Positions 1-64,000 of a stretch of 64,000 nucleotides of DNA are shown one piece after another. The stretch lies in NCBI GenBank assembly GCA_944381575.1, contig CALWLS010000002.1:1-64000 (forward strand). The letters run 5' to 3'. The first letter of the stretch is position 1; each line of letters opens with the position of its first letter. The stretch comes from an uncultured Lachnospiraceae bacterium. GTDB taxonomy: Bacteria > Bacillota > Clostridia > Lachnospirales > Lachnospiraceae. Under the pieces are notes generated by a model. The model worked only from the letters and a program-made list of their open reading frames with translations. It made no database searches and was not told the DNA's origin. The position numbers and the translations under genes were made by a program.

Positions 1-55
1 GATACGGCGACCACCGAGATCTACTCTCTTTCCCTACACGACGCTCTTCCGATCT
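1..55 (+). other. Illumina P5/TruSeq adapter contamination at contig end
   Basis: The first 55 bases match the Illumina universal adapter from GATACGGCGACC to CTCTTCCGATCT with one substitution near base 25. This is library sequence, not genome. It shows that the window starts at a contig edge and that the CRISPR array is cut off there. Confidence 0.98.
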
Positions 56-88
56 CACTGGTTTAAGGTCAGGTGGATAGACCGAGCC
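56..88 (-). CRISPR. Terminal spacer-like segment next to adapter
   Basis: These 33 bases lie between the adapter and the first full repeat, and 33 nt is within the 33-37 nt range of the array's spacers. They are best read as one more spacer, complete or slightly truncated. The next repeat has been replaced by adapter, so the array probably continues beyond the contig. Confidence 0.6.
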
Positions 89-1002
89 ATTTCTATCCAC
101 GCTCTCCATGCGGAGAGCGACTGTGGCACGGTTCTTTTCGCGTCGGAAAATGAGGATTTCTATCCACGCTCTCCATGCGGAGAGCGACCGTGTATCTGCA
201 GAAGAGAAAAGAGTAACGGCAGAATTTCTATCCACGCTCTCCATGCGGAGAGCGACTCTATGGTAGATTTACATTCCTTAATTTCCCTTCTAAATTTCTA
301 TCCACGCTCTCCATGCGGAGAGCGACATAGCACCGCCAAACGGTATAGTTATCCAATGCGTATTTCTATCCACGCTCTCCATGCGGAGAGCGACGCTAAA
401 AACTCAGGGGTGAAAGAGTTACTGGAAATATTTCTATCCACGCTCTCCATGCGGAGAGCGACTCTATGGTAGATTTACATTCCTTAATTTCCCTTCTAAA
501 TTTCTATCCACGCTCTCCATGCGGAGAGCGACATAGCACCGCCAAACGGTATAGTTATCCAATGCGTATTTCTATCCACGCTCTCCATGCGGAGAGCGAC
601 GCTAAAAACTCAGGGGTGAAAGAGTTACTGGAAATATTTCTATCCACGCTCTCCATGCGGAGAGCGACTTATATCCCGCTCGGCATGATCGGCGATCAGA
701 AAATTTCTATCCACGCTCTCCATGCGGAGAGCGACCCGGCAGAAGATAACAAGAACAAAGAAAGGAATATTTCTATCCACGCTCTCCATGCGGAGAGCGA
801 CCATATTTACTGACAAACAGGGCGCTACCGGCACTATTTCTATCCACGCTCTCCATGCGGAGAGCGACGACCATTTCTCTATTATTTCAACTGCTAACTC
901 GGGATTTCTATCCACGCTCTCCATGCGGAGAGCGACATAACACGCCTTATTCCGCTCGGAGCAGAGCTTATTTCTATCCACGCTCTCCATGCGGAGAGCG
1001 AC
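89..1002 (-). CRISPR. Type I-C CRISPR array, 14 repeats and 13 spacers
   Basis: Fourteen identical 33-bp repeats start at 89, 156, 224, 294, 362, 430, 500, 568, 636, 703, 769, 836, 904 and 970. Read on the minus strand the repeat begins GTCGCTCTCC, carries a GCAT-loop hairpin of 8 bp, and ends GTGGATAGAAAT, the form expected for type I-C repeats processed by Cas5. Spacers are 33-37 nt. The array sits just downstream of cas2 with an AT-rich leader at 1003-1203, so transcription runs on the minus strand and the newest spacer is 937-969. There are no repeat variants that would mark the old end, which agrees with truncation at the adapter. Confidence 0.97.
257..668 (-). repeat. Tandem duplication of a three-spacer block inside the array
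   Basis: Positions 257-462 (three spacer-repeat units, 206 bp) are followed directly by an apparently identical copy at 463-668. The duplicated spacers are 257-293/463-499, 327-361/533-567 and 395-429/601-635. Recombination or replication slippage between repeats can do this. An assembly error in a repeat-rich contig end is equally possible. Confidence 0.9.
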
Positions 1003-1203
1003 GGCAAAACCATACAGTTTGATTGCATGATTTTGTGATTTTTTACCATATTATGCAAATTTTAATATGGTAAAATAACTTAATTAATAATTATTTATGC
1101 TAAATTCTATCAGTTTTCTACAAAAATTAATTGACAGAATAGTTTTTGAGCAGTGCGACAGACCCCATAATCTTCTGACAGCTTATGGTTCGCACATTCA
1201 TAA
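1003..1203 (-). promoter_or_regulatory. CRISPR leader
   Basis: This AT-rich non-coding stretch lies between cas2 and the leader-proximal repeat. It should hold the array promoter and the signals for spacer integration. I could not fix a convincing -35/-10 pair by eye. It contains a perfect inverted repeat (annotated separately). Confidence 0.75.
1041..1075. repeat. Perfect 13-bp inverted repeat in the leader
   Basis: TTTTACCATATTA at 1041-1053 and its exact complement at 1063-1075 are separated by 9 bases, about 40 bp from the first repeat. It could be a protein-binding operator or an integration-stimulating leader motif. The role is not shown by the sequence. Confidence 0.8.
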
Positions 1204-1494
1204 CTAAATCAGCAGTATATCATCCTGCATATACTGCGGTGTCCTTCCTATGTGTTCTACTTTTGTTTTGTAATTGTTTCCCAGCTGATAAAACCTTAAA
1301 CTGTCCAGATCTTTATCGATCAGTTTGCTTATTTCTGATTTGAACTGGACATATTGCGCCGCATCCAGCATACATTCAAAAACCGAATTCTGAACTCTCT
1401 GCCCGTAATTGACACATGCCTTCGCGACCTTGCGCAGCCGTTTTCGGCCATCCGCATTTTCAGTATTTACATCATATGTTACAAGTACAAGCAT
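1204..1494 (-). CDS. cas2: CRISPR-associated endonuclease Cas2
   Basis: This 96-residue protein has the Cas2 ferredoxin-like start MLVLVTYDV, with the conserved aspartate at position 8, and normal family length. With Cas1 it forms the integrase that adds spacers at the leader end of the array. It is the last gene of the cas operon, 36 bases after cas1, and the leader starts right behind it. This order matches typical type I-C loci. Confidence 0.95.
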   Translation of the reverse strand: MLVLVTYDVNTENADGRKRLRKVAKACVNYGQRVQNSVFECMLDAAQYVQFKSEISKLIDKDLDSLRFYQLGNNYKTKVEHIGRTPQYMQDDILLI

Positions 1495-1530
1495 TATCTC
1501 ACCGCCTCATATAAACAATCAGTTATATTG

Positions 1531-2562
1531 TTATTTCCAGAAAAACGGAGGATACCTGTCAATATCTCCACGCAGTTTCCTTGCTAATAATAAAGACTGA
1601 ACATATGGTACTAATCCCCATGGTATTTTCTCTCCTAAAAAAGGATGCCGTATGATTTCCTGTTTTCTTTGCTGCCAGGCTTGTAAAAATGCTCTCCTGC
1701 CGTCATCAGTTAGTAAAACTGCTCCGCTTTGCTGCTTTTGACAATGCTTATCGGTTATTACTTTTTGATTGACGCATGTCACCACAAAACGATCTGCATA
1801 TACCGATCTCAGCTCTTCCATCAGATCCAGAGCCAGGCTTGTTCTTCCAGACCTTGCCCTATGCAAAAATCCCACATATGGATCCAGTCCGACTCCCTCC
1901 AGCGCAGCTGCACAGTCGCGCGCCAAGAGCGTATATGCAAAAGATAAGAGCGCATTTATCGGATCCATCGGAGGACGCCGGCTGCGTCCATTAAAAGCAA
2001 ATGACTCCCGCTGCTGCAATATCAGACTGTCAAAGCCGTCAAAGTAAAGCTGCGCGGCCTCTCCCTCAATACCTCTAAGCTCTTCAAGCGTTGCAGCATT
2101 TTCGATCCTTGGCATGGAACCGGCTATCAGACTTGATAATCGCTTTAATTTATCTACCGGCACCCGTTGAGGATGATCTCTTGTCGCACGTTCCAAAACC
2201 CATCTTGAATTATAGACTTTTCCCAAAATGAATCCTTTGGCCAGATCACGGCTTTTTTCCTGATCGTCAGAGCTTCTGTATTGTTCCTGCCTGAGCAATA
2301 CATTTCCTTTATTTTCTCCTGAAACTCTTACAAGAAACTTTCCTCTCGTCGAAAAGAACGCCATATCTATATCTCTTTCAGCACATGCGCCCATCAGTGC
2401 GGGAGAAGCTCCCGCATATGAAAAACATAGTATTGCCTCAAAATTATGCAGCGGAAACCTTGCTGTTTCCTTTTTATCAATATTTACGACAATATTTTCA
2501 ACATCCAATGTAAGATAACTTTCAGCCGTTAATACAAACAATGTGTTCAGCAGCTTCCTCAT
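1531..2562 (-). CDS. cas1: CRISPR-associated integrase Cas1 (type I-C)
   Basis: A 343-residue protein of normal I-C Cas1 length. It has the metal-site pattern: a glutamate in the helical segment around IEGEAAQLYFDGF, a histidine in the GFLHRARSGRTSLALDLMEE block and the aspartate that follows. It catalyses spacer integration with Cas2. The start ATG overlaps the cas4 stop as ATGA (2559-2562), so the two are translationally coupled. Confidence 0.96.
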   Translation of the reverse strand: MRKLLNTLFVLTAESYLTLDVENIVVNIDKKETARFPLHNFEAILCFSYAGASPALMGACAERDIDMAFFSTRGKFLVRVSGENKGNVLLRQEQYRSSDDQEKSRDLAKGFILGKVYNSRWVLERATRDHPQRVPVDKLKRLSSLIAGSMPRIENAATLEELRGIEGEAAQLYFDGFDSLILQQRESFAFNGRSRRPPMDPINALLSFAYTLLARDCAAALEGVGLDPYVGFLHRARSGRTSLALDLMEELRSVYADRFVVTCVNQKVITDKHCQKQQSGAVLLTDDGRRAFLQAWQQRKQEIIRHPFLGEKIPWGLVPYVQSLLLARKLRGDIDRYPPFFWK

Positions 2563-3233
2563 AATGTCCCTGCTCCCGAATCATCATATATATGAGAACT
2601 TATATAATCATTTACATTTATATTGCCGCAAAGCTTTGGCAGACACAGCTCTTTTAATGAGCAGGCATTACAATGCTTTCCCGGTTTGACTTTTGGAGTA
2701 TAACCACGCAGATAATATTCATTCATCTCCTTTGCCATTGCCTGTGCCCTGCTTCTTAATTCATCAGAAATATCAACTGTCTCCCTGCGCCTTGTTTCAG
2801 CATAGTATATGGCTCCCTTAGGTATATCACAAACAAGCATTTCCTCCAAAGCCATTGCCTGAGCACATAATTGCAGCCTGTCCGCATCATTTTGTTTAGG
2901 TGAACCATGCTTGTATTCAACTGGAAATGGGATCCACAGACCATCCCTGCCATTAAGCCTGATTCCATTTTTATCAGCTTTGAATTCCACTACATCGCAT
3001 ATGCCTGACATTTTTAATCTGTGGCTTATTACACGCAGTCCTCTTACGGTAAACAGATCTCCTCTTTTTTCAACGATATTGTCATCATGGCAGCGCTCAT
3101 GCTGGATACGGCCCTCTGCCGTACGCACATCTTCAGCCCATTGGAGTTCAAGATAGGCCAAGGCCCATTGCCTGCGGCAGAAGGAAAAATGCTGTATCCC
3201 CGACATTTGCAGATAATCATCAGTATCAATCAT
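2559..3233 (-). CDS. cas4: CRISPR-associated exonuclease Cas4
   Basis: A RecB-like nuclease with an iron-sulfur cluster. An early cysteine lies in FCRRQWALAYLEL, three cysteines lie in HCNACSLKELC near the C-terminus, and the nuclease core includes FPVEYKHG followed by a QLCAQAMALEEM helix. In type I-C, Cas4 trims prespacers and selects the PAM. A longer reading frame starts at 3266. I chose the internal ATG at 3233 (MIDTDDYLQMSG) because it matches family starts and overlaps the cas7 stop by only 8 bases. Confidence 0.94.
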   Translation of the reverse strand: MIDTDDYLQMSGIQHFSFCRRQWALAYLELQWAEDVRTAEGRIQHERCHDDNIVEKRGDLFTVRGLRVISHRLKMSGICDVVEFKADKNGIRLNGRDGLWIPFPVEYKHGSPKQNDADRLQLCAQAMALEEMLVCDIPKGAIYYAETRRRETVDISDELRSRAQAMAKEMNEYYLRGYTPKVKPGKHCNACSLKELCLPKLCGNINVNDYISSHIYDDSGAGTL

Positions 3234-4080
3234 AGATCTCAACCTTAAGATCAGAAGGACTTTCACAGGTTATTTCATAGTCATCTATATCCCTTGGATT
3301 ATCCACTCCATTTTTCAGACTCACATGCAATAATCTATGAACTTTAGCAGACGGATACTGTCCACTCTTGCAGTTATGTTCCCACCAGTACATCTTTACC
3401 ACTTCCATGCTGCCCTCAGGTCTTGCCGATGAAGCGTCATTTTCAAATATTGTCTTAAGTGCCTCCTTTAACAATTCGGCATCTTCGTCAGAAAATCCGG
3501 TCTTCTCCGCAAGCTGGCAGTTAATGCTTCCGAATGTCGTATACACGCCAAATCCTACTCTATGCTTGGTACCCATTGTATCGCTTGACTTTTTATCGGC
3601 CGGCTCACTGTTTACACTTTTTGTTATCTGAAGGCTGTCAATGATTATAGGATCCACACTGAAAGCCGGGTGTATGGATACAGGACCGCGGACTCCAACG
3701 GAAACACCATTATCATTACCGCCCTTAAATGCAAATACCTGCCCAAAGCTGCGGACGTCCAGCCATTCTTCACATGCTGCCTTTGCGTAGGCCTCCTTAT
3801 CCTTTTTCTTCCCTGCTTCAACAAGCGCCTGGCAGTTTTCTGCTCTTTCCTTTAAACTCCTGAATCCGTCATTTGCCCTGTCATCTGACTGGACAAATAC
3901 CTTAGCTCCAAGATCCATCATACGGTTACGTATTTTCCTTTTCAGGCATACGTCCGATATCTCTCCATTTCCATTATATGTTTCTCTCGGCCTGTTTCCA
4001 TTAAGAGGATCCCCGTTAGGGTTAGCATGCTTAACAGCAATTACCAATGCGAAATCTATCTTTTTACTTAATACAGCCAT
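3226..4080 (-). CDS. cas7: Cascade backbone subunit Cas7 (Csd2)
   Basis: The Csd2-type Cas7 polymerises along crRNA in the type I-C Cascade. The N-terminal KIDFALVIAVKHANPNGDPLNGNRPR block is diagnostic. The frame is open to 4116, but the ATG at 4080 has GGAG at proper distance, and the resulting MAVLSKKIDF start is the family start. The protein is 284 residues, the usual length. It lies 68 bases after cas8c, a larger gap than elsewhere in the operon. Confidence 0.95.
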   Translation of the reverse strand: MAVLSKKIDFALVIAVKHANPNGDPLNGNRPRETYNGNGEISDVCLKRKIRNRMMDLGAKVFVQSDDRANDGFRSLKERAENCQALVEAGKKKDKEAYAKAACEEWLDVRSFGQVFAFKGGNDNGVSVGVRGPVSIHPAFSVDPIIIDSLQITKSVNSEPADKKSSDTMGTKHRVGFGVYTTFGSINCQLAEKTGFSDEDAELLKEALKTIFENDASSARPEGSMEVVKMYWWEHNCKSGQYPSAKVHRLLHVSLKNGVDNPRDIDDYEITCESPSDLKVEIYD

Positions 4081-4148
4081 GTTTTTCTCCTTATTCAAAT
4101 ATGTCATAAATTTCAAAATATTAGTCAGCTCATCATATCTAAAATGCT

Positions 4149-4559
4149 TTACTCTTCATTGTCATTATCATTCTCTTCTTTTGAGTTTGATTTTTTCATA
4201 AATTCTGCCCTTTGGCTTGCATATCCAAGCATATACAATTCGCTCAGAGGTTCATTGTTGAATTCATCTGCCGGAATCCTGTCTATCAGCTTCAGCATCA
4301 GATCATTTGCGTAAGTTGACCTGCCATTTTTTATCAGGTTTTCAAGATAAGGCATCGTCTGTCTTCTAAGTATCTCCAAGGTCTTTGCCGGTCTCTGTGT
4401 AAATGCGACCTCATATCTTAGGGCGTTTGTGGGTCTTTTGTTGCCATCACCGGATGTTTTATTAGAAAAATAATTGGAATCTTCTTCTATCTGATTTAAA
4501 CAGGCGAGTATCCTGCCAAACAGATAACTACGATCTTTACAGATTTCATCAACAGCCAT
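4149..4559 (-). CDS. cas11c: Cascade small subunit Cas11c from an internal start in cas8c
   Basis: In type I-C the small subunit is known to be translated from within cas8c. Here Met512 (ATG at 4559, in frame) is preceded by a perfect AAGGAGG 8 bases upstream. It begins MAVDEICKDRSYLFGRILACL, where known Cas11c products start, just before the YLxGRLxAxL helix. The product is 136 residues ending at the cas8c stop. The internal start is inferred from this signal and the family precedent. Confidence 0.8.
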   Translation of the reverse strand: MAVDEICKDRSYLFGRILACLNQIEEDSNYFSNKTSGDGNKRPTNALRYEVAFTQRPAKTLEILRRQTMPYLENLIKNGRSTYANDLMLKLIDRIPADEFNNEPLSELYMLGYASQRAEFMKKSNSKEENDNDNEE

Positions 4560-6092
4560 ACTGTACTCCTCCTTTTTATTGCGATGATAATATCCGCATA
4601 TTAACGCACATGCGATATTCCTTGTTTTATTTGCTTCCCAGGGTTCCAGGGCGATCCCGTTGGAGGCTCTCCTCACCGCCGATAGCATTATATCCCTCGG
4701 AAATATCTTCATCTCCGAAATACACGGCAATATGCGTTCAATAGTGTTTTGTTTAAGCTTTGCATCGACTTTACTTCCATAAGCCGCTTCCGCTATCTCC
4801 TTTGGCGACGGCGCTCCGTAAAATCTGACTAAAGTATCAAATTTGCCGCTGTTCTTTTCACTCTCTTTTTTTGCAATCAGCTCCCAGGTAAAGTGTTTGT
4901 GCCAGTCCTCAATACTGTCCATAAGCTTTGAGCCTGTAAGCTCTCTGTAGTACCTTATGGACATTCTGCCCGGAGTAGCAGAGTCGAGGATCATAACGGA
5001 AACATAATCTGAATTAACTAATTTGCCCCTATATCCTGCAATCGCCTTATTAAATTCCATGGCAAATGCAGCCCTGGTATCAGCAGACGTTTTCTCTGAT
5101 CTTATAAGAGAAATAATATCGATATCATTATTTTCCCTGATAAGATCCACGGTATCATTCATCAACTGCGGTACCGGTTCATTACCGGCTGACCAGCACA
5201 CAATAGCCTGGTCACCATTTAATGTCCCCTGCTTACCAATCAGCCACCTCAAGGCGCTGTGAGCTTTCTGGGTAGTTTCATATCCAATGGAGAGCGCCTC
5301 TTCAGCATCCTTAAATCTGCCTCTGTAGGTAAAATTAGTATTATCATTACTTGAGATCAGTTTTGCGCGGTCTCCGGAATTTCGTATCTTGTATGGACTC
5401 AAAGCTGAAAGCGACATTTCTTTACCTTGAACATAACATATCCCGGTTTTATTCAAGGTCGAAATATAGTAATCAGTAAAGCTGTCCCATATTTCTTTTT
5501 CATCATGCAGCCTTATATCGCCTACCCTGTACCTGACAAAAGCCTCGAACTGATCACTAAGATTACGGAATATTTCCGGTGCATCCTCTTTGGTCCCTGT
5601 CCACTTTTTTAAAAGCTTTCCATCTTCACCTGCGATCAATATATGGCGCGCTATAAGATCTTCGATCAGTCTGCCTTTTTTCAGGTATTTATATACCGCC
5701 CTGATCTCCCCGTTCCCATATTTGGAATCACACCAGTCCTTAAGCTGGTCCATGTATGCTTCATATTGAGATTCTTTCGGACCGCCGTATTTTTTATAAT
5801 CCCCTGCTATATATTGAAGCTTATCCACCAGCGGGTGAGGCACAGGCCCGGAAGTTCTGGCTGAGGATTCTTCAGTACACGGAATAATGGTAGTCATTTC
5901 GTCTTTGCGAAGTATGGATGCGTAAATCAGATCTCCATCCTCATTCAAATCGATCTGAATATTTACCTTTTGCGTAGTATGCGCTACAGGAAGCAGCATA
6001 GGCGCATCCCAGCCAAAACGGTTATATGTAGGCTTGCCTATTTTGTCTAAATTATTATTGTATGTTTTGAAGGTGCTTTCTATCCAGCTCAT
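4149..6092 (-). CDS. cas8c: Cascade large subunit Cas8c (Csd1)
   Basis: A 647-residue Csd1-family protein. Cas8c recognises the PAM and positions the target for Cas3. The start MSWIESTFKTYNNNLDKIGKP is at ATG 6092, with GAGGAGG 7 bases upstream, overlapping the cas5 stop as ATGA. The C-terminal helical part (from about residue 512) is also the independently translated small subunit Cas11c. The C-terminal tail is very acidic and glutamate/asparagine-rich. Confidence 0.95.
   Translation of the reverse strand: MSWIESTFKTYNNNLDKIGKPTYNRFGWDAPMLLPVAHTTQKVNIQIDLNEDGDLIYASILRKDEMTTIIPCTEESSARTSGPVPHPLVDKLQYIAGDYKKYGGPKESQYEAYMDQLKDWCDSKYGNGEIRAVYKYLKKGRLIEDLIARHILIAGEDGKLLKKWTGTKEDAPEIFRNLSDQFEAFVRYRVGDIRLHDEKEIWDSFTDYYISTLNKTGICYVQGKEMSLSALSPYKIRNSGDRAKLISSNDNTNFTYRGRFKDAEEALSIGYETTQKAHSALRWLIGKQGTLNGDQAIVCWSAGNEPVPQLMNDTVDLIRENNDIDIISLIRSEKTSADTRAAFAMEFNKAIAGYRGKLVNSDYVSVMILDSATPGRMSIRYYRELTGSKLMDSIEDWHKHFTWELIAKKESEKNSGKFDTLVRFYGAPSPKEIAEAAYGSKVDAKLKQNTIERILPCISEMKIFPRDIMLSAVRRASNGIALEPWEANKTRNIACALICGYYHRNKKEEYSMAVDEICKDRSYLFGRILACLNQIEEDSNYFSNKTSGDGNKRPTNALRYEVAFTQRPAKTLEILRRQTMPYLENLIKNGRSTYANDLMLKLIDRIPADEFNNEPLSELYMLGYASQRAEFMKKSNSKEENDNDNEE
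4568..4574 (-). promoter_or_regulatory. Internal Shine-Dalgarno site for cas11c
   Basis: AAGGAGG lies inside cas8c, 8 bases before the in-frame ATG at 4559. It is as good as the strongest start sites in the window, and it decides the cas11c start. Confidence 0.8.
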
Positions 6093-6808
6093 TTGGCAGC
6101 CTCCTCATACAGATCATCACATGTACTCATGTTTTCTCCGAGAATAAATTTCTTCGAGTGCTGTCCGTGGATCGGCCTTACTATCTCACACTTATCCGGC
6201 GGAACAAATTCGATCACGCCGTTTTTCATGACCGGATTCCATAATCTTTCATACATATTTCCGTCTCCGGATTCATCGGCATAGGTTATACCATGGACCA
6301 TAGCTCCAAAAGCTATCGAAGGCGTACCGTCATAGACTCCGGTACCCTCTTCAAAATCGCATGGTTCAACATATCCCTGGCATTCTCTTGTTCCAAGAAA
6401 AATGTCTCTCCGTCCTCCCCGTTCCAGCATGCGCTTTGCAATAAAGTAATGCTTGTTTTCATTTCTGTCAGCTTCAAGATCAGATCTAAGCATATTCCAT
6501 TCAAAATGCGCCTTGACCTTATATGAAACATTGGACAGATACGTATATATCGACAGATCGTTGGTCCCGTCATTATATTTGACAGGCCGCACACCTTTGG
6601 ACTCTGTTTCTATCTCGTTCATTACCCTTATCGCATCGGGTACCCAAATAAACGTCGGCTTCCAGTAGATGCTCTCCAATATACCTTTTATGGCCTGATA
6701 CGTCGGTATAGGATAAGTAAACTTTTCACCTCCGATCCTTGTCAGCGGATCGCTGAATAACGCATATCTGCCCCAGACCCTGAAGGAAATGCTGTTACTG
6801 TATCTCAA
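6089..6808 (-). CDS. cas5c: Cascade subunit and pre-crRNA endonuclease Cas5c
   Basis: Cas5 of type I-C replaces Cas6: it cuts the repeat hairpin and holds the 11-nt 5' handle. The start region RYSNSISFRVWGRYALFSDPLTRIGGEKFTYPIPTYQAIKGILE is the family signature. The frame opens at ATG 6814, but that codon directly abuts AAGGAGG. The TTG at 6808 has a 7-base spacing and gives the usual Cas5c N-terminus, so I prefer TTG. The stop overlaps the cas8c start. Confidence 0.93.
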   Translation of the reverse strand: MRYSNSISFRVWGRYALFSDPLTRIGGEKFTYPIPTYQAIKGILESIYWKPTFIWVPDAIRVMNEIETESKGVRPVKYNDGTNDLSIYTYLSNVSYKVKAHFEWNMLRSDLEADRNENKHYFIAKRMLERGGRRDIFLGTRECQGYVEPCDFEEGTGVYDGTPSIAFGAMVHGITYADESGDGNMYERLWNPVMKNGVIEFVPPDKCEIVRPIHGQHSKKFILGENMSTCDDLYEEAAK

Positions 6809-6854
6809 TATCATCCCTCCTTTAACTGAAATAACTTATTGATTCCTGATATAT

Positions 6855-9260
6855 TTAAATAAAAATTCCTGAACTATTATTAGAGTCAATATTTAAACCA
6901 ATGATCTCATCATAAAATCCTTCTTTTAAAACATACACTGCCCCGTCCAACGCCGTACCGACGGCATTTCCCAATTTTTTGTTAATGGAACTTCCGACGG
7001 ATACAACATACGGCTGGAGCTCACGCAGATCGATATGGTCTTTGTCTGAATAAAGCTTTTCTATAAGTGCTTTGCCCTCCTTATAAGGAACAACGACAGG
7101 AATAGTCTCATCCTCTATCGCTTTAAATTCAGCTTCTGCCGTGCCAAAGGCCTGCCTCATATACATATCTCCCAATTTGGATCCTTCCTTCGTATAGGCC
7201 AAAGCCTTGACTGCTTCCCTGTTTGACGACAACAGCTCTACCATAGTTGTGTCTGATGACAGTTTGTAACACATTTCTATCCTCTGCTTTTCCCCATAAT
7301 AATATTCCTGATAGTATTCACTGATGGATTTAGGAGAAAGAATGTCATCATCCCCGGTCTTTATTATGGTCAGCTCCGCAGCCTTGGCCCCGTCATTGAT
7401 CTCAGGAAGATTTGACTGATTCTCATCCTTATCTTTTATTATATATACATATCCTATGGCTTTCTCCCCATTTCTATTACATCTTCCTGCTGCCTGGGCA
7501 ATACTTGAAAGTCCTGCCAGGCTTCTTACTACACACTCAAAGCTGATATCCACTCCGGCCTCGATCAGCTGAGTGCTCACACATATTATTTTTTCATGAT
7601 TTTCAAGACATGCACGTATATTATCCAGGATCTCGTTTCTGTGCCTTGGGCACAGATTGGTCGTAAGACAGAACAGCTTTACATCGCCGGTGATCCGTGA
7701 TGATAAACTATTCACCAGCCTGTTGACAGCCCTTTTAGTATTAAGAATAACCATAACATTATTGTTATCATCCATAAGTCCTGTTACAAACTCCGCAATT
7801 TCCTCAGATGTTTGTTCTCCCAGAGAAAGTCTGTCCGTTATGATCCGTGTACGCTTAAAAGCACTGAATATTCCGTCTGTGTCTTTAACGATATCTGTCG
7901 GCCTGCTGAAAATGACAGGATAAGCCGTTTTGTCAAGCGCCGGCTGTGTAGCTGTACACATGATCACTGTACATCCGAATACGTATGCTAAAACATTTAC
8001 TGCCATATTCAGCAGACATGTATCCTTACGCGGCAGCGCCTGTATTTCATCAAACAGCAGTATTGAACCGGCAAGGGCGGACATTCGTCTGACATTTTGT
8101 CTCGGTGCCGCAAACAGTGTATTAAGCATTTGCACCATAGTAGTACATATAACCGGCGTTCCCTGCCATCTGGCACTTGATGACAGCCATCTCTCATTTC
8201 CCTCATTATCTTCATTATCTATCACAACGTCTGAATGATGTTCCAGAACATATTCATCTCTTCCTACAGCCTTGCGTATCACCTCCGCATTCTGTCTGGT
8301 GATGGATTTGTATGGAGAAAAATAGAAAATGTGCTGAGCATTATGCCTCTTTGCCATTTCGACACAGAACCTTAATCCCGACAGAGTCTTTCCTCCGCCC
8401 GTAGGCACATACAGTCTGTATATCCCAGGTTCCATATTTTTACCGGCTTCATGACATTGAACTGATATGGTTTTTCTGACATTATCAATATCATATCTAT
8501 AAGGCAGATGAGCCACATATGATTCGACATTTTCAGATATTTTTCTCCAAATACTCTCACGGGACTTTTCATTTTCAATATGCAAAAGTCCTGTTTGTTT
8601 CACGAAACAGGCCGTGTCAGTCCAATCGGCATCTATGAGGGCGCTGAAAATAAATCTCTGAATGAGACCTAATCCAAAACAGACTACGTCCCCGTTTTTT
8701 TCGGCATTCGCTCCTTCAGGCATTGTCTTTGCAAGCCTGCCAGATATTAGATCCTTTATCTCTTCCGCTGATTTCCTTATAAGCTCCTTAAGTTCATCTT
8801 CATCACAGCATTCATTAAAGAAATTTTTGACGCATTCATCATATAATTTATTTGCCTGGTCTGAATACATCCTTTCGAGCCATGGTAATGATCCATCCAA
8901 TGATATGTAATCGCATCGTCCTGAGTGGTGGCAACCTATGGCCAGTGAGATCATCTGAGCCATTATTGTATATACCTGACCCTGATCCCTACAATTTTCC
9001 CATATCCATCTCATTCCCGCTGAGGCATGATTGATCTTTTCCGGTGTGCTGAGCTTAATATGCTCCTGATTCCTATTGCATGCCTTACCCATATCATGGA
9101 TTTTGCCGGCTAAATAGCCGGTATACTTAAGTCCGATCTGTGCACATGCCTCAGAACACAGCTCGGCGACATTATCAGAGTGCTCTTTCAGGGACTGATA
9201 TATTATTTCGCCATTTACGGATAGAAGTTTGTGCGCGATCAATTTTCTGCTGCTGTTCAA
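6855..9260 (-). CDS. cas3: CRISPR-associated helicase-nuclease Cas3
   Basis: An 801-residue fused HD nuclease and SF2 helicase that unwinds and degrades Cascade-marked DNA. HD-domain residues include H27 and the H55-D56 pair, followed by a GCHHSG motif. The helicase part has Walker A PTGGGKT, a DEIQ box (LFDEIQALP), STQLIEAGVDISF and the QAAGRCNRNGE arginine finger. The start is TTG at 9260 with AAAAGGA upstream; no ATG fits. It is the first gene of the operon. Confidence 0.96.
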   Translation of the reverse strand: MNSSRKLIAHKLLSVNGEIIYQSLKEHSDNVAELCSEACAQIGLKYTGYLAGKIHDMGKACNRNQEHIKLSTPEKINHASAGMRWIWENCRDQGQVYTIMAQMISLAIGCHHSGRCDYISLDGSLPWLERMYSDQANKLYDECVKNFFNECCDEDELKELIRKSAEEIKDLISGRLAKTMPEGANAEKNGDVVCFGLGLIQRFIFSALIDADWTDTACFVKQTGLLHIENEKSRESIWRKISENVESYVAHLPYRYDIDNVRKTISVQCHEAGKNMEPGIYRLYVPTGGGKTLSGLRFCVEMAKRHNAQHIFYFSPYKSITRQNAEVIRKAVGRDEYVLEHHSDVVIDNEDNEGNERWLSSSARWQGTPVICTTMVQMLNTLFAAPRQNVRRMSALAGSILLFDEIQALPRKDTCLLNMAVNVLAYVFGCTVIMCTATQPALDKTAYPVIFSRPTDIVKDTDGIFSAFKRTRIITDRLSLGEQTSEEIAEFVTGLMDDNNNVMVILNTKRAVNRLVNSLSSRITGDVKLFCLTTNLCPRHRNEILDNIRACLENHEKIICVSTQLIEAGVDISFECVVRSLAGLSSIAQAAGRCNRNGEKAIGYVYIIKDKDENQSNLPEINDGAKAAELTIIKTGDDDILSPKSISEYYQEYYYGEKQRIEMCYKLSSDTTMVELLSSNREAVKALAYTKEGSKLGDMYMRQAFGTAEAEFKAIEDETIPVVVPYKEGKALIEKLYSDKDHIDLRELQPYVVSVGSSINKKLGNAVGTALDGAVYVLKEGFYDEIIGLNIDSNNSSGIFI

Positions 9261-9299
9261 TTTATTGTTCCTTTTCTTGCATAAATAACTTTTTGCTTT

Positions 9300-9314
9300 A
9301 ATTCATTGGTTTCA
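9300..9314 (+). promoter_or_regulatory. Protospacer-like target of the upstream ncRNA guide in the cas3 promoter
   Basis: The 15 bases AATTCATTGGTTTCA equal the first 15 guide bases of the ncRNA at 9417-9431 except position 6. They cover the predicted cas transcription start. A full 33-35 bp protospacer would also cover the -10 element. The preceding triplet is TTT, one base from the I-C PAM consensus TTC. Confidence 0.75.
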
Positions 9315-9319
9315 ATTTA

Positions 9320-9348
9320 ATATTATATTTTATGCTATAGCTTGTCAA
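9320..9348 (-). promoter_or_regulatory. cas operon promoter
   Basis: On the minus strand a consensus -35 TTGACA (9348-9343) is followed 17 bases later by TAATAT (9325-9320), or 15 bases later by TATAAT (9327-9322). Transcription would start near 9313. The -35 overlaps that of the divergent ncRNA promoter. Confidence 0.75.
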
Positions 9349-9370
9349 GCTTTTTCAAAATATATATAAT
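9342..9370 (+). promoter_or_regulatory. Promoter of the CreR-like ncRNA
   Basis: TTGTCA (9342-9347), a 17-base spacer and a perfect TATAAT (9365-9370) form a strong sigma-A promoter on the plus strand, pointing away from cas3. The predicted start is near 9377. Confidence 0.8.
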
Positions 9371-9376
9371 ACCTAT

Positions 9377-9483
9377 GCCATCATTTTATACTCAGTAATT
9401 TGATGTGGATAGAAATAATTCTTTGGTTTCAGAAGCGAAAAAGGAGCCTGCGCATTATTTTTTAATGCATAAGCTCCTTTTTT
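9377..9483 (+). ncRNA. CreR-like Cas-regulating RNA with crRNA handle and cas-promoter guide
   Basis: A transcript of about 107 nt is predicted between a consensus promoter and an intrinsic terminator. Positions 9405-9416 (GTGGATAGAAAT) equal the last 12 bases of the CRISPR repeat and include the whole 11-nt handle that Cas5c leaves on crRNAs. The next 15 bases match the cas3 promoter at 9300-9314 except guide position 6, which type I Cascade flips out of pairing. No intact repeat hairpin precedes the handle; only a weak ATCA/TGAT stem is seen. By analogy with Cas-regulating RNAs (CreR), Cascade loaded with this RNA would occupy and repress the cas promoter. The short match would avoid cleavage. 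Function is inferred; expression is not shown. Confidence 0.75.
9438..9483. terminator. Bidirectional intrinsic terminator
   Basis: An imperfect 15-bp stem, GGAGC...GCATTA paired with TAATGC...GCTCC, is flanked by A-rich and T-rich tracts. It can end the ncRNA on the plus strand and the toxin-antitoxin operon on the minus strand. Confidence 0.85.
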
Positions 9484-9523
9484 CTTCTAAACGATATATC
9501 TTCAAACAATTCTTTTTATTTAT

Positions 9524-9895
9524 TTACGATACATTTTTTTCAGTTTTGGATTCAAGGGGAACTACAGCTAAGGTTTTTCCAAGAGGAATAAGAAGCCTGA
9601 TCAGTGTATCAATCTGCGGGTTTGATATTCCTTTTTCCATACGAGCTATAACAGGCTGCTTTACACCGCTGAGTTCCTCTAATTTTTTCTGAGTAATCCC
9701 CTTTTCATGTCTTGCTTTTATAAGCTCTCCAATAAGCGCAACTCTTAAATCACTCTCGGCTCTTTCATCGACAGTCATAAGAGATTCAATATAATCTAAT
9801 GCATTTTCTCCAATAGCATCATCACCACGTTCATGTAAATCATTTAGTGCTTCTTTGGCTTTAGCTAAAGCTTCTTTACACTCCCCATTCCTCAT
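9524..9895 (-). CDS. higA: HigA-type antitoxin, XRE-family HTH
   Basis: A protein of about 123 residues. An N-terminal helical segment is followed by an XRE helix-turn-helix, readable as RHEKGITQKKLEELSGVKQPVIARMEKGISNPQIDTLIRLL. It should neutralise the neighbouring toxin and repress the operon. A GTG at 9904 directly touches AGGAGG, so the ATG at 9895, 8 bases further, is the likely start. It begins 5 bases after the toxin stop. A fragment of the same gene recurs at 12088-12296. Confidence 0.88.
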   Translation of the reverse strand: MRNGECKEALAKAKEALNDLHERGDDAIGENALDYIESLMTVDERAESDLRVALIGELIKARHEKGITQKKLEELSGVKQPVIARMEKGISNPQIDTLIRLLIPLGKTLAVVPLESKTEKNVS

Positions 9896-9900
9896 AATAT

Positions 9901-10254
9901 TCACCTCCTGTCCTCTTTATATTTGCTAAAGTTTCTTTTTGCAGCATCAATTTCTTTGACTGGAGTTTTTTGTGTCTTTTTTATAAAATGATGTAATAAG
10001 ACAAATTTATCTCCATCAAATGAGGCAAAAAGTATTCTATTCCTTATAGGACGCAGCTCCCAGATTTCATTGTCCAAATGCTTTATATACGGCTCTCCAA
10101 TGCTTGTACCATAAATAGATAATATTTTTATATAATCAGCTATTTTATTAAAATTAATTCTACTGTCCTTATCCTTCTTTTTAGATAATTCTTGAATAAA
10201 TTCCTTTACAGGTTCTCTTCCATTATTATCCCTAAAGAATAGGATTTCATACAT
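9901..10254 (-). CDS. higB: HigB/RelE-like toxin (phage Gp49-like family)
   Basis: A 117-residue protein of the Gp49-like/HigB family of ribosome-dependent mRNA interferases. The typical core is seen: the [10 protein letters not shown] start, [20 protein letters not shown], and [24 protein letters not shown]. Toxin-first order with an XRE antitoxin behind it is the HigBA arrangement. It is transcribed from its own promoter at 10288-10316. Confidence 0.88.
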
Positions 10255-10287
10255 TCATTATTTTCCTCCCGAAATAAGGTTGGATAT

Positions 10288-10316
10288 ATTATAACTTATA
10301 AGTTATTAAATATCAA
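10288..10316 (-). promoter_or_regulatory. higBA promoter with palindromic operator
   Basis: On the minus strand TTGATA (10316-10311), a 17-base spacer and TATAAT (10293-10288) form a near-consensus promoter. A perfect 16-bp palindrome ATAACTTATAAGTTAT (10291-10306) fills the spacer and overlaps the -10. That is a natural site for autorepression by the antitoxin. Confidence 0.8.
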
Positions 10317-10328
10317 TGATTATAAGTG

Positions 10329-10610
10329 GCTCTCCAAACTATTTTTTGCCAAAATCCATCATCCTTTTCCGCCATCAAAATGTTCCAATATATTGGCAGA
10401 AAGATCTGATGCAGTCTGGCTGCAATATTCATAACAAATGCTACCAGGATGCAGTTTATGATGTTATTAAAAGTTAAAGTGAGCATAAATAATTATAATT
10501 TTAATCATTCTCCAAGTGGTTCTATCATATTTGGGATTAACAATACATTATCTCTAAAAACTACCTGATTTGAAGTATCCGTCCAAACAAAAAAATCCGT
10601 TTTGTATAGT
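10329..10610 (-). pseudogene. Collapsed relic of the membrane-protein/phage-like gene pair
   Basis: Three short blocks are homologous to distant parts of the intact locus at 12.3-14.4 kb. Block 10329-10394 matches 12288-12353 (end of the membrane-protein gene). Block 10395-10490 matches about 13288-13390 (its beginning). Block 10503-10610 matches about 14291-14395 (end of the 206-residue gene and its downstream). The middle parts have been deleted. Nothing is translatable. It fills most of the gap between higB and the next gene. Confidence 0.85.
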
Positions 10611-10621
10611 CATATAACACT

Positions 10622-10650
10622 ATTGCCAATCCGTTAAAATATGTCTATAA
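10622..10650 (+). promoter_or_regulatory. Promoter of the DUF4143 ATPase gene
   Basis: TTGCCA (10622-10627), 17 bases and a perfect TATAAT (10645-10650) lie about 90 bases before the ATG at 10741. Confidence 0.7.
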
Positions 10651-10740
10651 TAAAATTGCATTTTAGTTTAGCCAAATATTTCGCTGGCAAATATCATTAA
10701 TAGAATCCACTACTATACCGCATCAAAGAGAAGGATTATT

Positions 10741-12015
10741 ATGGCATATATAAAACGCGCCGTGGAAGACACTATTGCACGCATATCCAAAATGTTTCCG
10801 ATACTACTGGTAACCGGGCCCAGACAAGTAGGAAAAACGACCTTATTGCTGAAAATGGCAGAGGCGCAGCAAAACGATGGCATAGCACGCAAATATGTTA
10901 CTCTGGATGATCCTGACGTCAGATACTTAGCTAAGCACGATCCTGCCCTGTTCCTACAAAGATATTCTCCACCGGTACTGATCGATGAGATCCAGTATGC
11001 ACCAGAGCTGCTGCCTTATATCAAAATGGACGTTGACCGTTCCAGAAAAAAAGGCGATTTCTGGATCACCGGATCTCAGGCTTTTCATCTAATGAAAAAT
11101 GTAAGTGAAAGCCTTGCCGGAAGAGTAGGGATCATAAACCTGCTGGGATTATCAGATGCGGAAATCTACCAAGAGCCAAGCGAGCCTTTCCAGACGGATG
11201 CCGAGTATTTGATGAAGCATTTGTCCGTAAAAAGAAAAAGAGATTTGAACGAAATCTACCGCAGGATATTCAAAGGTTCCATGCCTGAGCTTTATGCTGA
11301 TGAAAATGTAGATTGGGAAACTTATTATCGTTCCTATGTTGATACATATCTGCAAAGGGATATCCGGGATCTTACACAAGTCGCAGATGAAATGCAGTTT
11401 TATAATTTCATGACGATAGTTGCTGCACAGACATCAAAACCTGTTGTCTATGAGGAATTAGCAAACGCCACAGGTATTTCGGCTCCAACAGCGAAAAAAT
11501 GGCTCTCTATTTTAGTGTCATCTCACATCATCGCGCTTGTACATCCATTCCACAACAATGCGCTCAAACGGGTGGTCAAGATGCCATTGATCCATTTCCT
11601 CGACACCGGCCTGGCAGCGTATCTCTTAAAATGGGGCAACTCCGAAGCGTTGGAGAAAGGCGCTATGTCCGGTGCATTTTTTGAGAGCTATGTTTTTTCA
11701 GAGATTTATAAAAGTTATCTGAATGCAGGTAAGGAGCCTCCTATTTTCTACTACAGGGATAAGGATAAAAAAGAGATCGACCTGTTGCTTTATCAGAATG
11801 GCATTCTGTCTCCTATAGAGATTAAAAAATCGGCGTCACCGGGCAAGGCTGCCATTAAAAACTTCAGGGTCCTTGAGCCCATTACCACAGAACCTGCCCA
11901 CGCAGGTTTAGAGTCCTTGAAAGTGGAGATCGGAACTGGAAGCGTCATCTGTATGGCAAATGATCTGCTGCCTCTGGACGAAAAGAATTGGTATGTTCCA
12001 GTCTGGTTGATTTAA
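10741..12015 (+). CDS. AAA ATPase with DUF4143 domain
   Basis: A 424-residue protein of the common AAA_14/DUF4143 family. Walker A is GPRQVGKTTLL near residue 27, Walker B is PVLIDEIQYAP, and sensor ITGSQAFHLM follows. The DUF4143 region starts around residue 200 and contains the winged-helix-like GISAPTAKKWLSIL and a C-terminal restriction-endonuclease-like FYYRDKDKKEIDLLL with SPIEIKKS. The family is widespread in anaerobes and often found in accessory regions; its exact role is unknown. It is monocistronic, with its own promoter and terminator, and is flanked by decayed repeats. Confidence 0.9.
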   Translation: MAYIKRAVEDTIARISKMFPILLVTGPRQVGKTTLLLKMAEAQQNDGIARKYVTLDDPDVRYLAKHDPALFLQRYSPPVLIDEIQYAPELLPYIKMDVDRSRKKGDFWITGSQAFHLMKNVSESLAGRVGIINLLGLSDAEIYQEPSEPFQTDAEYLMKHLSVKRKRDLNEIYRRIFKGSMPELYADENVDWETYYRSYVDTYLQRDIRDLTQVADEMQFYNFMTIVAAQTSKPVVYEELANATGISAPTAKKWLSILVSSHIIALVHPFHNNALKRVVKMPLIHFLDTGLAAYLLKWGNSEALEKGAMSGAFFESYVFSEIYKSYLNAGKEPPIFYYRDKDKKEIDLLLYQNGILSPIEIKKSASPGKAAIKNFRVLEPITTEPAHAGLESLKVEIGTGSVICMANDLLPLDEKNWYVPVWLI

Positions 12016-12040
12016 TAAGTTTGAATGTTTCACGAATAAA

Positions 12041-12066
12041 CGAGGGCTTAACAGCCCTCGTTCAAC
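12041..12066 (+). terminator. Intrinsic terminator after the DUF4143 ATPase
   Basis: The stem CGAGGGCT/AGCCCTCG with a TAAC loop at 12041-12060 is followed by a weak T-rich tract. Confidence 0.7.
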
Positions 12067-12087
12067 TTTATATTTTTTAAATAATTA

Positions 12088-12296
12088 TTACGATACATTT
12101 TTTTCAGTTTTGGATTCAAGGGGAACTACAGCTAAGGTTTTTCCAAGAGGAATAAGAATCTTGATCAGTGTATCAATCTGCGGGTTTGATATTCCTTTTT
12201 CCATACAAGCTATAACAGGCTGCTTTACACCGCTGAGTTCCTCTAACTTTTTCTGAGTAATCCCTTTTTCATGTCTTGCTTTTACAAGCTCTCCAA
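12088..12296 (-). pseudogene. 5'-truncated copy of the higA antitoxin
   Basis: This stretch is nearly identical to the 3' part of higA (9524-9732), with scattered substitutions. It breaks at GCTCTCCAA (12288-12296). That 9-mer occurs at 9724-9732 inside higA and again at 10329-10337 upstream of higB. The copy therefore looks like a deletion between these two 9-mers that removed the promoter, the toxin and the antitoxin start. Confidence 0.88.
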
Positions 12297-12317
12297 ACTA
12301 TTTTTTGCCAAAATCCA

Positions 12318-13412
12318 TCATTCCTTTCCACCGTCAAAATGTTCCAATATAACTGAATACAATCTTACTATCTCTGAGTCTCTGTCATTCAGACCGCTTA
12401 AATATTCTGAAGCAATATAATCATAAACATTTTCAGTGATCTCATTTTGATCATAATCCTCCAGCATTTTACTGATATATGCCGCACAGAGATCAATGCT
12501 GAATGCCGGATCGCACATTTTCGGAATAAAAGAGCGCGGATTGCATTTGAGCAGCTCTTTTGCAGTTGATATCTTGATCTGTGCCAGTCCCATACTCAGG
12601 TCTTTCCTGATGGCAAAGGAATAAAATATACTAAAGCGGCATATCACCCGTTCAATCAATCTTATATACCACTGGCCCCTGTAGATATATTCAAGAACAA
12701 GCAGATATTTTAACAGATTATCCGATATTCCATATTTATCTGAAGCATTCTGTATTTCATAACAATATTCGTCAATTCTTATTTCCTCAAGATAGACCCT
12801 GTCCAGCAGCAATTCCTTATCCACTCTGAAGGATTCTATATCCATATGTTTCTTTACATGAGCAAATTTGCCTATAACAGTTTCGACACTGCAGAGCCCT
12901 GCTGCCGCCATCAAAGAAACCAGTATATCCACTCCCTTGCTCTCAACCACTCCAAATACCCTGTCGCCAGCAAACGATCTGTATATATAATTTATGCTGA
13001 GATATGAAAATGCCACTGAAAAAATGACAAATGCCGCGTAGCCCAAAAGCAATTTAAGCTTATCCGGCGATGCTGCAAATGCTATCAGCTTGTACTGCAC
13101 CACCGCCGGCCAGACATTTAAAAACGCCGATATAAATACACCAAGATATATTTCCTTAGCCGATAAACCCAGCACATAGAAACCTATGCTGATAAGCGCA
13201 ACATATATAAGCCTTATAGATGAGCTTCTTATAGTTCTTGCCACGTCCCCGCTGTACCTGAAATCCAGTATCGACGAATACGACCTCGGCAGAAAGATCT
13301 GATGCAGTCTGGCTGCAATATTCATTACGAATGCTACTATGATGCAGTTTACGAGGTTATTAAAAGTTAAAGTGAGCATAAATAATTCCAATTTAAACAT
13401 TACTGAAAACAT
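12318..13412 (-). CDS. Membrane protein with lysozyme-like C-terminal domain
   Basis: A 364-residue protein not recognised as a named family. The first 200 residues hold about five hydrophobic segments (near 17-35, 68-88, 91-110, 117-137 and 165-180). The rest is soluble. Around residues 228-290 it reads like a lysozyme/transglycosylase fold: YGISDNLLKYLLVLEYIYRG with a candidate catalytic Glu, then SMGLAQIKISTAKELL, compare the SxGLxQI..TA motif. A cell-wall-acting membrane effector is possible. It is divergent from the gene at 13708, and both share a decayed second copy at 10.3-10.6 kb. Confidence 0.6.
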   Translation of the reverse strand: MFSVMFKLELFMLTLTFNNLVNCIIVAFVMNIAARLHQIFLPRSYSSILDFRYSGDVARTIRSSSIRLIYVALISIGFYVLGLSAKEIYLGVFISAFLNVWPAVVQYKLIAFAASPDKLKLLLGYAAFVIFSVAFSYLSINYIYRSFAGDRVFGVVESKGVDILVSLMAAAGLCSVETVIGKFAHVKKHMDIESFRVDKELLLDRVYLEEIRIDEYCYEIQNASDKYGISDNLLKYLLVLEYIYRGQWYIRLIERVICRFSIFYSFAIRKDLSMGLAQIKISTAKELLKCNPRSFIPKMCDPAFSIDLCAAYISKMLEDYDQNEITENVYDYIASEYLSGLNDRDSEIVRLYSVILEHFDGGKE

Positions 13413-13571
13413 TGCTATCTTCGTATAGAATATCAGCCTCTGAAAGTTTTCTTTTAATGTTTCATTTTCTTTCCATTATTATTTGTCCGTTCACTTAAAT
13501 TTTATTATGCAGTAAGCAAAAGTACAACTCTCATGGCGCTCTTATGAGAAACTTGCATTGGACATTCATTT

Positions 13572-13707
13572 GGTCAATATATGATATAATGAGCCTTGCA
13601 GAGCTCCGTGCGTGCACAGAGCGCTCTATAAGGCGAATGCCTCATCGAGCCGATAGGCGAAATAGTATAATAACCGTAAAGATACCGGCAGGAGGATACG
13701 AGTATCC
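13572..13707 (+). promoter_or_regulatory. Possible structured 5' leader of the 206-residue gene
   Basis: After a TATAAT-like box (13586-13591) about 100 bases carry several short stem-loops: GAGCTCCGTGCGTGCACAGAGC, GGCGAATGCC and ATCGAGCCGAT. AGGAGG then lies close before the ATG at 13708. It matches no riboswitch class I can recognise, so this is a weak call. Confidence 0.3.
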
Positions 13708-14328
13708 ATGAAAAATGTATGGAATAAAGAGTCATATAAGCGTTTTTGGAGAAGCCACGAAATATTTTATATAGTTAAACAGTTTTTCAGAGACATTAAA
13801 TACAGCCTTCAACGCATTACAAAAGGTTATTGCGATAAAGACCTTTGGGATATCAGTGACTGGTTTCTGAAACTTATGCCCGACATGCTCACTGAATATA
13901 AAAAGACACGCCACGGAAGCCCTGGAATTCTTGGAAAGAATTATAAAAACGAAAAAGAGTTACTGGTCAATGACGAGTGTCATCATGAATGGGACAGGAT
14001 CCTTTCAAAAATGATTTTCTTATTTAGAGAAGCAGACGAGGATACATGCCGCAAAAAGAATCCATATGAAAAAGCATATATGGAAGCATTTGACACCTTC
14101 TCCAAAAAATACGGCGTCATGGGAGAGAAACTCAGAACTCCGGAAGAGATAAAAAGAAATAAGAAAGAGCATGTTATCACTTATCACAGTATGGAGGAGC
14201 TTGATGAGTATAAAGAAATATGTGAAAACTATAGAAAATGTGAAAAAGAACTTTCAGAATACCGTCTAAAATGCAAGGATAAAGCTTTTGAATTATTCTC
14301 CAAGTGGTTCTATCATCTTTGGGATTGA
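13708..14328 (+). CDS. Phage-like protein of unknown function
   Basis: A 206-residue, highly charged soluble protein. The N-terminal segment (SHEIFYIVKQFFRDIKYSLQRITKGYCDKDLWDISDWFLKLMPDMLTEY) resembles small proteins found in Firmicutes phages and phage-like elements with a GYCDxDxWxLxxW motif. The C-terminal half has a long lysine/glutamate-rich helix, probably coiled coil, at about residues 155-200. AGGAGG precedes the ATG. I do not know its function. It is divergent from, and co-duplicated with, the membrane protein at 12318. Confidence 0.6.
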   Translation: MKNVWNKESYKRFWRSHEIFYIVKQFFRDIKYSLQRITKGYCDKDLWDISDWFLKLMPDMLTEYKKTRHGSPGILGKNYKNEKELLVNDECHHEWDRILSKMIFLFREADEDTCRKKNPYEKAYMEAFDTFSKKYGVMGEKLRTPEEIKRNKKEHVITYHSMEELDEYKEICENYRKCEKELSEYRLKCKDKAFELFSKWFYHLWD

Positions 14329-14897
14329 CAATACATTGCCTATTAAAGCCGCCTGATTTAGAGCATATGTCTAAACTAAAATATTAGTTTTGTTTAACGC
14401 ATTCAGATCGATATTAAAATCGCTGACATCAATCGATAATACACATAGCGATACGTCTATTGTAAACGATGCCATTTAAGAAATCTCCTCCAGTTCTTAT
14501 AAGCGGAATTTGATGATGATCTCTTTTTCCTCGGTCAACTACACCCGTTCAATGAGGCTGACCAGCAGTTCCCGACTGGTCAATACTGAGTCCAGAAACT
14601 GTTACGGTATCGGCAGCAATGGCGAATCCGAATTCTTACTCCTTTTACTGCCGAAAGAAAACTTGTTAAATACTTTAACTGTGGGCATTTGGGATACCGT
14701 TCAATCACATATGGAGATAAGGATTAAAATTACTAGTTATTATTATCAAGCAAAAAATATGCATCATTTCATAATAATATCACACCTATTTCATCAATGA
14801 AACGCAGATGAATTAATGCACACTCTATCAGTACAATGAACTCAGCATTAATATTATTTAGCGTATATCACAAAATTCAAATAAAGGAGGCAGTAAT
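14329..14897. other. Intergenic region with a probable serine-recombinase tail
   Basis: No intact gene is seen. On the minus strand about 14480-14600 translates, with stop codons, as ELLVSLIERV-LTEEKEIIIKFRL. This resembles the C-terminal end of large serine recombinases. The rest is AT-rich and featureless, apart from a good ribosome site (AAAGGAGG, 14883-14890) for the next gene. Confidence 0.35.
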
Positions 14898-16523
14898 ATG
14901 GGAATTACAATAAAATTTCCCAATAATGAAGATGTCACTTTTGAACAAGGAAAGCCTATTGTGGTTCTTGGAGCTAATGGTGCCGGAAAAACACGTTTTA
15001 GTTCAAAAATCGAAGAATTGAACGACGAAAAATACAATACTTGGAACAAAGAACAGTCACTGCTGATTCATCGGATTTCTGCACAAAAATCACTTACAAT
15101 CAATGAATCCATCTCCATTTTTGACCTCGATAGTGCTACGAAATCATTGTTTATAGGCAATCCAGACATGCACGCAAGTAAAATAACCTACAGATTTAGC
15201 AGTAATCCAATTACAGGATTGTTAAATGACTATGAACAAGCATTATCTTTACTTTTCGCCAAAAATAATGATCAATTACAAAATGCACATACATTGGATG
15301 TAGCCGCATATAAAGCTGGTACCGAACGGCCAGCTCCAGTTACAACAGTTGTAGAAACCGCAACATCAATCTGGAACGAATTGCTTCCTCACCGTAAAAT
15401 TGATCTCAGCGGAAACGGTGTCCATGTAGAGTATAATGGCGATCGCTATCATGGTAAAGAAATGAGTGATGGCGAAAGAGTAATGCTATATATGATTTGT
15501 CAGGTTCTGGTTCTAAAGCCCAACAGTGTTTTAATTATAGATGAGCCTGAGTTACATATACACAAAGCAATCGTAGACAAACTATGGGACAAACTGGAAG
15601 AATTAAGACAGGATTGTGTGTTTGTATATATTACCCACGATTTGAATTTTGCTTTATCACGTAATACAGAAAAGGTGTTGTGGATCAAAAGCTTCAATGG
15701 CACTACGTGGGACTACGAATTTCTGAATATTGCTGACTACTCTAACTTGCCAAATGATTTATTATACGAAATAATTGGTACCCGCCAAAAAGTTTTATTC
15801 GTAGAAGGCGAAAAAAACAGTTATGATTACTTTCTATATCAAGAGGTATTCCGTGATAAAGGATACCATGTAATCCCTTGCGGCGGATGTCAAGATGTTA
15901 CAAAGTTTGTAAAATCCAAACGTGCGTATGAGAAACTAAATACAATAGACGTTTTTGGTATTGTTGATCGGGATTTTAGGACAGAAGCAGAAATTACCGC
16001 ACTACAAGATGATGGAATATTCTGTCTTGACGTTGCCGAGGTTGAAAATCTTTTCGTAGTACCGGAACTTTTAGACTTAATGGCAGAACAGTTGGGATGC
16101 GCTGAAGATACTGCCCAGAATGCAAAAGATTTTATTCAAAATCTCTTTAATCAAAACAAGGCAAATCAAATTGGAGAAGCATTTATTAAGGAAGTCAATC
16201 ATCAACTAACTCTAAAGAATTTCTCTAACAAAAAACTCACTCCAGCCGAGGTAAAAGCATGCTTAGATACTGAGTTTTCCCAAATGAAAATCGCTGCATT
16301 TTATACTGAGAAACAAGCTCAGTTTAATTCTGCACATACCATCAAGGAAATTTTAAGAATATTTAATTTTAAAAGTCTTAGTACAAAAATAGGAAGCCAG
16401 TTTGGAATCCACGGAAACGATTACCCTCAACGTGTTATTAATTTATTGAAACGCAATCCTAATAATGTGAAGGACCAAATTATTGCTATCTTATCTGAGT
16501 ATATTCCTGAATTACCACGATGA
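14898..16523 (+). CDS. PARIS-like fused ABC ATPase-DUF4435 (TOPRIM) protein
   Basis: A 541-residue two-domain protein. Residues 1-290 form an SMC/OLD-type ATPase: Walker A GANGAGKT (25-32), signature MSDGERVMLYM (about 188) and Walker B VLIIDEPELHIHK, then YITHDLNFAL. Residues about 295-541 look like DUF4435: KVLFVEGEKNSYDYFLY has the TOPRIM glutamate and VFGIVDRDF (about 352) the aspartates. An AAA15 ATPase plus DUF4435 is the composition of the PARIS anti-phage system (AriA/AriB), where fused forms exist. It is monocistronic, with AAAGGAGG upstream and a terminator behind. Exact membership needs a profile search. Confidence 0.75.
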   Translation: MGITIKFPNNEDVTFEQGKPIVVLGANGAGKTRFSSKIEELNDEKYNTWNKEQSLLIHRISAQKSLTINESISIFDLDSATKSLFIGNPDMHASKITYRFSSNPITGLLNDYEQALSLLFAKNNDQLQNAHTLDVAAYKAGTERPAPVTTVVETATSIWNELLPHRKIDLSGNGVHVEYNGDRYHGKEMSDGERVMLYMICQVLVLKPNSVLIIDEPELHIHKAIVDKLWDKLEELRQDCVFVYITHDLNFALSRNTEKVLWIKSFNGTTWDYEFLNIADYSNLPNDLLYEIIGTRQKVLFVEGEKNSYDYFLYQEVFRDKGYHVIPCGGCQDVTKFVKSKRAYEKLNTIDVFGIVDRDFRTEAEITALQDDGIFCLDVAEVENLFVVPELLDLMAEQLGCAEDTAQNAKDFIQNLFNQNKANQIGEAFIKEVNHQLTLKNFSNKKLTPAEVKACLDTEFSQMKIAAFYTEKQAQFNSAHTIKEILRIFNFKSLSTKIGSQFGIHGNDYPQRVINLLKRNPNNVKDQIIAILSEYIPELPR

Positions 16524-16566
16524 TACTTGATAAATGATCGCTAAACTTAATAATCAAAGCTCTGAT

Positions 16567-16603
16567 GCCCGGTGGGAGCCTTTTGGCCCTCCGGGCTTCG
16601 TTT
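16567..16603 (+). terminator. Intrinsic terminator after the PARIS-like gene
   Basis: The GC-rich stem GCCCGGTGGG/CCCTCCGGGC (16567-16596) is followed by TTCGTTT. Confidence 0.8.
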
Positions 16604-16665
16604 ACATTAGCGGTGACGCGATACCTGACTCATCAATACTGCTTCTGGCATCAGCGATAAACGCA

Positions 16666-17235
16666 TTAAAATAATCCTAAGTATTTCTCAAACCTGTCTA
16701 CAGAATATGTATGTACCTGCCTATAGTATAGTCGTTTATACCTCTCCAGATCAAAACGTATTATCTCCGTATCCGCTTTTCCGGCGATAAAATCATTGAT
16801 AATATCCCTGGATCTGGATTCCTGTATATAGTTTTTTCCTGATTGAACAGAGATCGGGTTCTTAGACTGATTATACACTACAACACAATCTATATTTGTT
16901 CTTGCATAATCAAGATCTTTCTTGACTATATCCAAAAATATCAATAAACTATCCCGCAGCTTATCCTTAATGTCGCGATTATTTACCTTGCCATTTTTAA
17001 ATTCTATGAAAATAATCCGGCCATCTTTTTCAATGACTGCATCCATTGACTTAGCACAATCTTCCGAAAGGTTAAGACTGTTCACATATTTCCTTTTTAC
17101 CTGATCAAAATTCACGGCCTCTAATTTTGATTCAGTCATATACTTTACGTCAATATTATCGCTGTTATCTATTGAGGTCTCACGAAGTTCAGTCCTGCAC
17201 TCTGACAAAATAGGAAAATCATACAAATTGATCAT
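16666..17235 (-). CDS. PD-(D/E)xK-like nuclease, partner of the upstream ATPase
   Basis: A 189-residue protein without a name I recognise. Its core KSMDAVIEKDGRIIFIEFKNGK carries D65 and E78-x-K80 on two predicted strands, the PD-(D/E)xK nuclease pattern. An upstream Glu (E35 or E39) could complete the site. Its ATG overlaps the ATPase stop (17232-17235), so the two are translationally coupled. The pairing suggests an ATPase-controlled effector nuclease of a defence system. Confidence 0.65.
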   Translation of the reverse strand: MINLYDFPILSECRTELRETSIDNSDNIDVKYMTESKLEAVNFDQVKRKYVNSLNLSEDCAKSMDAVIEKDGRIIFIEFKNGKVNNRDIKDKLRDSLLIFLDIVKKDLDYARTNIDCVVVYNQSKNPISVQSGKNYIQESRSRDIINDFIAGKADTEIIRFDLERYKRLYYRQVHTYSVDRFEKYLGLF

Positions 17236-18485
17236 AGCCTGCCTCTTTCATTTTCAAGCGTCTGAATAGGGCTTGCCAGTTTGCAGTAAATCTTCTCTAT
17301 GTTATCCGTCACATCATCAATAACAGCACTTTCATCAACAAGTGATGCCAGGTAATATCTGCACTTATCCGCTACCCCATATTTGGCAGCATAAACTTCT
17401 ATGGCGTTTAAAAAATAAGGACTGTGAGTATTCAGCAGAATATGTACGCCAAATTCTTTTTGTATCAGTACAATAATCTCCGCGAAAAGCAGCTGCCATT
17501 CAGGATGAAGATGTATCTCCGGTTCATCCAGTATGATAGTTCCGTTTTGCTCAATATTTCCATTTAATAGCAGCATCTTAAGTATGACAAATGTTTTCAG
17601 GCCTGTCGACAAACTCCTTACATTCAGAACTTTATCGCTGCCCGGTTTTTTGTAGCCAAACTCTGTTCTTTTGTCTGAAACCACGTCTCCGACACCGATA
17701 CCTGACAGTTTAGCATATATAATGTTTAATTTCTCTTTTGCTATAGTTTCCTCAACAACATTGTTTTTTTGATTTCCTGATGATAACTTATTAATTAGCT
17801 GCTGTCTATGATCAATATTCTCTGTAAAAACAGCTCTGCCAAAATTTCCTGACTCATCTAAAACAAATGGATCGTCTATATATATCGCTTCCGTATGCAA
17901 CGAGATATTTTCCGGATTGCTGACATTTTTAATTTGATTACCAGATAACGAAACTGCCAATTCTTTTTCTTTAATAAAAAGCCTGATTGCCCCTTCTTCA
18001 TAAGAATAGATGTTACATATCTGCTGATTAAACTCATAATTAAATCTCTTTTCAAGGATCGTCCGCAGCACATCTTCATCAGGAACCTTGATAACATCCT
18101 GTATGTGTGAAATAGTATCGTTAATATATTTATCTTCAAAGGATATATTATTCCCCATATATTGATAGAGCAAATTTTCAAACGATTCCTTTGAGATCGT
18201 TTTATTCTTAAATTCCTTAATAATGTTTTGAGACAGACTTTTATAATTCGAGTATGTTAAATTATCAGACATCAAAACCAGACGCAACATGAGGTTTTTC
18301 TCCACGCTGCTGACTCTCTCTGCCTCAATCTGCTGTTTAAAATTATAAAAACTATTGAATAAGGCAAATAATGCTTTTCCCACAGTGCTTTTTCCTGTAT
18401 CGTTTTCTCCAGCTATCACTGTAATTCCATTTATTTCAACAGCAGCATTTTTGATTTTTCCAATATTTTTAATGGATAATCTCAT
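17232..18485 (-). CDS. AAA15/OLD-type ABC ATPase of a two-gene defence-like unit
   Basis: A 417-residue SMC-like ATPase. Walker A is GENDTGKST (26-34), the signature-like segment VRSLSTGLKTFVILK is near residue 290, Walker B is GTIILDEPEIHLHPEWQLLFAE, and the switch histidine is in LLNTHSPYFLNAIE. No TOPRIM domain follows, unlike OLD nucleases, so the nuclease function is probably supplied by the overlapping downstream gene. The middle (about residues 60-250) is helical and lineage-specific. It matches the general design of Septu- or PARIS-like ATPase/effector pairs but not a named one. Confidence 0.75.
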   Translation of the reverse strand: MRLSIKNIGKIKNAAVEINGITVIAGENDTGKSTVGKALFALFNSFYNFKQQIEAERVSSVEKNLMLRLVLMSDNLTYSNYKSLSQNIIKEFKNKTISKESFENLLYQYMGNNISFEDKYINDTISHIQDVIKVPDEDVLRTILEKRFNYEFNQQICNIYSYEEGAIRLFIKEKELAVSLSGNQIKNVSNPENISLHTEAIYIDDPFVLDESGNFGRAVFTENIDHRQQLINKLSSGNQKNNVVEETIAKEKLNIIYAKLSGIGVGDVVSDKRTEFGYKKPGSDKVLNVRSLSTGLKTFVILKMLLLNGNIEQNGTIILDEPEIHLHPEWQLLFAEIIVLIQKEFGVHILLNTHSPYFLNAIEVYAAKYGVADKCRYYLASLVDESAVIDDVTDNIEKIYCKLASPIQTLENERGRL

Positions 18486-18609
18486 TATCTGTCTCCTGAT
18501 AAATATCCAGTTTTGAATTAATTTAGTATTATCTCAATATGATTATTATACTAAAAGACTATTAATTAATATACATGATATTCTCTTTCTATTACTTAAT
18601 CTAAATTGT

Positions 18610-18700
18610 AAATTAAAATTCCACTACCATAAGGCGCGGTGGAATTTAGTCTTACATAAGTGGAATTTAATCTTACAAAGCAAAACTTATTGCATATCTT
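18610..18700. repeat. Probable left end of the IS30-type element
   Basis: An inverted motif AAATTCCAC...GTGGAATTT occurs at about 18620-18650. GTGGAATTTA(G/A)TCTTACA is then repeated directly at 18642 and 18661. This fits an IS30 end region before the transposase gene. The exact boundary is not defined. Confidence 0.45.
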
Positions 18701-18758
18701 GACTTAAGGCCTTATCCTTTACCAACCGCCCGTTTTTTAGGTAAAGGAGGACCTCCAT

Positions 18759-19629
18759 ATGTCTCATTTGATACCTGGAAACCAAAAGCACCTCTCCCTT
18801 AAAGACAGGGAGTACATTTATGAAGCCCTTAATGATGGACGTTCCTTTAAGGATATAGCCAAGTTCCTTTGTAAGGATCCAACTACCATCTCAAAAGAAG
18901 TGAAGCTGCACCGTTCCATGAACACATGGAACAAGGGCTCCTTCAACAACCCGCAGAACTTCTGTGTAAGGCGGTTTAACTGCAGGAAGACCAATGTATG
19001 CGATAAGCTTTTTATCTGTGACAGGAAATGCCGCAGCTGCTACAAATGCAACCAGGTCTGCAAAGACTTTGAGCGTGAAACCTGTAAAAGGCTTTACAAG
19101 GCGCCTTTTGTCTGTAACGGCTGTGACAAGCCCAGACACAAATGCACCGTCCCGATAAAATACAACTACGATCCTGTGTTCGCCCACAGGAAATACGAAG
19201 AAAAGCTTTCGGCATCACGGCAAGGAATAAACAGGACGAAATCCGAGATACACCGCATCGATGCTGTCATAAAGCCTCTCGTATATCAGGGCCAGTCCCC
19301 TTACCACATCCTTTGTAATCACCCGGAACTTAACATGTCCGTCAAGACCATGTACAACTATATCGATTCCGGCGTGCTTCTTACGCGTAACATCGACCTG
19401 AAGAGGAAGGTAGTGTTTAAAAAGAGGAAGGACAGCCTTAAGAAGAAGACCATAACGGACAGGTCGGTGTTCAAAAACCGTTCCTATGCTGACTTTAAAC
19501 AGCTTGGTATCTCTTCGGCTGATTTTGTTGAAATGGATACCGTTATCTCTGCTTCAGGCTCTAACAAGTGTATCCTTACCTTCTGCTTTCCCGATACAGT
19601 GTTCTTTTTAGCCTATCTCATTAACAGGT
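18759..19629 (+). pseudogene. IS30-family transposase, 3'-truncated
   Basis: The N-terminal helix-turn-helix (LSLKDREYIYEALNDGRSFKDIAKFLCKDPTTISKEVKLHR), a cysteine-rich zinc-finger-like region (about residues 65-125) and the start of the DDE domain (FVEMDTVISASGSNKCILTFCF) are present. The reading frame is cut at 19629 by the terminal repeat of an IS21-type fragment, and the remaining catalytic residues are lost. GGAGG precedes the ATG. Confidence 0.88.
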
Positions 19630-19829
19630 TGTTAGAGCCGGAAGTAAATGACCAATTATAGTCGGTCGTAATTAGCCAATTCCAGTCAATCAAAGGTGAC
19701 CAATACACCAGCTCCAAGTTTTATCTTTGGTCGTTATTGTCTATCATCAGCAGTCTCTTTGATAAGGATCCTGCCGGTGGTAAGTGCTACGGTCTTAAGG
19801 TTCCTGCCCCTGTAGCTTTCTCCCTTAAA
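19630..19829 (-). mobile_element. IS21-family fragment (end of copy D)
   Basis: Starting with TGTTAGAGCCGG, this is closely related, in reverse, to the right end of the IS21 element that stops at 29633. It includes the terminal repeats and the last codons of istB (minus strand, about 19735-19829). The rest of the element is missing. It interrupts the IS30 transposase. Confidence 0.85.
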
Positions 19830-19835
19830 AGATAT

Positions 19836-19880
19836 AACCCACTGTGAGCCTTATATACTTAGCTCACAGTGGGTTTTTAC
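19836..19880. terminator. Intrinsic terminator
   Basis: A perfect 14-bp stem AACCCACTGTGAGC/GCTCACAGTGGGTT is followed on the plus strand by TTT. It also lies just downstream of the minus-strand gene at 19913. Confidence 0.8.
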
Positions 19881-19912
19881 CAACACGTTTCATCCTATAT
19901 ATAACTCTCAAA

Positions 19913-20536
19913 TTATTTTCTGTAGGCCTCCATAAAACGATCAATTATTATCATTAAGTATGTTAACTGCTCGTCTGTCAAAGCGACAGTTCTTTTACCT
20001 GTTTCCACTTCATCAATATCATCTAAATTTGATAAAAAGTATGAATTGTGACATTGCTCTGATAAAATCCGGTAAATATCGTATAAAGAAAGAGTATCAT
20101 CTACGGAAACCTTTTCATTTATAGAACTTGCCATTTCAGAAATCCTTTTTCTCCCACCAACATAACGCTTCCCACCAAATTGAAGATATTCCTCTATAAG
20201 TTTATCCTCATCAAAATCATCAGTTTCTATATTTCCACCCATAAACTGTTCAATTAATTCTGGATATTCTAACAGGTATATGAACTCTATAACTTGCTCA
20301 AGAACATCTCGAATAATCATATTTGCATATCTAACTTTAAAATTTGGAGTTCCGCTCATTTCATTCAAAAATTCAATGTCATCAAGAAAATTTTTTGAAC
20401 AAGAGATTTTCAAAAATTCAGTAGAATACAAATAATTGGGGGAATTTTGAAGTTTATCAAAAAGAGTTTTATTAATATCCAAAATTTCCTTTTTTAAATT
20501 TTCAAGAATATCTTGTCTTATAACAAAGCATTCCAT
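19913..20536 (-). CDS. Hypothetical protein, DUF5677-like
   Basis: A 207-residue, acidic, helical protein with no membrane segment. Segments such as YSTEFLKISCSKNFLDDIEFLNE, MIIRDVLEQVIEFIYLLEY and LYDIYRILSEQCHNSYFLS loosely recall DUF5677-type proteins. I cannot name it with confidence. It stands alone between a terminator and conjugative-element relics. Confidence 0.55.
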   Translation of the reverse strand: MECFVIRQDILENLKKEILDINKTLFDKLQNSPNYLYSTEFLKISCSKNFLDDIEFLNEMSGTPNFKVRYANMIIRDVLEQVIEFIYLLEYPELIEQFMGGNIETDDFDEDKLIEEYLQFGGKRYVGGRKRISEMASSINEKVSVDDTLSLYDIYRILSEQCHNSYFLSNLDDIDEVETGKRTVALTDEQLTYLMIIIDRFMEAYRK

Positions 20537-20730
20537 AAACTGTTTACCCCCCTTTACTCAATAATATGTGTGATTATAATACACATTACAACAATCTGTC
20601 TACCATTCTGCATAAGATTTGAAGCAGTGTGCGGGGGAAAGGAAGCGGGCGGTGATTTGCCCCGCTTCTCGTCCTCCGGCTTCTGAATCATCTTTTTATA
20701 GGAGCTGTTTGTGAACAGGATCATACTTCT

Positions 20731-20997
20731 TTATCCTCCTGCCCCTCGCCCATAGTCAGCGGCTTCCCTTGCGCCATAGTCTGGTGTGGGTTCCATGCCC
20801 TGAATACTGCCACCGGAAAGCATGGCGTTAAGCTCCTGCGGGGCCAGCTTCATAACCCGCACAAGCTGTACGATTTGCAGGTTTTCCGCTTTAGTTTTCT
20901 GTGCTTTCAAGCCTTTTAACTTATTCTGGTACTCTGTGATTTTCTCAAGGGTTTTCTGGATTTCCCAGTTGATACGTTCAATCTTGTTAATAGCCAT
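20731..20997 (-). CDS. DUF4315-family conjugative element protein
   Basis: An 88-residue protein: a coiled-coil start (INKIERINWEIQKTLEKITEYQNKLKGLKAQKTKAENLQIVQLVR) followed by LAPQELNAMLSGG. This is the DUF4315 pattern of Tn1549-like clostridial conjugative elements, where it normally follows the CHAP-domain hydrolase gene, as here. The function is unknown. The rest of the element is missing, so it is probably a leftover. Confidence 0.8.
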   Translation of the reverse strand: MAINKIERINWEIQKTLEKITEYQNKLKGLKAQKTKAENLQIVQLVRVMKLAPQELNAMLSGGSIQGMEPTPDYGAREAADYGRGAGG

Positions 20998-21029
20998 ATA
21001 AAATTTCTCCTTTCATTTTTTGGGTCAAT

Positions 21030-21734
21030 TTACCAGTTTATCAGCCCGTACCCTTTGATACACTGATAATTCAGGTCGTAACTTTTTATCTTGCAGGCAT
21101 CGCCTGAATTGCTCTCCACGGTGTAAACGTGACTCCCGTCTGCGCCTATGACAATGCCTACATGGTCTGCGCTGCCGTCTAAGTCCCAGTTAAAAAAGGT
21201 AGCGTCGCCCGGGGCGATATTCTCATAGCCCCTTGCACCCCATTGTCCCCGTGACGGGAACCACGAGACGCCCTGCGACTGGCAGGCGGCAAACTTCGGT
21301 TCACTCACACCCGCCTGATTGTAACACCAGCTCACAAAGCAGGTGCACCACTTGATACAGAAATTAAAGCCGTACCAGCTCCAATAGGGATAGCCGCCCA
21401 CGTCGCCGACCTGCTGCTTCACAAGGTCTACAAGAGCGGTATTTCCGGGGCGTGTGCCGTTTACAAACTGTACGCCGCTTAAATCCTCCGACGCATAAGT
21501 GTACGGGGAACCGCCGCCGAAAATCAGCGGTTTGTTTTCGCTTGTTTCCATGTAGACACGGAATATTTCAAGCTGCTCCGGGATCAGAAGTTCTTCCGCA
21601 AGTGAGGATATGGGCTTGTTCATCAATTCCACGTTGAGGATATAATACTCATAAGGGACTTTCTCGCTTGTGGTTTCTCCGATTTCCTGGTCAATGTTTG
21701 TTTCGGTGCGGTAGCGTATCTCTACTTCCTCGGT
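21030..21734 (-). pseudogene. 5'-truncated CHAP-domain cell-wall hydrolase of a conjugative element
   Basis: The C-terminal part of a Tn1549-type peptidoglycan hydrolase. It has a linker region and a CHAP domain with the catalytic cysteine in IKWCTCFVSWCYNQAG and the histidine in GSADHVGIVIG. The reading frame continues upstream to 21785, but its first 17 codons come from the IS21 end that begins at 21735. The N-terminal part is lost. Confidence 0.85.
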
Positions 21735-21826
21735 TGCAAATTCCGATAGAACGGAGCGCCTGTTCCGGAGGAACGGCGCATCCATTCCGTTTTAAACGGC
21801 GTGAAACGCCGCTATGATGTAATCAC

Positions 21827-22598
21827 CTATTTTTCAGCCTCTCGCATGCTGATTCCGTTCATCTCCAGACGATAGCTGTGCCGCTTGTCTGTTATGCGGG
21901 CAAGGCACGCATCCGCATAAGTATGTTCCTTGAAAAGATCGAACCAGCTCTTTATCGGGAACTGTGAGATGATAATGGTGGAGCGTCTGCCGTCCCGCCC
22001 ATCTATCACCTCAAAGAGATCCCGGCATTTGTCCAGGTCCAGCTCCATGAGTCCAAAATCATCTATGGCAAGCAGGTCGAGCTTTGACAGTTGTGTCACC
22101 ATCGCAAGGTATTCGTTTTTAAGGCGTGCCTGCTCCAGCTCCAGCATGAGTGTATTCGCCCTTATGTATCTGACCGTCTTCATCTGCCGGAGGTCCGAGA
22201 TGCAGAGAGCATTACTTAAGTAGGTCTTTCCGCTGCTTGTCATGCCGGTGATCAGAAGGTTCTTGCCTTCGTCTATCCAATGACATGAAGCAAGTCTTTC
22301 TATGGCTACGGTATCAAGCTTTCTTGCCGGATCATATATGGTTTCGTCAATGTCAGCCATCCGGATATCTCAGATGAGCCTTCTTCATATACCGCTTAAA
22401 CTTCTTGTCGTACCTCAACTGCCATTCCTGATCCACGATCTTTGTGAATCTTTCGATGAATGGAATGAGGTCTGCATTGGGATCCAGCATCTGATCCTCA
22501 AAGGCATCCGCCATGCCTGACATCTTAAGAGCCCTTAAGCGTTCACAGATGATCAGCTCTTCATGGTTTAAAGTGATATCGCCTCTCATTCGTAGCAC
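21827..22598 (-). pseudogene. istB: IstB-like ATPase of IS21 copy A, frameshifted
   Basis: The reading frame is split into an 81-residue N-terminal part (22353-22598) and a 177-residue C-terminal part (21827-22360) with Walker A GMTSSGKTYLSNAL and LLAIDDFG. At the junction GATGGCTGA one extra G breaks PDADIDETIYD. The second frame gains an ATG overlapping the first stop, so two polypeptides could still be made by coupled translation. The combined length equals a normal IstB. Confidence 0.85.
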
Positions 22599-24151
22599 TC
22601 CCTCCCTCTGATGTTCTCATGCTCAGGAAGGGTTCCTGAGGCCTCTGAAGATACTGACCGCTGATTAAGCATCCGGTTCAGCGCCTTCTTGAAGTAGGTG
22701 TACCTGCAGGCGGAGGCATCTATACAGCTCTGTGCAGCCTCCGTCACCAGATGATGAGGCACGTCATTGCACATGTGAAGGATCCCTTTGCAACTGTTAT
22801 AAGCCTGTTCCTCGTGCTTTACACTTCGTAGGATCCTGTCTATGAGGATTGACATGGGCTCTCCATAGGAGGATGCCCACCTCTTGTAATAAGCGCCATC
22901 GTGGGCATTGAGTTCTTTATAGTAAAGATGTTCCGAAGGCATGTGACTGTCATCCGTTATGTATCTCGGAAAGGCTTTATAGGCCCTCTGATGCTTACAC
23001 AAAAGTCGGTTGTTCTCATCACAGATCCTGATCTCTGTCATGGTGGCCTTGAGCATTGCAGGCTTTCCGTGCATGGTGTATGATACCGAGTAATAGTGGC
23101 CATCATACTCAAGGTGATAGTTCTCGGGTACGTGAAGGAAGTACTTGTAATCGCAGGTCTTGAAGGAGCCTCCGGGAAGCGGCTTCATCTGAGGCTTATC
23201 ATAAGTCTCATATGCAAAGGATCTGGACTTTCGTATATCCTTCCGGTCCTGAAAGTCTCTCCCGTTGATGGCCGCTATCACTTTTTTGATAGACCTGTTA
23301 AGTCCATCAAGACTCGTATGGATATCTTTATAAAGAGTCTCCAACAGGTGGGTCTCAAGGTATTTCACATGGTTTTCCACTGATGGCTTACCCTTTGGTT
23401 TCCTGGGTGGAGGAGGGAGCACTATGGTATCATAGAAGTCCTCAAGATCGGAGAATGCTGAGTTAAGGATCAGTTCATCCTTTGAGTGCTTCGTTATGGC
23501 CGCCTTTAAGTTATCCGGCACGAGATACTTCGGTACAGCACCATAAAACTCAAGTGCATGAACGACTACTGTGATAAAGGACGTGATCTTTTCATCTGGA
23601 AAAACTTCCGCATACACTTTGCTGCTGAAACCAAGGGTAGTGGTAAATACGTGGACCTTCTTTATCTCTCCGGTCTCAGGATCCGTCAGCAGCTCCGGCT
23701 GGTCTCCGATACAGTCGATATACATACGCTCTCCAGGGATGCGCTCCACCGGCATGGATACCTTTTCCTGTCCGAAGTTCTCGGAAAGGAATTCCTTATA
23801 GAGCTGATAGAACTGGGAAAGCTGATAGCCATCTGGATGCTTTTCCTTATAATCGAGCCACAGATAAGATAGATCCGGGTGTTTCATCACCATCATCTGG
23901 TTATGGATCCTGAAGAAATCCGGCAAAGGCTTCTCCGTCCTTTTCAGGTTTTCCGGAGAATAAAAGGCGGTTTCTACCTCTTTCGGATCCATGGCTTTGA
24001 GTTCTTCGAGAGTCATTCCAAGCTCTCGAAAACGCTTCATAATGAGGGTTACCGTACTGGATCCGATACGGTAGCGTCTTTGGGTAGTGGCGTATCCGAT
24101 CTTTTGTGACCGGAGCTCTATGACGCCGATGATCGTAGAGTATTTCTGCAT
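22586..24151 (-). CDS. istA: IS21 transposase IstA (copy A)
   Basis: A 521-residue IstA with an N-terminal HTH (GYATTQRRYRIGSSTVTLIMKRF) and a DDE core. Asp is in ERMYIDCIGDQ, Asp in YLVPDNLKAA and Glu in KPSVENHVKYLE. The C-terminal beta-barrel domain includes YHLEYDGHYYSVSYTMHGK. It looks intact and overlaps the istB start by 13 bases. It probably needs functional IstB for efficient transposition. Confidence 0.93.
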   Translation of the reverse strand: MQKYSTIIGVIELRSQKIGYATTQRRYRIGSSTVTLIMKRFRELGMTLEELKAMDPKEVETAFYSPENLKRTEKPLPDFFRIHNQMMVMKHPDLSYLWLDYKEKHPDGYQLSQFYQLYKEFLSENFGQEKVSMPVERIPGERMYIDCIGDQPELLTDPETGEIKKVHVFTTTLGFSSKVYAEVFPDEKITSFITVVVHALEFYGAVPKYLVPDNLKAAITKHSKDELILNSAFSDLEDFYDTIVLPPPPRKPKGKPSVENHVKYLETHLLETLYKDIHTSLDGLNRSIKKVIAAINGRDFQDRKDIRKSRSFAYETYDKPQMKPLPGGSFKTCDYKYFLHVPENYHLEYDGHYYSVSYTMHGKPAMLKATMTEIRICDENNRLLCKHQRAYKAFPRYITDDSHMPSEHLYYKELNAHDGAYYKRWASSYGEPMSILIDRILRSVKHEEQAYNSCKGILHMCNDVPHHLVTEAAQSCIDASACRYTYFKKALNRMLNQRSVSSEASGTLPEHENIRGRECYE

Positions 24152-24296
24152 GATGCGCTCCTTTCTCTCTGACGATAAAGTTACATCGCCATTATAGAGA
24201 AAGCCGCACCGTTTGTATCGGAATGGCTACGCCGTTCCATCGGAATAGCCGCTCCGTTCATTTCGGAAAACTCACTCCGTTTGACCGGAATTTGCA

Positions 24297-24479
24297 GCCG
24301 TATCTCTTATGACTCCTATAAGATCAGGATAGAAAGTACTGATCCATCAAAGGATATCTCCATGAGAGAGGTCTACGGACTGGATCCAAGAGAGGCTCAA
24401 TGATCTGAGTGTTGCTGTTTTTGCCGGACTGGCGCTGTCCTCTTTACCGGACTCGCGCTCCGGCGCAACGGAATATTCA
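24297..24479 (+). mobile_element. IS21 fragment E (istB tail and terminal repeat)
   Basis: On the plus strand 24307-24403 encodes the last residues of an IstB (SYDSYKIRIESTDPSKDISMREVYGLDPREAQ), almost the same as copy B. It continues into the terminal repeats and ends GGAATATTCA at 24479. The rest of that element is absent. The 180 bases behind it (24480-24659) are AT-rich, with no feature I can support. Confidence 0.85.
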
Positions 24480-24817
24480 TTTAGGTTTTTATTATTTTCT
24501 ATGTATCTTTTTCACATTGCAAAACATGAAAATAGACATAAATATTGTGAAGGTTTAAATTTTATGCGTGTTATTTAGTGTTACGGCAATGTTTACTTTA
24601 GCTTTTAATACTTTGGTTTATCTTTTACTTTTATATTTAAGAGGAACATATATAATATGTGTTAACGTCGGGCATAAATCGCCAAAAATAGTCGGTCGAT
24701 ATTGACCAAAAATAGTCAGGATGGGATGACCATTTTCAGCCATCTAAAAAGCCACTACCATGAAGCTTCAACTCCTTTATAATGATGTAGACCGATACAT
24801 CAGCAGAAGGAGGATAA

Positions 24818-25797
24818 ATGAATAATGAAGGACATGGTAATGACCTGCAAAAGATAATAGCACAGGGCTTTGATGAATTAAAGCACATCCATGGAGAAAG
24901 TTTCGATCCACAAAAGGTGAACCTTGCAGAACTCGAGCGGATCACTGGTATCAGCCGTAGCCGCCTTCGTACTCTTAAGAAGAAGGGCTTCGATATGGAG
25001 GGAGCTTTTTTGAGGTCTATGCCACAAAAGCCTACCGTACTCGATGGTTACACCGGTATCATCGATGATCTCCTCAGTCAGGGAGTATCGAACAGCAGTG
25101 TATGTATATGCTTCGACCGCCTGAAAGAAGTGGGGGATACCGGAGGACTTACTACCGTAAAAACATATATCGCAAGGCATAGATACCTGTTGCCACCAAA
25201 GAGATATTCAGTATCTCCTCAGGGAAATCGAGGGAGACGCTATATCACGGGTCCTGGAAAAGTATTCCAAATGGACTTGGGATTCGTGAATGTCCATACG
25301 GATACCGATAATGGCTATCAGGCTGCCTGCTTTACTTTTGTGTGTCACCATTGCGGAGCCTGCTACATAGAATTCTTCCCAAACGCCAAACAGGAGAACC
25401 TGTTCATAGGTATGCTTCACGGGTTCATGAAGCTTGGAGTTCCAAAGACGGTACTTACGGACAACATGAAGAGCGTGGTCATAAGGCGCGATGCCGAGGG
25501 ACATCCCATATGGCAGAAGGACTATGAGACCTTTATGGATACGGTGGGCTTCTCCACAAAGCTCTGTAAGCCAAGGCATCCTTTTACAAAGGGCAAGGTG
25601 GAAAGACTCGTTCGATATGTAAAGGAGAACTTCCTTTGTGCCAGGACTTTCGGAGACCTTACTGACCTAAACTATGAGGCCGAACGCTGGTGCTCCTTAC
25701 GGAACATGAGGCATACACAGACTGTAGATATACCCATAGTAGAGATCCATAAGACAAAGTGTTCTAATGCTCTATACGAGCTGATCCGGACCGAGGA
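24818..25797 (+). pseudogene. istA: IstA of copy C, 5' part (disrupted)
   Basis: AAGGAGG precedes the ATG. This part holds the HTH (LAELERITGISRSRLRTLKKKG) and DDE core (VFQMDLGFV, VLTDNMKSV, FTKGKVERLVRYVKENF). It stops in LIRTED, where copy B is inserted. The 3' part is at 28373-28724; joining them restores one frame of 443 residues. The apparent extra codons after 25797 come from copy B. Confidence 0.92.
25791..25797 (+). repeat. Left target-site duplication of IS21 copy B
   Basis: CCGAGGA directly precedes TGAATATTCCGG, the start of copy B. The same 7-mer follows the element at 28366-28372. Confidence 0.85.
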
Positions 25798-25874
25798 TGA
25801 ATATTCCGGTGCGCCGAAGGCACGAATCCGGTAAAACGGACAGCGCCAGTCCGGCGAAAATAGCAGCACTTAGA

Positions 25875-26651
25875 TCATTGAGCTTCCTCAGGATCCAGTC
25901 CGTAGACCTCCCTCATGGAGATATCCTTTGATGGATCAGTACTTTCTATCCTGATCTTATAGGAGTCATAAGATATGCGATCCATGATGGCATCCGCTAA
26001 AGGCGTGTCACCAGCTCCAAGTTTTTCGTACCAGCCTTCCTCACGATACTGTGAGCAGAAGATAGTGGAGAACCGCCTGCGGCGTTTATGTATAAGCTCA
26101 AGAAGGTTTGGAGTATCCTTTTCAGTAAGAGGAAGTAAGAGCCATTCATCAATGATGAGCAGTACAGGATTGGTATACTTTTTAAGTACTTCCCTGAAAC
26201 GGCCTTCCTCTCTTGCAGACTGGAGGTCCAAAAGGAGGTCAGGCATCCGGACATACCTTACCATATAGTAATGCTTGCAGGCCTCCATACCGAAAGCGCA
26301 GGCAAGATAGGTCTTACCACTGCCTGTAGCTCCCGTAATAGAGATGTTGCGGCATTCGGTGATATATCCGCAGCCTGAGAGGCGTTCTATCAGGCTCCGA
26401 TTCAGCTTGCGATTGTGACCATAATCAATCGCTGCTATGGATGCTCCCGGCTGTTCAAGGTCTGCATTCTTTATGAGCCTTTTAAGCCTGTTATTCTTCC
26501 TTGAGGTGTATTCCATGTCAACGAGCATCCCGAAACGATCCTCAAATGGTATATCCTTCATGGAGGGATCATCCATCTGGATACGAAATGCATCTGCCAT
26601 GGAAGTAAGGCGCATCTCAATGAGTTTATCTATGGTGCTTTGACAGATCAT
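25875..26651 (-). CDS. istB: IstB ATPase of IS21 copy B
   Basis: A 258-residue AAA+ helper ATPase of IS21 transposition. It has Walker A GATGSGKTYLACA, a Walker B region VLLIIDEWLLLPL and the C-terminal SYDSYKIRIESTDPSKDISMREVYGLDP. The length is normal and the frame intact. It activates IstA and helps choose the target site. Confidence 0.94.
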   Translation of the reverse strand: MICQSTIDKLIEMRLTSMADAFRIQMDDPSMKDIPFEDRFGMLVDMEYTSRKNNRLKRLIKNADLEQPGASIAAIDYGHNRKLNRSLIERLSGCGYITECRNISITGATGSGKTYLACAFGMEACKHYYMVRYVRMPDLLLDLQSAREEGRFREVLKKYTNPVLLIIDEWLLLPLTEKDTPNLLELIHKRRRRFSTIFCSQYREEGWYEKLGAGDTPLADAIMDRISYDSYKIRIESTDPSKDISMREVYGLDPEEAQ

Positions 26652-26746
26652 AGCCTCTCACCTCCATAGTGATGAGCACCACGGGTTATGCCGTATCGGC
26701 TCATGGGTTTTTCATTGTTTTCAGGAACAGGCGTTTTTTCATCATC

Positions 26747-28201
26747 CTATCCGTAAGCTATGATGCTTTTGATGCTCTTATAGCTTGGCTTATTGGAATA
26801 CCTGAGAGCTTTCCCACAGGCAGCTTCAAGTATGGCAGGACTTTTCCTTTCAGACAGCTTAAGGAGTCCCATGCAGGATCTGTAGGTCTGTTGTTCCACC
26901 TGCCCGGAGGCAAGTATGCCGTCAACTACTTTGTAGGTATTTATTCCAACCGTTTCCGCCCATTTGCGGAACCGGTCTCCATTCCACTCAAGGTATTTCT
27001 GATGATCGGGAGGCATATGGCTGAGTACGGTCGAATACTGTCCGGGACGCCCGTACAGCCTTTTATGTGAAGCTATCCTCTGATGATCCTTAAATATTTC
27101 AATAACTGTGTCAGTTATACGCACATCGACCTTATCTCTGATATACTGATAAGGCACAGAGTAGTACATCCTGTCTACTGCGATGTGATAATTGAAATGT
27201 ACTGTGGCGGTACGATGCTCGGCCAGTTCATAGCGGGTGGCTGGCAGAGGCATAAGGAGCGGCTTTTCTTCTTCAAGGAACAAACTCTGCCGGCTGCCCT
27301 CTTTCTTTTCAAAGCGGGCTGCGTTATAGCTTTTGAGTTTCGTCCTTATAGCCTCATTAAGCTCTGAAATGGAGAAGAACTGTTCATCCCTCAGTGCTGC
27401 AGTGATCCATGTGTAGATATGTCCTACATTACCTTCAGCATTTGGCTTATCCTTCGGAGTCCGTACCCTTGCTGGTATGATGGCCGTATTATAATGCTGC
27501 GCGAGCTCCTCATGGGATCTTATAAGTACTGGTTCATATCTGTCACTTTGCTTCCTGTTCGTTGCGGTCGGAGCATTGTCAGGCACAAGGATCGGCGTAA
27601 CACCTCCGAAGAACTCATACATATGGATATGTGCTGTGATCCATGAGCGCTGTTTTTCATCGATGAATGCCTCTGCGTAAGTATACTGACTGTAGGTCAT
27701 GACTCCGATGAATATGTAGGCATCTATGATCTCGCCCGTATACGGATCAGTCAGATGCGCCGGATCACCTGTCCAGTCGACCTCGATCTGCTCTCCGGGT
27801 TTCCTTGGGATATGCATTGTTGCTCTTCGTTTCTGCTCATCCTGCTGGATGTGATAACAGAATTGGGAATACATAAGCGGCTCATCACCGCTTCTACGAC
27901 ATTCCTCCAGATATTCCGTCCAAAGGAGTTTTCTGTTGACTCCATTGCGCATAAGTTCACTGCGGATGTAGCTGAAGTCCGGCATCTTTTTTGTCTTTTG
28001 CCTGGTGGCTTCTTTCGGGAACATAAGCTTACAAAGCTCAGCTTCCGTAAGTTTTTCATCCAAAGGCCAGAAAAGAGAAAGCTCTTTCGCCCTCCTTTGT
28101 ACCTTAATGATGGTGTGTTGCGAGACATGAAGGCTTTTCTCTATGTTTCGCAGGGACAGCCCTAAGGCTGTGAGCCTCAGGATCTCTCGATACTTTGTCA
28201 T
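26747..28201 (-). CDS. istA: IstA transposase of IS21 copy B
   Basis: A 484-residue transposase with an N-terminal HTH (LGLSLRNIEKSLHVSQHTIIKVQRRAKEL) and catalytic residues in IEVDWTGDP (D), ILVPDNAPTA (D) and PNAEGNVGHIYTW (E). The C-terminal barrel contains YYSVPYQYIRDKVDVRIT. The frame is intact, 95 bases upstream of istB. Confidence 0.94.
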   Translation of the reverse strand: MTKYREILRLTALGLSLRNIEKSLHVSQHTIIKVQRRAKELSLFWPLDEKLTEAELCKLMFPKEATRQKTKKMPDFSYIRSELMRNGVNRKLLWTEYLEECRRSGDEPLMYSQFCYHIQQDEQKRRATMHIPRKPGEQIEVDWTGDPAHLTDPYTGEIIDAYIFIGVMTYSQYTYAEAFIDEKQRSWITAHIHMYEFFGGVTPILVPDNAPTATNRKQSDRYEPVLIRSHEELAQHYNTAIIPARVRTPKDKPNAEGNVGHIYTWITAALRDEQFFSISELNEAIRTKLKSYNAARFEKKEGSRQSLFLEEEKPLLMPLPATRYELAEHRTATVHFNYHIAVDRMYYSVPYQYIRDKVDVRITDTVIEIFKDHQRIASHKRLYGRPGQYSTVLSHMPPDHQKYLEWNGDRFRKWAETVGINTYKVVDGILASGQVEQQTYRSCMGLLKLSERKSPAILEAACGKALRYSNKPSYKSIKSIIAYG

Positions 28202-28365
28202 AAGCGACCTCCTTATAATGAATTAGCACATTAAATATGTGCTTATATCCATTATAAGAACCGATGCCTTAGCGTAGTACTATGGCCGGAGCAGCGCTGT
28301 CCATTAAGCCGGAATGATGCTGCTGGGTGTCCGGACTGGTGCTGTAAAACAGGCCGTAATCTCCA

Positions 28366-28372
28366 CCGAGGA
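28366..28372 (+). repeat. Right target-site duplication of IS21 copy B
   Basis: CCGAGGA follows the element end ...CTCCA. It matches 25791-25797. Confidence 0.85.
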
Positions 28373-28724
28373 CATAGGCAGATATCTAAGCCCTGAAAGG
28401 ATCATCTCTTTTGACGGATTCGTAAGCTTCGAAGGAAGGAGATACGGAGTACCTTACCGTTATACGGGAAAGACATGCCGTGTAAGACGGGAAGGCTATA
28501 CGCTTTATATCTATTCCACCGACCTTAAAGAGCTCCTTACCACCCACGATGTGACCTGGTCAAAGAGAGCCCAGAGCTGCGATGACCAGTATGAGATCAT
28601 GGAACAGCCTGAAGAAGTTCCAAGCCAGAAGGTGACGACTGACATCCGGCAGACAGAACCGCTGGAAAAGCCCACGGGCTTCGAAAAATTCAACTTCGAC
28701 CGGGAGGAGCTTTGGGATGAATGA
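28373..28724 (+). pseudogene. istA: IstA of copy C, 3' part (disrupted)
   Basis: It continues the interrupted frame exactly: T-E-D before the insert joins I-G-R-Y-L-S-P-E-R after it. It encodes the C-terminal barrel (FVSFEGRRYGVPYRYTGKTCRVRREGYTLYIY). The apparent start at 28314 lies inside copy B and is not a real gene start. Confidence 0.92.
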
Positions 28725-29529
28725 TCAGTCTTTATTTTCAAGGATCAGTGAACAGGCATCGGGTCTTGGGCTTCCGTGCTCTCCCGAGGAGATCGCACAC
28801 CTTGCGGAGATTAAGGACATGTCTCCGGATGGCATAAAAGCAGCCATGGAGATATTTGAATACCTCAGCCTTAAGAAACATGAGGCGAGCATCGCCACCA
28901 ATCTGAGGCTGAGCCGCCTTCCCATAAAGGAGCCAAAGACCTTCGATAACTTTGATTTTAAAAGGTTCCATGGAAAGGAAGTTAGTTTGCTCGAGTCTTT
29001 GCCGTCCCTTTCCGGAATATATGCACATAAGAATCTGGCTTTCATAGGGCCTCAGGGAGTTGGAAAGACGCATCTTGCCATGGCTTATGGCTACAGCTGC
29101 TGCGAGCGTGGCCTCAAGACTTATTTCATAAAGGCCAATGAACTCAATCAAAAACTCCTTATGGCAAGGCGTAATGGTAAAGAAGGCTCCGTGGTCAATG
29201 GACTGGTAAAGCCGTCCTGTCTCATCATAGATGAGATAGGCAGATGTGACTTCGACCTTCAGAATACAAGGCTGTTCTTCGACATCATAGACCGCAGACA
29301 GCAGAAGGAGGGAGCAAACTGCATCATCTTTACCAGCAATAAGTCTCCCGACAAATGGATATCTTCATTCCATGAGGATGACACCTTGCTGTGTGCTCTT
29401 GATCGCAGCTTTGACGCTGCGACCGTATTCCTTTTTAAGGGAGAAAGCTACAGAGGCAGGAACCTTAAGACCGTAGCTCTTACCACCGGCAGGACCCTTA
29501 TCAAAGAAACTGCTGATGACAGGCTATAA
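28717..29529 (+). CDS. istB: IstB ATPase of IS21 copy C
   Basis: A 270-residue intact IstB with Walker A GPQGVGKTHLAMAYG and Walker B CLIIDEIGRCDF. Its start overlaps the istA stop by 8 bases. Because its istA is split by copy B, it probably has no working partner in cis. Fragment D at 19.6 kb is from a close relative. Confidence 0.93.
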   Translation: MNDQSLFSRISEQASGLGLPCSPEEIAHLAEIKDMSPDGIKAAMEIFEYLSLKKHEASIATNLRLSRLPIKEPKTFDNFDFKRFHGKEVSLLESLPSLSGIYAHKNLAFIGPQGVGKTHLAMAYGYSCCERGLKTYFIKANELNQKLLMARRNGKEGSVVNGLVKPSCLIIDEIGRCDFDLQNTRLFFDIIDRRQQKEGANCIIFTSNKSPDKWISSFHEDDTLLCALDRSFDAATVFLFKGESYRGRNLKTVALTTGRTLIKETADDRL

Positions 29530-29633
29530 CAACCATAGATAAAACATGAAGCTGGTGTATTGGTCATCTCTGATTGGCTAAAATTGGCTAATTACGGTCG
29601 ACTATATTTGGCCATTTACTCCCGGCTCTAACA

Positions 29634-30022
29634 CTGTCCCATCCGATAATCGATGTGTTAAATCCATATAAATACACTAAAATCACTGTAATTAATCTGT
29701 TTATTGAAAAGAGCTTACAGATACGATAAAAGTAAACAACCGCAATTAAAGAAACTATACTTTGACAGATTGTGACTGCTTCCAGGTAATATGTTTCTCC
29801 TACCATTTTCAATAATATTCGAATCACCAACGGATAAATTGGCGTTCTGTCACTTAAACGGCCGTAAAAAAGATTTGAAAATACATAACCAATATATCCT
29901 TCTGAATCTGGAAATACATAGACTTCCGTTGAAGCCCAAAAAGATATTCGATATATAATAATCGGTAGCCATAATATTATGAGATTCAAATATTTCTTAT
30001 ATTTTTTTCTATCAAAATTCAT
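29634..30022 (-). pseudogene. N-terminal fragment of a polytopic membrane protein (glycosyltransferase 39-like)
   Basis: About 129 residues remain. LNLIILWLPIIIYRISFW is the first membrane segment, followed by an acidic loop FPDSEGYIGYVFSNLFYGRLSDRTPIYPLVIRIL. The loop resembles the first periplasmic loop of GT39/ArnT-like or polymerase-like envelope proteins. It is cut at 29633 by the right end of IS21 copy C, and the last 15 residues of the open frame are IS sequence. It may have belonged to the neighbouring polysaccharide cluster. Confidence 0.65.
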
Positions 30023-30074
30023 TTCACCTACGTATGCTTGTTAAATAAATGGGTATTCCATGTTCTATGACGCC

Positions 30075-30690
30075 TGAATATTCCGATGCGCCGGAGGCGC
30101 GAGTCCGGTGATAAGGACAGCGCCTGTCCGGCAAAAATAGCAGCACTCAGGTCATTGAGCCTCCCTTTGACCCAAGCCGTAGACCTCTCTCATGGAGATA
30201 TCTTTTGACGGGTCAGTACTTTCTATACTGATCTTATAGGAGTCATGAGATATACGGTCAATGATGGCATCCGCTAAAGGCGTATTACCGGCTCCAAGCT
30301 TTTCATACCAGCCTTTCTCACGATACTGTGAACAGAAGATGGTAGACGAGTGCCTGCGCCGTTTATGTATGAGTTCAAGAAGGTTTGGTGTATCCTGTTC
30401 GGTAAGAGGGCGTAAAAGCCATTCATCAATGATGAACATTACAGGATTGGTGTATTTTTAAGAATCTCCCTGAAACGGCCTTCTTCTTTTGCAGCCTGCA
30501 GACCCAAAAAGAGATCAGGCATCCGTACATACTTTACAGTATAATAATGCCAGCTTGCAGGCCTCCATGCCGAAATCACAGGCAAGATAAGTCTTTCCGC
30601 TGCCTGTGGCTCCAGTAATAAAAATGTTACGGCACTCTGTGATATAACCGCAGCTTGCGAGACGTTCTATAAGGCTCCGGTTCAGCTTGC
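30075..30690 (-). mobile_element. IS21 fragment F with decayed istB
   Basis: It begins TGAATATTCCG like copy B and continues through the terminal repeats into istB. The C-terminal part is open (30152-30439). Further upstream, compared with copy B, a base is lost near 30460 and bases are inserted near 30550, breaking the frame. Homology ends at 30690. It marks the border to the polysaccharide cluster. Confidence 0.85.
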
Positions 30691-30822
30691 TGAGCAGAGT
30701 CTATTTTTATTATTCAGTTTCATTAATTTACTCAATAACTTGTATTAGTCCTTTATAAATCATTAAATTCTTTATTCATAGGATAGATCGCATACACCAT
30801 CCAAATTCATGTGCAACTTATC

Positions 30823-31377
30823 CTAATTAAATCCTCTGGCTACAAATACTGTAGCTCCTGTTTTTTCTGCAGCCTTTATTCCAACATCTGAGTCCTCAAA
30901 TATTATACAATCTTTAGGCGCTACATTGTATCTTATCATAGCTTTTAAAAAACCTTCTGGATCAGGTTTAGGTTTTGTAATATCCTCGTGTGTAAGTATT
31001 AGATCAAATATATCTACTAATCTAAATTCATTGAGGATATCATAAGTATTCTGTTTTGAAGCTGTTGTTACCAACGCTGCTTTACAATCTTTTCCACGGT
31101 CTATAATTATATCTACAAGTGCCTGATTAACACGACCAAAATTCAAGTACTTACTGTAGGCTTCTTTTTTTTTTCTATGCATATCAAGAAGTTTTCTTTC
31201 ATCATTTGTAGTTATCTGTGGTAGAAAATCGGTATAATGTTTTCCATTACAGAACTCACAATAATATTTATAATCCATGTCATATCCATATTGTTCTAAA
31301 GCTTCTTTATAAGCTCTGTAATTAATTTCTTTGGTATCGAAGAGTGTTCCGTCTAGATCTATCATCATTAACTTCAT
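30823..31377 (-). CDS. HAD-family phosphatase
   Basis: A 184-residue HAD-IA hydrolase. Motif I is DLDGTLFDT (D7, D9), motif II is LVTTASK, the motif III lysine is in KPKPDPEGF, and motif IV is IIFEDSDVGIKAA, with a small helical cap. It probably dephosphorylates a phosphorylated small molecule. It is the last gene of the module with the two nucleotidyltransferases and a kinase, one base after the preceding gene, suggesting a role in making an activated polysaccharide substituent. Confidence 0.88.
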   Translation of the reverse strand: MKLMMIDLDGTLFDTKEINYRAYKEALEQYGYDMDYKYYCEFCNGKHYTDFLPQITTNDERKLLDMHRKKKEAYSKYLNFGRVNQALVDIIIDRGKDCKAALVTTASKQNTYDILNEFRLVDIFDLILTHEDITKPKPDPEGFLKAMIRYNVAPKDCIIFEDSDVGIKAAEKTGATVFVARGFN

Positions 31378-31378
31378 A

Positions 31379-32326
31379 CTATACCTCCAATAGCATCCTA
31401 TCTATATCCTCTAAATTGTTAATTATTGTTTTAGAATTTGTTCTGGGACAATTATGTACTATTGAAATTATATTGACCCCGCGCATTTCAATATCATCAA
31501 GGCTAATATTATTATAAGAAAATCCAATAAATGCCATACCTGCCTTACTTAAACTAACAAGCTTATCTAAAGTATCAAAATCAATTTCTATTGAATCTAA
31601 ATCTATAAAACATAGCGAATTATCTTTTTGGACTTTCTGCCAAGCCATACTTGTTGACCAATCTTCAAATTCTAAAACTTTTGCTCTATGGAATACTCTC
31701 TGTGAATAACCAATTAAATATGAAATAACATGACTAAGGTATAGCTTCTGAATATTATAGTTAGGATCACATAAATGCTCATAAGCATTATTAAAATCTT
31801 CTGTGCTTTTAAATCCATAAAATCCCGCAGAGATTACATCTGAACAAAAATGCTTTTCAACTACATCAAGAATCTGTCCTTGTTCATTAATTGTAATAAA
31901 GCTTTTGCTTCTTAGATTATCTATTGTTTTTTCATACGTAGTTAAATCTAGACCAGCAACAAAATTACCAACATAATCCTTTTTAACACTAAGATATGCA
32001 TGCGTATCTCTTACTGCGAATTCGCCGTCTATACCCGCTTTCTTAATTGTTTGATAAATCGTTTCTGCAGGTCCACTAGTTTGCTCATCTAAGACAACAA
32101 AATCAACATTATACTTTCCTTTATTTTCTCTCTTAATCATTTCGCAAGCATGAAACTTCTTGTCAACATCCTTTAATACTGTAAAAATTATCCTATCATA
32201 ATTATCAGGATAAACCCCTTCAATTGCCTTTAAGGCAAGCAATTGATTATCTGGATATCGAGTCAAAAATAAAGGATTGTTGTTGATTTTCCTCGTTCCT
32301 GCACAAGGTACAACTAATGTTCGCAT
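31379..32326 (-). CDS. Nucleotidyltransferase-like protein with C-terminal HAD-like tail
   Basis: A 315-residue protein. The start TLVVPCAGTRKINNNPLFLTRYPDNQLLALKAIEGV looks like a nucleotidyltransferase fold, but the glycine-rich signature is reduced. DGEFAVRDTHAYLS and SAGFYGFKS follow. From about residue 238, LCFIDLDSIEIDFDTLDKLVSLSKAGMAFIGFSYN recalls a HAD phosphatase that has lost motif residues. It overlaps the kinase gene by 13 bases. The substrate is unknown. Confidence 0.6.
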   Translation of the reverse strand: MRTLVVPCAGTRKINNNPLFLTRYPDNQLLALKAIEGVYPDNYDRIIFTVLKDVDKKFHACEMIKRENKGKYNVDFVVLDEQTSGPAETIYQTIKKAGIDGEFAVRDTHAYLSVKKDYVGNFVAGLDLTTYEKTIDNLRSKSFITINEQGQILDVVEKHFCSDVISAGFYGFKSTEDFNNAYEHLCDPNYNIQKLYLSHVISYLIGYSQRVFHRAKVLEFEDWSTSMAWQKVQKDNSLCFIDLDSIEIDFDTLDKLVSLSKAGMAFIGFSYNNISLDDIEMRGVNIISIVHNCPRTNSKTIINNLEDIDRMLLEV

Positions 32327-33168
32327 ATTTCTATTTCCTTAATAATTTCTATCACTGACTTTGTTTTAGTATTTAAAAACTCGTAAGTCTCTTCATCCTT
32401 TGTATATGGAAATATTCTTATTAGTTTTAACAAAAGGGCATAATACACCTCAATATAATCTTTTGGTGATACACTTCTAACTGTATCCATTAAAATATCT
32501 CTAAATACAAGCAATCGCAACTTTGTATTAATATCTATTTCTTTTTCATGTCGATATGACCACATTGTCTGGACATCCTGCATGATAGTGCTTATATCCA
32601 TAATCCAACTATCATAAAACGAATCCAAAAAATCAATAAGGTAAAGTTGATTATCTTTAATTATGATATTTTCAAGTGTCAGGTCCCCATGGCATTGTGT
32701 TTTATTGAATCTTTTCCAACTATGCTTATTTAGCAATCCAATGGCCTCATCTATAACTGGGTTATTTTTTGACTGCAGTTTTCTCTTCAAAGATTTAATT
32801 TTATTTTTAAAAACACATTCAGTAACCTCAGTTTCATTGGAATCTATACTTACAATATTAGTAACAATATTTTTACAAATAGAACGTACCTTCCCTATTT
32901 CAATGGTTTTAATATATTCTGACATAGTTATGCCCTGAATATACTCCATATCAAAAAAGAATAATCCATCTTCATTAATTCCACTATTTAATACCTTAGG
33001 TACCCTTATGTTAGGATTAGAGTATTCAACTTGCTTTTTAGCCTGAATTTTAAGTCTTTTATTATAATCAGAATCACTAGAAATCTTTCTTACAAAAAGC
33101 TCATTATTTTCTTTTTCGCATAACAATATTTTGCAACCTGAATGACCACCTAAATTTATAATATTCAT
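32314..33168 (-). CDS. APH/choline-kinase-like small-molecule kinase
   Basis: A 284-residue protein of the aminoglycoside phosphotransferase/choline kinase fold. The catalytic loop is CHGDLTLENIII (about residues 158-169), and the metal-binding LIDFLDSFYDSWIMDIS follows. In polysaccharide loci such kinases phosphorylate choline or other small alcohols before nucleotidyl transfer, as LicA does. Antibiotic resistance is unlikely given the neighbours. It is tightly packed between two nucleotidyltransferases. Confidence 0.8.
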   Translation of the reverse strand: MNIINLGGHSGCKILLCEKENNELFVRKISSDSDYNKRLKIQAKKQVEYSNPNIRVPKVLNSGINEDGLFFFDMEYIQGITMSEYIKTIEIGKVRSICKNIVTNIVSIDSNETEVTECVFKNKIKSLKRKLQSKNNPVIDEAIGLLNKHSWKRFNKTQCHGDLTLENIIIKDNQLYLIDFLDSFYDSWIMDISTIMQDVQTMWSYRHEKEIDINTKLRLLVFRDILMDTVRSVSPKDYIEVYYALLLKLIRIFPYTKDEETYEFLNTKTKSVIEIIKEIEICEH

Positions 33169-33170
33169 AT

Positions 33171-33905
33171 TTACACCAAATCATCAAAACGCTGCGATTC
33201 CTTTGCTCTTTCATATTCCTCTGGTGTACCAAATTCAACATGATAATCCAAAAGGTAATCTTTTACTTTTAAACCTTTATCACACATGACGTTATAAAGG
33301 CCACTCATAAAGCATTCTTTATATGGGCAATTCTTTATATATATTTCTGCCATATCTTTAAACAACTTGGCGCTCTTAAATATATATGCACCACAAATAG
33401 CATGATCACTTACAACCTCTTTCTCAATAGTTCCAATAATTGAATTATTTTCATCATATTTAACATAACTAAACTGCGGTTCATTCGACTCAAAAGTTAG
33501 TAATATTCCATCAGAAATTAATAAATTCTGATTGAAAAGTTCATTGACTTCGGAACATTTGAACATGTGATCACAATCATTGAAAATAACAGGTGCATCG
33601 TCATTAATTTTCTCCACACCCTTAATAGCTGTAAAAACAGGGCCTGGAAGAATGCTTGGCAGAACTTCAACTATTGCTTCTGGAAAATATTTTTTTATCA
33701 CTTTATCAATAGCAAAACGGTCAACATGCTGCTGTAGAACAACAAATGTAAGATCTGCTACATCAATATACTTTTTTATCGACATTACTGCCCAATAAAA
33801 AAATGGCTTTTCATTTATTTCGATTAAAGGTTTGGGTTGCATATAACCATTTTTATAGAAGCGCGCCCCTGCTCCACCCATTGGAATTATCAAATGCGGA
33901 TTCAT
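33171..33905 (-). CDS. Sugar-phosphate/LicC-like nucleotidyltransferase
   Basis: A 244-residue NTP_transferase. It has the signature LIIPMGGAGARFYKNGYMQPKPLIEINEKP, metal aspartates in IFNDCDHMF, and GAYIFKSA and EFGTPEEYERA near the end. It likely activates a phosphorylated sugar or alcohol with a nucleotide. It is the first gene of the four-gene module, 2 bases before the kinase. The 185 bases upstream (33906-34090) are AT-rich and may hold a promoter. Confidence 0.85.
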   Translation of the reverse strand: MNPHLIIPMGGAGARFYKNGYMQPKPLIEINEKPFFYWAVMSIKKYIDVADLTFVVLQQHVDRFAIDKVIKKYFPEAIVEVLPSILPGPVFTAIKGVEKINDDAPVIFNDCDHMFKCSEVNELFNQNLLISDGILLTFESNEPQFSYVKYDENNSIIGTIEKEVVSDHAICGAYIFKSAKLFKDMAEIYIKNCPYKECFMSGLYNVMCDKGLKVKDYLLDYHVEFGTPEEYERAKESQRFDDLV

Positions 33906-34090
33906 TTTTTTCTACCACCCCCTAAATATAGCATTATTAATAACTATGCAACTTTATATCTTAATTTCTGGATACTATTGATTAATATAGTTAAACACTA
34001 TACTGTCAGTTACTGTATATAATGTCTGATAGTTTTTCTAAATTTGAAGTTTTTCTTATATTTTTGCCGATGGCATTAACAAATTAATCA

Positions 34091-35302
34091 CTAAATCTTT
34101 GCCCCCTTTACTGTTTCTATGATGTATCTTGCAACTACTTCTGGTGACCATTTCTCTTCAAAGGCCCGTATTACTTTTTCTGAATCAATATTAGGTAAGT
34201 GATTTAGATCATCCTCAAATGTTTTCCAATCGACTTTTTCCATTGGCATATACCCCATGGGAACAGTCTCAAATACCTCCTCATCAAAAGGTTTATACCA
34301 CTTTACAGACATTTCATCTGTAATTATGCCTGTACCAACCATAAAACTCTCAATAAAACGATTTGGAATAGACATGCGATATCCAGATACATTTACATTC
34401 CATTTAAATTCAGATATAAAAGCACAGAAATCCTTTAATGGAACTTTCAACTCACTATGTTCTTGTAGTTGTCCACCCACAATATCAGAATTTCCCTGAA
34501 TTATAACTCTGCCATCACACCCCTCTTTATTTGCTAAATAGCTTGCTACAATTGCTCTTTTTTCATTGGGATGTGAAATCTCATTTTCATAAAAACCTAT
34601 TATGTCAGGCTCAAAATCAAAATCCGGATGATTTACATTCGACTCTGCACATGGCCCTCTCGAATTTCCAAAATAACACATTATTTCTCGTGTTTTTTTA
34701 GTTTTTCTATCTTTCAAATAATTATTATAGCCATCTTTCAATGCTTTATATGAAAAAGACTTTTCACTCAATGCACGAGGCCCTGTCATAAGTGGCTTTA
34801 TCTTATATGAGTTTCTAATAAAATTTTTACAGACTTTTCTTTCACCCCTATCTGTCAATTTTTTATCACTGTCCACATGTGCATGATCGAGCCAAGGAAT
34901 TATAATATTACCTTCCAACTGGAAACCATCTTTTTCAATAGTTTTTGGGCACTGCATTTTGAAATAAACATCAAAATTATTAAGCTTATCAGCATCAAAT
35001 AGATAAGGAGAATCAGCGCTATCTATTGTAAATGTTTTTCTTATACACCTATTTGACTCATCCATATAATCAATGTAACCACACATATTGTAAGAATCAC
35101 GTTCCATTATTCTCCGCATTTTATCCGCAATCCTAACAACATGTTTCTCGTTTGATATAGAAAGAGCCGTACTGGCAAATGGTAATTTGAACTTTAATTT
35201 AATATATCCCTGTTTTTCTAATTCGTATAGTCCAAGAAGAAACCACTGAAAATAATTCCATCTATAACCCGATGTTACTACAACTTTTGTTTTTTTATTC
35301 AT
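34091..35302 (-). CDS. Putative glycosyltransferase of the polysaccharide cluster
   Basis: A protein of about 403 residues, starting at the ATG at 35302, which has GGAG 9 bases upstream; the ATG at 35317 is a weaker choice. It lacks a motif I can name. VVVTSGYRWNYFQWFLLGLYEL at the start and a late region (RMSIPNRFIESFMVGTGIITDEMSVKWYKPF) recall GT-B enzymes acting late in polysaccharide assembly. Overlap with the preceding glycosyltransferase gene by 8 bases supports a role in the same pathway. Confidence 0.55.
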   Translation of the reverse strand: MNKKTKVVVTSGYRWNYFQWFLLGLYELEKQGYIKLKFKLPFASTALSISNEKHVVRIADKMRRIMERDSYNMCGYIDYMDESNRCIRKTFTIDSADSPYLFDADKLNNFDVYFKMQCPKTIEKDGFQLEGNIIIPWLDHAHVDSDKKLTDRGERKVCKNFIRNSYKIKPLMTGPRALSEKSFSYKALKDGYNNYLKDRKTKKTREIMCYFGNSRGPCAESNVNHPDFDFEPDIIGFYENEISHPNEKRAIVASYLANKEGCDGRVIIQGNSDIVGGQLQEHSELKVPLKDFCAFISEFKWNVNVSGYRMSIPNRFIESFMVGTGIITDEMSVKWYKPFDEEVFETVPMGYMPMEKVDWKTFEDDLNHLPNIDSEKVIRAFEEKWSPEVVARYIIETVKGAKI

Positions 35303-36404
35303 CAAAACCTGCTCCAATTAATATTATTTTCAGGATTTTGTCTGTTGTTTTTCTCCATGTGTAATTTTCCAAGACAAATTTTTGTCCTTCTGATCCCATT
35401 TTTTTAAGTGTATCGGTGTCGGAATATGCTTTTATAATTGCATCAGCCACACAATTTGCTGTTGCCTCATTAACTATAAATCCATATTGTCCATAGCCAC
35501 AAAATTCTGGAAAAGCGAATCTATTTAAACCAATCGTTGGGGCTTTATTTGCCAAAGCCTCCAAGTAAGTAATTCCATTTGGTTCCAATAATGCAGGCAT
35601 AACATATAACGAGCACTTTTGAAACAGTGAAATTGTCAAATCTCTATCTTTATTATAGTAATAATTAACTCCTGGTATCTCCTTGTAATTAGTTCCAACT
35701 ACATTTAATTTTAGATCAGGGAATTTGGCCTTTGCAATTTCAAATGCTCCTAATAATAAATCTAATCCTTTATAATGTTCAGTACCCTCTCTCAAAACTA
35801 TAAGCATCTCATGATTATCGTAATTCTTTTCGCCTTGATATCCTAAAAGATTTATACCAAATCCAACATTAGACACTTTATCATCAGGTATACCATATTT
35901 TTCTATTAATTCATTCCTACTCCAATCATTTTGCGTGAATATATGATCCATAGATGAAAGACTTTTTTTGTCATTCTCCAAATAATGCTTTAGATACCAT
36001 TTTTTTCCTAACCGTTTATCCTCATCATATTCTGCCATGACACCAACCACTCTATCCAAATAGGCATAAAGTTTTCCATTAACCCTTTGCCTATGTTTTA
36101 TACATTGTTCTCCCATGAACAAAAATGCGTCTGAATCGAATTTATTCATTTCCCTTTCAAAAAAATTTGCATTCATGCTATACCAAAAAGGAAACGGATC
36201 TCTAAAACTACAACCATAGCAGTACATTATCTTATCTAAAAATACTTTTACTTTGCCCAATCCGCAGTGGTGAATCTTACCAAGATAACTTAGATTTTGT
36301 ATCTTAATATTATTTTGCTCCATGCATTCAATCAGAGCCTTTGGCGTTCCTGACCATGTGTTTTTTTCTCTAGCCCCTTCCATTGTAATAAAACATATTT
36401 TCAT
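35295..36404 (-). CDS. Glycosyltransferase family 4 (group 1)
   Basis: A 369-residue GT-B glycosyltransferase. The nucleotide-sugar domain has VLREGTEHYKGLDLLLGAFEIAKAKFPDLKLNVVG and the EPNGITYLEALANKAPTIGLN motif, with the conserved E-x7-E glutamates. The acceptor domain starts MKICFITMEGAREKNTWSGTPKAL. It presumably adds one sugar of the repeat unit on the cytoplasmic side of the membrane. It directly follows the flippase gene. Confidence 0.9.
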   Translation of the reverse strand: MKICFITMEGAREKNTWSGTPKALIECMEQNNIKIQNLSYLGKIHHCGLGKVKVFLDKIMYCYGCSFRDPFPFWYSMNANFFEREMNKFDSDAFLFMGEQCIKHRQRVNGKLYAYLDRVVGVMAEYDEDKRLGKKWYLKHYLENDKKSLSSMDHIFTQNDWSRNELIEKYGIPDDKVSNVGFGINLLGYQGEKNYDNHEMLIVLREGTEHYKGLDLLLGAFEIAKAKFPDLKLNVVGTNYKEIPGVNYYYNKDRDLTISLFQKCSLYVMPALLEPNGITYLEALANKAPTIGLNRFAFPEFCGYGQYGFIVNEATANCVADAIIKAYSDTDTLKKMGSEGQKFVLENYTWRKTTDKILKIILIGAGFDE

Positions 36405-37820
36405 TTATTTACTCCTAAATATCATAATTTTATTTTTTAATACTTTAAACTCGCTTCTAAACAAAACAAGTAGAAGCAAAACGAAAAACATTTGTATTAT
36501 ATATTCTATCTCCACAGTAAAATTTTCATTCAAAAGAAAAAAAGATTGAATCATTAGCAAAATATATGAAACATTATCCCTCATAATAGATAACTTCACA
36601 TTCATGCTTCTATTTAGATAAATCATACTTACAATATATACAATCCAATAGGAGATTGCTGTCGCTATGGCTGCACCTAATGCACCCCAAATAGGAACCA
36701 TAATAAAATTCATACATATATTTGCCATTGCTCCAGCACCCGAACATTTTGCAAAGTAATCTGAATGCTTTAATGCCGCGAATATGCTCCCAGCATATCC
36801 AGATAACGATCCAAATATTACAGAAATTGTAAGAAAAGGTACAAATCTCCATGCATCATAAAAGTCGTTGGCATATAAATATCTAGCCAAAATCTTATCA
36901 AAACATATAATCAATGAGCACATAAAAACCAAAACAAAATTATATACTCTAAATATTTTTCCAAAAAAACCATCTTTGTCATCTTTATCGAATTCTTTTA
37001 CGGCTGACAGCATAAACGCCTGCGAAAAAATATTTTGAAAAATATTTAAAATGGATGGAATCTTTGAAGCAACAGAATAAACCCCATTTGCAGCTACTCC
37101 ATAAAAAAATATAATAATATATCTATCTGCCAAACCATTCACCCACCATGCTATAGCATTAGCAATCGTTGGCAAACTGTAATGTATCATTTCTCGATTT
37201 GTCTTTTGCTCAATACGTGTGCTTGAAATATACTTCCAACCTTTCATACAGAAAAACAAGAAAATATTTTGGCTCAGAACCCCTATAATATTAGCAAGAA
37301 AATACCCATCTATTCCTAATTTGACCAAACATAATAAAATTATATTAAGTGAAATTGTCACTGTGGAACCAATTACACCTGCTATAGATATTTCCTTAAT
37401 TTTGTCCAAGCCTCTAGCCATAGAAGAAATAATACCAGATATGGAGGTGACAAAAAATGTTGAGAAAAAGTAAATTGAAAATCGATCAATTATGCTACTT
37501 AGAGTAATGAAATGGTTAAGTATAAGGAACAGAGCAACCAATATATTACCTATAAAGCATAATCTTAATCCAATAGAAAATACATCACTTGACTTTGCTT
37601 CTTTGTCCATCGAATATCTAAGAACTGCTTCATAGATATTAATCGTCAGAATTGGAACAAGTATTCCTACAGTTGATGAAATAAAATCATATTCTCCATA
37701 CTCCGATGTAGAAAGAATTGATGTATATAAAGGAACCAAAAAAAAGGAAAGTAACTTTGTGGCAAAATTACTTAATGTAAGAAGTCCAATATTTTTAATT
37801 AAATATTTATATTTACCCAC
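36405..37820 (-). CDS. wzx: Wzx-type polysaccharide repeat-unit flippase
   Basis: A 471-residue MOP-superfamily transporter with about 12-14 membrane segments and the family start NIGLLTLSNFATKLLSFFLVPLYTSILSTSEYGEYDFISS. It flips the lipid-linked repeat unit to the outer face of the membrane. With the Wzy at 38712 it defines a Wzx/Wzy-dependent pathway. Its stop directly abuts the start of the GT4 gene. Confidence 0.92.
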   Translation of the reverse strand: MGKYKYLIKNIGLLTLSNFATKLLSFFLVPLYTSILSTSEYGEYDFISSTVGILVPILTINIYEAVLRYSMDKEAKSSDVFSIGLRLCFIGNILVALFLILNHFITLSSIIDRFSIYFFSTFFVTSISGIISSMARGLDKIKEISIAGVIGSTVTISLNIILLCLVKLGIDGYFLANIIGVLSQNIFLFFCMKGWKYISSTRIEQKTNREMIHYSLPTIANAIAWWVNGLADRYIIIFFYGVAANGVYSVASKIPSILNIFQNIFSQAFMLSAVKEFDKDDKDGFFGKIFRVYNFVLVFMCSLIICFDKILARYLYANDFYDAWRFVPFLTISVIFGSLSGYAGSIFAALKHSDYFAKCSGAGAMANICMNFIMVPIWGALGAAIATAISYWIVYIVSMIYLNRSMNVKLSIMRDNVSYILLMIQSFFLLNENFTVEIEYIIQMFFVLLLLVLFRSEFKVLKNKIMIFRSK

Positions 37821-37891
37821 AAATTATTCTCTCCATATTATTTCTGTTAAATTTTTGAAATTATTATAATTTTCAAATAATAATCTTTATC

Positions 37892-38722
37892 TTAGATGCC
37901 TTTATTTTTATATATCTCAATCTTGTTTTTTACACGTAGATGTGCAGTAATAATTCTTGACACAAACATACCGATTTTAACGCCAAAAATATCCTTGCAC
38001 TTATTGTCATACTTTAATATTTTTTTTACTGTTGGGGTAATCCATGAAGCTGTATAGTGATGGATTGATCTTGTGTTTTTTGTAATATTAAGAACTCCCG
38101 TTTTATAATCTTTAGGGCAAAAGTAATCAACCGGATATACACAAATTCCGTCACAATACCCTATGCCCTTACAAACTTTTATTTTATTTTTCAAGAAAAT
38201 TTCAGTCACAAAATCCACAACTGTTTTCACATCCTGACTTCCATCGCTCAAAATAAAGTGTCTTTTTTTATATAAATCTATAATTTCCTTATATAGCTGC
38301 AGCCCTGGTACTGCAGCTAGTCCCAGCCCCGGCGCAACTTTGACATCATCAACAATATTGCCATCAGAATTTAACACACTGCCATCTGCCAAAGCATATA
38401 AATTACCACTTTCTAATCCTATAAATGATCCATTTTCTATAAGATCCTCCATCGAACTAATAACTTCCACATCAGTATCAAAATATAAGCCACCATACTT
38501 ATATAAAATATCGAAGCGAGCATAATCAGAAACAAAAGCCCATTTTTTTGCGTTATATGCTTCCTTAACATAAGCACAACAGTTCAAGTCATAATTAGTT
38601 TCATTCCATTCTTTTATTTCATAGTCTGGAAAATATCTCTCCCACGAAGCTATACACTTTTTTGCTTCATCTGGCAATGGTTTCCCACCAAACCAACAGT
38701 AATGAATTATTTTAGGTATCAT
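37892..38722 (-). CDS. GT32-type glycosyltransferase (DXD sugar transferase)
   Basis: A 276-residue protein with the family signature IPKIIHYCWFGGKPLPDEAKKCIASWERYFPDYEIKEWNE and YARFDILYKYGGLYFDTDVEVI containing the DTD metal motif. Such enzymes add hexoses or similar sugars in capsule loci. The first 11 bases overlap the end of the polymerase gene. Confidence 0.92.
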   Translation of the reverse strand: MIPKIIHYCWFGGKPLPDEAKKCIASWERYFPDYEIKEWNETNYDLNCCAYVKEAYNAKKWAFVSDYARFDILYKYGGLYFDTDVEVISSMEDLIENGSFIGLESGNLYALADGSVLNSDGNIVDDVKVAPGLGLAAVPGLQLYKEIIDLYKKRHFILSDGSQDVKTVVDFVTEIFLKNKIKVCKGIGYCDGICVYPVDYFCPKDYKTGVLNITKNTRSIHHYTASWITPTVKKILKYDNKCKDIFGVKIGMFVSRIITAHLRVKNKIEIYKNKGI

Positions 38723-39863
38723 ATACAGCGCTTCCCCATTTTTTATTTTTTATATCTTCAACTTCAATTTCCCCAATAAATAACAATGCAAAATTTTTAC
38801 CTATAAAATACATGGTTCCTTCTAATAATGTCCATATAAGAAAGATAATCATGATTATTGCAAAAATATACTCATTTCCTTTTTTTATATTGCTTAATAT
38901 TTTTTGTATTAAAAAAAAGTAAAATAGCGTTCCTATAAGTCCATAATTTAAAATCAACATAATCTGGCCATTATCTAATGAAAAGAATTGACTTTCACTC
39001 CAAATTGTCATATCCAATGGTTTCCCAAATAGTGTTATTGGATAAACATTTAATGCTGTCAATGAAAGTCCAATTCTTCCATTAAATATATTGTCATTTA
39101 TAAAACCAGATAATGTATTTTCATAGCCTAAACTTATAATAATTAATAAACAAATCGTCAAAATTCCCCATATAATCATTTGTGCGAATGGTAAGATTTT
39201 AAAAATCACTTTTTGTATTATTTTTTTATCCCTTAAAGAGATCAAAAATACGCCAAGCAAGCTGAGAATAAAGGCTGTTCTCCCTCCTGAAATCAAAAAA
39301 ATAATCATAATTACGAACAAGGAAAATATAAGTTTAATATTATTCAAAGAATTTCTGTTTATACATAAAAACAGAAAAAGAAGTGATGTAGCCTGTGCTG
39401 CAAACGTATTAGAATGGCCAAATCCTAATGCTTGCGTACATGCAGTATATGAATATTTATTAATACGTGCAGTAATGTTCTCAATAATTCCAATTTGTGA
39501 TGTTAGTATAATTATAAAGAATAAAATTATTTCAACTAAAAAAATGACACGTAAGTTTTTGTCAATAGAATTCTTTTGCATTAACGTGATTGCTAACAAT
39601 GTTATCAATAATCCAGTATAACCGCTCGAATTATAGCAAAGCAAACCAATTGTATTAGCGAAAATCACAATTAGCAATTGATTCTTTGAATAATGTCTCA
39701 GGGCCATATAAAAAATTGCGAGAATTAGAGCAAGAAACAGCATGGTTCTTTGAACTATTGAGTTACCAAAGTCCGGTAAAGCTGATGTTTCAAGCATGCA
39801 CATAACTTCTATTATTATGAGAAAGGTAGTATATAATATATTTCCCCCAACTTTTACTTTCAT
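38712..39863 (-). CDS. wzy: Wzy-type polysaccharide polymerase
   Basis: A 383-residue, very hydrophobic protein with about 10-11 membrane segments and a large loop near residues 260-300 (NGRIGLSLTALNVYPITLFGKPL). NGRI plus a late FGKPL segment is common among Wzy proteins. It joins repeat units on the outer face of the membrane. Sequence identity in this family is low, so the call rests on topology and context. It overlaps the GT2 gene by 1 base. Confidence 0.8.
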   Translation of the reverse strand: MKVKVGGNILYTTFLIIIEVMCMLETSALPDFGNSIVQRTMLFLALILAIFYMALRHYSKNQLLIVIFANTIGLLCYNSSGYTGLLITLLAITLMQKNSIDKNLRVIFLVEIILFFIIILTSQIGIIENITARINKYSYTACTQALGFGHSNTFAAQATSLLFLFLCINRNSLNNIKLIFSLFVIMIIFLISGGRTAFILSLLGVFLISLRDKKIIQKVIFKILPFAQMIIWGILTICLLIIISLGYENTLSGFINDNIFNGRIGLSLTALNVYPITLFGKPLDMTIWSESQFFSLDNGQIMLILNYGLIGTLFYFFLIQKILSNIKKGNEYIFAIIMIIFLIWTLLEGTMYFIGKNFALLFIGEIEVEDIKNKKWGSAVYDT

Positions 39864-40915
39864 TATTTATTTTTATTCTCCAACAAATTCTTGCAATACA
39901 AAAGGACAATTATCATTGAATAAAGCCTTCTCTTTAGCAGTATTAACAAAATATAGTGATCAAACTGCAAATATTTCATAGATTCACCAATATACTTCAT
40001 GTTATCATTTAACAAATCATCCTTACATATTTCTTGTAAATATTTTTTATGGTTTAAAAAAGAATCCCATTTTTTTAAACGAGATTGAGTAATAGCTCTA
40101 CCAGCAGTTTGTAATACCTTAATTGCAAATAATTCTTCAAAATTACTAAGTCTCCAATTATCCCTTTGTTTTTGAATTGCCCCAAATATCATCTTAAATG
40201 TGAAGTAATAATTCGCATCAAATTTTGCAGTCATCCCAGAACTGCAACGATAATCATATAAAGCTTCGTTCAAGTAAACACATGTTTTTGCGTTTGAGAA
40301 AAACTCAATAGACTGTAATGTATCTTCACCTGTACTTAATCTCCCAAATTCACTATAATCCATATCGATGTTTATGCATGAATTCTTAACAATTTTCCCA
40401 CATACACTAACCACACTGTGGCCAAGCATAAACTCTCGAAGTAAATCCTGCTTATTTACGAGACAAGCATGTTCATTGGTAAATATATTTTCGAACGCTA
40501 TTGTTTTCTTCACATCATTGTATTTATTGTAATTGATGATAATTATATCGGGATCATCGTATTTATATATGATATCTCTTACAATTCTAAGCATATTAGG
40601 CTCTATCAGGTCATCCGAATCACAATTAACAATATATTTACCAGACGCCTTCCTGAACCCATAGCGCCGTGTCAAAAGCAAACCCTCATTTCTTTTATGG
40701 TAAACTTTGATCAATCTTGGAAATCTACTTGCATAGTCATCGCAAATTCTGGCGCTTTTATCTGTCGATCCATCATCAATTAGCAATATCTCACAGTCGT
40801 TTTCGATTGATTCAAGCTGTGTAAGTATTGATTCCACACATTCATTAAGATATTTTTCTACATTGTACACAGGAATAACAATACTAAATAGCATATTATC
40901 ACCAAAATCTTTCAT
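39863..40915 (-). CDS. Glycosyltransferase family 2
   Basis: A 350-residue GT-A enzyme. FSIVIPVYNVEKYLNECVESIL is the start of the nucleotide-sugar fold, LLIDDGSTDKSARICDDYA the binding region, and YIVNCDSDDLIEPNML the DxD metal site. The C-terminal part is helical. It is a cytoplasmic repeat-unit glycosyltransferase. Confidence 0.94.
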   Translation of the reverse strand: MKDFGDNMLFSIVIPVYNVEKYLNECVESILTQLESIENDCEILLIDDGSTDKSARICDDYASRFPRLIKVYHKRNEGLLLTRRYGFRKASGKYIVNCDSDDLIEPNMLRIVRDIIYKYDDPDIIIINYNKYNDVKKTIAFENIFTNEHACLVNKQDLLREFMLGHSVVSVCGKIVKNSCINIDMDYSEFGRLSTGEDTLQSIEFFSNAKTCVYLNEALYDYRCSSGMTAKFDANYYFTFKMIFGAIQKQRDNWRLSNFEELFAIKVLQTAGRAITQSRLKKWDSFLNHKKYLQEICKDDLLNDNMKYIGESMKYLQFDHYILLILLKRRLYSMIIVLLYCKNLLENKNK

Positions 40916-40916
40916 T

Positions 40917-41888
40917 TTAATCGTAAAGACCTAAATCGAAAATATATTTATCAATATATTTGCCACCATTTAAAGCATAACTAAATTTAGATCCTTGAGT
41001 TATTGAACTTATTAAGTATTTACATCTAGAAAGTAATATCATTTTAACTAGATATTTTTGACCCCTCAGCTTTTTATCCTCTTCTAGGACACCAGCTTTA
41101 CTAAGAACATTTTTCCCATCATAATTCCTGATGAACGAATCAAAGGAGACAATTTTCATAGATTCTTCAAACTTTTTTTTCAGATAATCATAAATATTCC
41201 CATCCTCAGTAACCAAAAAAAATGGAGCCTTATATTTTTTTATAAATTTGTTCAACTGTTCCTCTACTTGTTTCACATTAGGCTGCACATATTCTCCTGA
41301 CGGCTTTAATATAGTATAATCAGTGCCCCTTACATACACACCAATACAATTATCAATCTCTAGTCTATTAGCTTCCTTTTCGACACAATTTATAACTTCA
41401 TCATTAAATTCGAGATTGTTAATTAACATATCATGGCTTTCTTTTTCGATCTGATCATCAAAAAAAATATCTGGCTCAAACAATCCTTTAGAATTAATAT
41501 TATTAAAAGTCCATCCAGATAGGTAAACCTTCTTACTTGAATACACTTCTTTTTCACTAATATCCGATGGCTGCTTAAAGAAATAATTCCAAACATTATT
41601 CACTCCATCATAATACTGAGTTTTATAATTCTTCCAATCCACATATGGTATATATCCTTTATGTTTTGCATAATCTATGTAAAGAATATGTTTATAAGTC
41701 AAAGATAACAATCCTTCAACTCCATCCTGATAATCCGGTTTTATTACATATATTATTTTATTTAGATTTTTTTCTCCATAAGACTTTTTCTTTTGTAGGA
41801 CATCCCTGCGAGCAAAGCAGTAATAAAAATATTTAATCATATACCCTATAATTCTATGTTTTCGGTGAAACTTTAATCCGATTGGCAT
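40917..41888 (-). CDS. Fucosyltransferase-like glycosyltransferase
   Basis: A 323-residue protein. NCIGVYVRGTDYTILKPSGEY (near residue 195) resembles the HxRxxD-type motif of GT11/GT23/NodZ fucosyltransferases, and ISSITQGSKFSYALNGG resembles their late serine-rich motif. Donor and linkage are not predictable. It starts the GT2-wzy-GT32-wzx run after a 745-base gap. Confidence 0.7.
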   Translation of the reverse strand: MPIGLKFHRKHRIIGYMIKYFYYCFARRDVLQKKKSYGEKNLNKIIYVIKPDYQDGVEGLLSLTYKHILYIDYAKHKGYIPYVDWKNYKTQYYDGVNNVWNYFFKQPSDISEKEVYSSKKVYLSGWTFNNINSKGLFEPDIFFDDQIEKESHDMLINNLEFNDEVINCVEKEANRLEIDNCIGVYVRGTDYTILKPSGEYVQPNVKQVEEQLNKFIKKYKAPFFLVTEDGNIYDYLKKKFEESMKIVSFDSFIRNYDGKNVLSKAGVLEEDKKLRGQKYLVKMILLSRCKYLISSITQGSKFSYALNGGKYIDKYIFDLGLYD

Positions 41889-42633
41889 AATTTACATTCC
41901 CCTTGTATCATATAGTCATAGCCACTCTTAACTGATTCAATAGTTTAAACTTTGGTGTTAAAAATACTATAAACTGATTCAAATTGCCTATCACTATTGA
42001 GATTTCAAAATAGCTGCCCCTCCCAACATCTTTGTATCAGTGTTTGTCGATGCGATAGCATACAATGGTTTATGTAAGCGAGGTCACATCTGCTGAAGGT
42101 TCTGCAGAACATTTCAGCACAGATATTTCTTAAGACAGCCCCCTTTTATGTTCTATATTGGTGTCGATATCACTAAGTATAAGCATGGCTGCTACAGCTT
42201 TGGCTCTAATAATAGAGACCATTACCCTCCACTTGTCATATATAACAATTCGGCTATTTTAAATGGTTCATGTCATAAAACACTCCACCCCATTACTTTA
42301 AATCTTGTAGATATTAATACCATTCGTTTATCTAACGATTTATTCAAACTACTTGCTTTCATTATCTGCAGTGGCTCAAAGCTCTGCCTTTTGCATTCAT
42401 TTTAGCAATGGTCTACCCGACACTATTATTTACTCCAAAATTTTAACATGTATTACTTACTATCATTAAAAAGGTTCTCGTGTTTTCTCATATTCAATTT
42501 ATCAGAGGATTTTTTACTATTTTCTTGGTTCTATTTTTGGTTCTTTATCATTTCTTCATTCATTCCCGCTGTGTTCACTCAGCTTAAAGGTACTAATTTC
42601 CAAATTTGCAAAACTTGTATAATTTCAATCCAC
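41889..42633. other. Gap between operon parts with an IS110-type transposase relic
   Basis: On the plus strand 42148-42240 reads MFYIGVDITKYKHGCYSFGSNN, the N-terminus of an IS110-family transposase (RuvC-like DEDD start). The rest is decayed, with no catalytic part left. The remaining sequence is AT-rich with no supported gene. A terminator or promoter may be hidden here, but none is clear. Confidence 0.6.
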
Positions 42634-43950
42634 TTACTCAATATGATTTTCCCAACCAAAAGCCGATCTCCATTCTATTATCGGAAAATCAGTTGCCTCA
42701 ATTGTTTTTTCAACATCATCATTTGCCACAATTATATCTTTGTATTGGCAATCAATGAGTTTATAATTTTTGATTAAAAAAGCATTTTTTAATTGTGGTA
42801 TCTTCATATAATCAAAATGCATTATTTTTGTAGCAACACAGTCGATCGCTACAGGATTAAAACCACATATAATTTTCCCACAATCGATTCTATCTGGCTC
42901 AACTGGTCCATTTCCCTGTCCGGCTTGTATTGCATCCACAATTCCTATATACCTTTTTTTATCCTCTGAAAAATTACCATCTTCTCTTGAATAAAACATG
43001 ACCTTGTTCAAATCCAATATAGTTCTCCACAACGTGTCATTGCCATACCAGCCTCCACTTCTTAAAGTGTGTTTATTATCTCCTCTAAATAATATGGCCA
43101 TTTTTTTTAATGGAACTAATATTGGTGCAAATACTTTGAACTTAGTCACAAAATTTTTTGCAGCCATTGTGAATAAGCTTTCAATTTCGGTTCCCGATGA
43201 ACTTGATTCAAATTGATCTCCTCCATTTTTTGGAGTTCCGATTGTATGATGTGGTAGCAGATTCTTATTTGTATTAATCCCCACCATGTTTTTTAGACAA
43301 CATGTTATACCAGCCTTTTTGTGTGTTTTTAATTTAGGCAAATTAATTATAACATCAGCTTTAATAACAGTTTTTGAAACACTATAAAAATTATCTAATC
43401 CATTGTGTGCATTGTTTGTTTCTTCAATATTATAATCTGCGCCATAGAGTTTTTGGCTTGTTTTTGGTTTATCAAAAAATTCACTATTCGATGATTTTAA
43501 ATTAACTAAGAGCTTTCCGTTTGGATCTCCTTTTAATTTTGTTCTATTAAGGATCACTCCGTTGTCAGCCATTTTCCACTCTTCATCTCTAAGATCAATT
43601 ATTTCAAAAGGAATGTTTTTATCATCACAACATTTTTTCCATTCGTTAATTGGCATATGAGAGATAATTTTAGAAAATGAGGAGCCAGTCATAGGCGCAT
43701 CTGCAACTACTATCTTGCCATGCGATGATAAAATATCACTAACTAACTCAATAACTGCCTGTATTATAGTTGGATGTGTAATTACATATTCCCAATCATC
43801 ATCTTGATTCCGTGATTCTTGTACAAAATTAGGTTTTATACATACTGTATCCGTTTTTTTTATTATATCTAAAACATCACTTTTCTTTATTAAGTTTTTA
43901 ATTTCGTTAATATTATACGAACTTTGGCTATAAACCCATACTTTTTCCAT
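42634..43950 (-). CDS. DUF362-family protein in the polysaccharide cluster
   Basis: A protein of about 438 residues. The DUF362 pattern is seen: CIKPNF near the start, HPTIIQAVIELV, IVVADAPMTGSS, DVIINLPKLKTHKKAGITCCLKNMVGINTNK, and FNPVAIDCVATKIM near the end. The family is poorly understood and often carries a ferredoxin domain, which is absent here. I chose MEKVW at 43950 over the frame start at 43959. Its place between TupA-like and glycosyltransferase genes suggests envelope polymer modification. Confidence 0.8.
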   Translation of the reverse strand: MEKVWVYSQSSYNINEIKNLIKKSDVLDIIKKTDTVCIKPNFVQESRNQDDDWEYVITHPTIIQAVIELVSDILSSHGKIVVADAPMTGSSFSKIISHMPINEWKKCCDDKNIPFEIIDLRDEEWKMADNGVILNRTKLKGDPNGKLLVNLKSSNSEFFDKPKTSQKLYGADYNIEETNNAHNGLDNFYSVSKTVIKADVIINLPKLKTHKKAGITCCLKNMVGINTNKNLLPHHTIGTPKNGGDQFESSSSGTEIESLFTMAAKNFVTKFKVFAPILVPLKKMAILFRGDNKHTLRSGGWYGNDTLWRTILDLNKVMFYSREDGNFSEDKKRYIGIVDAIQAGQGNGPVEPDRIDCGKIICGFNPVAIDCVATKIMHFDYMKIPQLKNAFLIKNYKLIDCQYKDIIVANDDVEKTIEATDFPIIEWRSAFGWENHIE

Positions 43951-44023
43951 ATACTTCATCCTTTTTAACCACTACTATAAAAACAACATATATTTTCATA
44001 AGTATGGTCTATCATCAATAATT

Positions 44024-44908
44024 TTATATTTTTTCAGCCTGATTTAAATCAAGCCACTTTCCCATCATTAAATCAAACTCATAAGTTGAAAATCTATCAA
44101 ATCCAGCACCATTAGTAAATGTTATCTCTCCAAAATATATTTTCTCTTCTACAATATAGAAATCCACTCTTGCGTGTAAGAACTTTTCTGATAGCTTTTC
44201 AGAATATATCAGCAAATCGGATAAGCACTTTGGTCTTTTAAAATCTCTACCTGATACTGGATATCCCATCCCCGCACCATCGACACGATTCCAATTCGTA
44301 TCAAAAAAATCCATTTTATGCCCTGTAAATCTATCTGTATCTACTCTTATTATTTTAGGTTTGCCATTAAAACAAAATACCTTATAGTCTCTCAGTTGCT
44401 TATCATCCTTGCTTTCAATAAAATTTTCAACGATAACTCTTGGTTTTTCAATTCCATAAAACCATTCTCCGTAACATGGTAAAAATTTTGCTTTTAACCA
44501 TTTATTACATTTATTAATAATTTCATTTTTAGTGATACTCTTTGTCCCATCTTGGATTATATTAAAAGTGGAGCCGTGCGTGACTTTAATTACATATTTT
44601 TCTGGTAATTTTTCAAATGGAATTTGATTTGGGTCAAATCCCTGCCATAATAGATCATTCAATACGTCTCCACAGCCCTGACTTTCAACATACTGTCTAA
44701 CTGTATATTTATCACAACATTTGATCATTAACGGATTATGATCATGCAACTTAATCCATTGTAATTTTTCGTTATATGTTTTAGGATTATTCAAATTTAG
44801 AGAATATCCTTGTTTAATCCTAAATAATAACTTCAAATCTAATTCCGGAGAGATTTTATACAAAATATTAAAAGGGGTTAGTAGTATATTCTTTTGCAGA
44901 TTATTCAT
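44024..44908 (-). CDS. TupA-like ATP-grasp protein
   Basis: A 294-residue protein of the TupA-like ATP-grasp family. Typical segments are FRIKQGYSLNLNNPKTYNEKLQWIKLHDHNPLMIKCCDKYTVRQYV, PEKYVIKVTHGS, RVIVENFIES, DYKVFCFNGKPK and ARVDFYIVEEKIYFGEITFTNGAGF. The family is named for teichuronopeptide synthesis, where an ATP-grasp ligase would join an amino acid to a uronic-acid polymer. A UDP-glucose dehydrogenase in the same operon fits. The start overlaps the Alg13-like gene by 8 bases. Confidence 0.88.
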   Translation of the reverse strand: MNNLQKNILLTPFNILYKISPELDLKLLFRIKQGYSLNLNNPKTYNEKLQWIKLHDHNPLMIKCCDKYTVRQYVESQGCGDVLNDLLWQGFDPNQIPFEKLPEKYVIKVTHGSTFNIIQDGTKSITKNEIINKCNKWLKAKFLPCYGEWFYGIEKPRVIVENFIESKDDKQLRDYKVFCFNGKPKIIRVDTDRFTGHKMDFFDTNWNRVDGAGMGYPVSGRDFKRPKCLSDLLIYSEKLSEKFLHARVDFYIVEEKIYFGEITFTNGAGFDRFSTYEFDLMMGKWLDLNQAEKI

Positions 44909-45398
44909 ATTTTTTATATAATTCTTTATAAATATAATTGTCTATACTTTCAATTATTGTTTGGGTATTACTTTTATAGTCTTCAAATATATGCTCTTTA
45001 ACAAACCGCAATCCTTCATCCAATTGCCCGCAATCATCCAATCCACAAATTATGTTCTGTTCTTTAAATTGTTCAATAATCTGTATCTGATGATCATCAA
45101 CATGTTCTCCGTACTTGGCAAGTCTTGGTATTGCAATCACTTTTTTCCCTAATTTAACAGCACCAATTATTGCTCCTGTACCACCATGTGTTATCACTAT
45201 ATCTGCATTTTTTTCATATCTCAAGAATTCATCTCTATCAAGAAATTTTGTGAATTCATAAAAGCAAGGCGTATAATCGCTATATCCAATTTGTGCGAAA
45301 ACAGGTTCAGTAATTTGGCCATTTTCAACCAAATCATCCACTGATTTAAGCAACCTGTTAAACTGAAATTTTTGTGAGCCTAAAGTTATAAAAATCAT
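44901..45398 (-). CDS. Alg13-like glycosyltransferase catalytic subunit (Cps14G/PssE type)
   Basis: A protein of about 165 residues: MIFITLGSQKFQFNRLLKSVDDLV at the start and IVITHGGTGAIIGAVKLGKKVIAIPR near the middle, the donor-binding half of a GT-B enzyme. The frame extends to 45467, but the start MIFITLG at 45398 is the family start. It works with the membrane anchor protein encoded just upstream, probably adding the second sugar to the lipid-linked first sugar. Confidence 0.9.
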   Translation of the reverse strand: MIFITLGSQKFQFNRLLKSVDDLVENGQITEPVFAQIGYSDYTPCFYEFTKFLDRDEFLRYEKNADIVITHGGTGAIIGAVKLGKKVIAIPRLAKYGEHVDDHQIQIIEQFKEQNIICGLDDCGQLDEGLRFVKEHIFEDYKSNTQTIIESIDNYIYKELYKKYE

Positions 45399-45409
45399 TT
45401 TTCTATTTT

Positions 45410-45883
45410 TTAATATATTCCTCCAAGATATATTGCACTTGGATAAAACGTTTTCATCGATTCCCACTGAACATAAAACTGATCCGCAAATCTATAAAGT
45501 AACTTGCCGGTCTCAGTCGGAGAATTAACCTTTGCAAATGATTCAATATAAATTAATTTCTTACGTGCAGCTTTTGCAACTAAGCACATTGGTATCGTTG
45601 CCAATACTCCTGTACAAATGACTAAATCCGGCTTTTCTTTTAGAAATATTTTTAAAGATAAAATAGAATTCTTAATCATTCTCCAAAAAAAAGTCTGTTC
45701 TTTTCTATTTACCTGTTTTAAATAATAGGTTTTTACGCCTTTGATTTCAGCATTATATTCTGTCCATTCAGTTAGGACAAAACTATCGTATTTATCCATC
45801 AACGGTTTTAACATCATAAGCTGCTCATAATGTCCGCCTGATGATGCAACAAAACAGATTTTTACCTTTTTTTGTTTATTCAT
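45410..45883 (-). CDS. Alg14-like glycosyltransferase membrane subunit (Cps14F/PssD type)
   Basis: A protein of about 157 residues with KICFVASSGGHYEQLMMLKPLM, the Alg14 start, and PDLVICTGVLATIPMCLVAKAARKKLIYIESFAKVNSPTETGKLLYRFADQFYVQW. It anchors and completes the Alg13-like subunit. A GTG at 45898 is an alternative start; neither has a strong ribosome site. It lies 28 bases after ugd. Confidence 0.9.
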   Translation of the reverse strand: MNKQKKVKICFVASSGGHYEQLMMLKPLMDKYDSFVLTEWTEYNAEIKGVKTYYLKQVNRKEQTFFWRMIKNSILSLKIFLKEKPDLVICTGVLATIPMCLVAKAARKKLIYIESFAKVNSPTETGKLLYRFADQFYVQWESMKTFYPSAIYLGGIY

Positions 45884-45911
45884 ATATTTACTGATCACTT
45901 ATGTATTCTTT

Positions 45912-47168
45912 TTAATCTCTGCCGAAAAGATCTCTTGTATAAACTTTCTCTTTTACATCATCCAAGCAACTATCATATCTATTAGCAATAATTGCCTGAC
46001 TTTTTTCTTTAAAAGTTTCCAGATCATTTACAACTAAAGAGCCAAAGAAAGTGCTTCCATCTTCCAAAGTCGGCTCATAAATAATTACCGTTGCCCCCTT
46101 GGCTTTCACCCTCTTCATAACACCCTGTATACTGCTCTGCCGGAAATTATCTGAATTGCTCTTCATAGTCAACCGATATACTCCGATCACACAAGCTTTT
46201 TCATCAGCAGCTTTATAATCTCCCCTATCAGAATAATCGTAATATCCGGCCATCTTGAGCACCTGATCGGCTATAAAGTCTTTCCTTGTCCTGTTGCTCT
46301 CAACAATGGCCTCAATTAAATTTTCCGGCACATCCGCATAGTTAGCTAATAATTGTTTAGTATCTTTAGGCAGGCAATATCCACCATATCCAAAACTTGG
46401 GTTATTGTAATGCGCTCCTATTCTTGGATCCAGACAAACCCCGTCAATTATCTGCTTAGTATTAAGTCCCTTGCTCTCAGCATATGTATCAAGCTCATTG
46501 AAATATGCAACCCGCAAAGCTAAATATGTATTTGCAAAAAGTTTTACTGCTTCAGCTTCTGTAAATCCCATGAGAAGTGTATCTATTTCTTCTTTAATGG
46601 CACCCTCCTGAAGTAACTTAGCAAAAGTTTCAGCAGCCTCAACAAGCCTCTCATCATTCATATCCGTTCCGACAATAATACGTGAAGGGTAGAGATTATC
46701 ATATAAAGCCTTGCTTTCCCTTAAAAACTCAGGACTGAAGATAATATTTTTGCTACCAGTTTCCTTGCGTATATTTTCCGTATATCCAACCGGTATGGTA
46801 CTCTTAATTACCATAATTGCATCTGGATTATATTTCATAACCAGATGTATGACTTCCTCGACAGCACTGGTATTAAAATGCTGTGTTTCTGAATCATAAT
46901 TAGTCGGCACAGCTATCACAACATAATCGGCATCCTTATATGCTGCCTCAGCATCAAGTGTTGCTGTCAGATCTAAATTTTTCTCTGCAAGATACCTTTC
47001 TATATATTCATCCTTTATAGGGGACTTTTTATTATTTATCAGTTCAATCTTATCCGGTAATATATCGACCGCATAAACTTTATGGTGTTGAGATAGTAGT
47101 GTTGCAATTGAAAGCCCTACATATCCTGTACCGGCAATTGCAATTTTCAAGTCTTTAAATCCTTTCAT
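45912..47168 (-). CDS. ugd: UDP-glucose 6-dehydrogenase
   Basis: A 418-residue nucleotide-sugar dehydrogenase that oxidises UDP-glucose (or a related UDP-sugar) to the uronic acid with two NAD. The Rossmann motif is [15 protein letters not shown], followed by IVKSTIPVG-like [14 protein letters not shown], the [22 protein letters not shown] block and the catalytic cysteine in [20 protein letters not shown]. It is the first large gene of the polysaccharide operon and supplies UDP-glucuronate. Confidence 0.95.
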
Positions 47169-47192
47169 TTTGTATTCCTCATATTATAAGGC

Positions 47193-47291
47193 TTAACTAT
47201 TATTTACCTTTTTATATACAAAAACAAAGCTTAGAACATCAACATCTAAGCTTCTGCTTTCATCATTTATCCTGACAAATCTGGCTGACAT
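47193..47291 (-). CDS. Candidate 32-residue leader peptide before ugd
   Basis: An ATG at 47291, with GAGGGG about 8 bases upstream, opens a 32-codon frame starting MSARFVRINDES and ending KKVNNS, 24 bases before ugd. Its second half lies over a hairpin with a T-rich tail (47227-47253). Ribosomes on the small ORF could therefore control termination. It may also be a chance ORF or the stump of an older gene. Confidence 0.4.
   Translation of the reverse strand: MSARFVRINDESRSLDVDVLSFVFVYKKVNNS
47227..47253 (-). terminator. Hairpin and T-run in the leader of the polysaccharide operon (possible attenuator)
   Basis: A perfect 9-bp stem AAGCTTAGA/TCTAAGCTT with a 9-base loop is followed on the minus strand by TGTTTTTG. 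It lies about 60 bases before the ugd start and so inside the probable operon leader, not at the end of an upstream gene. Confidence 0.55.
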
Positions 47292-47771
47292 AACACATTC
47301 CCCTCTTATGTTCGCCATTTAATTAAGTTTAAATATACCACGTCTATAGGGGTTTTAGTGTATTTATTAGAATTTCGTAAGAATTTTGCAGTTCGATATA
47401 TTTTTAGTTGATTTTATCAGAAAAGTGAGGTGGCAATAGCCCTTCTACCAACATGGGAATAATATGGCTGCTTTTTATGAAATTAAATCAATATTTACAC
47501 AGTTCTTAATCCATCTCAGAAAATTATTTTCTGGAATTATAGAATCTATGTCAAATATCACCCTCCGGATTTTTACGTTTTGTTTTATCATTATTCAAAT
47601 AACAAGGAGTTCCGTAAAAAAATTACGGATGGTCCATTTTAATTTTATTTTCAATATAATTACTATCCATCAAAATCATGTATAATAGTTTCACATAAAC
47701 TATGTAATTATATAAATATTATTTTCATTTTAAGATACAGCTAACTCCCCCCCCACTCACTGCTTTATACC
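47292..47771. other. Intergenic region with a possible transposase relic
   Basis: Between two divergent transcription units no intact gene is seen. On the minus strand about 47490-47560 translates to DIDSIIPENNFLRWIKNCVNIDLI, resembling the N-terminal region of IS1182-type transposases; nearby frames are broken. A TATAAT box lies near 47681 on the plus strand. A run of eight C (about 47747-47754) precedes the capA-like start. Confidence 0.35.
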
Positions 47772-49265
47772 ATGAAAGAGATACCAGACTTTTTAAAAGA
47801 CAATAAAAATAATAGTAACCTTTCCGACAGTGGCAAAAAAAGCCGTGGCCGCTCCCGCAGGAAAAATCCTGAACAGCATAAATCACCAGTTCGCTACTTT
47901 TTTGTATTCCTGCTTCTTGCAGCATGTATATCCGGCGCATGTATTCTCTTTTTCAGGCCCGACGCTGTCAGCCGCATCGCAGGTTCATTTACCCGGTTTG
48001 CATCCGGAATTTTCGGTGCTTCGGTATATGATGACAGTGACTCCCCTTCCTCTTCGCCTGATGATGAAGCTTCGGATGCTGCTTCTGATACGGCGAATGC
48101 AAATTTAGACGCATCACAGCCTGATTCCAATGCATCGGACAATTCAGGTACAGGGAGCGATTCACCATCGGCAGATGCTGATAGTGACGGCATTCCGGAC
48201 AGCAGCGAAAATACTTCCGGCAAATACACTGATCTGTTAAATGATCCTGAGCGCATGGCGGCTGAAAATTGTTATCCGCTGGATGACGGCGGCGACGGTG
48301 TTATCACTCTGAGGTTTGCCGGAGACATGCTTTTGGATGATTCTTATGCTATCGCGGCTTATCAGAGAGAGCTTTCCGGAGGCTATATCATTGCGGAAAA
48401 TGCTTTCGATGATACCATGCTCGGCCTTATGCGCGGAGCTGATATTTTTATGCTCAATAATGAATTTACATATACGCTGAGAGGCGAGCCGACACCTGAG
48501 AAACAGTTCACCTTCCGTGCCTTTCCGGCTGACGTTAGCTTCTTAAATGACATCGGTACGGATATCGTGACTCTTGCCAACAATCATGCCTATGATTATG
48601 GCGAGATCTCTCTCATTGACAGTATGGATACGCTGAAAAACGCAGGTATTGCTTATGCCGGCGCCGGCCGCAATATTGATGAAGCTTCTTCTCCGGTATA
48701 CTTTGTAAATGACGATGTACGCATTGCCATCATTGCATCCACGCAGATAGAACGCATGCCGGATCCCGACACAAAAGGCGCTACTGCCGATGCTCCCGGC
48801 GTATTCCGCAGCATGGATCTTGCTGAACTTACCGCTGCCATAAAGGAAGCTAAAGAAGTCAGCGATTATGTGATAGTATTTACCCACTGGGGAACTGAAG
48901 GCGCCACAGAGCCTGACTGGTCACAAAATGAACAGGCTCCTCTTATAGCCGAAGCCGGAGCAGATCTTATTATCGGTGCGCACCCTCATGTGCTCCAGAA
49001 GATCGCCTGGCAGGGCGATACGCCGGTATTTTACAGTCTTGGCAATTACCTTTTTAATTCCAAGACCCTGGATACCTGCCTCGCAGAGATAAATCTCGAC
49101 TCATCTGACGGCAGTCTTTTAAGCGTCCGCTTTATCCCGGCGCTCCAGTCCGGTTGCAGGGTCACGTCATATGAAGGTGAGGAATATACTGCCGCCTTGG
49201 AACGCATGCGTGCGCTTTCACCGGAGGTGAATATAGACGATGAAGGGTATGTGATGCCTAAATGA
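47772..49265 (+). CDS. CapA-family membrane-anchored protein
   Basis: A 497-residue protein. A basic cytoplasmic start is followed by one membrane helix (about 42-61), a Ser/Asp/Ala-rich linker (about 75-150) and a CapA/PGA_cap metallophosphatase-like domain. The domain has RFAGDMLLDD, FMLNNEFTYTLRGEP, DIVTLANNHAYDYG, YVIVFTHWGTEG, LIIGAHPHVLQKIAW and VFYSLGNYLFNS. It acts outside the membrane. The family is linked to poly-glutamate capsule or wall-polymer metabolism, but most members are uncharacterised. Confidence 0.88.
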   Translation: MKEIPDFLKDNKNNSNLSDSGKKSRGRSRRKNPEQHKSPVRYFFVFLLLAACISGACILFFRPDAVSRIAGSFTRFASGIFGASVYDDSDSPSSSPDDEASDAASDTANANLDASQPDSNASDNSGTGSDSPSADADSDGIPDSSENTSGKYTDLLNDPERMAAENCYPLDDGGDGVITLRFAGDMLLDDSYAIAAYQRELSGGYIIAENAFDDTMLGLMRGADIFMLNNEFTYTLRGEPTPEKQFTFRAFPADVSFLNDIGTDIVTLANNHAYDYGEISLIDSMDTLKNAGIAYAGAGRNIDEASSPVYFVNDDVRIAIIASTQIERMPDPDTKGATADAPGVFRSMDLAELTAAIKEAKEVSDYVIVFTHWGTEGATEPDWSQNEQAPLIAEAGADLIIGAHPHVLQKIAWQGDTPVFYSLGNYLFNSKTLDTCLAEINLDSSDGSLLSVRFIPALQSGCRVTSYEGEEYTAALERMRALSPEVNIDDEGYVMPK

Positions 49266-49537
49266 TTTCTCTGTCATATACCTCTTTATTATCTCATTAG
49301 CCTTTTTACTGAAACAATTTTTCCTCCCCTCTTTTTATCTTCCTATTCCCTTCGCTCTCTGTTATAATCATCGGGTATGGATTTTTATCAGTTCCGGTAA
49401 TATGTGGCTTTGCATATATTGCACCGTTTATATTTTTCAGTTTCAAGCAGGGCATGGCTTTATTCTGAGCGGATATCATACGGCTCCGGGCATGGTTTTC
49501 CGTATCTGAGAAAATAAATCATAAAGAGGGCATTATT

Positions 49538-50818
49538 TTGGGCAGATCATCTAAGACACGTGATTTTATCACGATCGGATTCGCGCTGTTTGCGATGTTT
49601 TTTGGCGCGGGCAATCTCATATTCCCGCCGTTTCTGGGCTGGCAGTCGGGCTCCAACTGGCTTATCGGCATACTTTTCTATATGGCTATCGATATCGGCA
49701 TGAGCCTTATGGCCATCATCGCATCGGCCCGTATCGGCCACGGCGCGTCCGGCATCACAGAGAAGCTCGGCCGCATCCCTTCGTTTATCATTATTTCCAT
49801 CACATGCCTGTGCATCGGTCCCATGATCGCCATACCGAGGACTGCTTCAATTACATATGAAGTCGGCTTTATTCCTAATTTCGGAGATCTCAATTCATGG
49901 GTCGTTACAGGAGTTTTCTTCCTCATCTCCTGGATTTTAAGCATCAGGGAGAGCAGGGTAGTAGATATAGTGGGCAAAGTGCTTTCTCCGGTGATGTTCA
50001 TCATCATACTTATAATGATCATAAAGGGCTTTATATCGCCTATCGGTGAGATCGCTCCGAATAACGATGTTTATACTGCCGTTAAGGAAGGCTCGCTGGC
50101 CGGATATCAGACCATGGATATGCTTGCGGCCTGCCTTTTTTCCATAACGGTGACCTCCACGATCATTCAAAGGGGATATACAGACCAGAAAGCACAGTTT
50201 TCTCTCATCCGCGGATGCGGCTTGATCGCAGCTCTGCTGCTGTTTATCGTTTACGGCGGACTTGCGTATATAGGCGCTACGGCGTCTGTGCGCGTGGATG
50301 CTATACTTACGCAGTCCGAGCTGCTCGTATATCTTTCCGGACTCCTCATGGGAAACGCAGGCAGGGTCATACTGGGTCTCATAGTCTCCTTCGCCTGCCT
50401 CACTACCGCTATAGGACTGCTCACATCCATAGCGTCGTATTTTGAGGAAAATCTTCATTTAAATTATAAAATGCTTGTGACCGTATTCGCTGTCATTTCA
50501 TGGATCATATCCAATTTCGGAACAAGCGTGATCATAGCAAAGGCCGCGCCTGTACTTGATCTCGTATATCCTGTGATGATAATGCTCATAATCCTCAGTC
50601 TGTTTGGCAGGTTTTTTACAGGCTGCCATGTATACAGATTTTCGGCATACGGCGCGCTTGCGGCCGGGATCATCACCATGATCGATAAGTCATTTCTCTC
50701 CGGTACCGCTGCGGCTTTCCTTCCGCTCTCCGGGGCCGGCTTCGGATGGGTCATACCTGCCGTAGTCTGCGGTATGATAGGCTATGCCATTGACAGATCT
50801 CAGGCCGCAAAGCAGTAA
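49538..50818 (+). CDS. brnQ: Branched-chain amino acid transporter BrnQ (LIVCS family)
   Basis: A 426-residue protein with about 12 membrane segments and the family start ITIGFALFAMFFGAGNLIFPPFLGWQSG, then IGPMIAIPRTASITYEVGF. It imports leucine, isoleucine and valine by cation symport. The start is TTG at 49538 with AGAGGG 7 bases upstream; no ATG fits. No T-box or other leader is visible in the 270 bases upstream. Confidence 0.94.
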   Translation: MGRSSKTRDFITIGFALFAMFFGAGNLIFPPFLGWQSGSNWLIGILFYMAIDIGMSLMAIIASARIGHGASGITEKLGRIPSFIIISITCLCIGPMIAIPRTASITYEVGFIPNFGDLNSWVVTGVFFLISWILSIRESRVVDIVGKVLSPVMFIIILIMIIKGFISPIGEIAPNNDVYTAVKEGSLAGYQTMDMLAACLFSITVTSTIIQRGYTDQKAQFSLIRGCGLIAALLLFIVYGGLAYIGATASVRVDAILTQSELLVYLSGLLMGNAGRVILGLIVSFACLTTAIGLLTSIASYFEENLHLNYKMLVTVFAVISWIISNFGTSVIIAKAAPVLDLVYPVMIMLIILSLFGRFFTGCHVYRFSAYGALAAGIITMIDKSFLSGTAAAFLPLSGAGFGWVIPAVVCGMIGYAIDRSQAAKQ

Positions 50819-50852
50819 AATACTTTAACGTCTGTATAAAACCCGGATAAGA

Positions 50853-50950
50853 AAAATAAGTCTCAGCTGAACTTAAGACCTGCCCGCCGGCAAATCAGAA
50901 AACTGATACGGCCGTCGGACAGGCTTTTTGTTTAGTGAGACTTATTTCTA
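50853..50950. terminator. Large bidirectional terminator between brnQ and mscL
   Basis: An inner stem (CCTGCCCGCCGGC...CAG paired with CTG...CGGACAGG, 50880-50925) is followed by TTTTTG. An outer pair AAATAAGTCTCA/TGAGACTTATTT frames it. It can serve brnQ on plus and mscL on minus. Confidence 0.88.
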
Positions 50951-50969
50951 CCAGTTGATTTATTTGATA

Positions 50970-51383
50970 TTATTTGCTTTCTTTAAGCAGATCTCTTATC
51001 TCCGTAAGGAGTACGACATCCTCAGCCGGCGCCTTTGGCTCCTCCGGGGCGCTTTCCTTCTTGCGGTTGAATTTATTCATGGCCTTTACGGTAAGGAAGA
51101 GTACAAAAGCAACGATCAGAAAGTTTACGGCGCTCTGAATGAAATTACCGTAATATATTGCAGCCTCCTCTGCGCCGTCCGCAGCCGGGGATACCACATA
51201 CTTAAGTCCGGTAAAGTCTATCCTTCCGAGTATCATGCCTATAAACGGCATAAAAATATCATTTACCAGTGAATTTACGATCGCCGTGAATGAGCTTCCT
51301 ATAATGACACCGACGGCAAGATCTATCACATTCCCGCGGGAAATGAACTCTCTGAATTCATTTATAAATTTGTTTCCCTTCAT
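50970..51383 (-). CDS. mscL: Large-conductance mechanosensitive channel MscL
   Basis: A 137-residue protein: amphipathic start FINEFREFISRGNVIDLAVGVIIGSSFTAIVNSLVNDIFMPFIG, a periplasmic loop, a second helix FIQSAVNFLIVAFVLFLTVKAMN and a charged C-terminal helix. It forms the pentameric emergency-release channel for osmotic downshock. The length is normal. AAAGGA precedes the ATG. Confidence 0.96.
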   Translation of the reverse strand: MKGNKFINEFREFISRGNVIDLAVGVIIGSSFTAIVNSLVNDIFMPFIGMILGRIDFTGLKYVVSPAADGAEEAAIYYGNFIQSAVNFLIVAFVLFLTVKAMNKFNRKKESAPEEPKAPAEDVVLLTEIRDLLKESK

Positions 51384-51621
51384 TTAATTTTCCTTTCTTT
51401 AAATAAGATCCGTTTTTATCCGCATCAAGAATAACATACTTTTATTTGCCGCAGTGATTATTTATAGCTATAATCAGTTATCCGTCACTATAATCCGCTG
51501 CCATTATGCAATTATGCCACTGAAGGCGTTTTTCCGGTTATATGATATAGTATATAAAACTGCTGCTGTAAACATAATGAAATATACTGCAGATCACTGG
51601 TAAACAGAGAAAGGAGTCATC

Positions 51622-53295
51622 ATGAAAGTCATTATAGTAGGCGGCGTTGCCGGAGGCGCTACTGCTGCCGCAAGGATACGCCGTCTTGATGAGCACGCAG
51701 AAATAGTAGTTTTTGAGCGTACAGGCTATATCTCCTATGCCAACTGCGGGCTTCCGTATTATATAGGTGACGTTATCACCGATCCTGAAGAGCTGAAGCT
51801 GCAGACCCCGGAAAGCTTTTTCTCGCGTTTCCGCATTGACGTGCGCATTTTAAGTGATGTCATTTCCATAGATCCTAAGAAAAAGGAAGTCACGGTCAGG
51901 GATTTAAAAAACAATACGGAATATACCGAGAGCTATGACAAGCTCCTCCTTGCTCCCGGCGCAAAGCCTTCACAGCCTGCTCTTCCTGGCATAGGCATAA
52001 GCGGGCTTTTTACGCTCCGCACGGTAGAGGATACTTTTAAGATAAAAGAATACATAAACAAACACGGACCTCGCTCAGCGGTTCTTGCCGGAGGCGGATT
52101 TATCAGTATAGAGCTTGCGGAAAACTTGCGCGGGCTCGGCATTGACGTCACGATAGTCCAGCGCCCTAAGCAGCTTTTAAATCCTTTCGATCCTGATATG
52201 GCTTCATTCGTACATGCACAGATGAGGCGGCACGGAGTCGGTCTCAGGCTTGGATACACCGTAGAGGGCTTTGAGGAAAATGCCGGAGGCGGCATCAATG
52301 TCCTCCTTAAGGATAATGAGCCGCTCAAAGCGGATATGGTGATACTCGCCATAGGCGTCACTCCGGATACGGGACTTGCGGCAGATGCCGGGCTTGAGCT
52401 TGGGATAAAGGGCAGTATAGCCGTAAATGACCGTATGGAGACATCAATTCCGGATATTTACGCCGTCGGCGACGCTGTGCAGGTAAAGCATTTCGTTACC
52501 GGACTGGACACTCTTATTTCCCTTGCCGGGCCGGCAAACCGCGAAGCGCGCATAGCCGCAGACAATATCTGCGGAGGCGACAGCCGTTATCAGGGCTCTC
52601 TCGGAAGCTCCGTAGTGCATATATTTGAGCTTACGGCCGCATCCACCGGCATTAATGAGAGTACGGCTTCAAAGGCCGGAATAAAATTTGACAGCGTGAT
52701 ACTTTCACCGCTGAACCACGCTTCATACTATCCCGGCAGCACGGCGATGACCATGAAGGTTATTTTTGAAAGTGATACATACAGGCTGCTCGGGGCCCAG
52801 ATCATAGGCCGTGACGGCGTAGATAAGCGCATAGACGTGATCGCTGCTGCCATACATGCAGGCATGAAGGCCGATGAGCTTAAGGATCTCGACCTGGCGT
52901 ACGCCCCGCCTTATTCCTCCGCCAAGGATCCCGTCAATATGGCCGGTTTTATGATAGATAATATAAAACATGGTATCTTAAAGCAGTTCCGGCTTGATGA
53001 GCTTATGAGCCTTCCTCGTGACAAAAGCGTAACTTTGCTGGACGTACGGACTAAAGAAGAATTCGACCGGTCAGGACATATAGACGGTTTTATAAATATA
53101 CCTGTTGATGAGCTGAGAGAGCATGCGGATGAGCTCGATCCTTCAAAGCCGGTTTATCTCATATGCCAGAGCGGCTTAAGAAGCTATATTGCTATGCGCA
53201 TCCTTAGCGGGCTTGGCTTTGACTGCTATAATTTTGCCGGAGGCTACGGCTTTTATTCCTCTGTAGAAAATGACCGCCGTATGATCTCAGAATAA
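51622..53295 (+). CDS. cdr: CoA-disulfide reductase/NADH oxidase-like flavoprotein with rhodanese domain
   Basis: A 557-residue protein. The N-terminal FAD site is [17 protein letters not shown], followed by the redox cysteine C42 in [14 protein letters not shown], a second Rossmann motif [15 protein letters not shown] and the FAD aspartate in [10 protein letters not shown]. The C-terminal rhodanese domain (about 460-550) has its cysteine in LICQSGLRS. This is the CoA-disulfide reductase-rhodanese fusion, acting in thiol or sulfur redox balance. AAAGGAG precedes the ATG. The 3' end overlaps the convergent azlD by 9 bases. Confidence 0.92.
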
Positions 53296-53622
53296 CGTCT
53301 GTACGAGGAACATGTAGATGATCGTTCCTCCTGCGATGGATAAAAGCATCTGCCTTTTCCAGACATGAAGCAAAGTCACGGCCGCTATGGCTATGAGCTC
53401 CGGCGCGCCGTGACTCCCGCTGAGAAAATCCACATTTCTAAGACAGTATATGACAAGCATGCCGAATACGGCCGGAGGCAGTACACGTCCCAGATATTTT
53501 ATAAAATCAGGCGTCTCTTTTCCTGCCGGAAATATCAGAAAAGGGAGCGATCTCGTTATAACTGTTCCGAGCACCACTGCTCCTATTGTGATTATCTGCT
53601 GTGCAACTGTCATATAATACAA
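53287..53622 (-). CDS. azlD: AzlD-family branched-chain amino acid exporter subunit
   Basis: A 111-residue protein with about four membrane helices and the AzlD pattern [44 protein letters not shown] and [14 protein letters not shown]. It works with AzlC, encoded 65 bases upstream, in export of branched-chain amino acids. With BrnQ nearby, uptake and export of these amino acids are encoded close together. Confidence 0.93.
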
Positions 53623-53687
53623 ATCTCCGATCTATATCACGAATTATTATAACTTAAGCTCATACCGTTCGTATTTTAAAGCCGGCT

Positions 53688-54404
53688 TTAAAAGCTCTTC
53701 ACTGCCTTTTTATGTCCTTCGGATGCGCCCATAAGAGTAAGTACCGCAAAAATCCCTGCCATGGCCGGGATGATGAAGCCGTCCGCTCCGAAAATGATGA
53801 GAGAAAGTACTGACAGCCCCAGACCGATAAGCTCGCTTTTATGATCGCTGCTCTTAAGCCACTGCTCAAGAAATATCACCACGAACATGGCTGTCATGAC
53901 AAAGTCGAGGCCTTCCGTATTGAAATGTATAAAGGAACCGAACACCCCGCCGAGCACCGCTCCGGATACCCAGTATATCTGATTTAACAGCGTAACAAAA
54001 AACATGAACCAGCCCTTATCCACGTCCTCCGGTATCTCCGCCGTACAGTTTATCGAAAAGCTCTCATCACACATGCCGAATATCAGATAAGGCTTCTTTA
54101 ATCCCGTCCCTCTGTATTTATCCAGCATGGAAATGCCGTAAAATAAATGTCTGGCGTTTATCATAAGCGTCATCAGAAATGCCTTTATGGGATCGAATGC
54201 GCCCAGCAGAAATTCTGCCGCCACAAACTCCATTGAGCCTGCAAATATGGTTATGCTCATTATAAGCGGATAAATAAAGCTGAATCCCAGCACATTCATA
54301 TATATGCCGTAGGTCATCCCCAGAAATAAAAATCCCGCCAGTATAGGTATCGTATGCGGGAAGGCTGCTTTTAATGCCTTTAATTTCACGTTATCTTTCT
54401 GCAT
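53688..54404 (-). CDS. azlC: AzlC-family branched-chain amino acid exporter subunit
   Basis: A 238-residue membrane protein with the AzlC signature: FPHTIPILAGFLFLGMTYGIYMNVLGFSFIYPLIMSITIFAGSMEFVAAEFL and LMTLMINARHLFYGISMLDKYRG, then CDESFSI. It forms a two-component exporter with AzlD. Confidence 0.95.
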   Translation of the reverse strand: MQKDNVKLKALKAAFPHTIPILAGFLFLGMTYGIYMNVLGFSFIYPLIMSITIFAGSMEFVAAEFLLGAFDPIKAFLMTLMINARHLFYGISMLDKYRGTGLKKPYLIFGMCDESFSINCTAEIPEDVDKGWFMFFVTLLNQIYWVSGAVLGGVFGSFIHFNTEGLDFVMTAMFVVIFLEQWLKSSDHKSELIGLGLSVLSLIIFGADGFIIPAMAGIFAVLTLMGASEGHKKAVKSF

Positions 54405-54457
54405 CAGATATTCCCCAGTTCATAAGCTATAACGTCCCCCTTAATATTTAAAATCAA

Positions 54458-54498
54458 AATAAACCGGGGTTAGAATATCACTCCTAAACCCGGTTTGT
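54458..54498 (-). terminator. Intrinsic terminator after the racemase gene
   Basis: The stem AAACCGGGTTTAG/CTAACCCCGGTTT is followed on the minus strand by ATTTTGATTTT. It lies 70 bases behind the stop of the racemase gene. Confidence 0.75.
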
Positions 54499-54570
54499 CT
54501 ATATATCCAACATAGATTACGCAAATAATATAAACTATACATTCATATAAAACTTCGCGATTTACAATTA

Positions 54571-55704
54571 TTATCTTATATAAACGCGTTTTACCCTATC
54601 TGTCAAATAGTTCTCCAGTATAGAACAATTACCATCGGCATAATCACTTATCTCTTTCCTTCCCAAATATACATCAGAATACTTATCCTTCCCAAAAATC
54701 GTTACTTCATCTCCAATTTTACAGTCTATATCCGTAACATCTATTAAAGTCTGGTCCATAAATCCGTCTATATAATGCGCATATTTACCCTTTATCAACA
54801 ATGGCCCGCCATTAAGTAATACAGGTCTATACAATCCATCACACATCCCCATGGATATACACGCAACTTTAGTATCCTCCTTTAAAACCATGTCAGAATA
54901 TCCAATGATCTCACCTTTTTTAAGCTTAATGACATTTGTTATAAATGTTCTAAGTGACAATGAAGGTTTGTTCCCGTAATAGTTATCAACTACACCGTCA
55001 GCATATGCTATATATCCCCAGCCGGCTCTTAAGTGTGTACATACAGTATCTTTGGGAAATTCAATATTAAAGCTTGATCCAGCCGATATATATTTTGGAG
55101 CGTAGCCCATAGCTTTAAATTTTTCAACTATCGTTTCAAATACCTCATATTGCTTCTGTATTCTTATTTTAGAGCCCTCTGAATAGTGAGTCATAATGCC
55201 TACTATATCAAGATTGCCAGCTTTTTCAATTGCTTTTAATAATGCTTCAAACTCTTCCGGCAGAACACCTATACGATGCAAACCAGAATCAATTTTTATC
55301 TGTACTGGAAAATGCTTTAAATTAGCTCTTTTCACTTCTTCACTAAGAAGTTCAACTGTTTTTAAATCATAAACTTCCATTAAAAGATTATATTTAACAA
55401 CATATGGAATAGCATGATATGGCACTCCTGAAAGCAGCATTATTATCTGATCATTATAACCTGCATCACGTAGTTTTTTCCCTTCTATCACCTGTGCTAC
55501 TGCTACGATATCATAACCAGCCTCATCAAACAGCATAGATGCAACCGGAACAATTCCCTGTCCCCACGCATCCCCCTTAACTACCGGTATTATTGCCTTA
55601 TCACATGCAGCCTGCAAATTTTGTAAATTTTGCATGATTTGTACAAGATTAACTTCAGCATAAGAATAATAGTATTCGAGCTCACTTATGTTTCTGACAT
55701 CCAT
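54571..55704 (-). CDS. Divergent alanine racemase-like PLP enzyme
   Basis: A 377-residue fold-type III racemase. The PLP lysine K43 is in VVKGDAWGQG (usually VKADAYGHG), KIDSGLHRIG carries the conserved arginine, and the opposite-face tyrosine is kept in EIIGYSD. The usual GYADG motif reads GMCDG here, so a tyrosine lining the substrate entrance is lost; Tyr to Trp next to K43 is also unusual. Substrate range may differ from alanine. AAGGAGG precedes the ATG. It is AT-rich compared with azlC and divergent from a peptide-binding protein. Confidence 0.85.
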   Translation of the reverse strand: MDVRNISELEYYYSYAEVNLVQIMQNLQNLQAACDKAIIPVVKGDAWGQGIVPVASMLFDEAGYDIVAVAQVIEGKKLRDAGYNDQIIMLLSGVPYHAIPYVVKYNLLMEVYDLKTVELLSEEVKRANLKHFPVQIKIDSGLHRIGVLPEEFEALLKAIEKAGNLDIVGIMTHYSEGSKIRIQKQYEVFETIVEKFKAMGYAPKYISAGSSFNIEFPKDTVCTHLRAGWGYIAYADGVVDNYYGNKPSLSLRTFITNVIKLKKGEIIGYSDMVLKEDTKVACISMGMCDGLYRPVLLNGGPLLIKGKYAHYIDGFMDQTLIDVTDIDCKIGDEVTIFGKDKYSDVYLGRKEISDYADGNCSILENYLTDRVKRVYIR

Positions 55705-56065
55705 ATTAAGTGTCCTCCTTCAGTTTTACCCTCTCAAAACCACCCCTGCTTGTAGTTGAACATCTTAAATTGCATATGCGAATATCAAAAAAACAGCTGC
55801 TTTATTGACAAAATAATTCAGATTGTAATTATTTTCAACATGTAAAATGAAGAAAATAAAATTCACATCATTTGTATGAATTGCATAATATTCTTACAGT
55901 ATCACTCTTAATTTTTAACAATAATTAATAAATTTTAATGTTATTCTCTGTTTTTTATAATTTTTTTTAGAACAATATTTGTATTCTGCGAATGGATAAC
56001 AAAGTAAAACTTATAGTATATATGATTTGTATCCATTTAATTTAAACTTAAAAAGGAGGTGCCTT
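55705..56065. other. AT-rich divergent intergenic region
   Basis: This 361-base stretch separates the racemase and the binding-protein genes and must hold both promoters. Long A/T runs make many -10-like sequences and I cannot choose one. No gene or clear operator is seen. Confidence 0.5.
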
Positions 56066-57655
56066 ATGAAAACCAAGTTAGCATTTCTTCTAACCATACC
56101 AATGGTATTTCTGTTATGCTCATGTACCCCCCCCGAAACATCAAATAACAATGAATCTTTAAATAGCACAGATTCTATTGGTTCCGAAGAAGATCAGGTG
56201 CTGAGAGTTGTACAGCCATATGATCCCGGTACTTTTGAACCCGGTAATAACGATGAACAATCATACAACAGAATAATGGTACAGATTTATGACACATTAA
56301 CAAGATTTGATAAAAATGGTGAGCTCATACCATGGCTTGCAGAATCATGGGAGATGATAGATGATACTCACTGGCAGTTTAATTTAAAAAAGGACGTAAA
56401 ATTTTCTGATGGCAGTGATTTTACAGCCGAGGATGTAATCTGGACATTACAGTATGAGATTGAAAATAATATTCCAAATTCTCATTTTAATATGATCGAT
56501 GTTAATGAATGTTCAGTTATAGACGATACAACTTGCATTATAGGACTCAAATACCCTTGTGTTACTCTTCCAAACCATTTGGCTAATTCTCAGTGTGTTA
56601 TTGGTTGCAAATCTGCATATGAATCAAGCGGAGGTGATTACCTCGGCGGAGCAGTAGTTGGGACCGGCGCGTATAAACTTGTTGAGTATACTCAGGGTGA
56701 CATGATTAAACTTACAGCCAATGAGCATTACTGGAATTCAGAAAGCGGAAAGCCTTACATCAAAAATATAGAAATGAGAATAATAGATTCCGCAGATGCC
56801 AAGGCTACAGAAGCAAAAACCGGTCAGTACGATATAGTTATAGGTGTAAATGCACGAGAATATGATAATATTGACAATACTCCAGGAATGCATATGGAGA
56901 TAGCTCCTACATCTAAAACTGTATATCTTCTTTTGAACTGTAATAAAGCTCCTATGGATAATCCGCTTGTTCGCGAAGCATTTGCCAGATCCATCGATGC
57001 AGAAACAACTGTAAATTTAGCTTATGGCAAAGTTGGAGTCGCTGCTGAAGCATTTATCACACCTGGTGTACTTGGATCAAACTCTGAAACTTACCAGAAG
57101 TATTTTGGTACAGGCTATGATATCGAAAAAGCAAAAGCTCTTCTTGCTGAAGCAGGCTATGCCGATGGAGTAGATCTTGAAATCACTGTCGAAGCTCCGG
57201 ATGAACAACGTTGCGATATGGCAGAAGCAATACAAGCCCAGGTAGCGGATGCAGGAATAAATCTATCTATCAATAAAATGGAATACGCTCCTCTTCGTGA
57301 GTATATGTCTGCTGGAAATCATCAAATATGTATAAATGCATTTACTGCAAGTACTATGGAAGCAGATGGCTTCTTAAGCCAGATTCAGCCAGGGTCAGAT
57401 GCCCTTAATCGAGTTGGATATGATAATCAGGAATTTTTCGATTTATATCAAGAAGGCTGTGCAACTATAGATAAAGAACAACGTGGAAAGGTTTGGGAGG
57501 ATTGCCTCGAAATGCTCATGAAGGATTATGTGGTAATTCCACTTAATCATCAACAGATGTACGTCGCAGTTAATGATAGAATCGAAGGATTTTGGATTCC
57601 ACAGGGCTACGAAGAGCTATATTATGAAGATTTCTCAATCAACACAGAATCCTAA
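56066..57655 (+). CDS. Peptide/nickel-type ABC transporter substrate-binding lipoprotein (family 5)
   Basis: A 529-residue protein from the ATG at 56066, which has AAGGAGG 8 bases upstream; the frame is open from 56027. A lipoprotein signal LAFLLTIPMVFLLCSC precedes a spacer and an SBP_bac_5 domain (YDTLTRFDKNGELIPWLAESWEMIDDTHWQFNLKKDVKFSDGSDFTAEDVIW, then ALLAEAGYADG). It binds oligopeptides or similar ligands outside the cell. No permease or ATPase gene is adjacent, so it is an orphan binding protein. The divergent racemase neighbour hints at amino acid or peptide use. Confidence 0.92.
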   Translation: MKTKLAFLLTIPMVFLLCSCTPPETSNNNESLNSTDSIGSEEDQVLRVVQPYDPGTFEPGNNDEQSYNRIMVQIYDTLTRFDKNGELIPWLAESWEMIDDTHWQFNLKKDVKFSDGSDFTAEDVIWTLQYEIENNIPNSHFNMIDVNECSVIDDTTCIIGLKYPCVTLPNHLANSQCVIGCKSAYESSGGDYLGGAVVGTGAYKLVEYTQGDMIKLTANEHYWNSESGKPYIKNIEMRIIDSADAKATEAKTGQYDIVIGVNAREYDNIDNTPGMHMEIAPTSKTVYLLLNCNKAPMDNPLVREAFARSIDAETTVNLAYGKVGVAAEAFITPGVLGSNSETYQKYFGTGYDIEKAKALLAEAGYADGVDLEITVEAPDEQRCDMAEAIQAQVADAGINLSINKMEYAPLREYMSAGNHQICINAFTASTMEADGFLSQIQPGSDALNRVGYDNQEFFDLYQEGCATIDKEQRGKVWEDCLEMLMKDYVVIPLNHQQMYVAVNDRIEGFWIPQGYEELYYEDFSINTES

Positions 57656-57720
57656 ATTAACAAGTTACTTTAGATGAAATATTTCCTTATAATTTAACTG
57701 ATGTTTGATTGATGAAATCG

Positions 57721-57759
57721 AGTCTATGGAATTTTCAATATGAATATTTCATAGACTCA
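57721..57759. repeat. Stem-loop behind the binding-protein gene
   Basis: GAGTCTATG (57721-57729) and CATAGACTC (57751-57759) form a perfect 9-bp stem without a T-run. It could protect mRNA or be a protein site. Confidence 0.6.
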
Positions 57760-57784
57760 AATTATGTCTAATATACAAAACATG

Positions 57785-57820
57785 AATGTGGCAGCAGTTT
57801 TGCTGTCACATTTATATTTT
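57785..57820 (+). terminator. Intrinsic terminator of the binding-protein gene
   Basis: A 12-bp stem AATGTGGCAGCA/TGCTGTCACATT (one G-U) is followed by TATATTTT. The remainder of the gap to 57976 shows no further feature. Confidence 0.85.
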
Positions 57821-57976
57821 AGAATTGCAAGAAACTTTCAAATCAATTTCATATTTTTCATTTCTTATTGTTCTGTAAAATACTATATATCTACAATTAC
57901 ATTTACCTATCTTTAATGGTAAAACCAATGACAGATGCCGCCCAGTAAGGTATAGGCTTTTAATTGCCGCATTTTG

Positions 57977-58807
57977 CTACTTATCGGAACTATAAATCAT
58001 GGAAATGCCCCTGTCCAGGATAGAGCCATCTATGGCGCCCTGGGCCATGGCAACAGCGGAGCCGTCGGCTCCTATAAAATAGGTCGATGGGATTGAATAG
58101 ACACCATATGTATAAGCGGCGTCCTGATCGGTATCAAAGTATACCGGGAAGGTATAGCCGCTTTTTTCTATATAGGAGATCGCTGTTTCCCTTGTTTCAC
58201 GGTTTCCGTCAGTAAGATTTACCATAAGGAATTGTATATCCCCGCCCAGCTCTTCAAACTTTTCTTCAAATTCCGGCATTTCCATCTTGCAGGGTCCGCA
58301 CCAGCTGGCCCAGAAATTGATGATCACCGGCTTTCCGATAAAATCTGACAGGGATACCGCATCACCGTCGATGTCATATACGGTGAAATCAGGAGCAGCC
58401 GGAATCTCAAAATCATCATTTGTATCAGAATCATCCTGAGCATCAGATGAGGAGTCAGGATTACCTGAAGCAGCAGGATCATTTGAAGCATCTGCGGTGT
58501 CGGAAGCTTCGCTGCCTTTGATTGTTCCAGAAGTTGAAGACTGCTCTGATGAAATGCCTGAATCAACGCTGCTGCCCTGTCCGGATGAAATGTCGGAACC
58601 GGTGCTTTCTTCCTTCTCTAAATTTTGTTTATCACTTGTTTGGGACTCAGACAATGTTATCCGCTGACTGTCGTCAGCGGGCGGAGTGATATTGGTGGAA
58701 AGCCTCTCGGTCGCAACCTTGGGACTGAGTTTGTTATAGAGAAACGATGCACCGCCAATGAGCACGACAAAGGCTGTGATCATGATAAGGACGGATTTGT
58801 TTTTCAT
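57977..58807 (-). CDS. TlpA/ResA-like membrane-anchored thioredoxin
   Basis: A 276-residue protein with an N-terminal membrane anchor (VLIMITAFVVLIGGASFLY) and a long Ser/Asp/Gly-rich linker (about 40-145). The thioredoxin-like domain has the active site FWASWCGPCKMEMPEFEEKF and the cis-proline region GVYSIPSTYFIG. It reduces exported protein disulfides using electrons passed by CcdA, encoded 21 bases upstream. AAAGGAG precedes the ATG. Confidence 0.93.
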   Translation of the reverse strand: MKNKSVLIMITAFVVLIGGASFLYNKLSPKVATERLSTNITPPADDSQRITLSESQTSDKQNLEKEESTGSDISSGQGSSVDSGISSEQSSTSGTIKGSEASDTADASNDPAASGNPDSSSDAQDDSDTNDDFEIPAAPDFTVYDIDGDAVSLSDFIGKPVIINFWASWCGPCKMEMPEFEEKFEELGGDIQFLMVNLTDGNRETRETAISYIEKSGYTFPVYFDTDQDAAYTYGVYSIPSTYFIGADGSAVAMAQGAIDGSILDRGISMIYSSDK

Positions 58808-58828
58808 TGCGGAAAATGTCTCCTTTCT

Positions 58829-59506
58829 TTAGCTAAGAAGTGCAAGGAATCTACCCATTATCCCGAGCATCATAAGAATTCCCATTATAATAAGGAAAAT
58901 ACCGCAGACGGTATTTATCACCGAGTAATGTTTCTTTATGAGATTAAAGGTGTCTTTGAGCCTGTCGATTAGCAGGGCGCTTAGGATAAAAGGAATTCCG
59001 AGACCGAGGGAGTAGCATAGAAGCATTAGCATACCTTCGGTAATATGGCCCTGCTGGGAGGCGAGCATGAGGGCAGAACCCAGGAAAGCGCCCACACAGG
59101 GAGTCCAGCCTATGGAAAATACCACTCCGAATATAAATGCTGAGACCATGGACATGTCCTTTGTATTTACATTTCTACGGATGCCTTTAAATATATTCAT
59201 TTTAAAAATACCGAGATAATTTAAGCCGAAGAAAACAACGATAAGGCCGGTAATGACATTTACCGCTACCGCAGTCTGGTGACCCTTAAGGAAGCTTCCA
59301 AAGGTCCCGGCAAGGGCGCCCATGGCGATGAATACAAGGGTAAATCCAAGCACGAAGCATAGGGCGTTTATAAGCGTGCGCCTTTTAGAGTCATATGGAG
59401 CCGCAGAGTCTCCCGCAAAATATGAGACATAAATGGGAAGCATCGGCAGCAGGCAGGGAGATATAAATGTTATTATGCCCTCAAGGAAAGATATAAAATA
59501 CTGCAT
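58829..59506 (-). CDS. ccdA: CcdA/DsbD-type transmembrane electron carrier
   Basis: A 225-residue protein with six membrane segments and the two redox cysteines in FISPCLLPMLPIYVSYFAG and GWTPCVGAFLGSALMLA. It moves reducing power from cytoplasmic thioredoxin to the TlpA-like protein encoded directly downstream. The order ccdA-tlpA is a common Firmicutes pair. Confidence 0.94.
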   Translation of the reverse strand: MQYFISFLEGIITFISPCLLPMLPIYVSYFAGDSAAPYDSKRRTLINALCFVLGFTLVFIAMGALAGTFGSFLKGHQTAVAVNVITGLIVVFFGLNYLGIFKMNIFKGIRRNVNTKDMSMVSAFIFGVVFSIGWTPCVGAFLGSALMLASQQGHITEGMLMLLCYSLGLGIPFILSALLIDRLKDTFNLIKKHYSVINTVCGIFLIIMGILMMLGIMGRFLALLS

Positions 59507-59677
59507 CAGGATCCTTTCATTATATTACTTGAATTTGTAAAAAGTTTTTTGACTGCTTTGACAGCAGGCGGCGGCATATTCACAATAATATATGAGCGCC
59601 AGAGGGATGCCTGCGGTGTGAGAGCGGGTAATATGAATAAATTTTATGGCTTAATATAATATAGTTTATAACCAGTC

Positions 59678-59742
59678 AAAAAATCTGCAGCTCATACATA
59701 CGGAGTGTTACTAAACCATCTGTATGTGCCGCAGGTTTTATT
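59678..59742 (-). terminator. Intrinsic terminator of the gdpP-rplI-dnaB operon
   Basis: On the minus strand AACCTGCGGCACATACA pairs imperfectly with TGTATGTATGAGCTGCAG and is followed by ATTTTTTG, 15 bases behind the dnaB stop. Confidence 0.85.
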
Positions 59743-59756
59743 ATGTAAATATCCTA

Positions 59757-61112
59757 TTATGTAAACGTCCTTTCCTTACTCACGAATCTCGTGGTCTGAG
59801 ACTGCCAGTACAGGCTTATGGTACCGATAGGGCCGTTACGCTGTTTGGCTATAATGACCTCTGCCTCGCCTTTTTTAGGTGAATCAGGATTATAGTATTC
59901 ATCACGGTAGAGGAACATTACCACGTCAGCATCCTGCTCTATGGCTCCGGACTCTCTTAAGTCCGACAGCATCGGCCGCTTATCGGTCCTCTGCTCCACC
60001 GCTCTCGAAAGCTGTGAAAGGGCAACGACAGGACACTCTATATCCCTTGCCAGCGCCTTTAATGATCTGGATATATCCGAGACCTCCTGCTGCCTGTTTT
60101 CATTATGCTTCGTCCCTGCTCCGCTCATGAGCTGCAGATAGTCTATTATGACCATGTCGAGGCCCCGTTCGAGCTTGACCTTTCTGCATTTGGACCTGAG
60201 CTCCGAAATATTTATGCCCGGGGTATCGTCTATGATGATATTGGAGCTTCCGACCCTGTCGGCTGTCTGAATGAGCCTGTCCCAGTCCTCGTCCGCTAAC
60301 TTTCCCGTCCTTAAGTTCTGGGCGTCTATACCGGAATCCATGGCAAACAGCCTGTTTACCAGCTGCTCCTTACTCATCTCCAGTGAAAATATCATGCACG
60401 GGCGGTTCTTTTTTATCGCCACATATTCGAGGATATTTAATACGAACGCCGTCTTTCCCATGGAAGGCCTTGCAGCTATGAGTATAAAATCCGAAGGATG
60501 AAAGCCGGTGGTCATGTTGTCGAGATCCGTAAATCCGGTCGCCACCCCCGTGATATGGTCCTTGCTGCGGGAGGCCTCCTGGATCATGTTAAATACATTT
60601 ATGGAAATGTCGTCTATGCCTGTAAGGTCTGACGACGTACCGACTTTAAGCAGATCAAATATCCTTTTTTCCGTATCCGCCAGTATGTCCTCCGTGCGCT
60701 CGTTATCATCGTAGCACATCTGGCTGATCTCTCCGCATTCCTTTATCAGCCTGCGCTGTACCGCCTTGTCCCTTACGATCTCCGCATAGGAGCGGACATT
60801 TACCGAAACGGCATTGAACTCAAAAATATCCTTAAGGAAATCCACCGTCTGCATCTCAAGGGGCGCCCCGTCCTTTGCAAGCTGCTCCTGTACGGTGACG
60901 AGATCAACCACCGTATCCCGGTTATACAGCTTCCTTATGGCTTCGAACATGGTGGCGTATTGACGCGAATAAAAGTCGTCCCTGGTAAGCATCCCAAGGG
61001 CGGCTTCTATGGCATCCTTATCCATGAGCATGGAGCCTATGACTGACTTTTCCGCCTCGATGTTGTGAGGGGCAGTCCTGTCAAGTATGTTTTCCTTTGC
61101 CGTATCAGCCAT
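59757..61112 (-). CDS. dnaB: Replicative DNA helicase DnaB
   Basis: A 451-residue hexameric helicase. The N-terminal helical domain starts TAPHNIEAEKSVIGSMLMDKDAIEAAL. The RecA-like domain has Walker A ARPSMGKTAFVLNI, FSLEMSKEQLVNRL, the Walker B segment DMVIIDYLQLM and DLRESGAIEQDADVVMFLYRD. It unwinds DNA at the replication fork. Its start shares one base with the rplI stop (TAATG). Confidence 0.97.
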   Translation of the reverse strand: MADTAKENILDRTAPHNIEAEKSVIGSMLMDKDAIEAALGMLTRDDFYSRQYATMFEAIRKLYNRDTVVDLVTVQEQLAKDGAPLEMQTVDFLKDIFEFNAVSVNVRSYAEIVRDKAVQRRLIKECGEISQMCYDDNERTEDILADTEKRIFDLLKVGTSSDLTGIDDISINVFNMIQEASRSKDHITGVATGFTDLDNMTTGFHPSDFILIAARPSMGKTAFVLNILEYVAIKKNRPCMIFSLEMSKEQLVNRLFAMDSGIDAQNLRTGKLADEDWDRLIQTADRVGSSNIIIDDTPGINISELRSKCRKVKLERGLDMVIIDYLQLMSGAGTKHNENRQQEVSDISRSLKALARDIECPVVALSQLSRAVEQRTDKRPMLSDLRESGAIEQDADVVMFLYRDEYYNPDSPKKGEAEVIIAKQRNGPIGTISLYWQSQTTRFVSKERTFT

Positions 61113-61555
61113 TATACAGCCTCTACCTCCACGTTCACAGTAGCGTTGATCTCCTTATGGAGCTTCACCGTCACCTCCGTTATGCCCGTAGTCTTGATCG
61201 GCTCCATGACTATCCTCTTCTTATCCACGTCTACCTTGAATTTTTCCTTTAAAGCCTCGGCAACCTCCTTGCTGGTCACTGAACCGAAAAGCTTTCCGTC
61301 CTTTCCGCCCTTTACGGAAATGGTGACCTTTTTGCCGTCTATGGCCGCCTTTGTTATACCGGCGTTCTCCACCTTTGCGGCTTCTATCTTGGCGGCGTTG
61401 GCATTCTGAAGCTTAAGATCATTTAAGTTTGCCTTATTGGCCTCCACGCCGAGTCCCCTCGGTATTATGTAGTTCCTTGCGTAGTTGTCATTTACCTTGA
61501 CTATCGTGCCCTTTTTTCCGAGGCTTTTAACATCTTCCTTAAGTATTACCTGCAT
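61112..61555 (-). CDS. rplI: 50S ribosomal protein L9
   Basis: A 147-residue protein with the L9 signature MQVILKEDVKSLGKKGTIVKVNDNYARNYIIPRGLGVEA, a long connecting helix and the C-terminal rRNA-binding domain (KLFGSVTSKEVAEAL). It overlaps gdpP and dnaB by one base at each end. Confidence 0.98.
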   Translation of the reverse strand: MQVILKEDVKSLGKKGTIVKVNDNYARNYIIPRGLGVEANKANLNDLKLQNANAAKIEAAKVENAGITKAAIDGKKVTISVKGGKDGKLFGSVTSKEVAEALKEKFKVDVDKKRIVMEPIKTTGITEVTVKLHKEINATVNVEVEAV

Positions 61556-63576
61556 TATGAAATATCTCCCTGTTCTATCATCTGATCTATGACTGCCTTG
61601 ATCTTTTCTTCGGCTTCCTCTGCCGTCATATCCTTAAGCTGGGCTCCGGCCACTGACATATGTCCGCCTCCGCCTATCTTTTCCATCATCACCTGTACGT
61701 TTACATCGTCTATGCTTCGTGCCGAAACATATATCTGCCCGTTGTACGGAGTGAGGACTATGGCAGCCTTCATGCCCTCCATCTCAAGGAGACTGTTAGC
61801 CGACTGGGCTCCTATGACCGTAGGTGAATCCGCAAGCTCGGCGTTGCATACGCTGAATGCGAAGTGCTCCCTATAGATCTCAGCTCTGTCTATGGTCTCC
61901 GCCTTGGCCCTGTAATCGTTATAGCTCTCACGGAACATCTTCCTTACCCTTGTGGTGTTTGCTCCGTTCCTCCTTAGGAATGCCGCCGCCTCAAAGGTCC
62001 TGACTCCGGTCTGGTTGACGAAGTTCTGTGTATCTATGACCATTCCTCCGTACATGGCGTCCGCCTCGAGCGGCGTAAGGTCGATCTCCACTCCCATGTA
62101 CTGTATTATCTCTGAAATAAGCTCGCAGGCCGATGAAGCATAAGGCTCCACATAGGTAAGTACTGCATTCTCGATGGCTTCCGTCGTCTTCCTGTGATGG
62201 TCTACCACGGTTATCGTACGGGCCTTCTTTAGTAATCTCGGCTCCTCGGTGATGCTCGGCCGGTTTACGTCCACCACGGCCACCACGGTCTGATCGTCTA
62301 GCTTTTCCATGGCCTCGTCCCCGGATATGAACATATCCTCCGGATAAGCGCTGCTCTCAATAAACTTATCGTAGAGAGGCTTTAGCGATCTTGTCGGCTT
62401 GCCCATGACTATCCAGGCCTTTTTTCCAAAGGTAGTGGCTATCTTCCAGAATCCAACGGCTGCCCCGAGGCAGTCCACATCGGCGTTCTTGTGCCCCATG
62501 ATGATGAGCTTGTCACAGGTATTAAGGAGATCCCTTAAGGCCTGAGCCTTGACCCTCGCCTTGACTCTTGCATGCTTTTCCTTGGCCTCTGACTTACCGC
62601 CGTAGAAAATGACATTTTCCCCGTTCTTAAGCACCGCCTGGTCTCCGCCTCGTCCGAGGGCAAACTCTATGGCGGACCTTGCGGACTCGTAATTATCGTT
62701 GTACTCGGTGCCGCCCCGACCCACGCCTATGCTTAGGGTTATATCCATGTCGTTGCCGATATTTATGGTCTTGACGTCCTCAAGGATGGAGAACTTATCC
62801 TCTATCATCCTGTCCACGTCCTTCTCCTTCATGAAGAAGAAATATTTATCCTTTTCAAGCTTTTTTACTATGCCGTTAAGGGAGCTGATATATCCGCTTA
62901 TACGCCTGTCCACAAGGGCCATAAGGAGACTTCGCCTTACCTCCTCCACGGAATTCAGCGCCTCATCATAGTTATCAAGGTAGATAAGTCCCTCGCAGGA
63001 TCTGGACTGCTCGTAGGCGTTCTTATACCTCACAAGCTCCGTCTCATCCGTGACCGTGATAAATATCAGGTGCTTTCCCTCGGCTTTTTCGACCCATGCT
63101 CCAAATACTGCCGGCCTCATCTCTATAAGATAACGTCCCTCGCCGTAGCTGCTGTGGAGTAAAGAGGCCTCGGTAAGCTTATCCGTAACGTCCTTTCCCA
63201 TATCCGGGAAAATGCTCTGGATGTGAGAAGTATCCCCCTCGTTAAAGATCAGGCTGAAGGCGTCGTTTTTCCAGAGGACATTGCCTGCCGTATCCACTAT
63301 GGCTGCTGCCGTCCCCATCTCATTAAGCATCACTGATTCGGCTTTTTCAAAACTCTGGGCGTACTCAATAAGCCCCGAATAGAGCCTCTTCCTGCTGTAG
63401 AAATATAAGATAAGCGAAGCTGCGGCTATGCATACCGTAGCTATCAGCATCATCATACCAGCCCTTACATCAGCCAAAAAAACTATAAGATTGAGCAGCA
63501 CGATCAGGGCCGCCAGGATAAGCGGCCAGCGCATATACATCTCTAATGAGAATAAAGAGTCATTTTTCCTGTTCAT
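61555..63576 (-). CDS. gdpP: c-di-AMP phosphodiesterase GdpP
   Basis: A 673-residue membrane protein: two N-terminal membrane helices (about 15-58), a degenerate PAS domain, a degenerate GGDEF domain (FSILEDVKTINIGNDMDITLSIGVGRGG), then DHH and DHHA1 domains. DHH motifs are MGHKNADVDCLGAAVGF, VAVVDVNRPS, VVDHHRK and DTQNF; the DHHA1 motif is GGGGHMSVAGAQ. It hydrolyses c-di-AMP and so tunes potassium and wall homeostasis. The gdpP-rplI-dnaB order is typical of Firmicutes. A TATAAT only 9 bases before the ATG could give a very short leader. Confidence 0.96.
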   Translation of the reverse strand: MNRKNDSLFSLEMYMRWPLILAALIVLLNLIVFLADVRAGMMMLIATVCIAAASLILYFYSRKRLYSGLIEYAQSFEKAESVMLNEMGTAAAIVDTAGNVLWKNDAFSLIFNEGDTSHIQSIFPDMGKDVTDKLTEASLLHSSYGEGRYLIEMRPAVFGAWVEKAEGKHLIFITVTDETELVRYKNAYEQSRSCEGLIYLDNYDEALNSVEEVRRSLLMALVDRRISGYISSLNGIVKKLEKDKYFFFMKEKDVDRMIEDKFSILEDVKTINIGNDMDITLSIGVGRGGTEYNDNYESARSAIEFALGRGGDQAVLKNGENVIFYGGKSEAKEKHARVKARVKAQALRDLLNTCDKLIIMGHKNADVDCLGAAVGFWKIATTFGKKAWIVMGKPTRSLKPLYDKFIESSAYPEDMFISGDEAMEKLDDQTVVAVVDVNRPSITEEPRLLKKARTITVVDHHRKTTEAIENAVLTYVEPYASSACELISEIIQYMGVEIDLTPLEADAMYGGMVIDTQNFVNQTGVRTFEAAAFLRRNGANTTRVRKMFRESYNDYRAKAETIDRAEIYREHFAFSVCNAELADSPTVIGAQSANSLLEMEGMKAAIVLTPYNGQIYVSARSIDDVNVQVMMEKIGGGGHMSVAGAQLKDMTAEEAEEKIKAVIDQMIEQGDIS

Positions 63577-63668
63577 AGTAGATTGATTATATCACAGAAT
63601 ATACATTATTTCTCTTTCTTTTAAATCAGACGGTACTTGAAATTGAACAAATACATTATAAACCGCTG

Positions 63669-63697
63669 TTGCTAAAAACAGTGTTTTGTTGTATAGT
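63669..63697 (+). promoter_or_regulatory. Promoter of the small ferredoxin gene
   Basis: TTGCTA (63669-63674), 17 bases and TATAGT (63692-63697) lie 50 bases before the ATG. Confidence 0.65.
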
Positions 63698-63746
63698 ATG
63701 AGCGAACAATAATGTTTATTTCACATACTTTTAGGAGGTTATTACT

Positions 63747-63917
63747 ATGGCATACGTAATCGGTGATGCTTGCATCTCATGCGGATCATGTGCTGGACAG
63801 TGTCCTGTAGGCGCTATCTCAGAGGGAGACGGAAAGTACGTTATCGATGAGGGCGCATGCATTTCTTGCGGATCATGTGCTGGTCAGTGCCCTGTAGGCG
63901 CTATCTCAGAGGGCTGA
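63747..63917 (+). CDS. 2[4Fe-4S] ferredoxin, 56 residues
   Basis: A short clostridial-type ferredoxin with two [17 protein letters not shown] motifs, at residues 9-25 and 39-55, so all eight cluster cysteines are present. The two halves are almost the same at DNA level. It carries low-potential electrons in fermentation. AGGAGG lies 9 bases before the ATG. A consensus-like promoter and a terminator make it a highly expressed single gene. Confidence 0.95.
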
Positions 63918-63940
63918 TCTAATTAATCAAGCTGAATCTT

Positions 63941-63983
63941 AGAGGCTGTCACGCCGGATATCCGGCGGGGCAGCCTCTTTCGT
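63941..63983 (+). terminator. Intrinsic terminator of the ferredoxin gene
   Basis: The stem AGAGGCTG/CAGCCTCT encloses a second stem GCCGG/CCGGC and is followed by TTTCGTT. Confidence 0.88.
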
Positions 63984-64000
63984 TATGCGCCGGCATAATG

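What the first reader, a model, noticed from the sequence alone, without database searches (positions are those of the whole stretch)
9300..9483. CreR-like RNA: a crRNA handle plus a guide that targets the cas3 promoter
Seen: a consensus promoter, the 12-nt repeat end GTGGATAGAAAT, a 15-nt guide matching 9300-9314 except at position 6, and a terminator. Known: Cas5c leaves an 11-nt handle; type I Cascade ignores every sixth guide base; Cas-regulating RNAs (CreR) let Cascade repress cas promoters through short matches. Inference: Cascade loaded with this RNA covers the cas start site and -10, so cas expression would rise whenever Cascade is diluted by crRNA demand or blocked by anti-CRISPRs. 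The repeat hairpin upstream of the handle is missing, so 5' maturation would be unusual.
Basis: partly seen in the sequence, partly recalled or inferred. Interest (0 to 1): 0.92.

Follow-up and report, generated by a model that had tools for sequence, protein, structure and literature searches.

The report
Guide RNA restraining its own CRISPR
Next to a bacterial type I-C CRISPR immune system lies a small gene for a crRNA-like RNA whose guide matches the promoter of that immune system's own genes, so it probably acts as a brake, and a prophage in the same genome carries a near-copy that could turn the same brake against its host.

Summary
The guide matches 9300-9314, at the cas3 promoter, except at position 6, behind a TTT PAM. 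Of 76 upstream regions of similar cas3 genes, 12 show a handle and guide fitting their own cas promoter behind TTC or TTT, mostly with unrelated guides; 17 of 27 mismatches sit at positions 6 and 12. Permuted handles give far fewer. A congener with another array handle (TGAGTTGAAAC) has CreR handle TGAGTTGAAAT. This is what Cascade-guided autorepression predicts. Outside the window, an ~82-kb prophage of the same genome carries a second copy with the same handle, nearly the same guide (position 2 differs within the match) and another terminator. One host spacer matches that prophage 29/34, about 110 bp from the copy. The phage copy may be an RNA anti-CRISPR that uses the host's own brake. Nothing was measured; function is inferred from sequence.

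The parts
9297..9299 (+). PAM-side TTT of the target
   Evidence: Sequence. TTT and TTC are the type I-C PAMs named for Neisseria lactamica in PMC10865793 (passages).
9300..9314 (+). target of the guide, at the inferred cas3 transcription start; 14 of 15 identical, mismatch at guide position 6
9320..9348 (-). predicted cas3 promoter TTGACA-17-TAATAT; its -35 overlaps the -35 of the RNA's own promoter
9342..9370 (+). predicted promoter of the small RNA, TTGTCA-17-TATAAT (11/12)
9377..9483 (+). CreR-like RNA gene (start inferred from the promoter)
   Evidence: 9377-9488 folds at -34.6 kcal/mol, z -4.75, 0 of 200 shuffles as stable
9379..9405 (+). degenerate repeat hairpin (CATCA...TGATG) ending exactly at the handle
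   Evidence: changed inside but still paired in the prophage copy
9406..9416 (+). 11-nt crRNA 5' handle TGGATAGAAAT, identical to the end of the local array repeat
9417..9437 (+). 21-nt guide AATTCTTTGGTTTCAGAAGCG
   Evidence: the guide's end is inferred from where the terminator stem begins
9438..9483 (+). intrinsic-terminator-like hairpin with T run, in the place of a second repeat
   Evidence: fold and sequence; not found by the simple scan
6855..9260 (-). cas3, first gene of the regulated cas operon (TTG start)
   Evidence: HD and helicase models
1204..6814 (-). rest of the type I-C operon: cas5c 6089-6814, cas8c 4149-6092, cas7 3226-4116, cas4 2559-3266, cas1c 1531-2562, cas2 1204-1494
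   Evidence: NCBIfam models above cut-off
85..1009 (-). CRISPR array, 14 repeats GTCGCTCTCCGCATGGAGAGCGTGGATAGAAAT, apparently continuing on contig C12

Best explanation
The interval encodes a cas-regulating RNA (CreR) of a type I-C system. Shown by sequence: predicted promoter, mini-hairpin, true handle, 21-nt guide, terminator hairpin, and a PAM-flanked partial target at the cas3 promoter. Inferred: Cas5c cuts 3' of the mini-hairpin, Cascade is loaded, and because the match stops at about 15 nt it binds without licensing Cas3 destruction and covers the cas3 start site and -10, holding the cas operon down. Repression would ease when array crRNAs compete for Cascade or anti-CRISPRs disable it. 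The RNA and cas3 promoters share their -35, so the two transcripts may also compete directly for RNA polymerase. A prophage in the same genome carries a homologous copy whose guide differs at one further position of the match; most likely it strengthens the brake (and soaks up Cascade) in the phage's favour.
For: Anatomy. Type I-C genes. 12 of 76 cas3 upstream regions hold a handle plus guide matching their own promoter region with TTN PAM at <=4 of 17 mismatches; the PAM is TTC in 7 and TTT in 5; mismatches at 12 (9x) and 6 (8x) of 27. Ignoring positions 6/12/18 gives 12 TTN loci at score >=11; ignoring any other phase of six gives 3 or 4. Permuted handles: mean 0.21, max 4 of 300, against 11. 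The nearest cas3 (49% identical, another family) has the same geometry but a different guide that fits its own promoter (L040). The one other genome of the genus with a type I-C-like cas3 (1 of 24 others at E <= 1e-70) has array handle TGAGTTGAAAC, CreR handle TGAGTTGAAAT and an 11-nt guide match behind TTT. Within another genus, guide position 11 changes together with target position 11 while 6 and 12 drift (cas3 lies beside all four). 10 of 13 targets overlap the best nearby cas-sense promoter; random placement gives 5.6 on average and reaches 10 in 2 of 200. Published: a type I-C CRISPRi spacer over a -10 element was used to repress a gene (PMC10865793, passages); every sixth guide base is flipped in type I-E (PMC5965380, passages).
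Against: No transcript data. About 62 of 76 loci show no recognisable element (six of the 76 have under 300 nt upstream). One strong pair (L063) has CTC. The L014, L012 and L046 targets do not overlap the top-scoring predicted promoter. In one search at least one of 100 permuted handles reached 11 loci at score >=11 against 13 observed; that null had admitted near-identical patterns and terminator hairpins, which one search excludes. In the predicted fold of the free RNA the last five handle bases pair with the guide. CreR and array handles are identical in 7 of 13 genomes compared and differ by one or two bases in 6 (G384 left out as weak, and no array was found for G202, G133 and G214). No sequence homologue in 24 congeners, and in 298 other family genomes only one weak, probably chance hit: support is by design and covariation, not by conservation of this very sequence.
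Confidence: 0.88

Rival explanations
1. Chance: a handle-like 12-mer beside an AT-rich promoter that happens to resemble the next 15 nt.
For: The region is AT-rich and short matches occur.
Against: Exact handle in only two non-array places of 2 Mb, the second of which is a homologue of this element. The pattern recurs in 12 of 76 loci with the expected PAM and mismatch phase.
Confidence: 0.01
2. Decaying orphan CRISPR unit: a relic repeat and spacer acquired by accident from the cas promoter, without function.
For: Stem lost its array sequence; only one repeat; no second repeat.
Against: The stem is rebuilt, not lost: paired in window and prophage copies and in about 11 of 14 elements. Own predicted promoter and terminator. 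Guide length and limited match are alike across unrelated guides.
Confidence: 0.04
3. The RNA is mainly a decoy or competitor for Cas proteins (Racr-like), the promoter match being secondary.
For: Racrs exist for type I-C: RacrIC1 beside AcrIC5 in a Bifidobacterium prophage (PMC10651486, passages). The prophage copy sits at the end of the prophage, beside the endolysin gene.
Against: A decoy needs no guide; here the guide fits the local cas promoter with PAM in 12 of 76 loci, and the window copy is the host's own.
Confidence: 0.05
4. CreA-type antitoxin RNA that represses a toxin, here the neighbouring HigB/Gp49-like pair at 9524-10254.
For: A toxin-antitoxin-like pair lies directly next to it (Gp49 and HTH_3 models).
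Against: Best guide match in the window is the cas3 promoter, score 13; the next, score 9, lie far from the pair, at 31325 and 34882.
Confidence: 0.02

Closest known systems
CreR, cas-regulating RNA (types I-B, I-E, V-A per PMC13131331, passage seen; primary paper not held)
   Same: crRNA-like RNA beside cas genes, short guide with partial complementarity to a cas promoter
   Different: Type I-C, with Cas5c in place of Cas6; one pseudo-repeat closed by a terminator; second copy in a prophage
CreA of Haloarcula hispanica CreTA (PMC8501985, passages)
   Same: One degenerate repeat, guide, then a terminator instead of a second repeat; in the related H. hubeiense CreA (two repeats) guide bases 1-5 and 7-11 pair behind a TTC PAM
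   Different: CreA targets a toxin promoter; this one targets cas3
crlRNAs from standalone repeats, including phage mini-arrays proposed to lower effector expression (Shmakov et al. 2023, NAR gkad495: content recalled; not held)
   Same: Standalone repeats with guides against cas promoters, some in phages
   Different: Whether type I-C cases or a host/prophage pair with a shared guide are in that paper could not be checked
Racr, RNA anti-CRISPR, incl. RacrIC1 (PMC10651486, passages)
   Same: Prophage-encoded small RNA mimicking a CRISPR repeat
   Different: RacrIF1 works by drawing Cas proteins into an aberrant complex; the prophage copy here also keeps a guide to the host cas promoter

Membership tests
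CreR (cas-regulating RNA) | Degenerate repeat retaining the 5' handle of the local CRISPR, outside the array | tested here: met
   unusual array handle mirrored in a congener
CreR (cas-regulating RNA) | Guide with limited complementarity to the cas promoter behind a valid PAM | tested here: met
   PAM TTT/TTC for a type I-C system from PMC10865793
CreR (cas-regulating RNA) | Guide and target co-vary between systems | tested here: met
CreR (cas-regulating RNA) | RNA is made, processed and loaded in the effector | not testable with these tools
   needs RNA work
CreR (cas-regulating RNA) | Effector plus RNA represses cas transcription | not testable with these tools
   needs reporter assays
CreA / CreTA | Target is the promoter of a toxin | tested here: not met
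   best non-self target in the window is the cas3 promoter; the rest of the genome was not scanned for targets, apart from C5:65001-145000
Racr (prophage copy only) | Solitary repeat-like unit in a (pro)phage with its own promoter | tested here: met
   inside att repeats C5:52187-52213 / 134253-134279; predicted promoter; phage genes
Racr (prophage copy only) | Inhibits CRISPR immunity | not testable with these tools
   needs phage assays

The most novel reading that the evidence does not exclude
A temperate phage has copied its host's CreR and uses the host's own Cascade to shut down the host's type I-C cas operon: an RNA anti-CRISPR that works by guided transcriptional repression. The host array holds a spacer that matches this very prophage 29/34, about 110 bp from the copy, so its relatives have been targets. 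Against it: one instance only, and the phage guide, with its change at position 2, scores 10 on the cas3 target where the next window site scores 9. I lowered this probability from 0.55 to 0.5 on listing that score.
Probability: 0.5. Interest if true: 0.85.

Novelty: new variant of a known kind. Interest (0 to 1): 0.75.

Why it matters
If true, RNA-guided self-regulation reaches type I-C, one of the commonest CRISPR subtypes (abstract of PMC7684278, listing), in a compact one-hairpin form that repeat finders demanding high identity to the array repeat would pass over. The evolutionary freedom at guide positions 6 and 12 is a natural record of how type I-C Cascade reads DNA. The prophage copy would show a phage taking over the host's own regulator rather than blocking the effector with a protein, and gives a directly testable host/phage pair.

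Tried and rejected
Phage copies elsewhere: IMG/VR pattern scans gave 0, 25 hits in which I saw no promoter-hairpin-guide-terminator layout, a number near my own rough estimate for chance, and 1 hit inside a coding frame. The INPHARED collection gave only weak or no matches; the best, two Listeria phage records at E 3e-4, cover guide end and terminator only, and the one inspected is a plain terminator without a handle. Plasmids: weak matches only. A second copy in 15 other genomes with such elements: none seen; G1087 gave no match at all to that query, and one 26-nt weak match in G354 was not followed up. Relatives of the prophage endolysin in IMG/VR (6 loci): no TGGATWGAAAN in them. The search for related loci with cas3 in genome contigs gave one usable locus.

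The weak hit in G287 (L005) has a handle but I saw no matching guide, and G287 is not listed with a cas3 match (whether it was in that sample is not shown): taken as chance. L016 (handle CGGATCGAAAA) looks like a diverged homologue of L014 but is left out of the counts. One search is discarded: I had treated about half of the loci as if oriented along cas3 (one search has the same fault); one search repeats the scan correctly. In one search the top row for L039 is a terminator hairpin; its real pair is. In the set of 76 I dropped L057, L058 and L061 as duplicates of L052, L053 and L055; six loci (L017, L037, L038, L048, L050, L084) had under 300 nt upstream; subtype was judged by likeness to the window's cas3, not checked for each. 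Further cas3 hits beyond the 30 returned as loci and the eight fetched were not examined. Exact self-targeting of the prophage: not found; the best spacer is 29/34 with PAM TAC, so present immunity against this prophage by that spacer is doubtful.

Full report
WHAT IS THERE. The window holds a complete type I-C operon on the - strand: cas3 (6855-9260), cas5c, cas8c, cas7, cas4, cas1c, cas2, then an array of 14 repeats (85-1009) ending in TGGATAGAAAT. Upstream of cas3, on the + strand, lies a small-RNA gene: predicted promoter TTGTCA-17-TATAAT at 9342-9370, hairpin 9379-9405, handle 9406-9416, guide 9417-9437, terminator hairpin 9438-9483. The hairpin CATCA...TGATG ends exactly where the handle begins, as the stem of the array repeat does. 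In the predicted fold of the free RNA the last five handle bases pair with part of the guide; Cascade loading would have to open that.

TARGET. The guide AATTCTTTGGTTTCA matches 9300-9314 except at position 6. The three bases before the target are TTT. TTT and TTC are the PAMs named for the type I-C system of Neisseria lactamica, and there a spacer over a promoter's -10 element was used for CRISPR interference of that gene (PMC10865793, passages seen). The predicted cas3 promoter is TTGACA-17-TAATAT, 9348-9320, so the inferred start site lies in the target. Its -35 box overlaps the -35 box of the RNA's own promoter, so both transcripts may compete for one polymerase site (inference). In the 64-kb window the next best match to the guide scores 9 against 13.

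TEST IN RELATIVES. I collected 76 upstream regions of cas3 genes resembling the window's (for most, up to 620 nt upstream plus 80 nt of the gene; window included) from searches in family, order and class plus one named contig. Asking for a handle within 2 mismatches of TGGATWGAAAY, and for a place with a TTN PAM that differs from the next 17 nt at no more than 4 positions, without favouring any position, 12 of 76 loci qualify: L010 (window), L012, L014, L021, L022, L039, L040, L046, L052, L067, L068, L069. The PAM is TTC in 7 and TTT in 5. Their 27 mismatches fall 9 times on position 12 and 8 times on position 6; the rest are at 17 (4), 16 (2), 14, 2, 3 and 4. A thirteenth, L063, matches over 19 nt but has CTC. 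If guide positions 6, 12, 18 are ignored, 12 loci with TTN PAM reach score 11; with the other five phases 3 or 4 do. With 300 permuted handles the mean number of TTN loci at <=3 mismatches is 0.21 and the largest 4, against 11 observed; 13 loci qualify with any PAM against a null mean of 1.21 and maximum of 8. An earlier, looser null (100 permutations, hairpins and near-identical patterns not excluded) had mean 1.02 and maximum 11 at score >=11, against 13 observed. Every sixth guide base is flipped out in type I-E Cascade (PMC5965380, passages); the same phase appears here.

COVARIATION. Guides differ wholly between the 12 loci, apart from the related pair L067/L068, and each fits its own promoter region. 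The nearest cas3, 49% identical and from another family (L040), has the same geometry (handle near -180, target near -60 from the cas3 match start) but a different guide. In the genus of G908, G1064, G1087 and G1088, guide position 11 is G in G1087 and A in the others, and so is the target; positions 6 and 12 drift; a cas3 lies beside all four. G1087 and G1088 were found by the element itself, so they do not count towards its frequency. Of 25 genomes searched in the window's genus, one other (G1101) has a cas3 hit at E <= 1e-70. Its array repeat ends in TGAGTTGAAAC, and upstream of its cas3 lies a hairpin, the handle TGAGTTGAAAT and a guide matching the cas3 promoter region over 11 nt behind TTT. 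Handles of element and array are identical in 7 of 13 genomes compared (window, G445, G908, G1064, G1088, G318, G171), differ by one base in 5 (G1101, G1087, G657, G354, G729) and by two in 1 (G085); no array was found for G202, G133 and G214, and the weak G384 element was left out. What the comparison shows is that the two unusual array handles (window, G1101) have correspondingly unusual element handles. The array stems are GC-rich in most and the element stems are unrelated to them in sequence. In my reading, about 11 of 14 elements have a short stem ending at the handle, less clearly in L012 and L052; L014, L016 and L039 do not show it; most have a terminator-like hairpin after some 20 nt of guide. 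Ten of 13 targets overlap the best nearby cas-sense promoter; random placement gives 5.6 on average, and 10 or more in 2 of 200 trials.

THE PROPHAGE COPY. A search of the window's own genome with 9290-9500 found a second place, contig C5:134075-134152, 85% identical over 78 nt. It has hairpin, handle, guide AGTTCTTTGGTTTCAGAGACG, an unrelated terminator hairpin, and its own predicted promoter TTGTAA-17-TATAAT. The stems of the two copies differ inside and both pair. Left of it lie endolysin, integrase, anti-repressor, tail-, head-, portal- and terminase-like genes; right of it D-Ala-D-Ala ligase. A 27-bp exact repeat at C5:52187-52213 and C5:134253-134279, with an integrase beside the left one, marks the ends of an ~82-kb prophage; the copy is inside it, about 70-80 bp from the right end. 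There are two integrase genes, so a composite of two prophages is possible. In this genus 22 of 25 genomes show the ligase region, but the copy was found only here.

THE HOST HAS MET THIS PHAGE FAMILY. The array appears to go on at the end of contig C12, which shares the window's outermost spacer. Of 43 distinct spacers, one matches the prophage 29/34 at C5:133942-133975, about 110 bp from the start of the copy, and one matches its endolysin 26/36; shuffled spacers reach at most 0.71 of their length, so the first is clear and the second (0.72) borderline (which covered C5:85000-134300); the left part of the prophage gives nothing above 0.70. The first has PAM TAC and mismatches at 1 and 2, so it probably no longer works on this prophage. 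The phage guide differs from the cas3 target at positions 2 and 6 within the first 15; position 2 would be a G-T wobble (inference). By the same score it reaches 10 on the cas3 target while the next window site reaches 9, so taken alone its match would not stand out; the argument rests on its homology to the host copy.

HOW IT MOST LIKELY WORKS. Inferred chain: transcription from 9377; Cas5c cuts after the mini-hairpin and leaves the 11-nt handle (Cas5d leaves an 11-nt handle in type I-C, PMC5965380, passages); Cascade forms on the short guide with the terminator hairpin at the 3' end; it binds the cas3 promoter through about 15 nt, enough to block polymerase but too little, by analogy with CreA and CreR, for Cas3 cleavage. 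More array crRNA, or an anti-CRISPR, would ease the block. The phage copy would add repression at entry or during lysogeny and would compete with crRNAs for Cascade.

WHAT IS KNOWN. Reviews place CreR in types I-B, I-E and V-A (PMC13131331, passage), or in type I and V-A (PMC12737573, passages); another describes its function (PMC12948488, passage). The H. hispanica CreA has the same one-repeat-plus-terminator plan, and the H. hubeiense one pairs at 1-5 and 7-11 behind TTC (PMC8501985, passages). Degenerate ectopic repeats are said to gain stability and specificity (PMC9458426, passages). Phage RNA anti-CRISPRs are known, also for type I-C (PMC10651486, passages). Shmakov et al. 2023, which I recall as predicting standalone-repeat RNAs in many type I systems and cas-repressing mini-arrays in phages, and the primary CreR paper are not held. 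I saw no type I-C CreR in the listings of searches of this library, which is not the whole literature. I therefore call it a new variant of a known kind: CreR by design, in type I-C, with a prophage paralogue.

Noticed in passing
G000:C5:134076-134186 (L002 1502-1612): Prophage-borne near-copy of the window's RNA with the same handle and nearly the same guide.
   Followed up: yes
window 1-52: The contig starts inside the array with a stretch that looks like sequencing-adapter sequence (recognised from memory) in reverse orientation.
   Followed up: no
window about 220-640: Spacers 6-8 of the array are repeated in order as 9-11: a duplication or an assembly artefact.
   Followed up: no
L156 (G000:C12:46001-52521): The array seems to continue at the end of contig C12; between two of its repeats lies about 1.5 kb of other sequence, with further degenerate repeats beyond.
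   Followed up: no
window 9524-10254 and 12088-12296: A HigB/Gp49-like toxin plus HTH antitoxin pair next to the RNA gene; 209 nt of the antitoxin end recur at 97% identity 2.6 kb away.
   Followed up: partly
window 42622-42633: A lone GTGGATTGAAAT, one mismatch from the handle; context not studied.
   Followed up: no
L039 1285-1320: In genome G214 two handle-like sequences stand in tandem before the guide.
   Followed up: no
G000:C5:52187-134279: The ~82-kb prophage holds two integrase genes and transposase- and HNH-endonuclease-like genes; it may be composite.
   Followed up: partly
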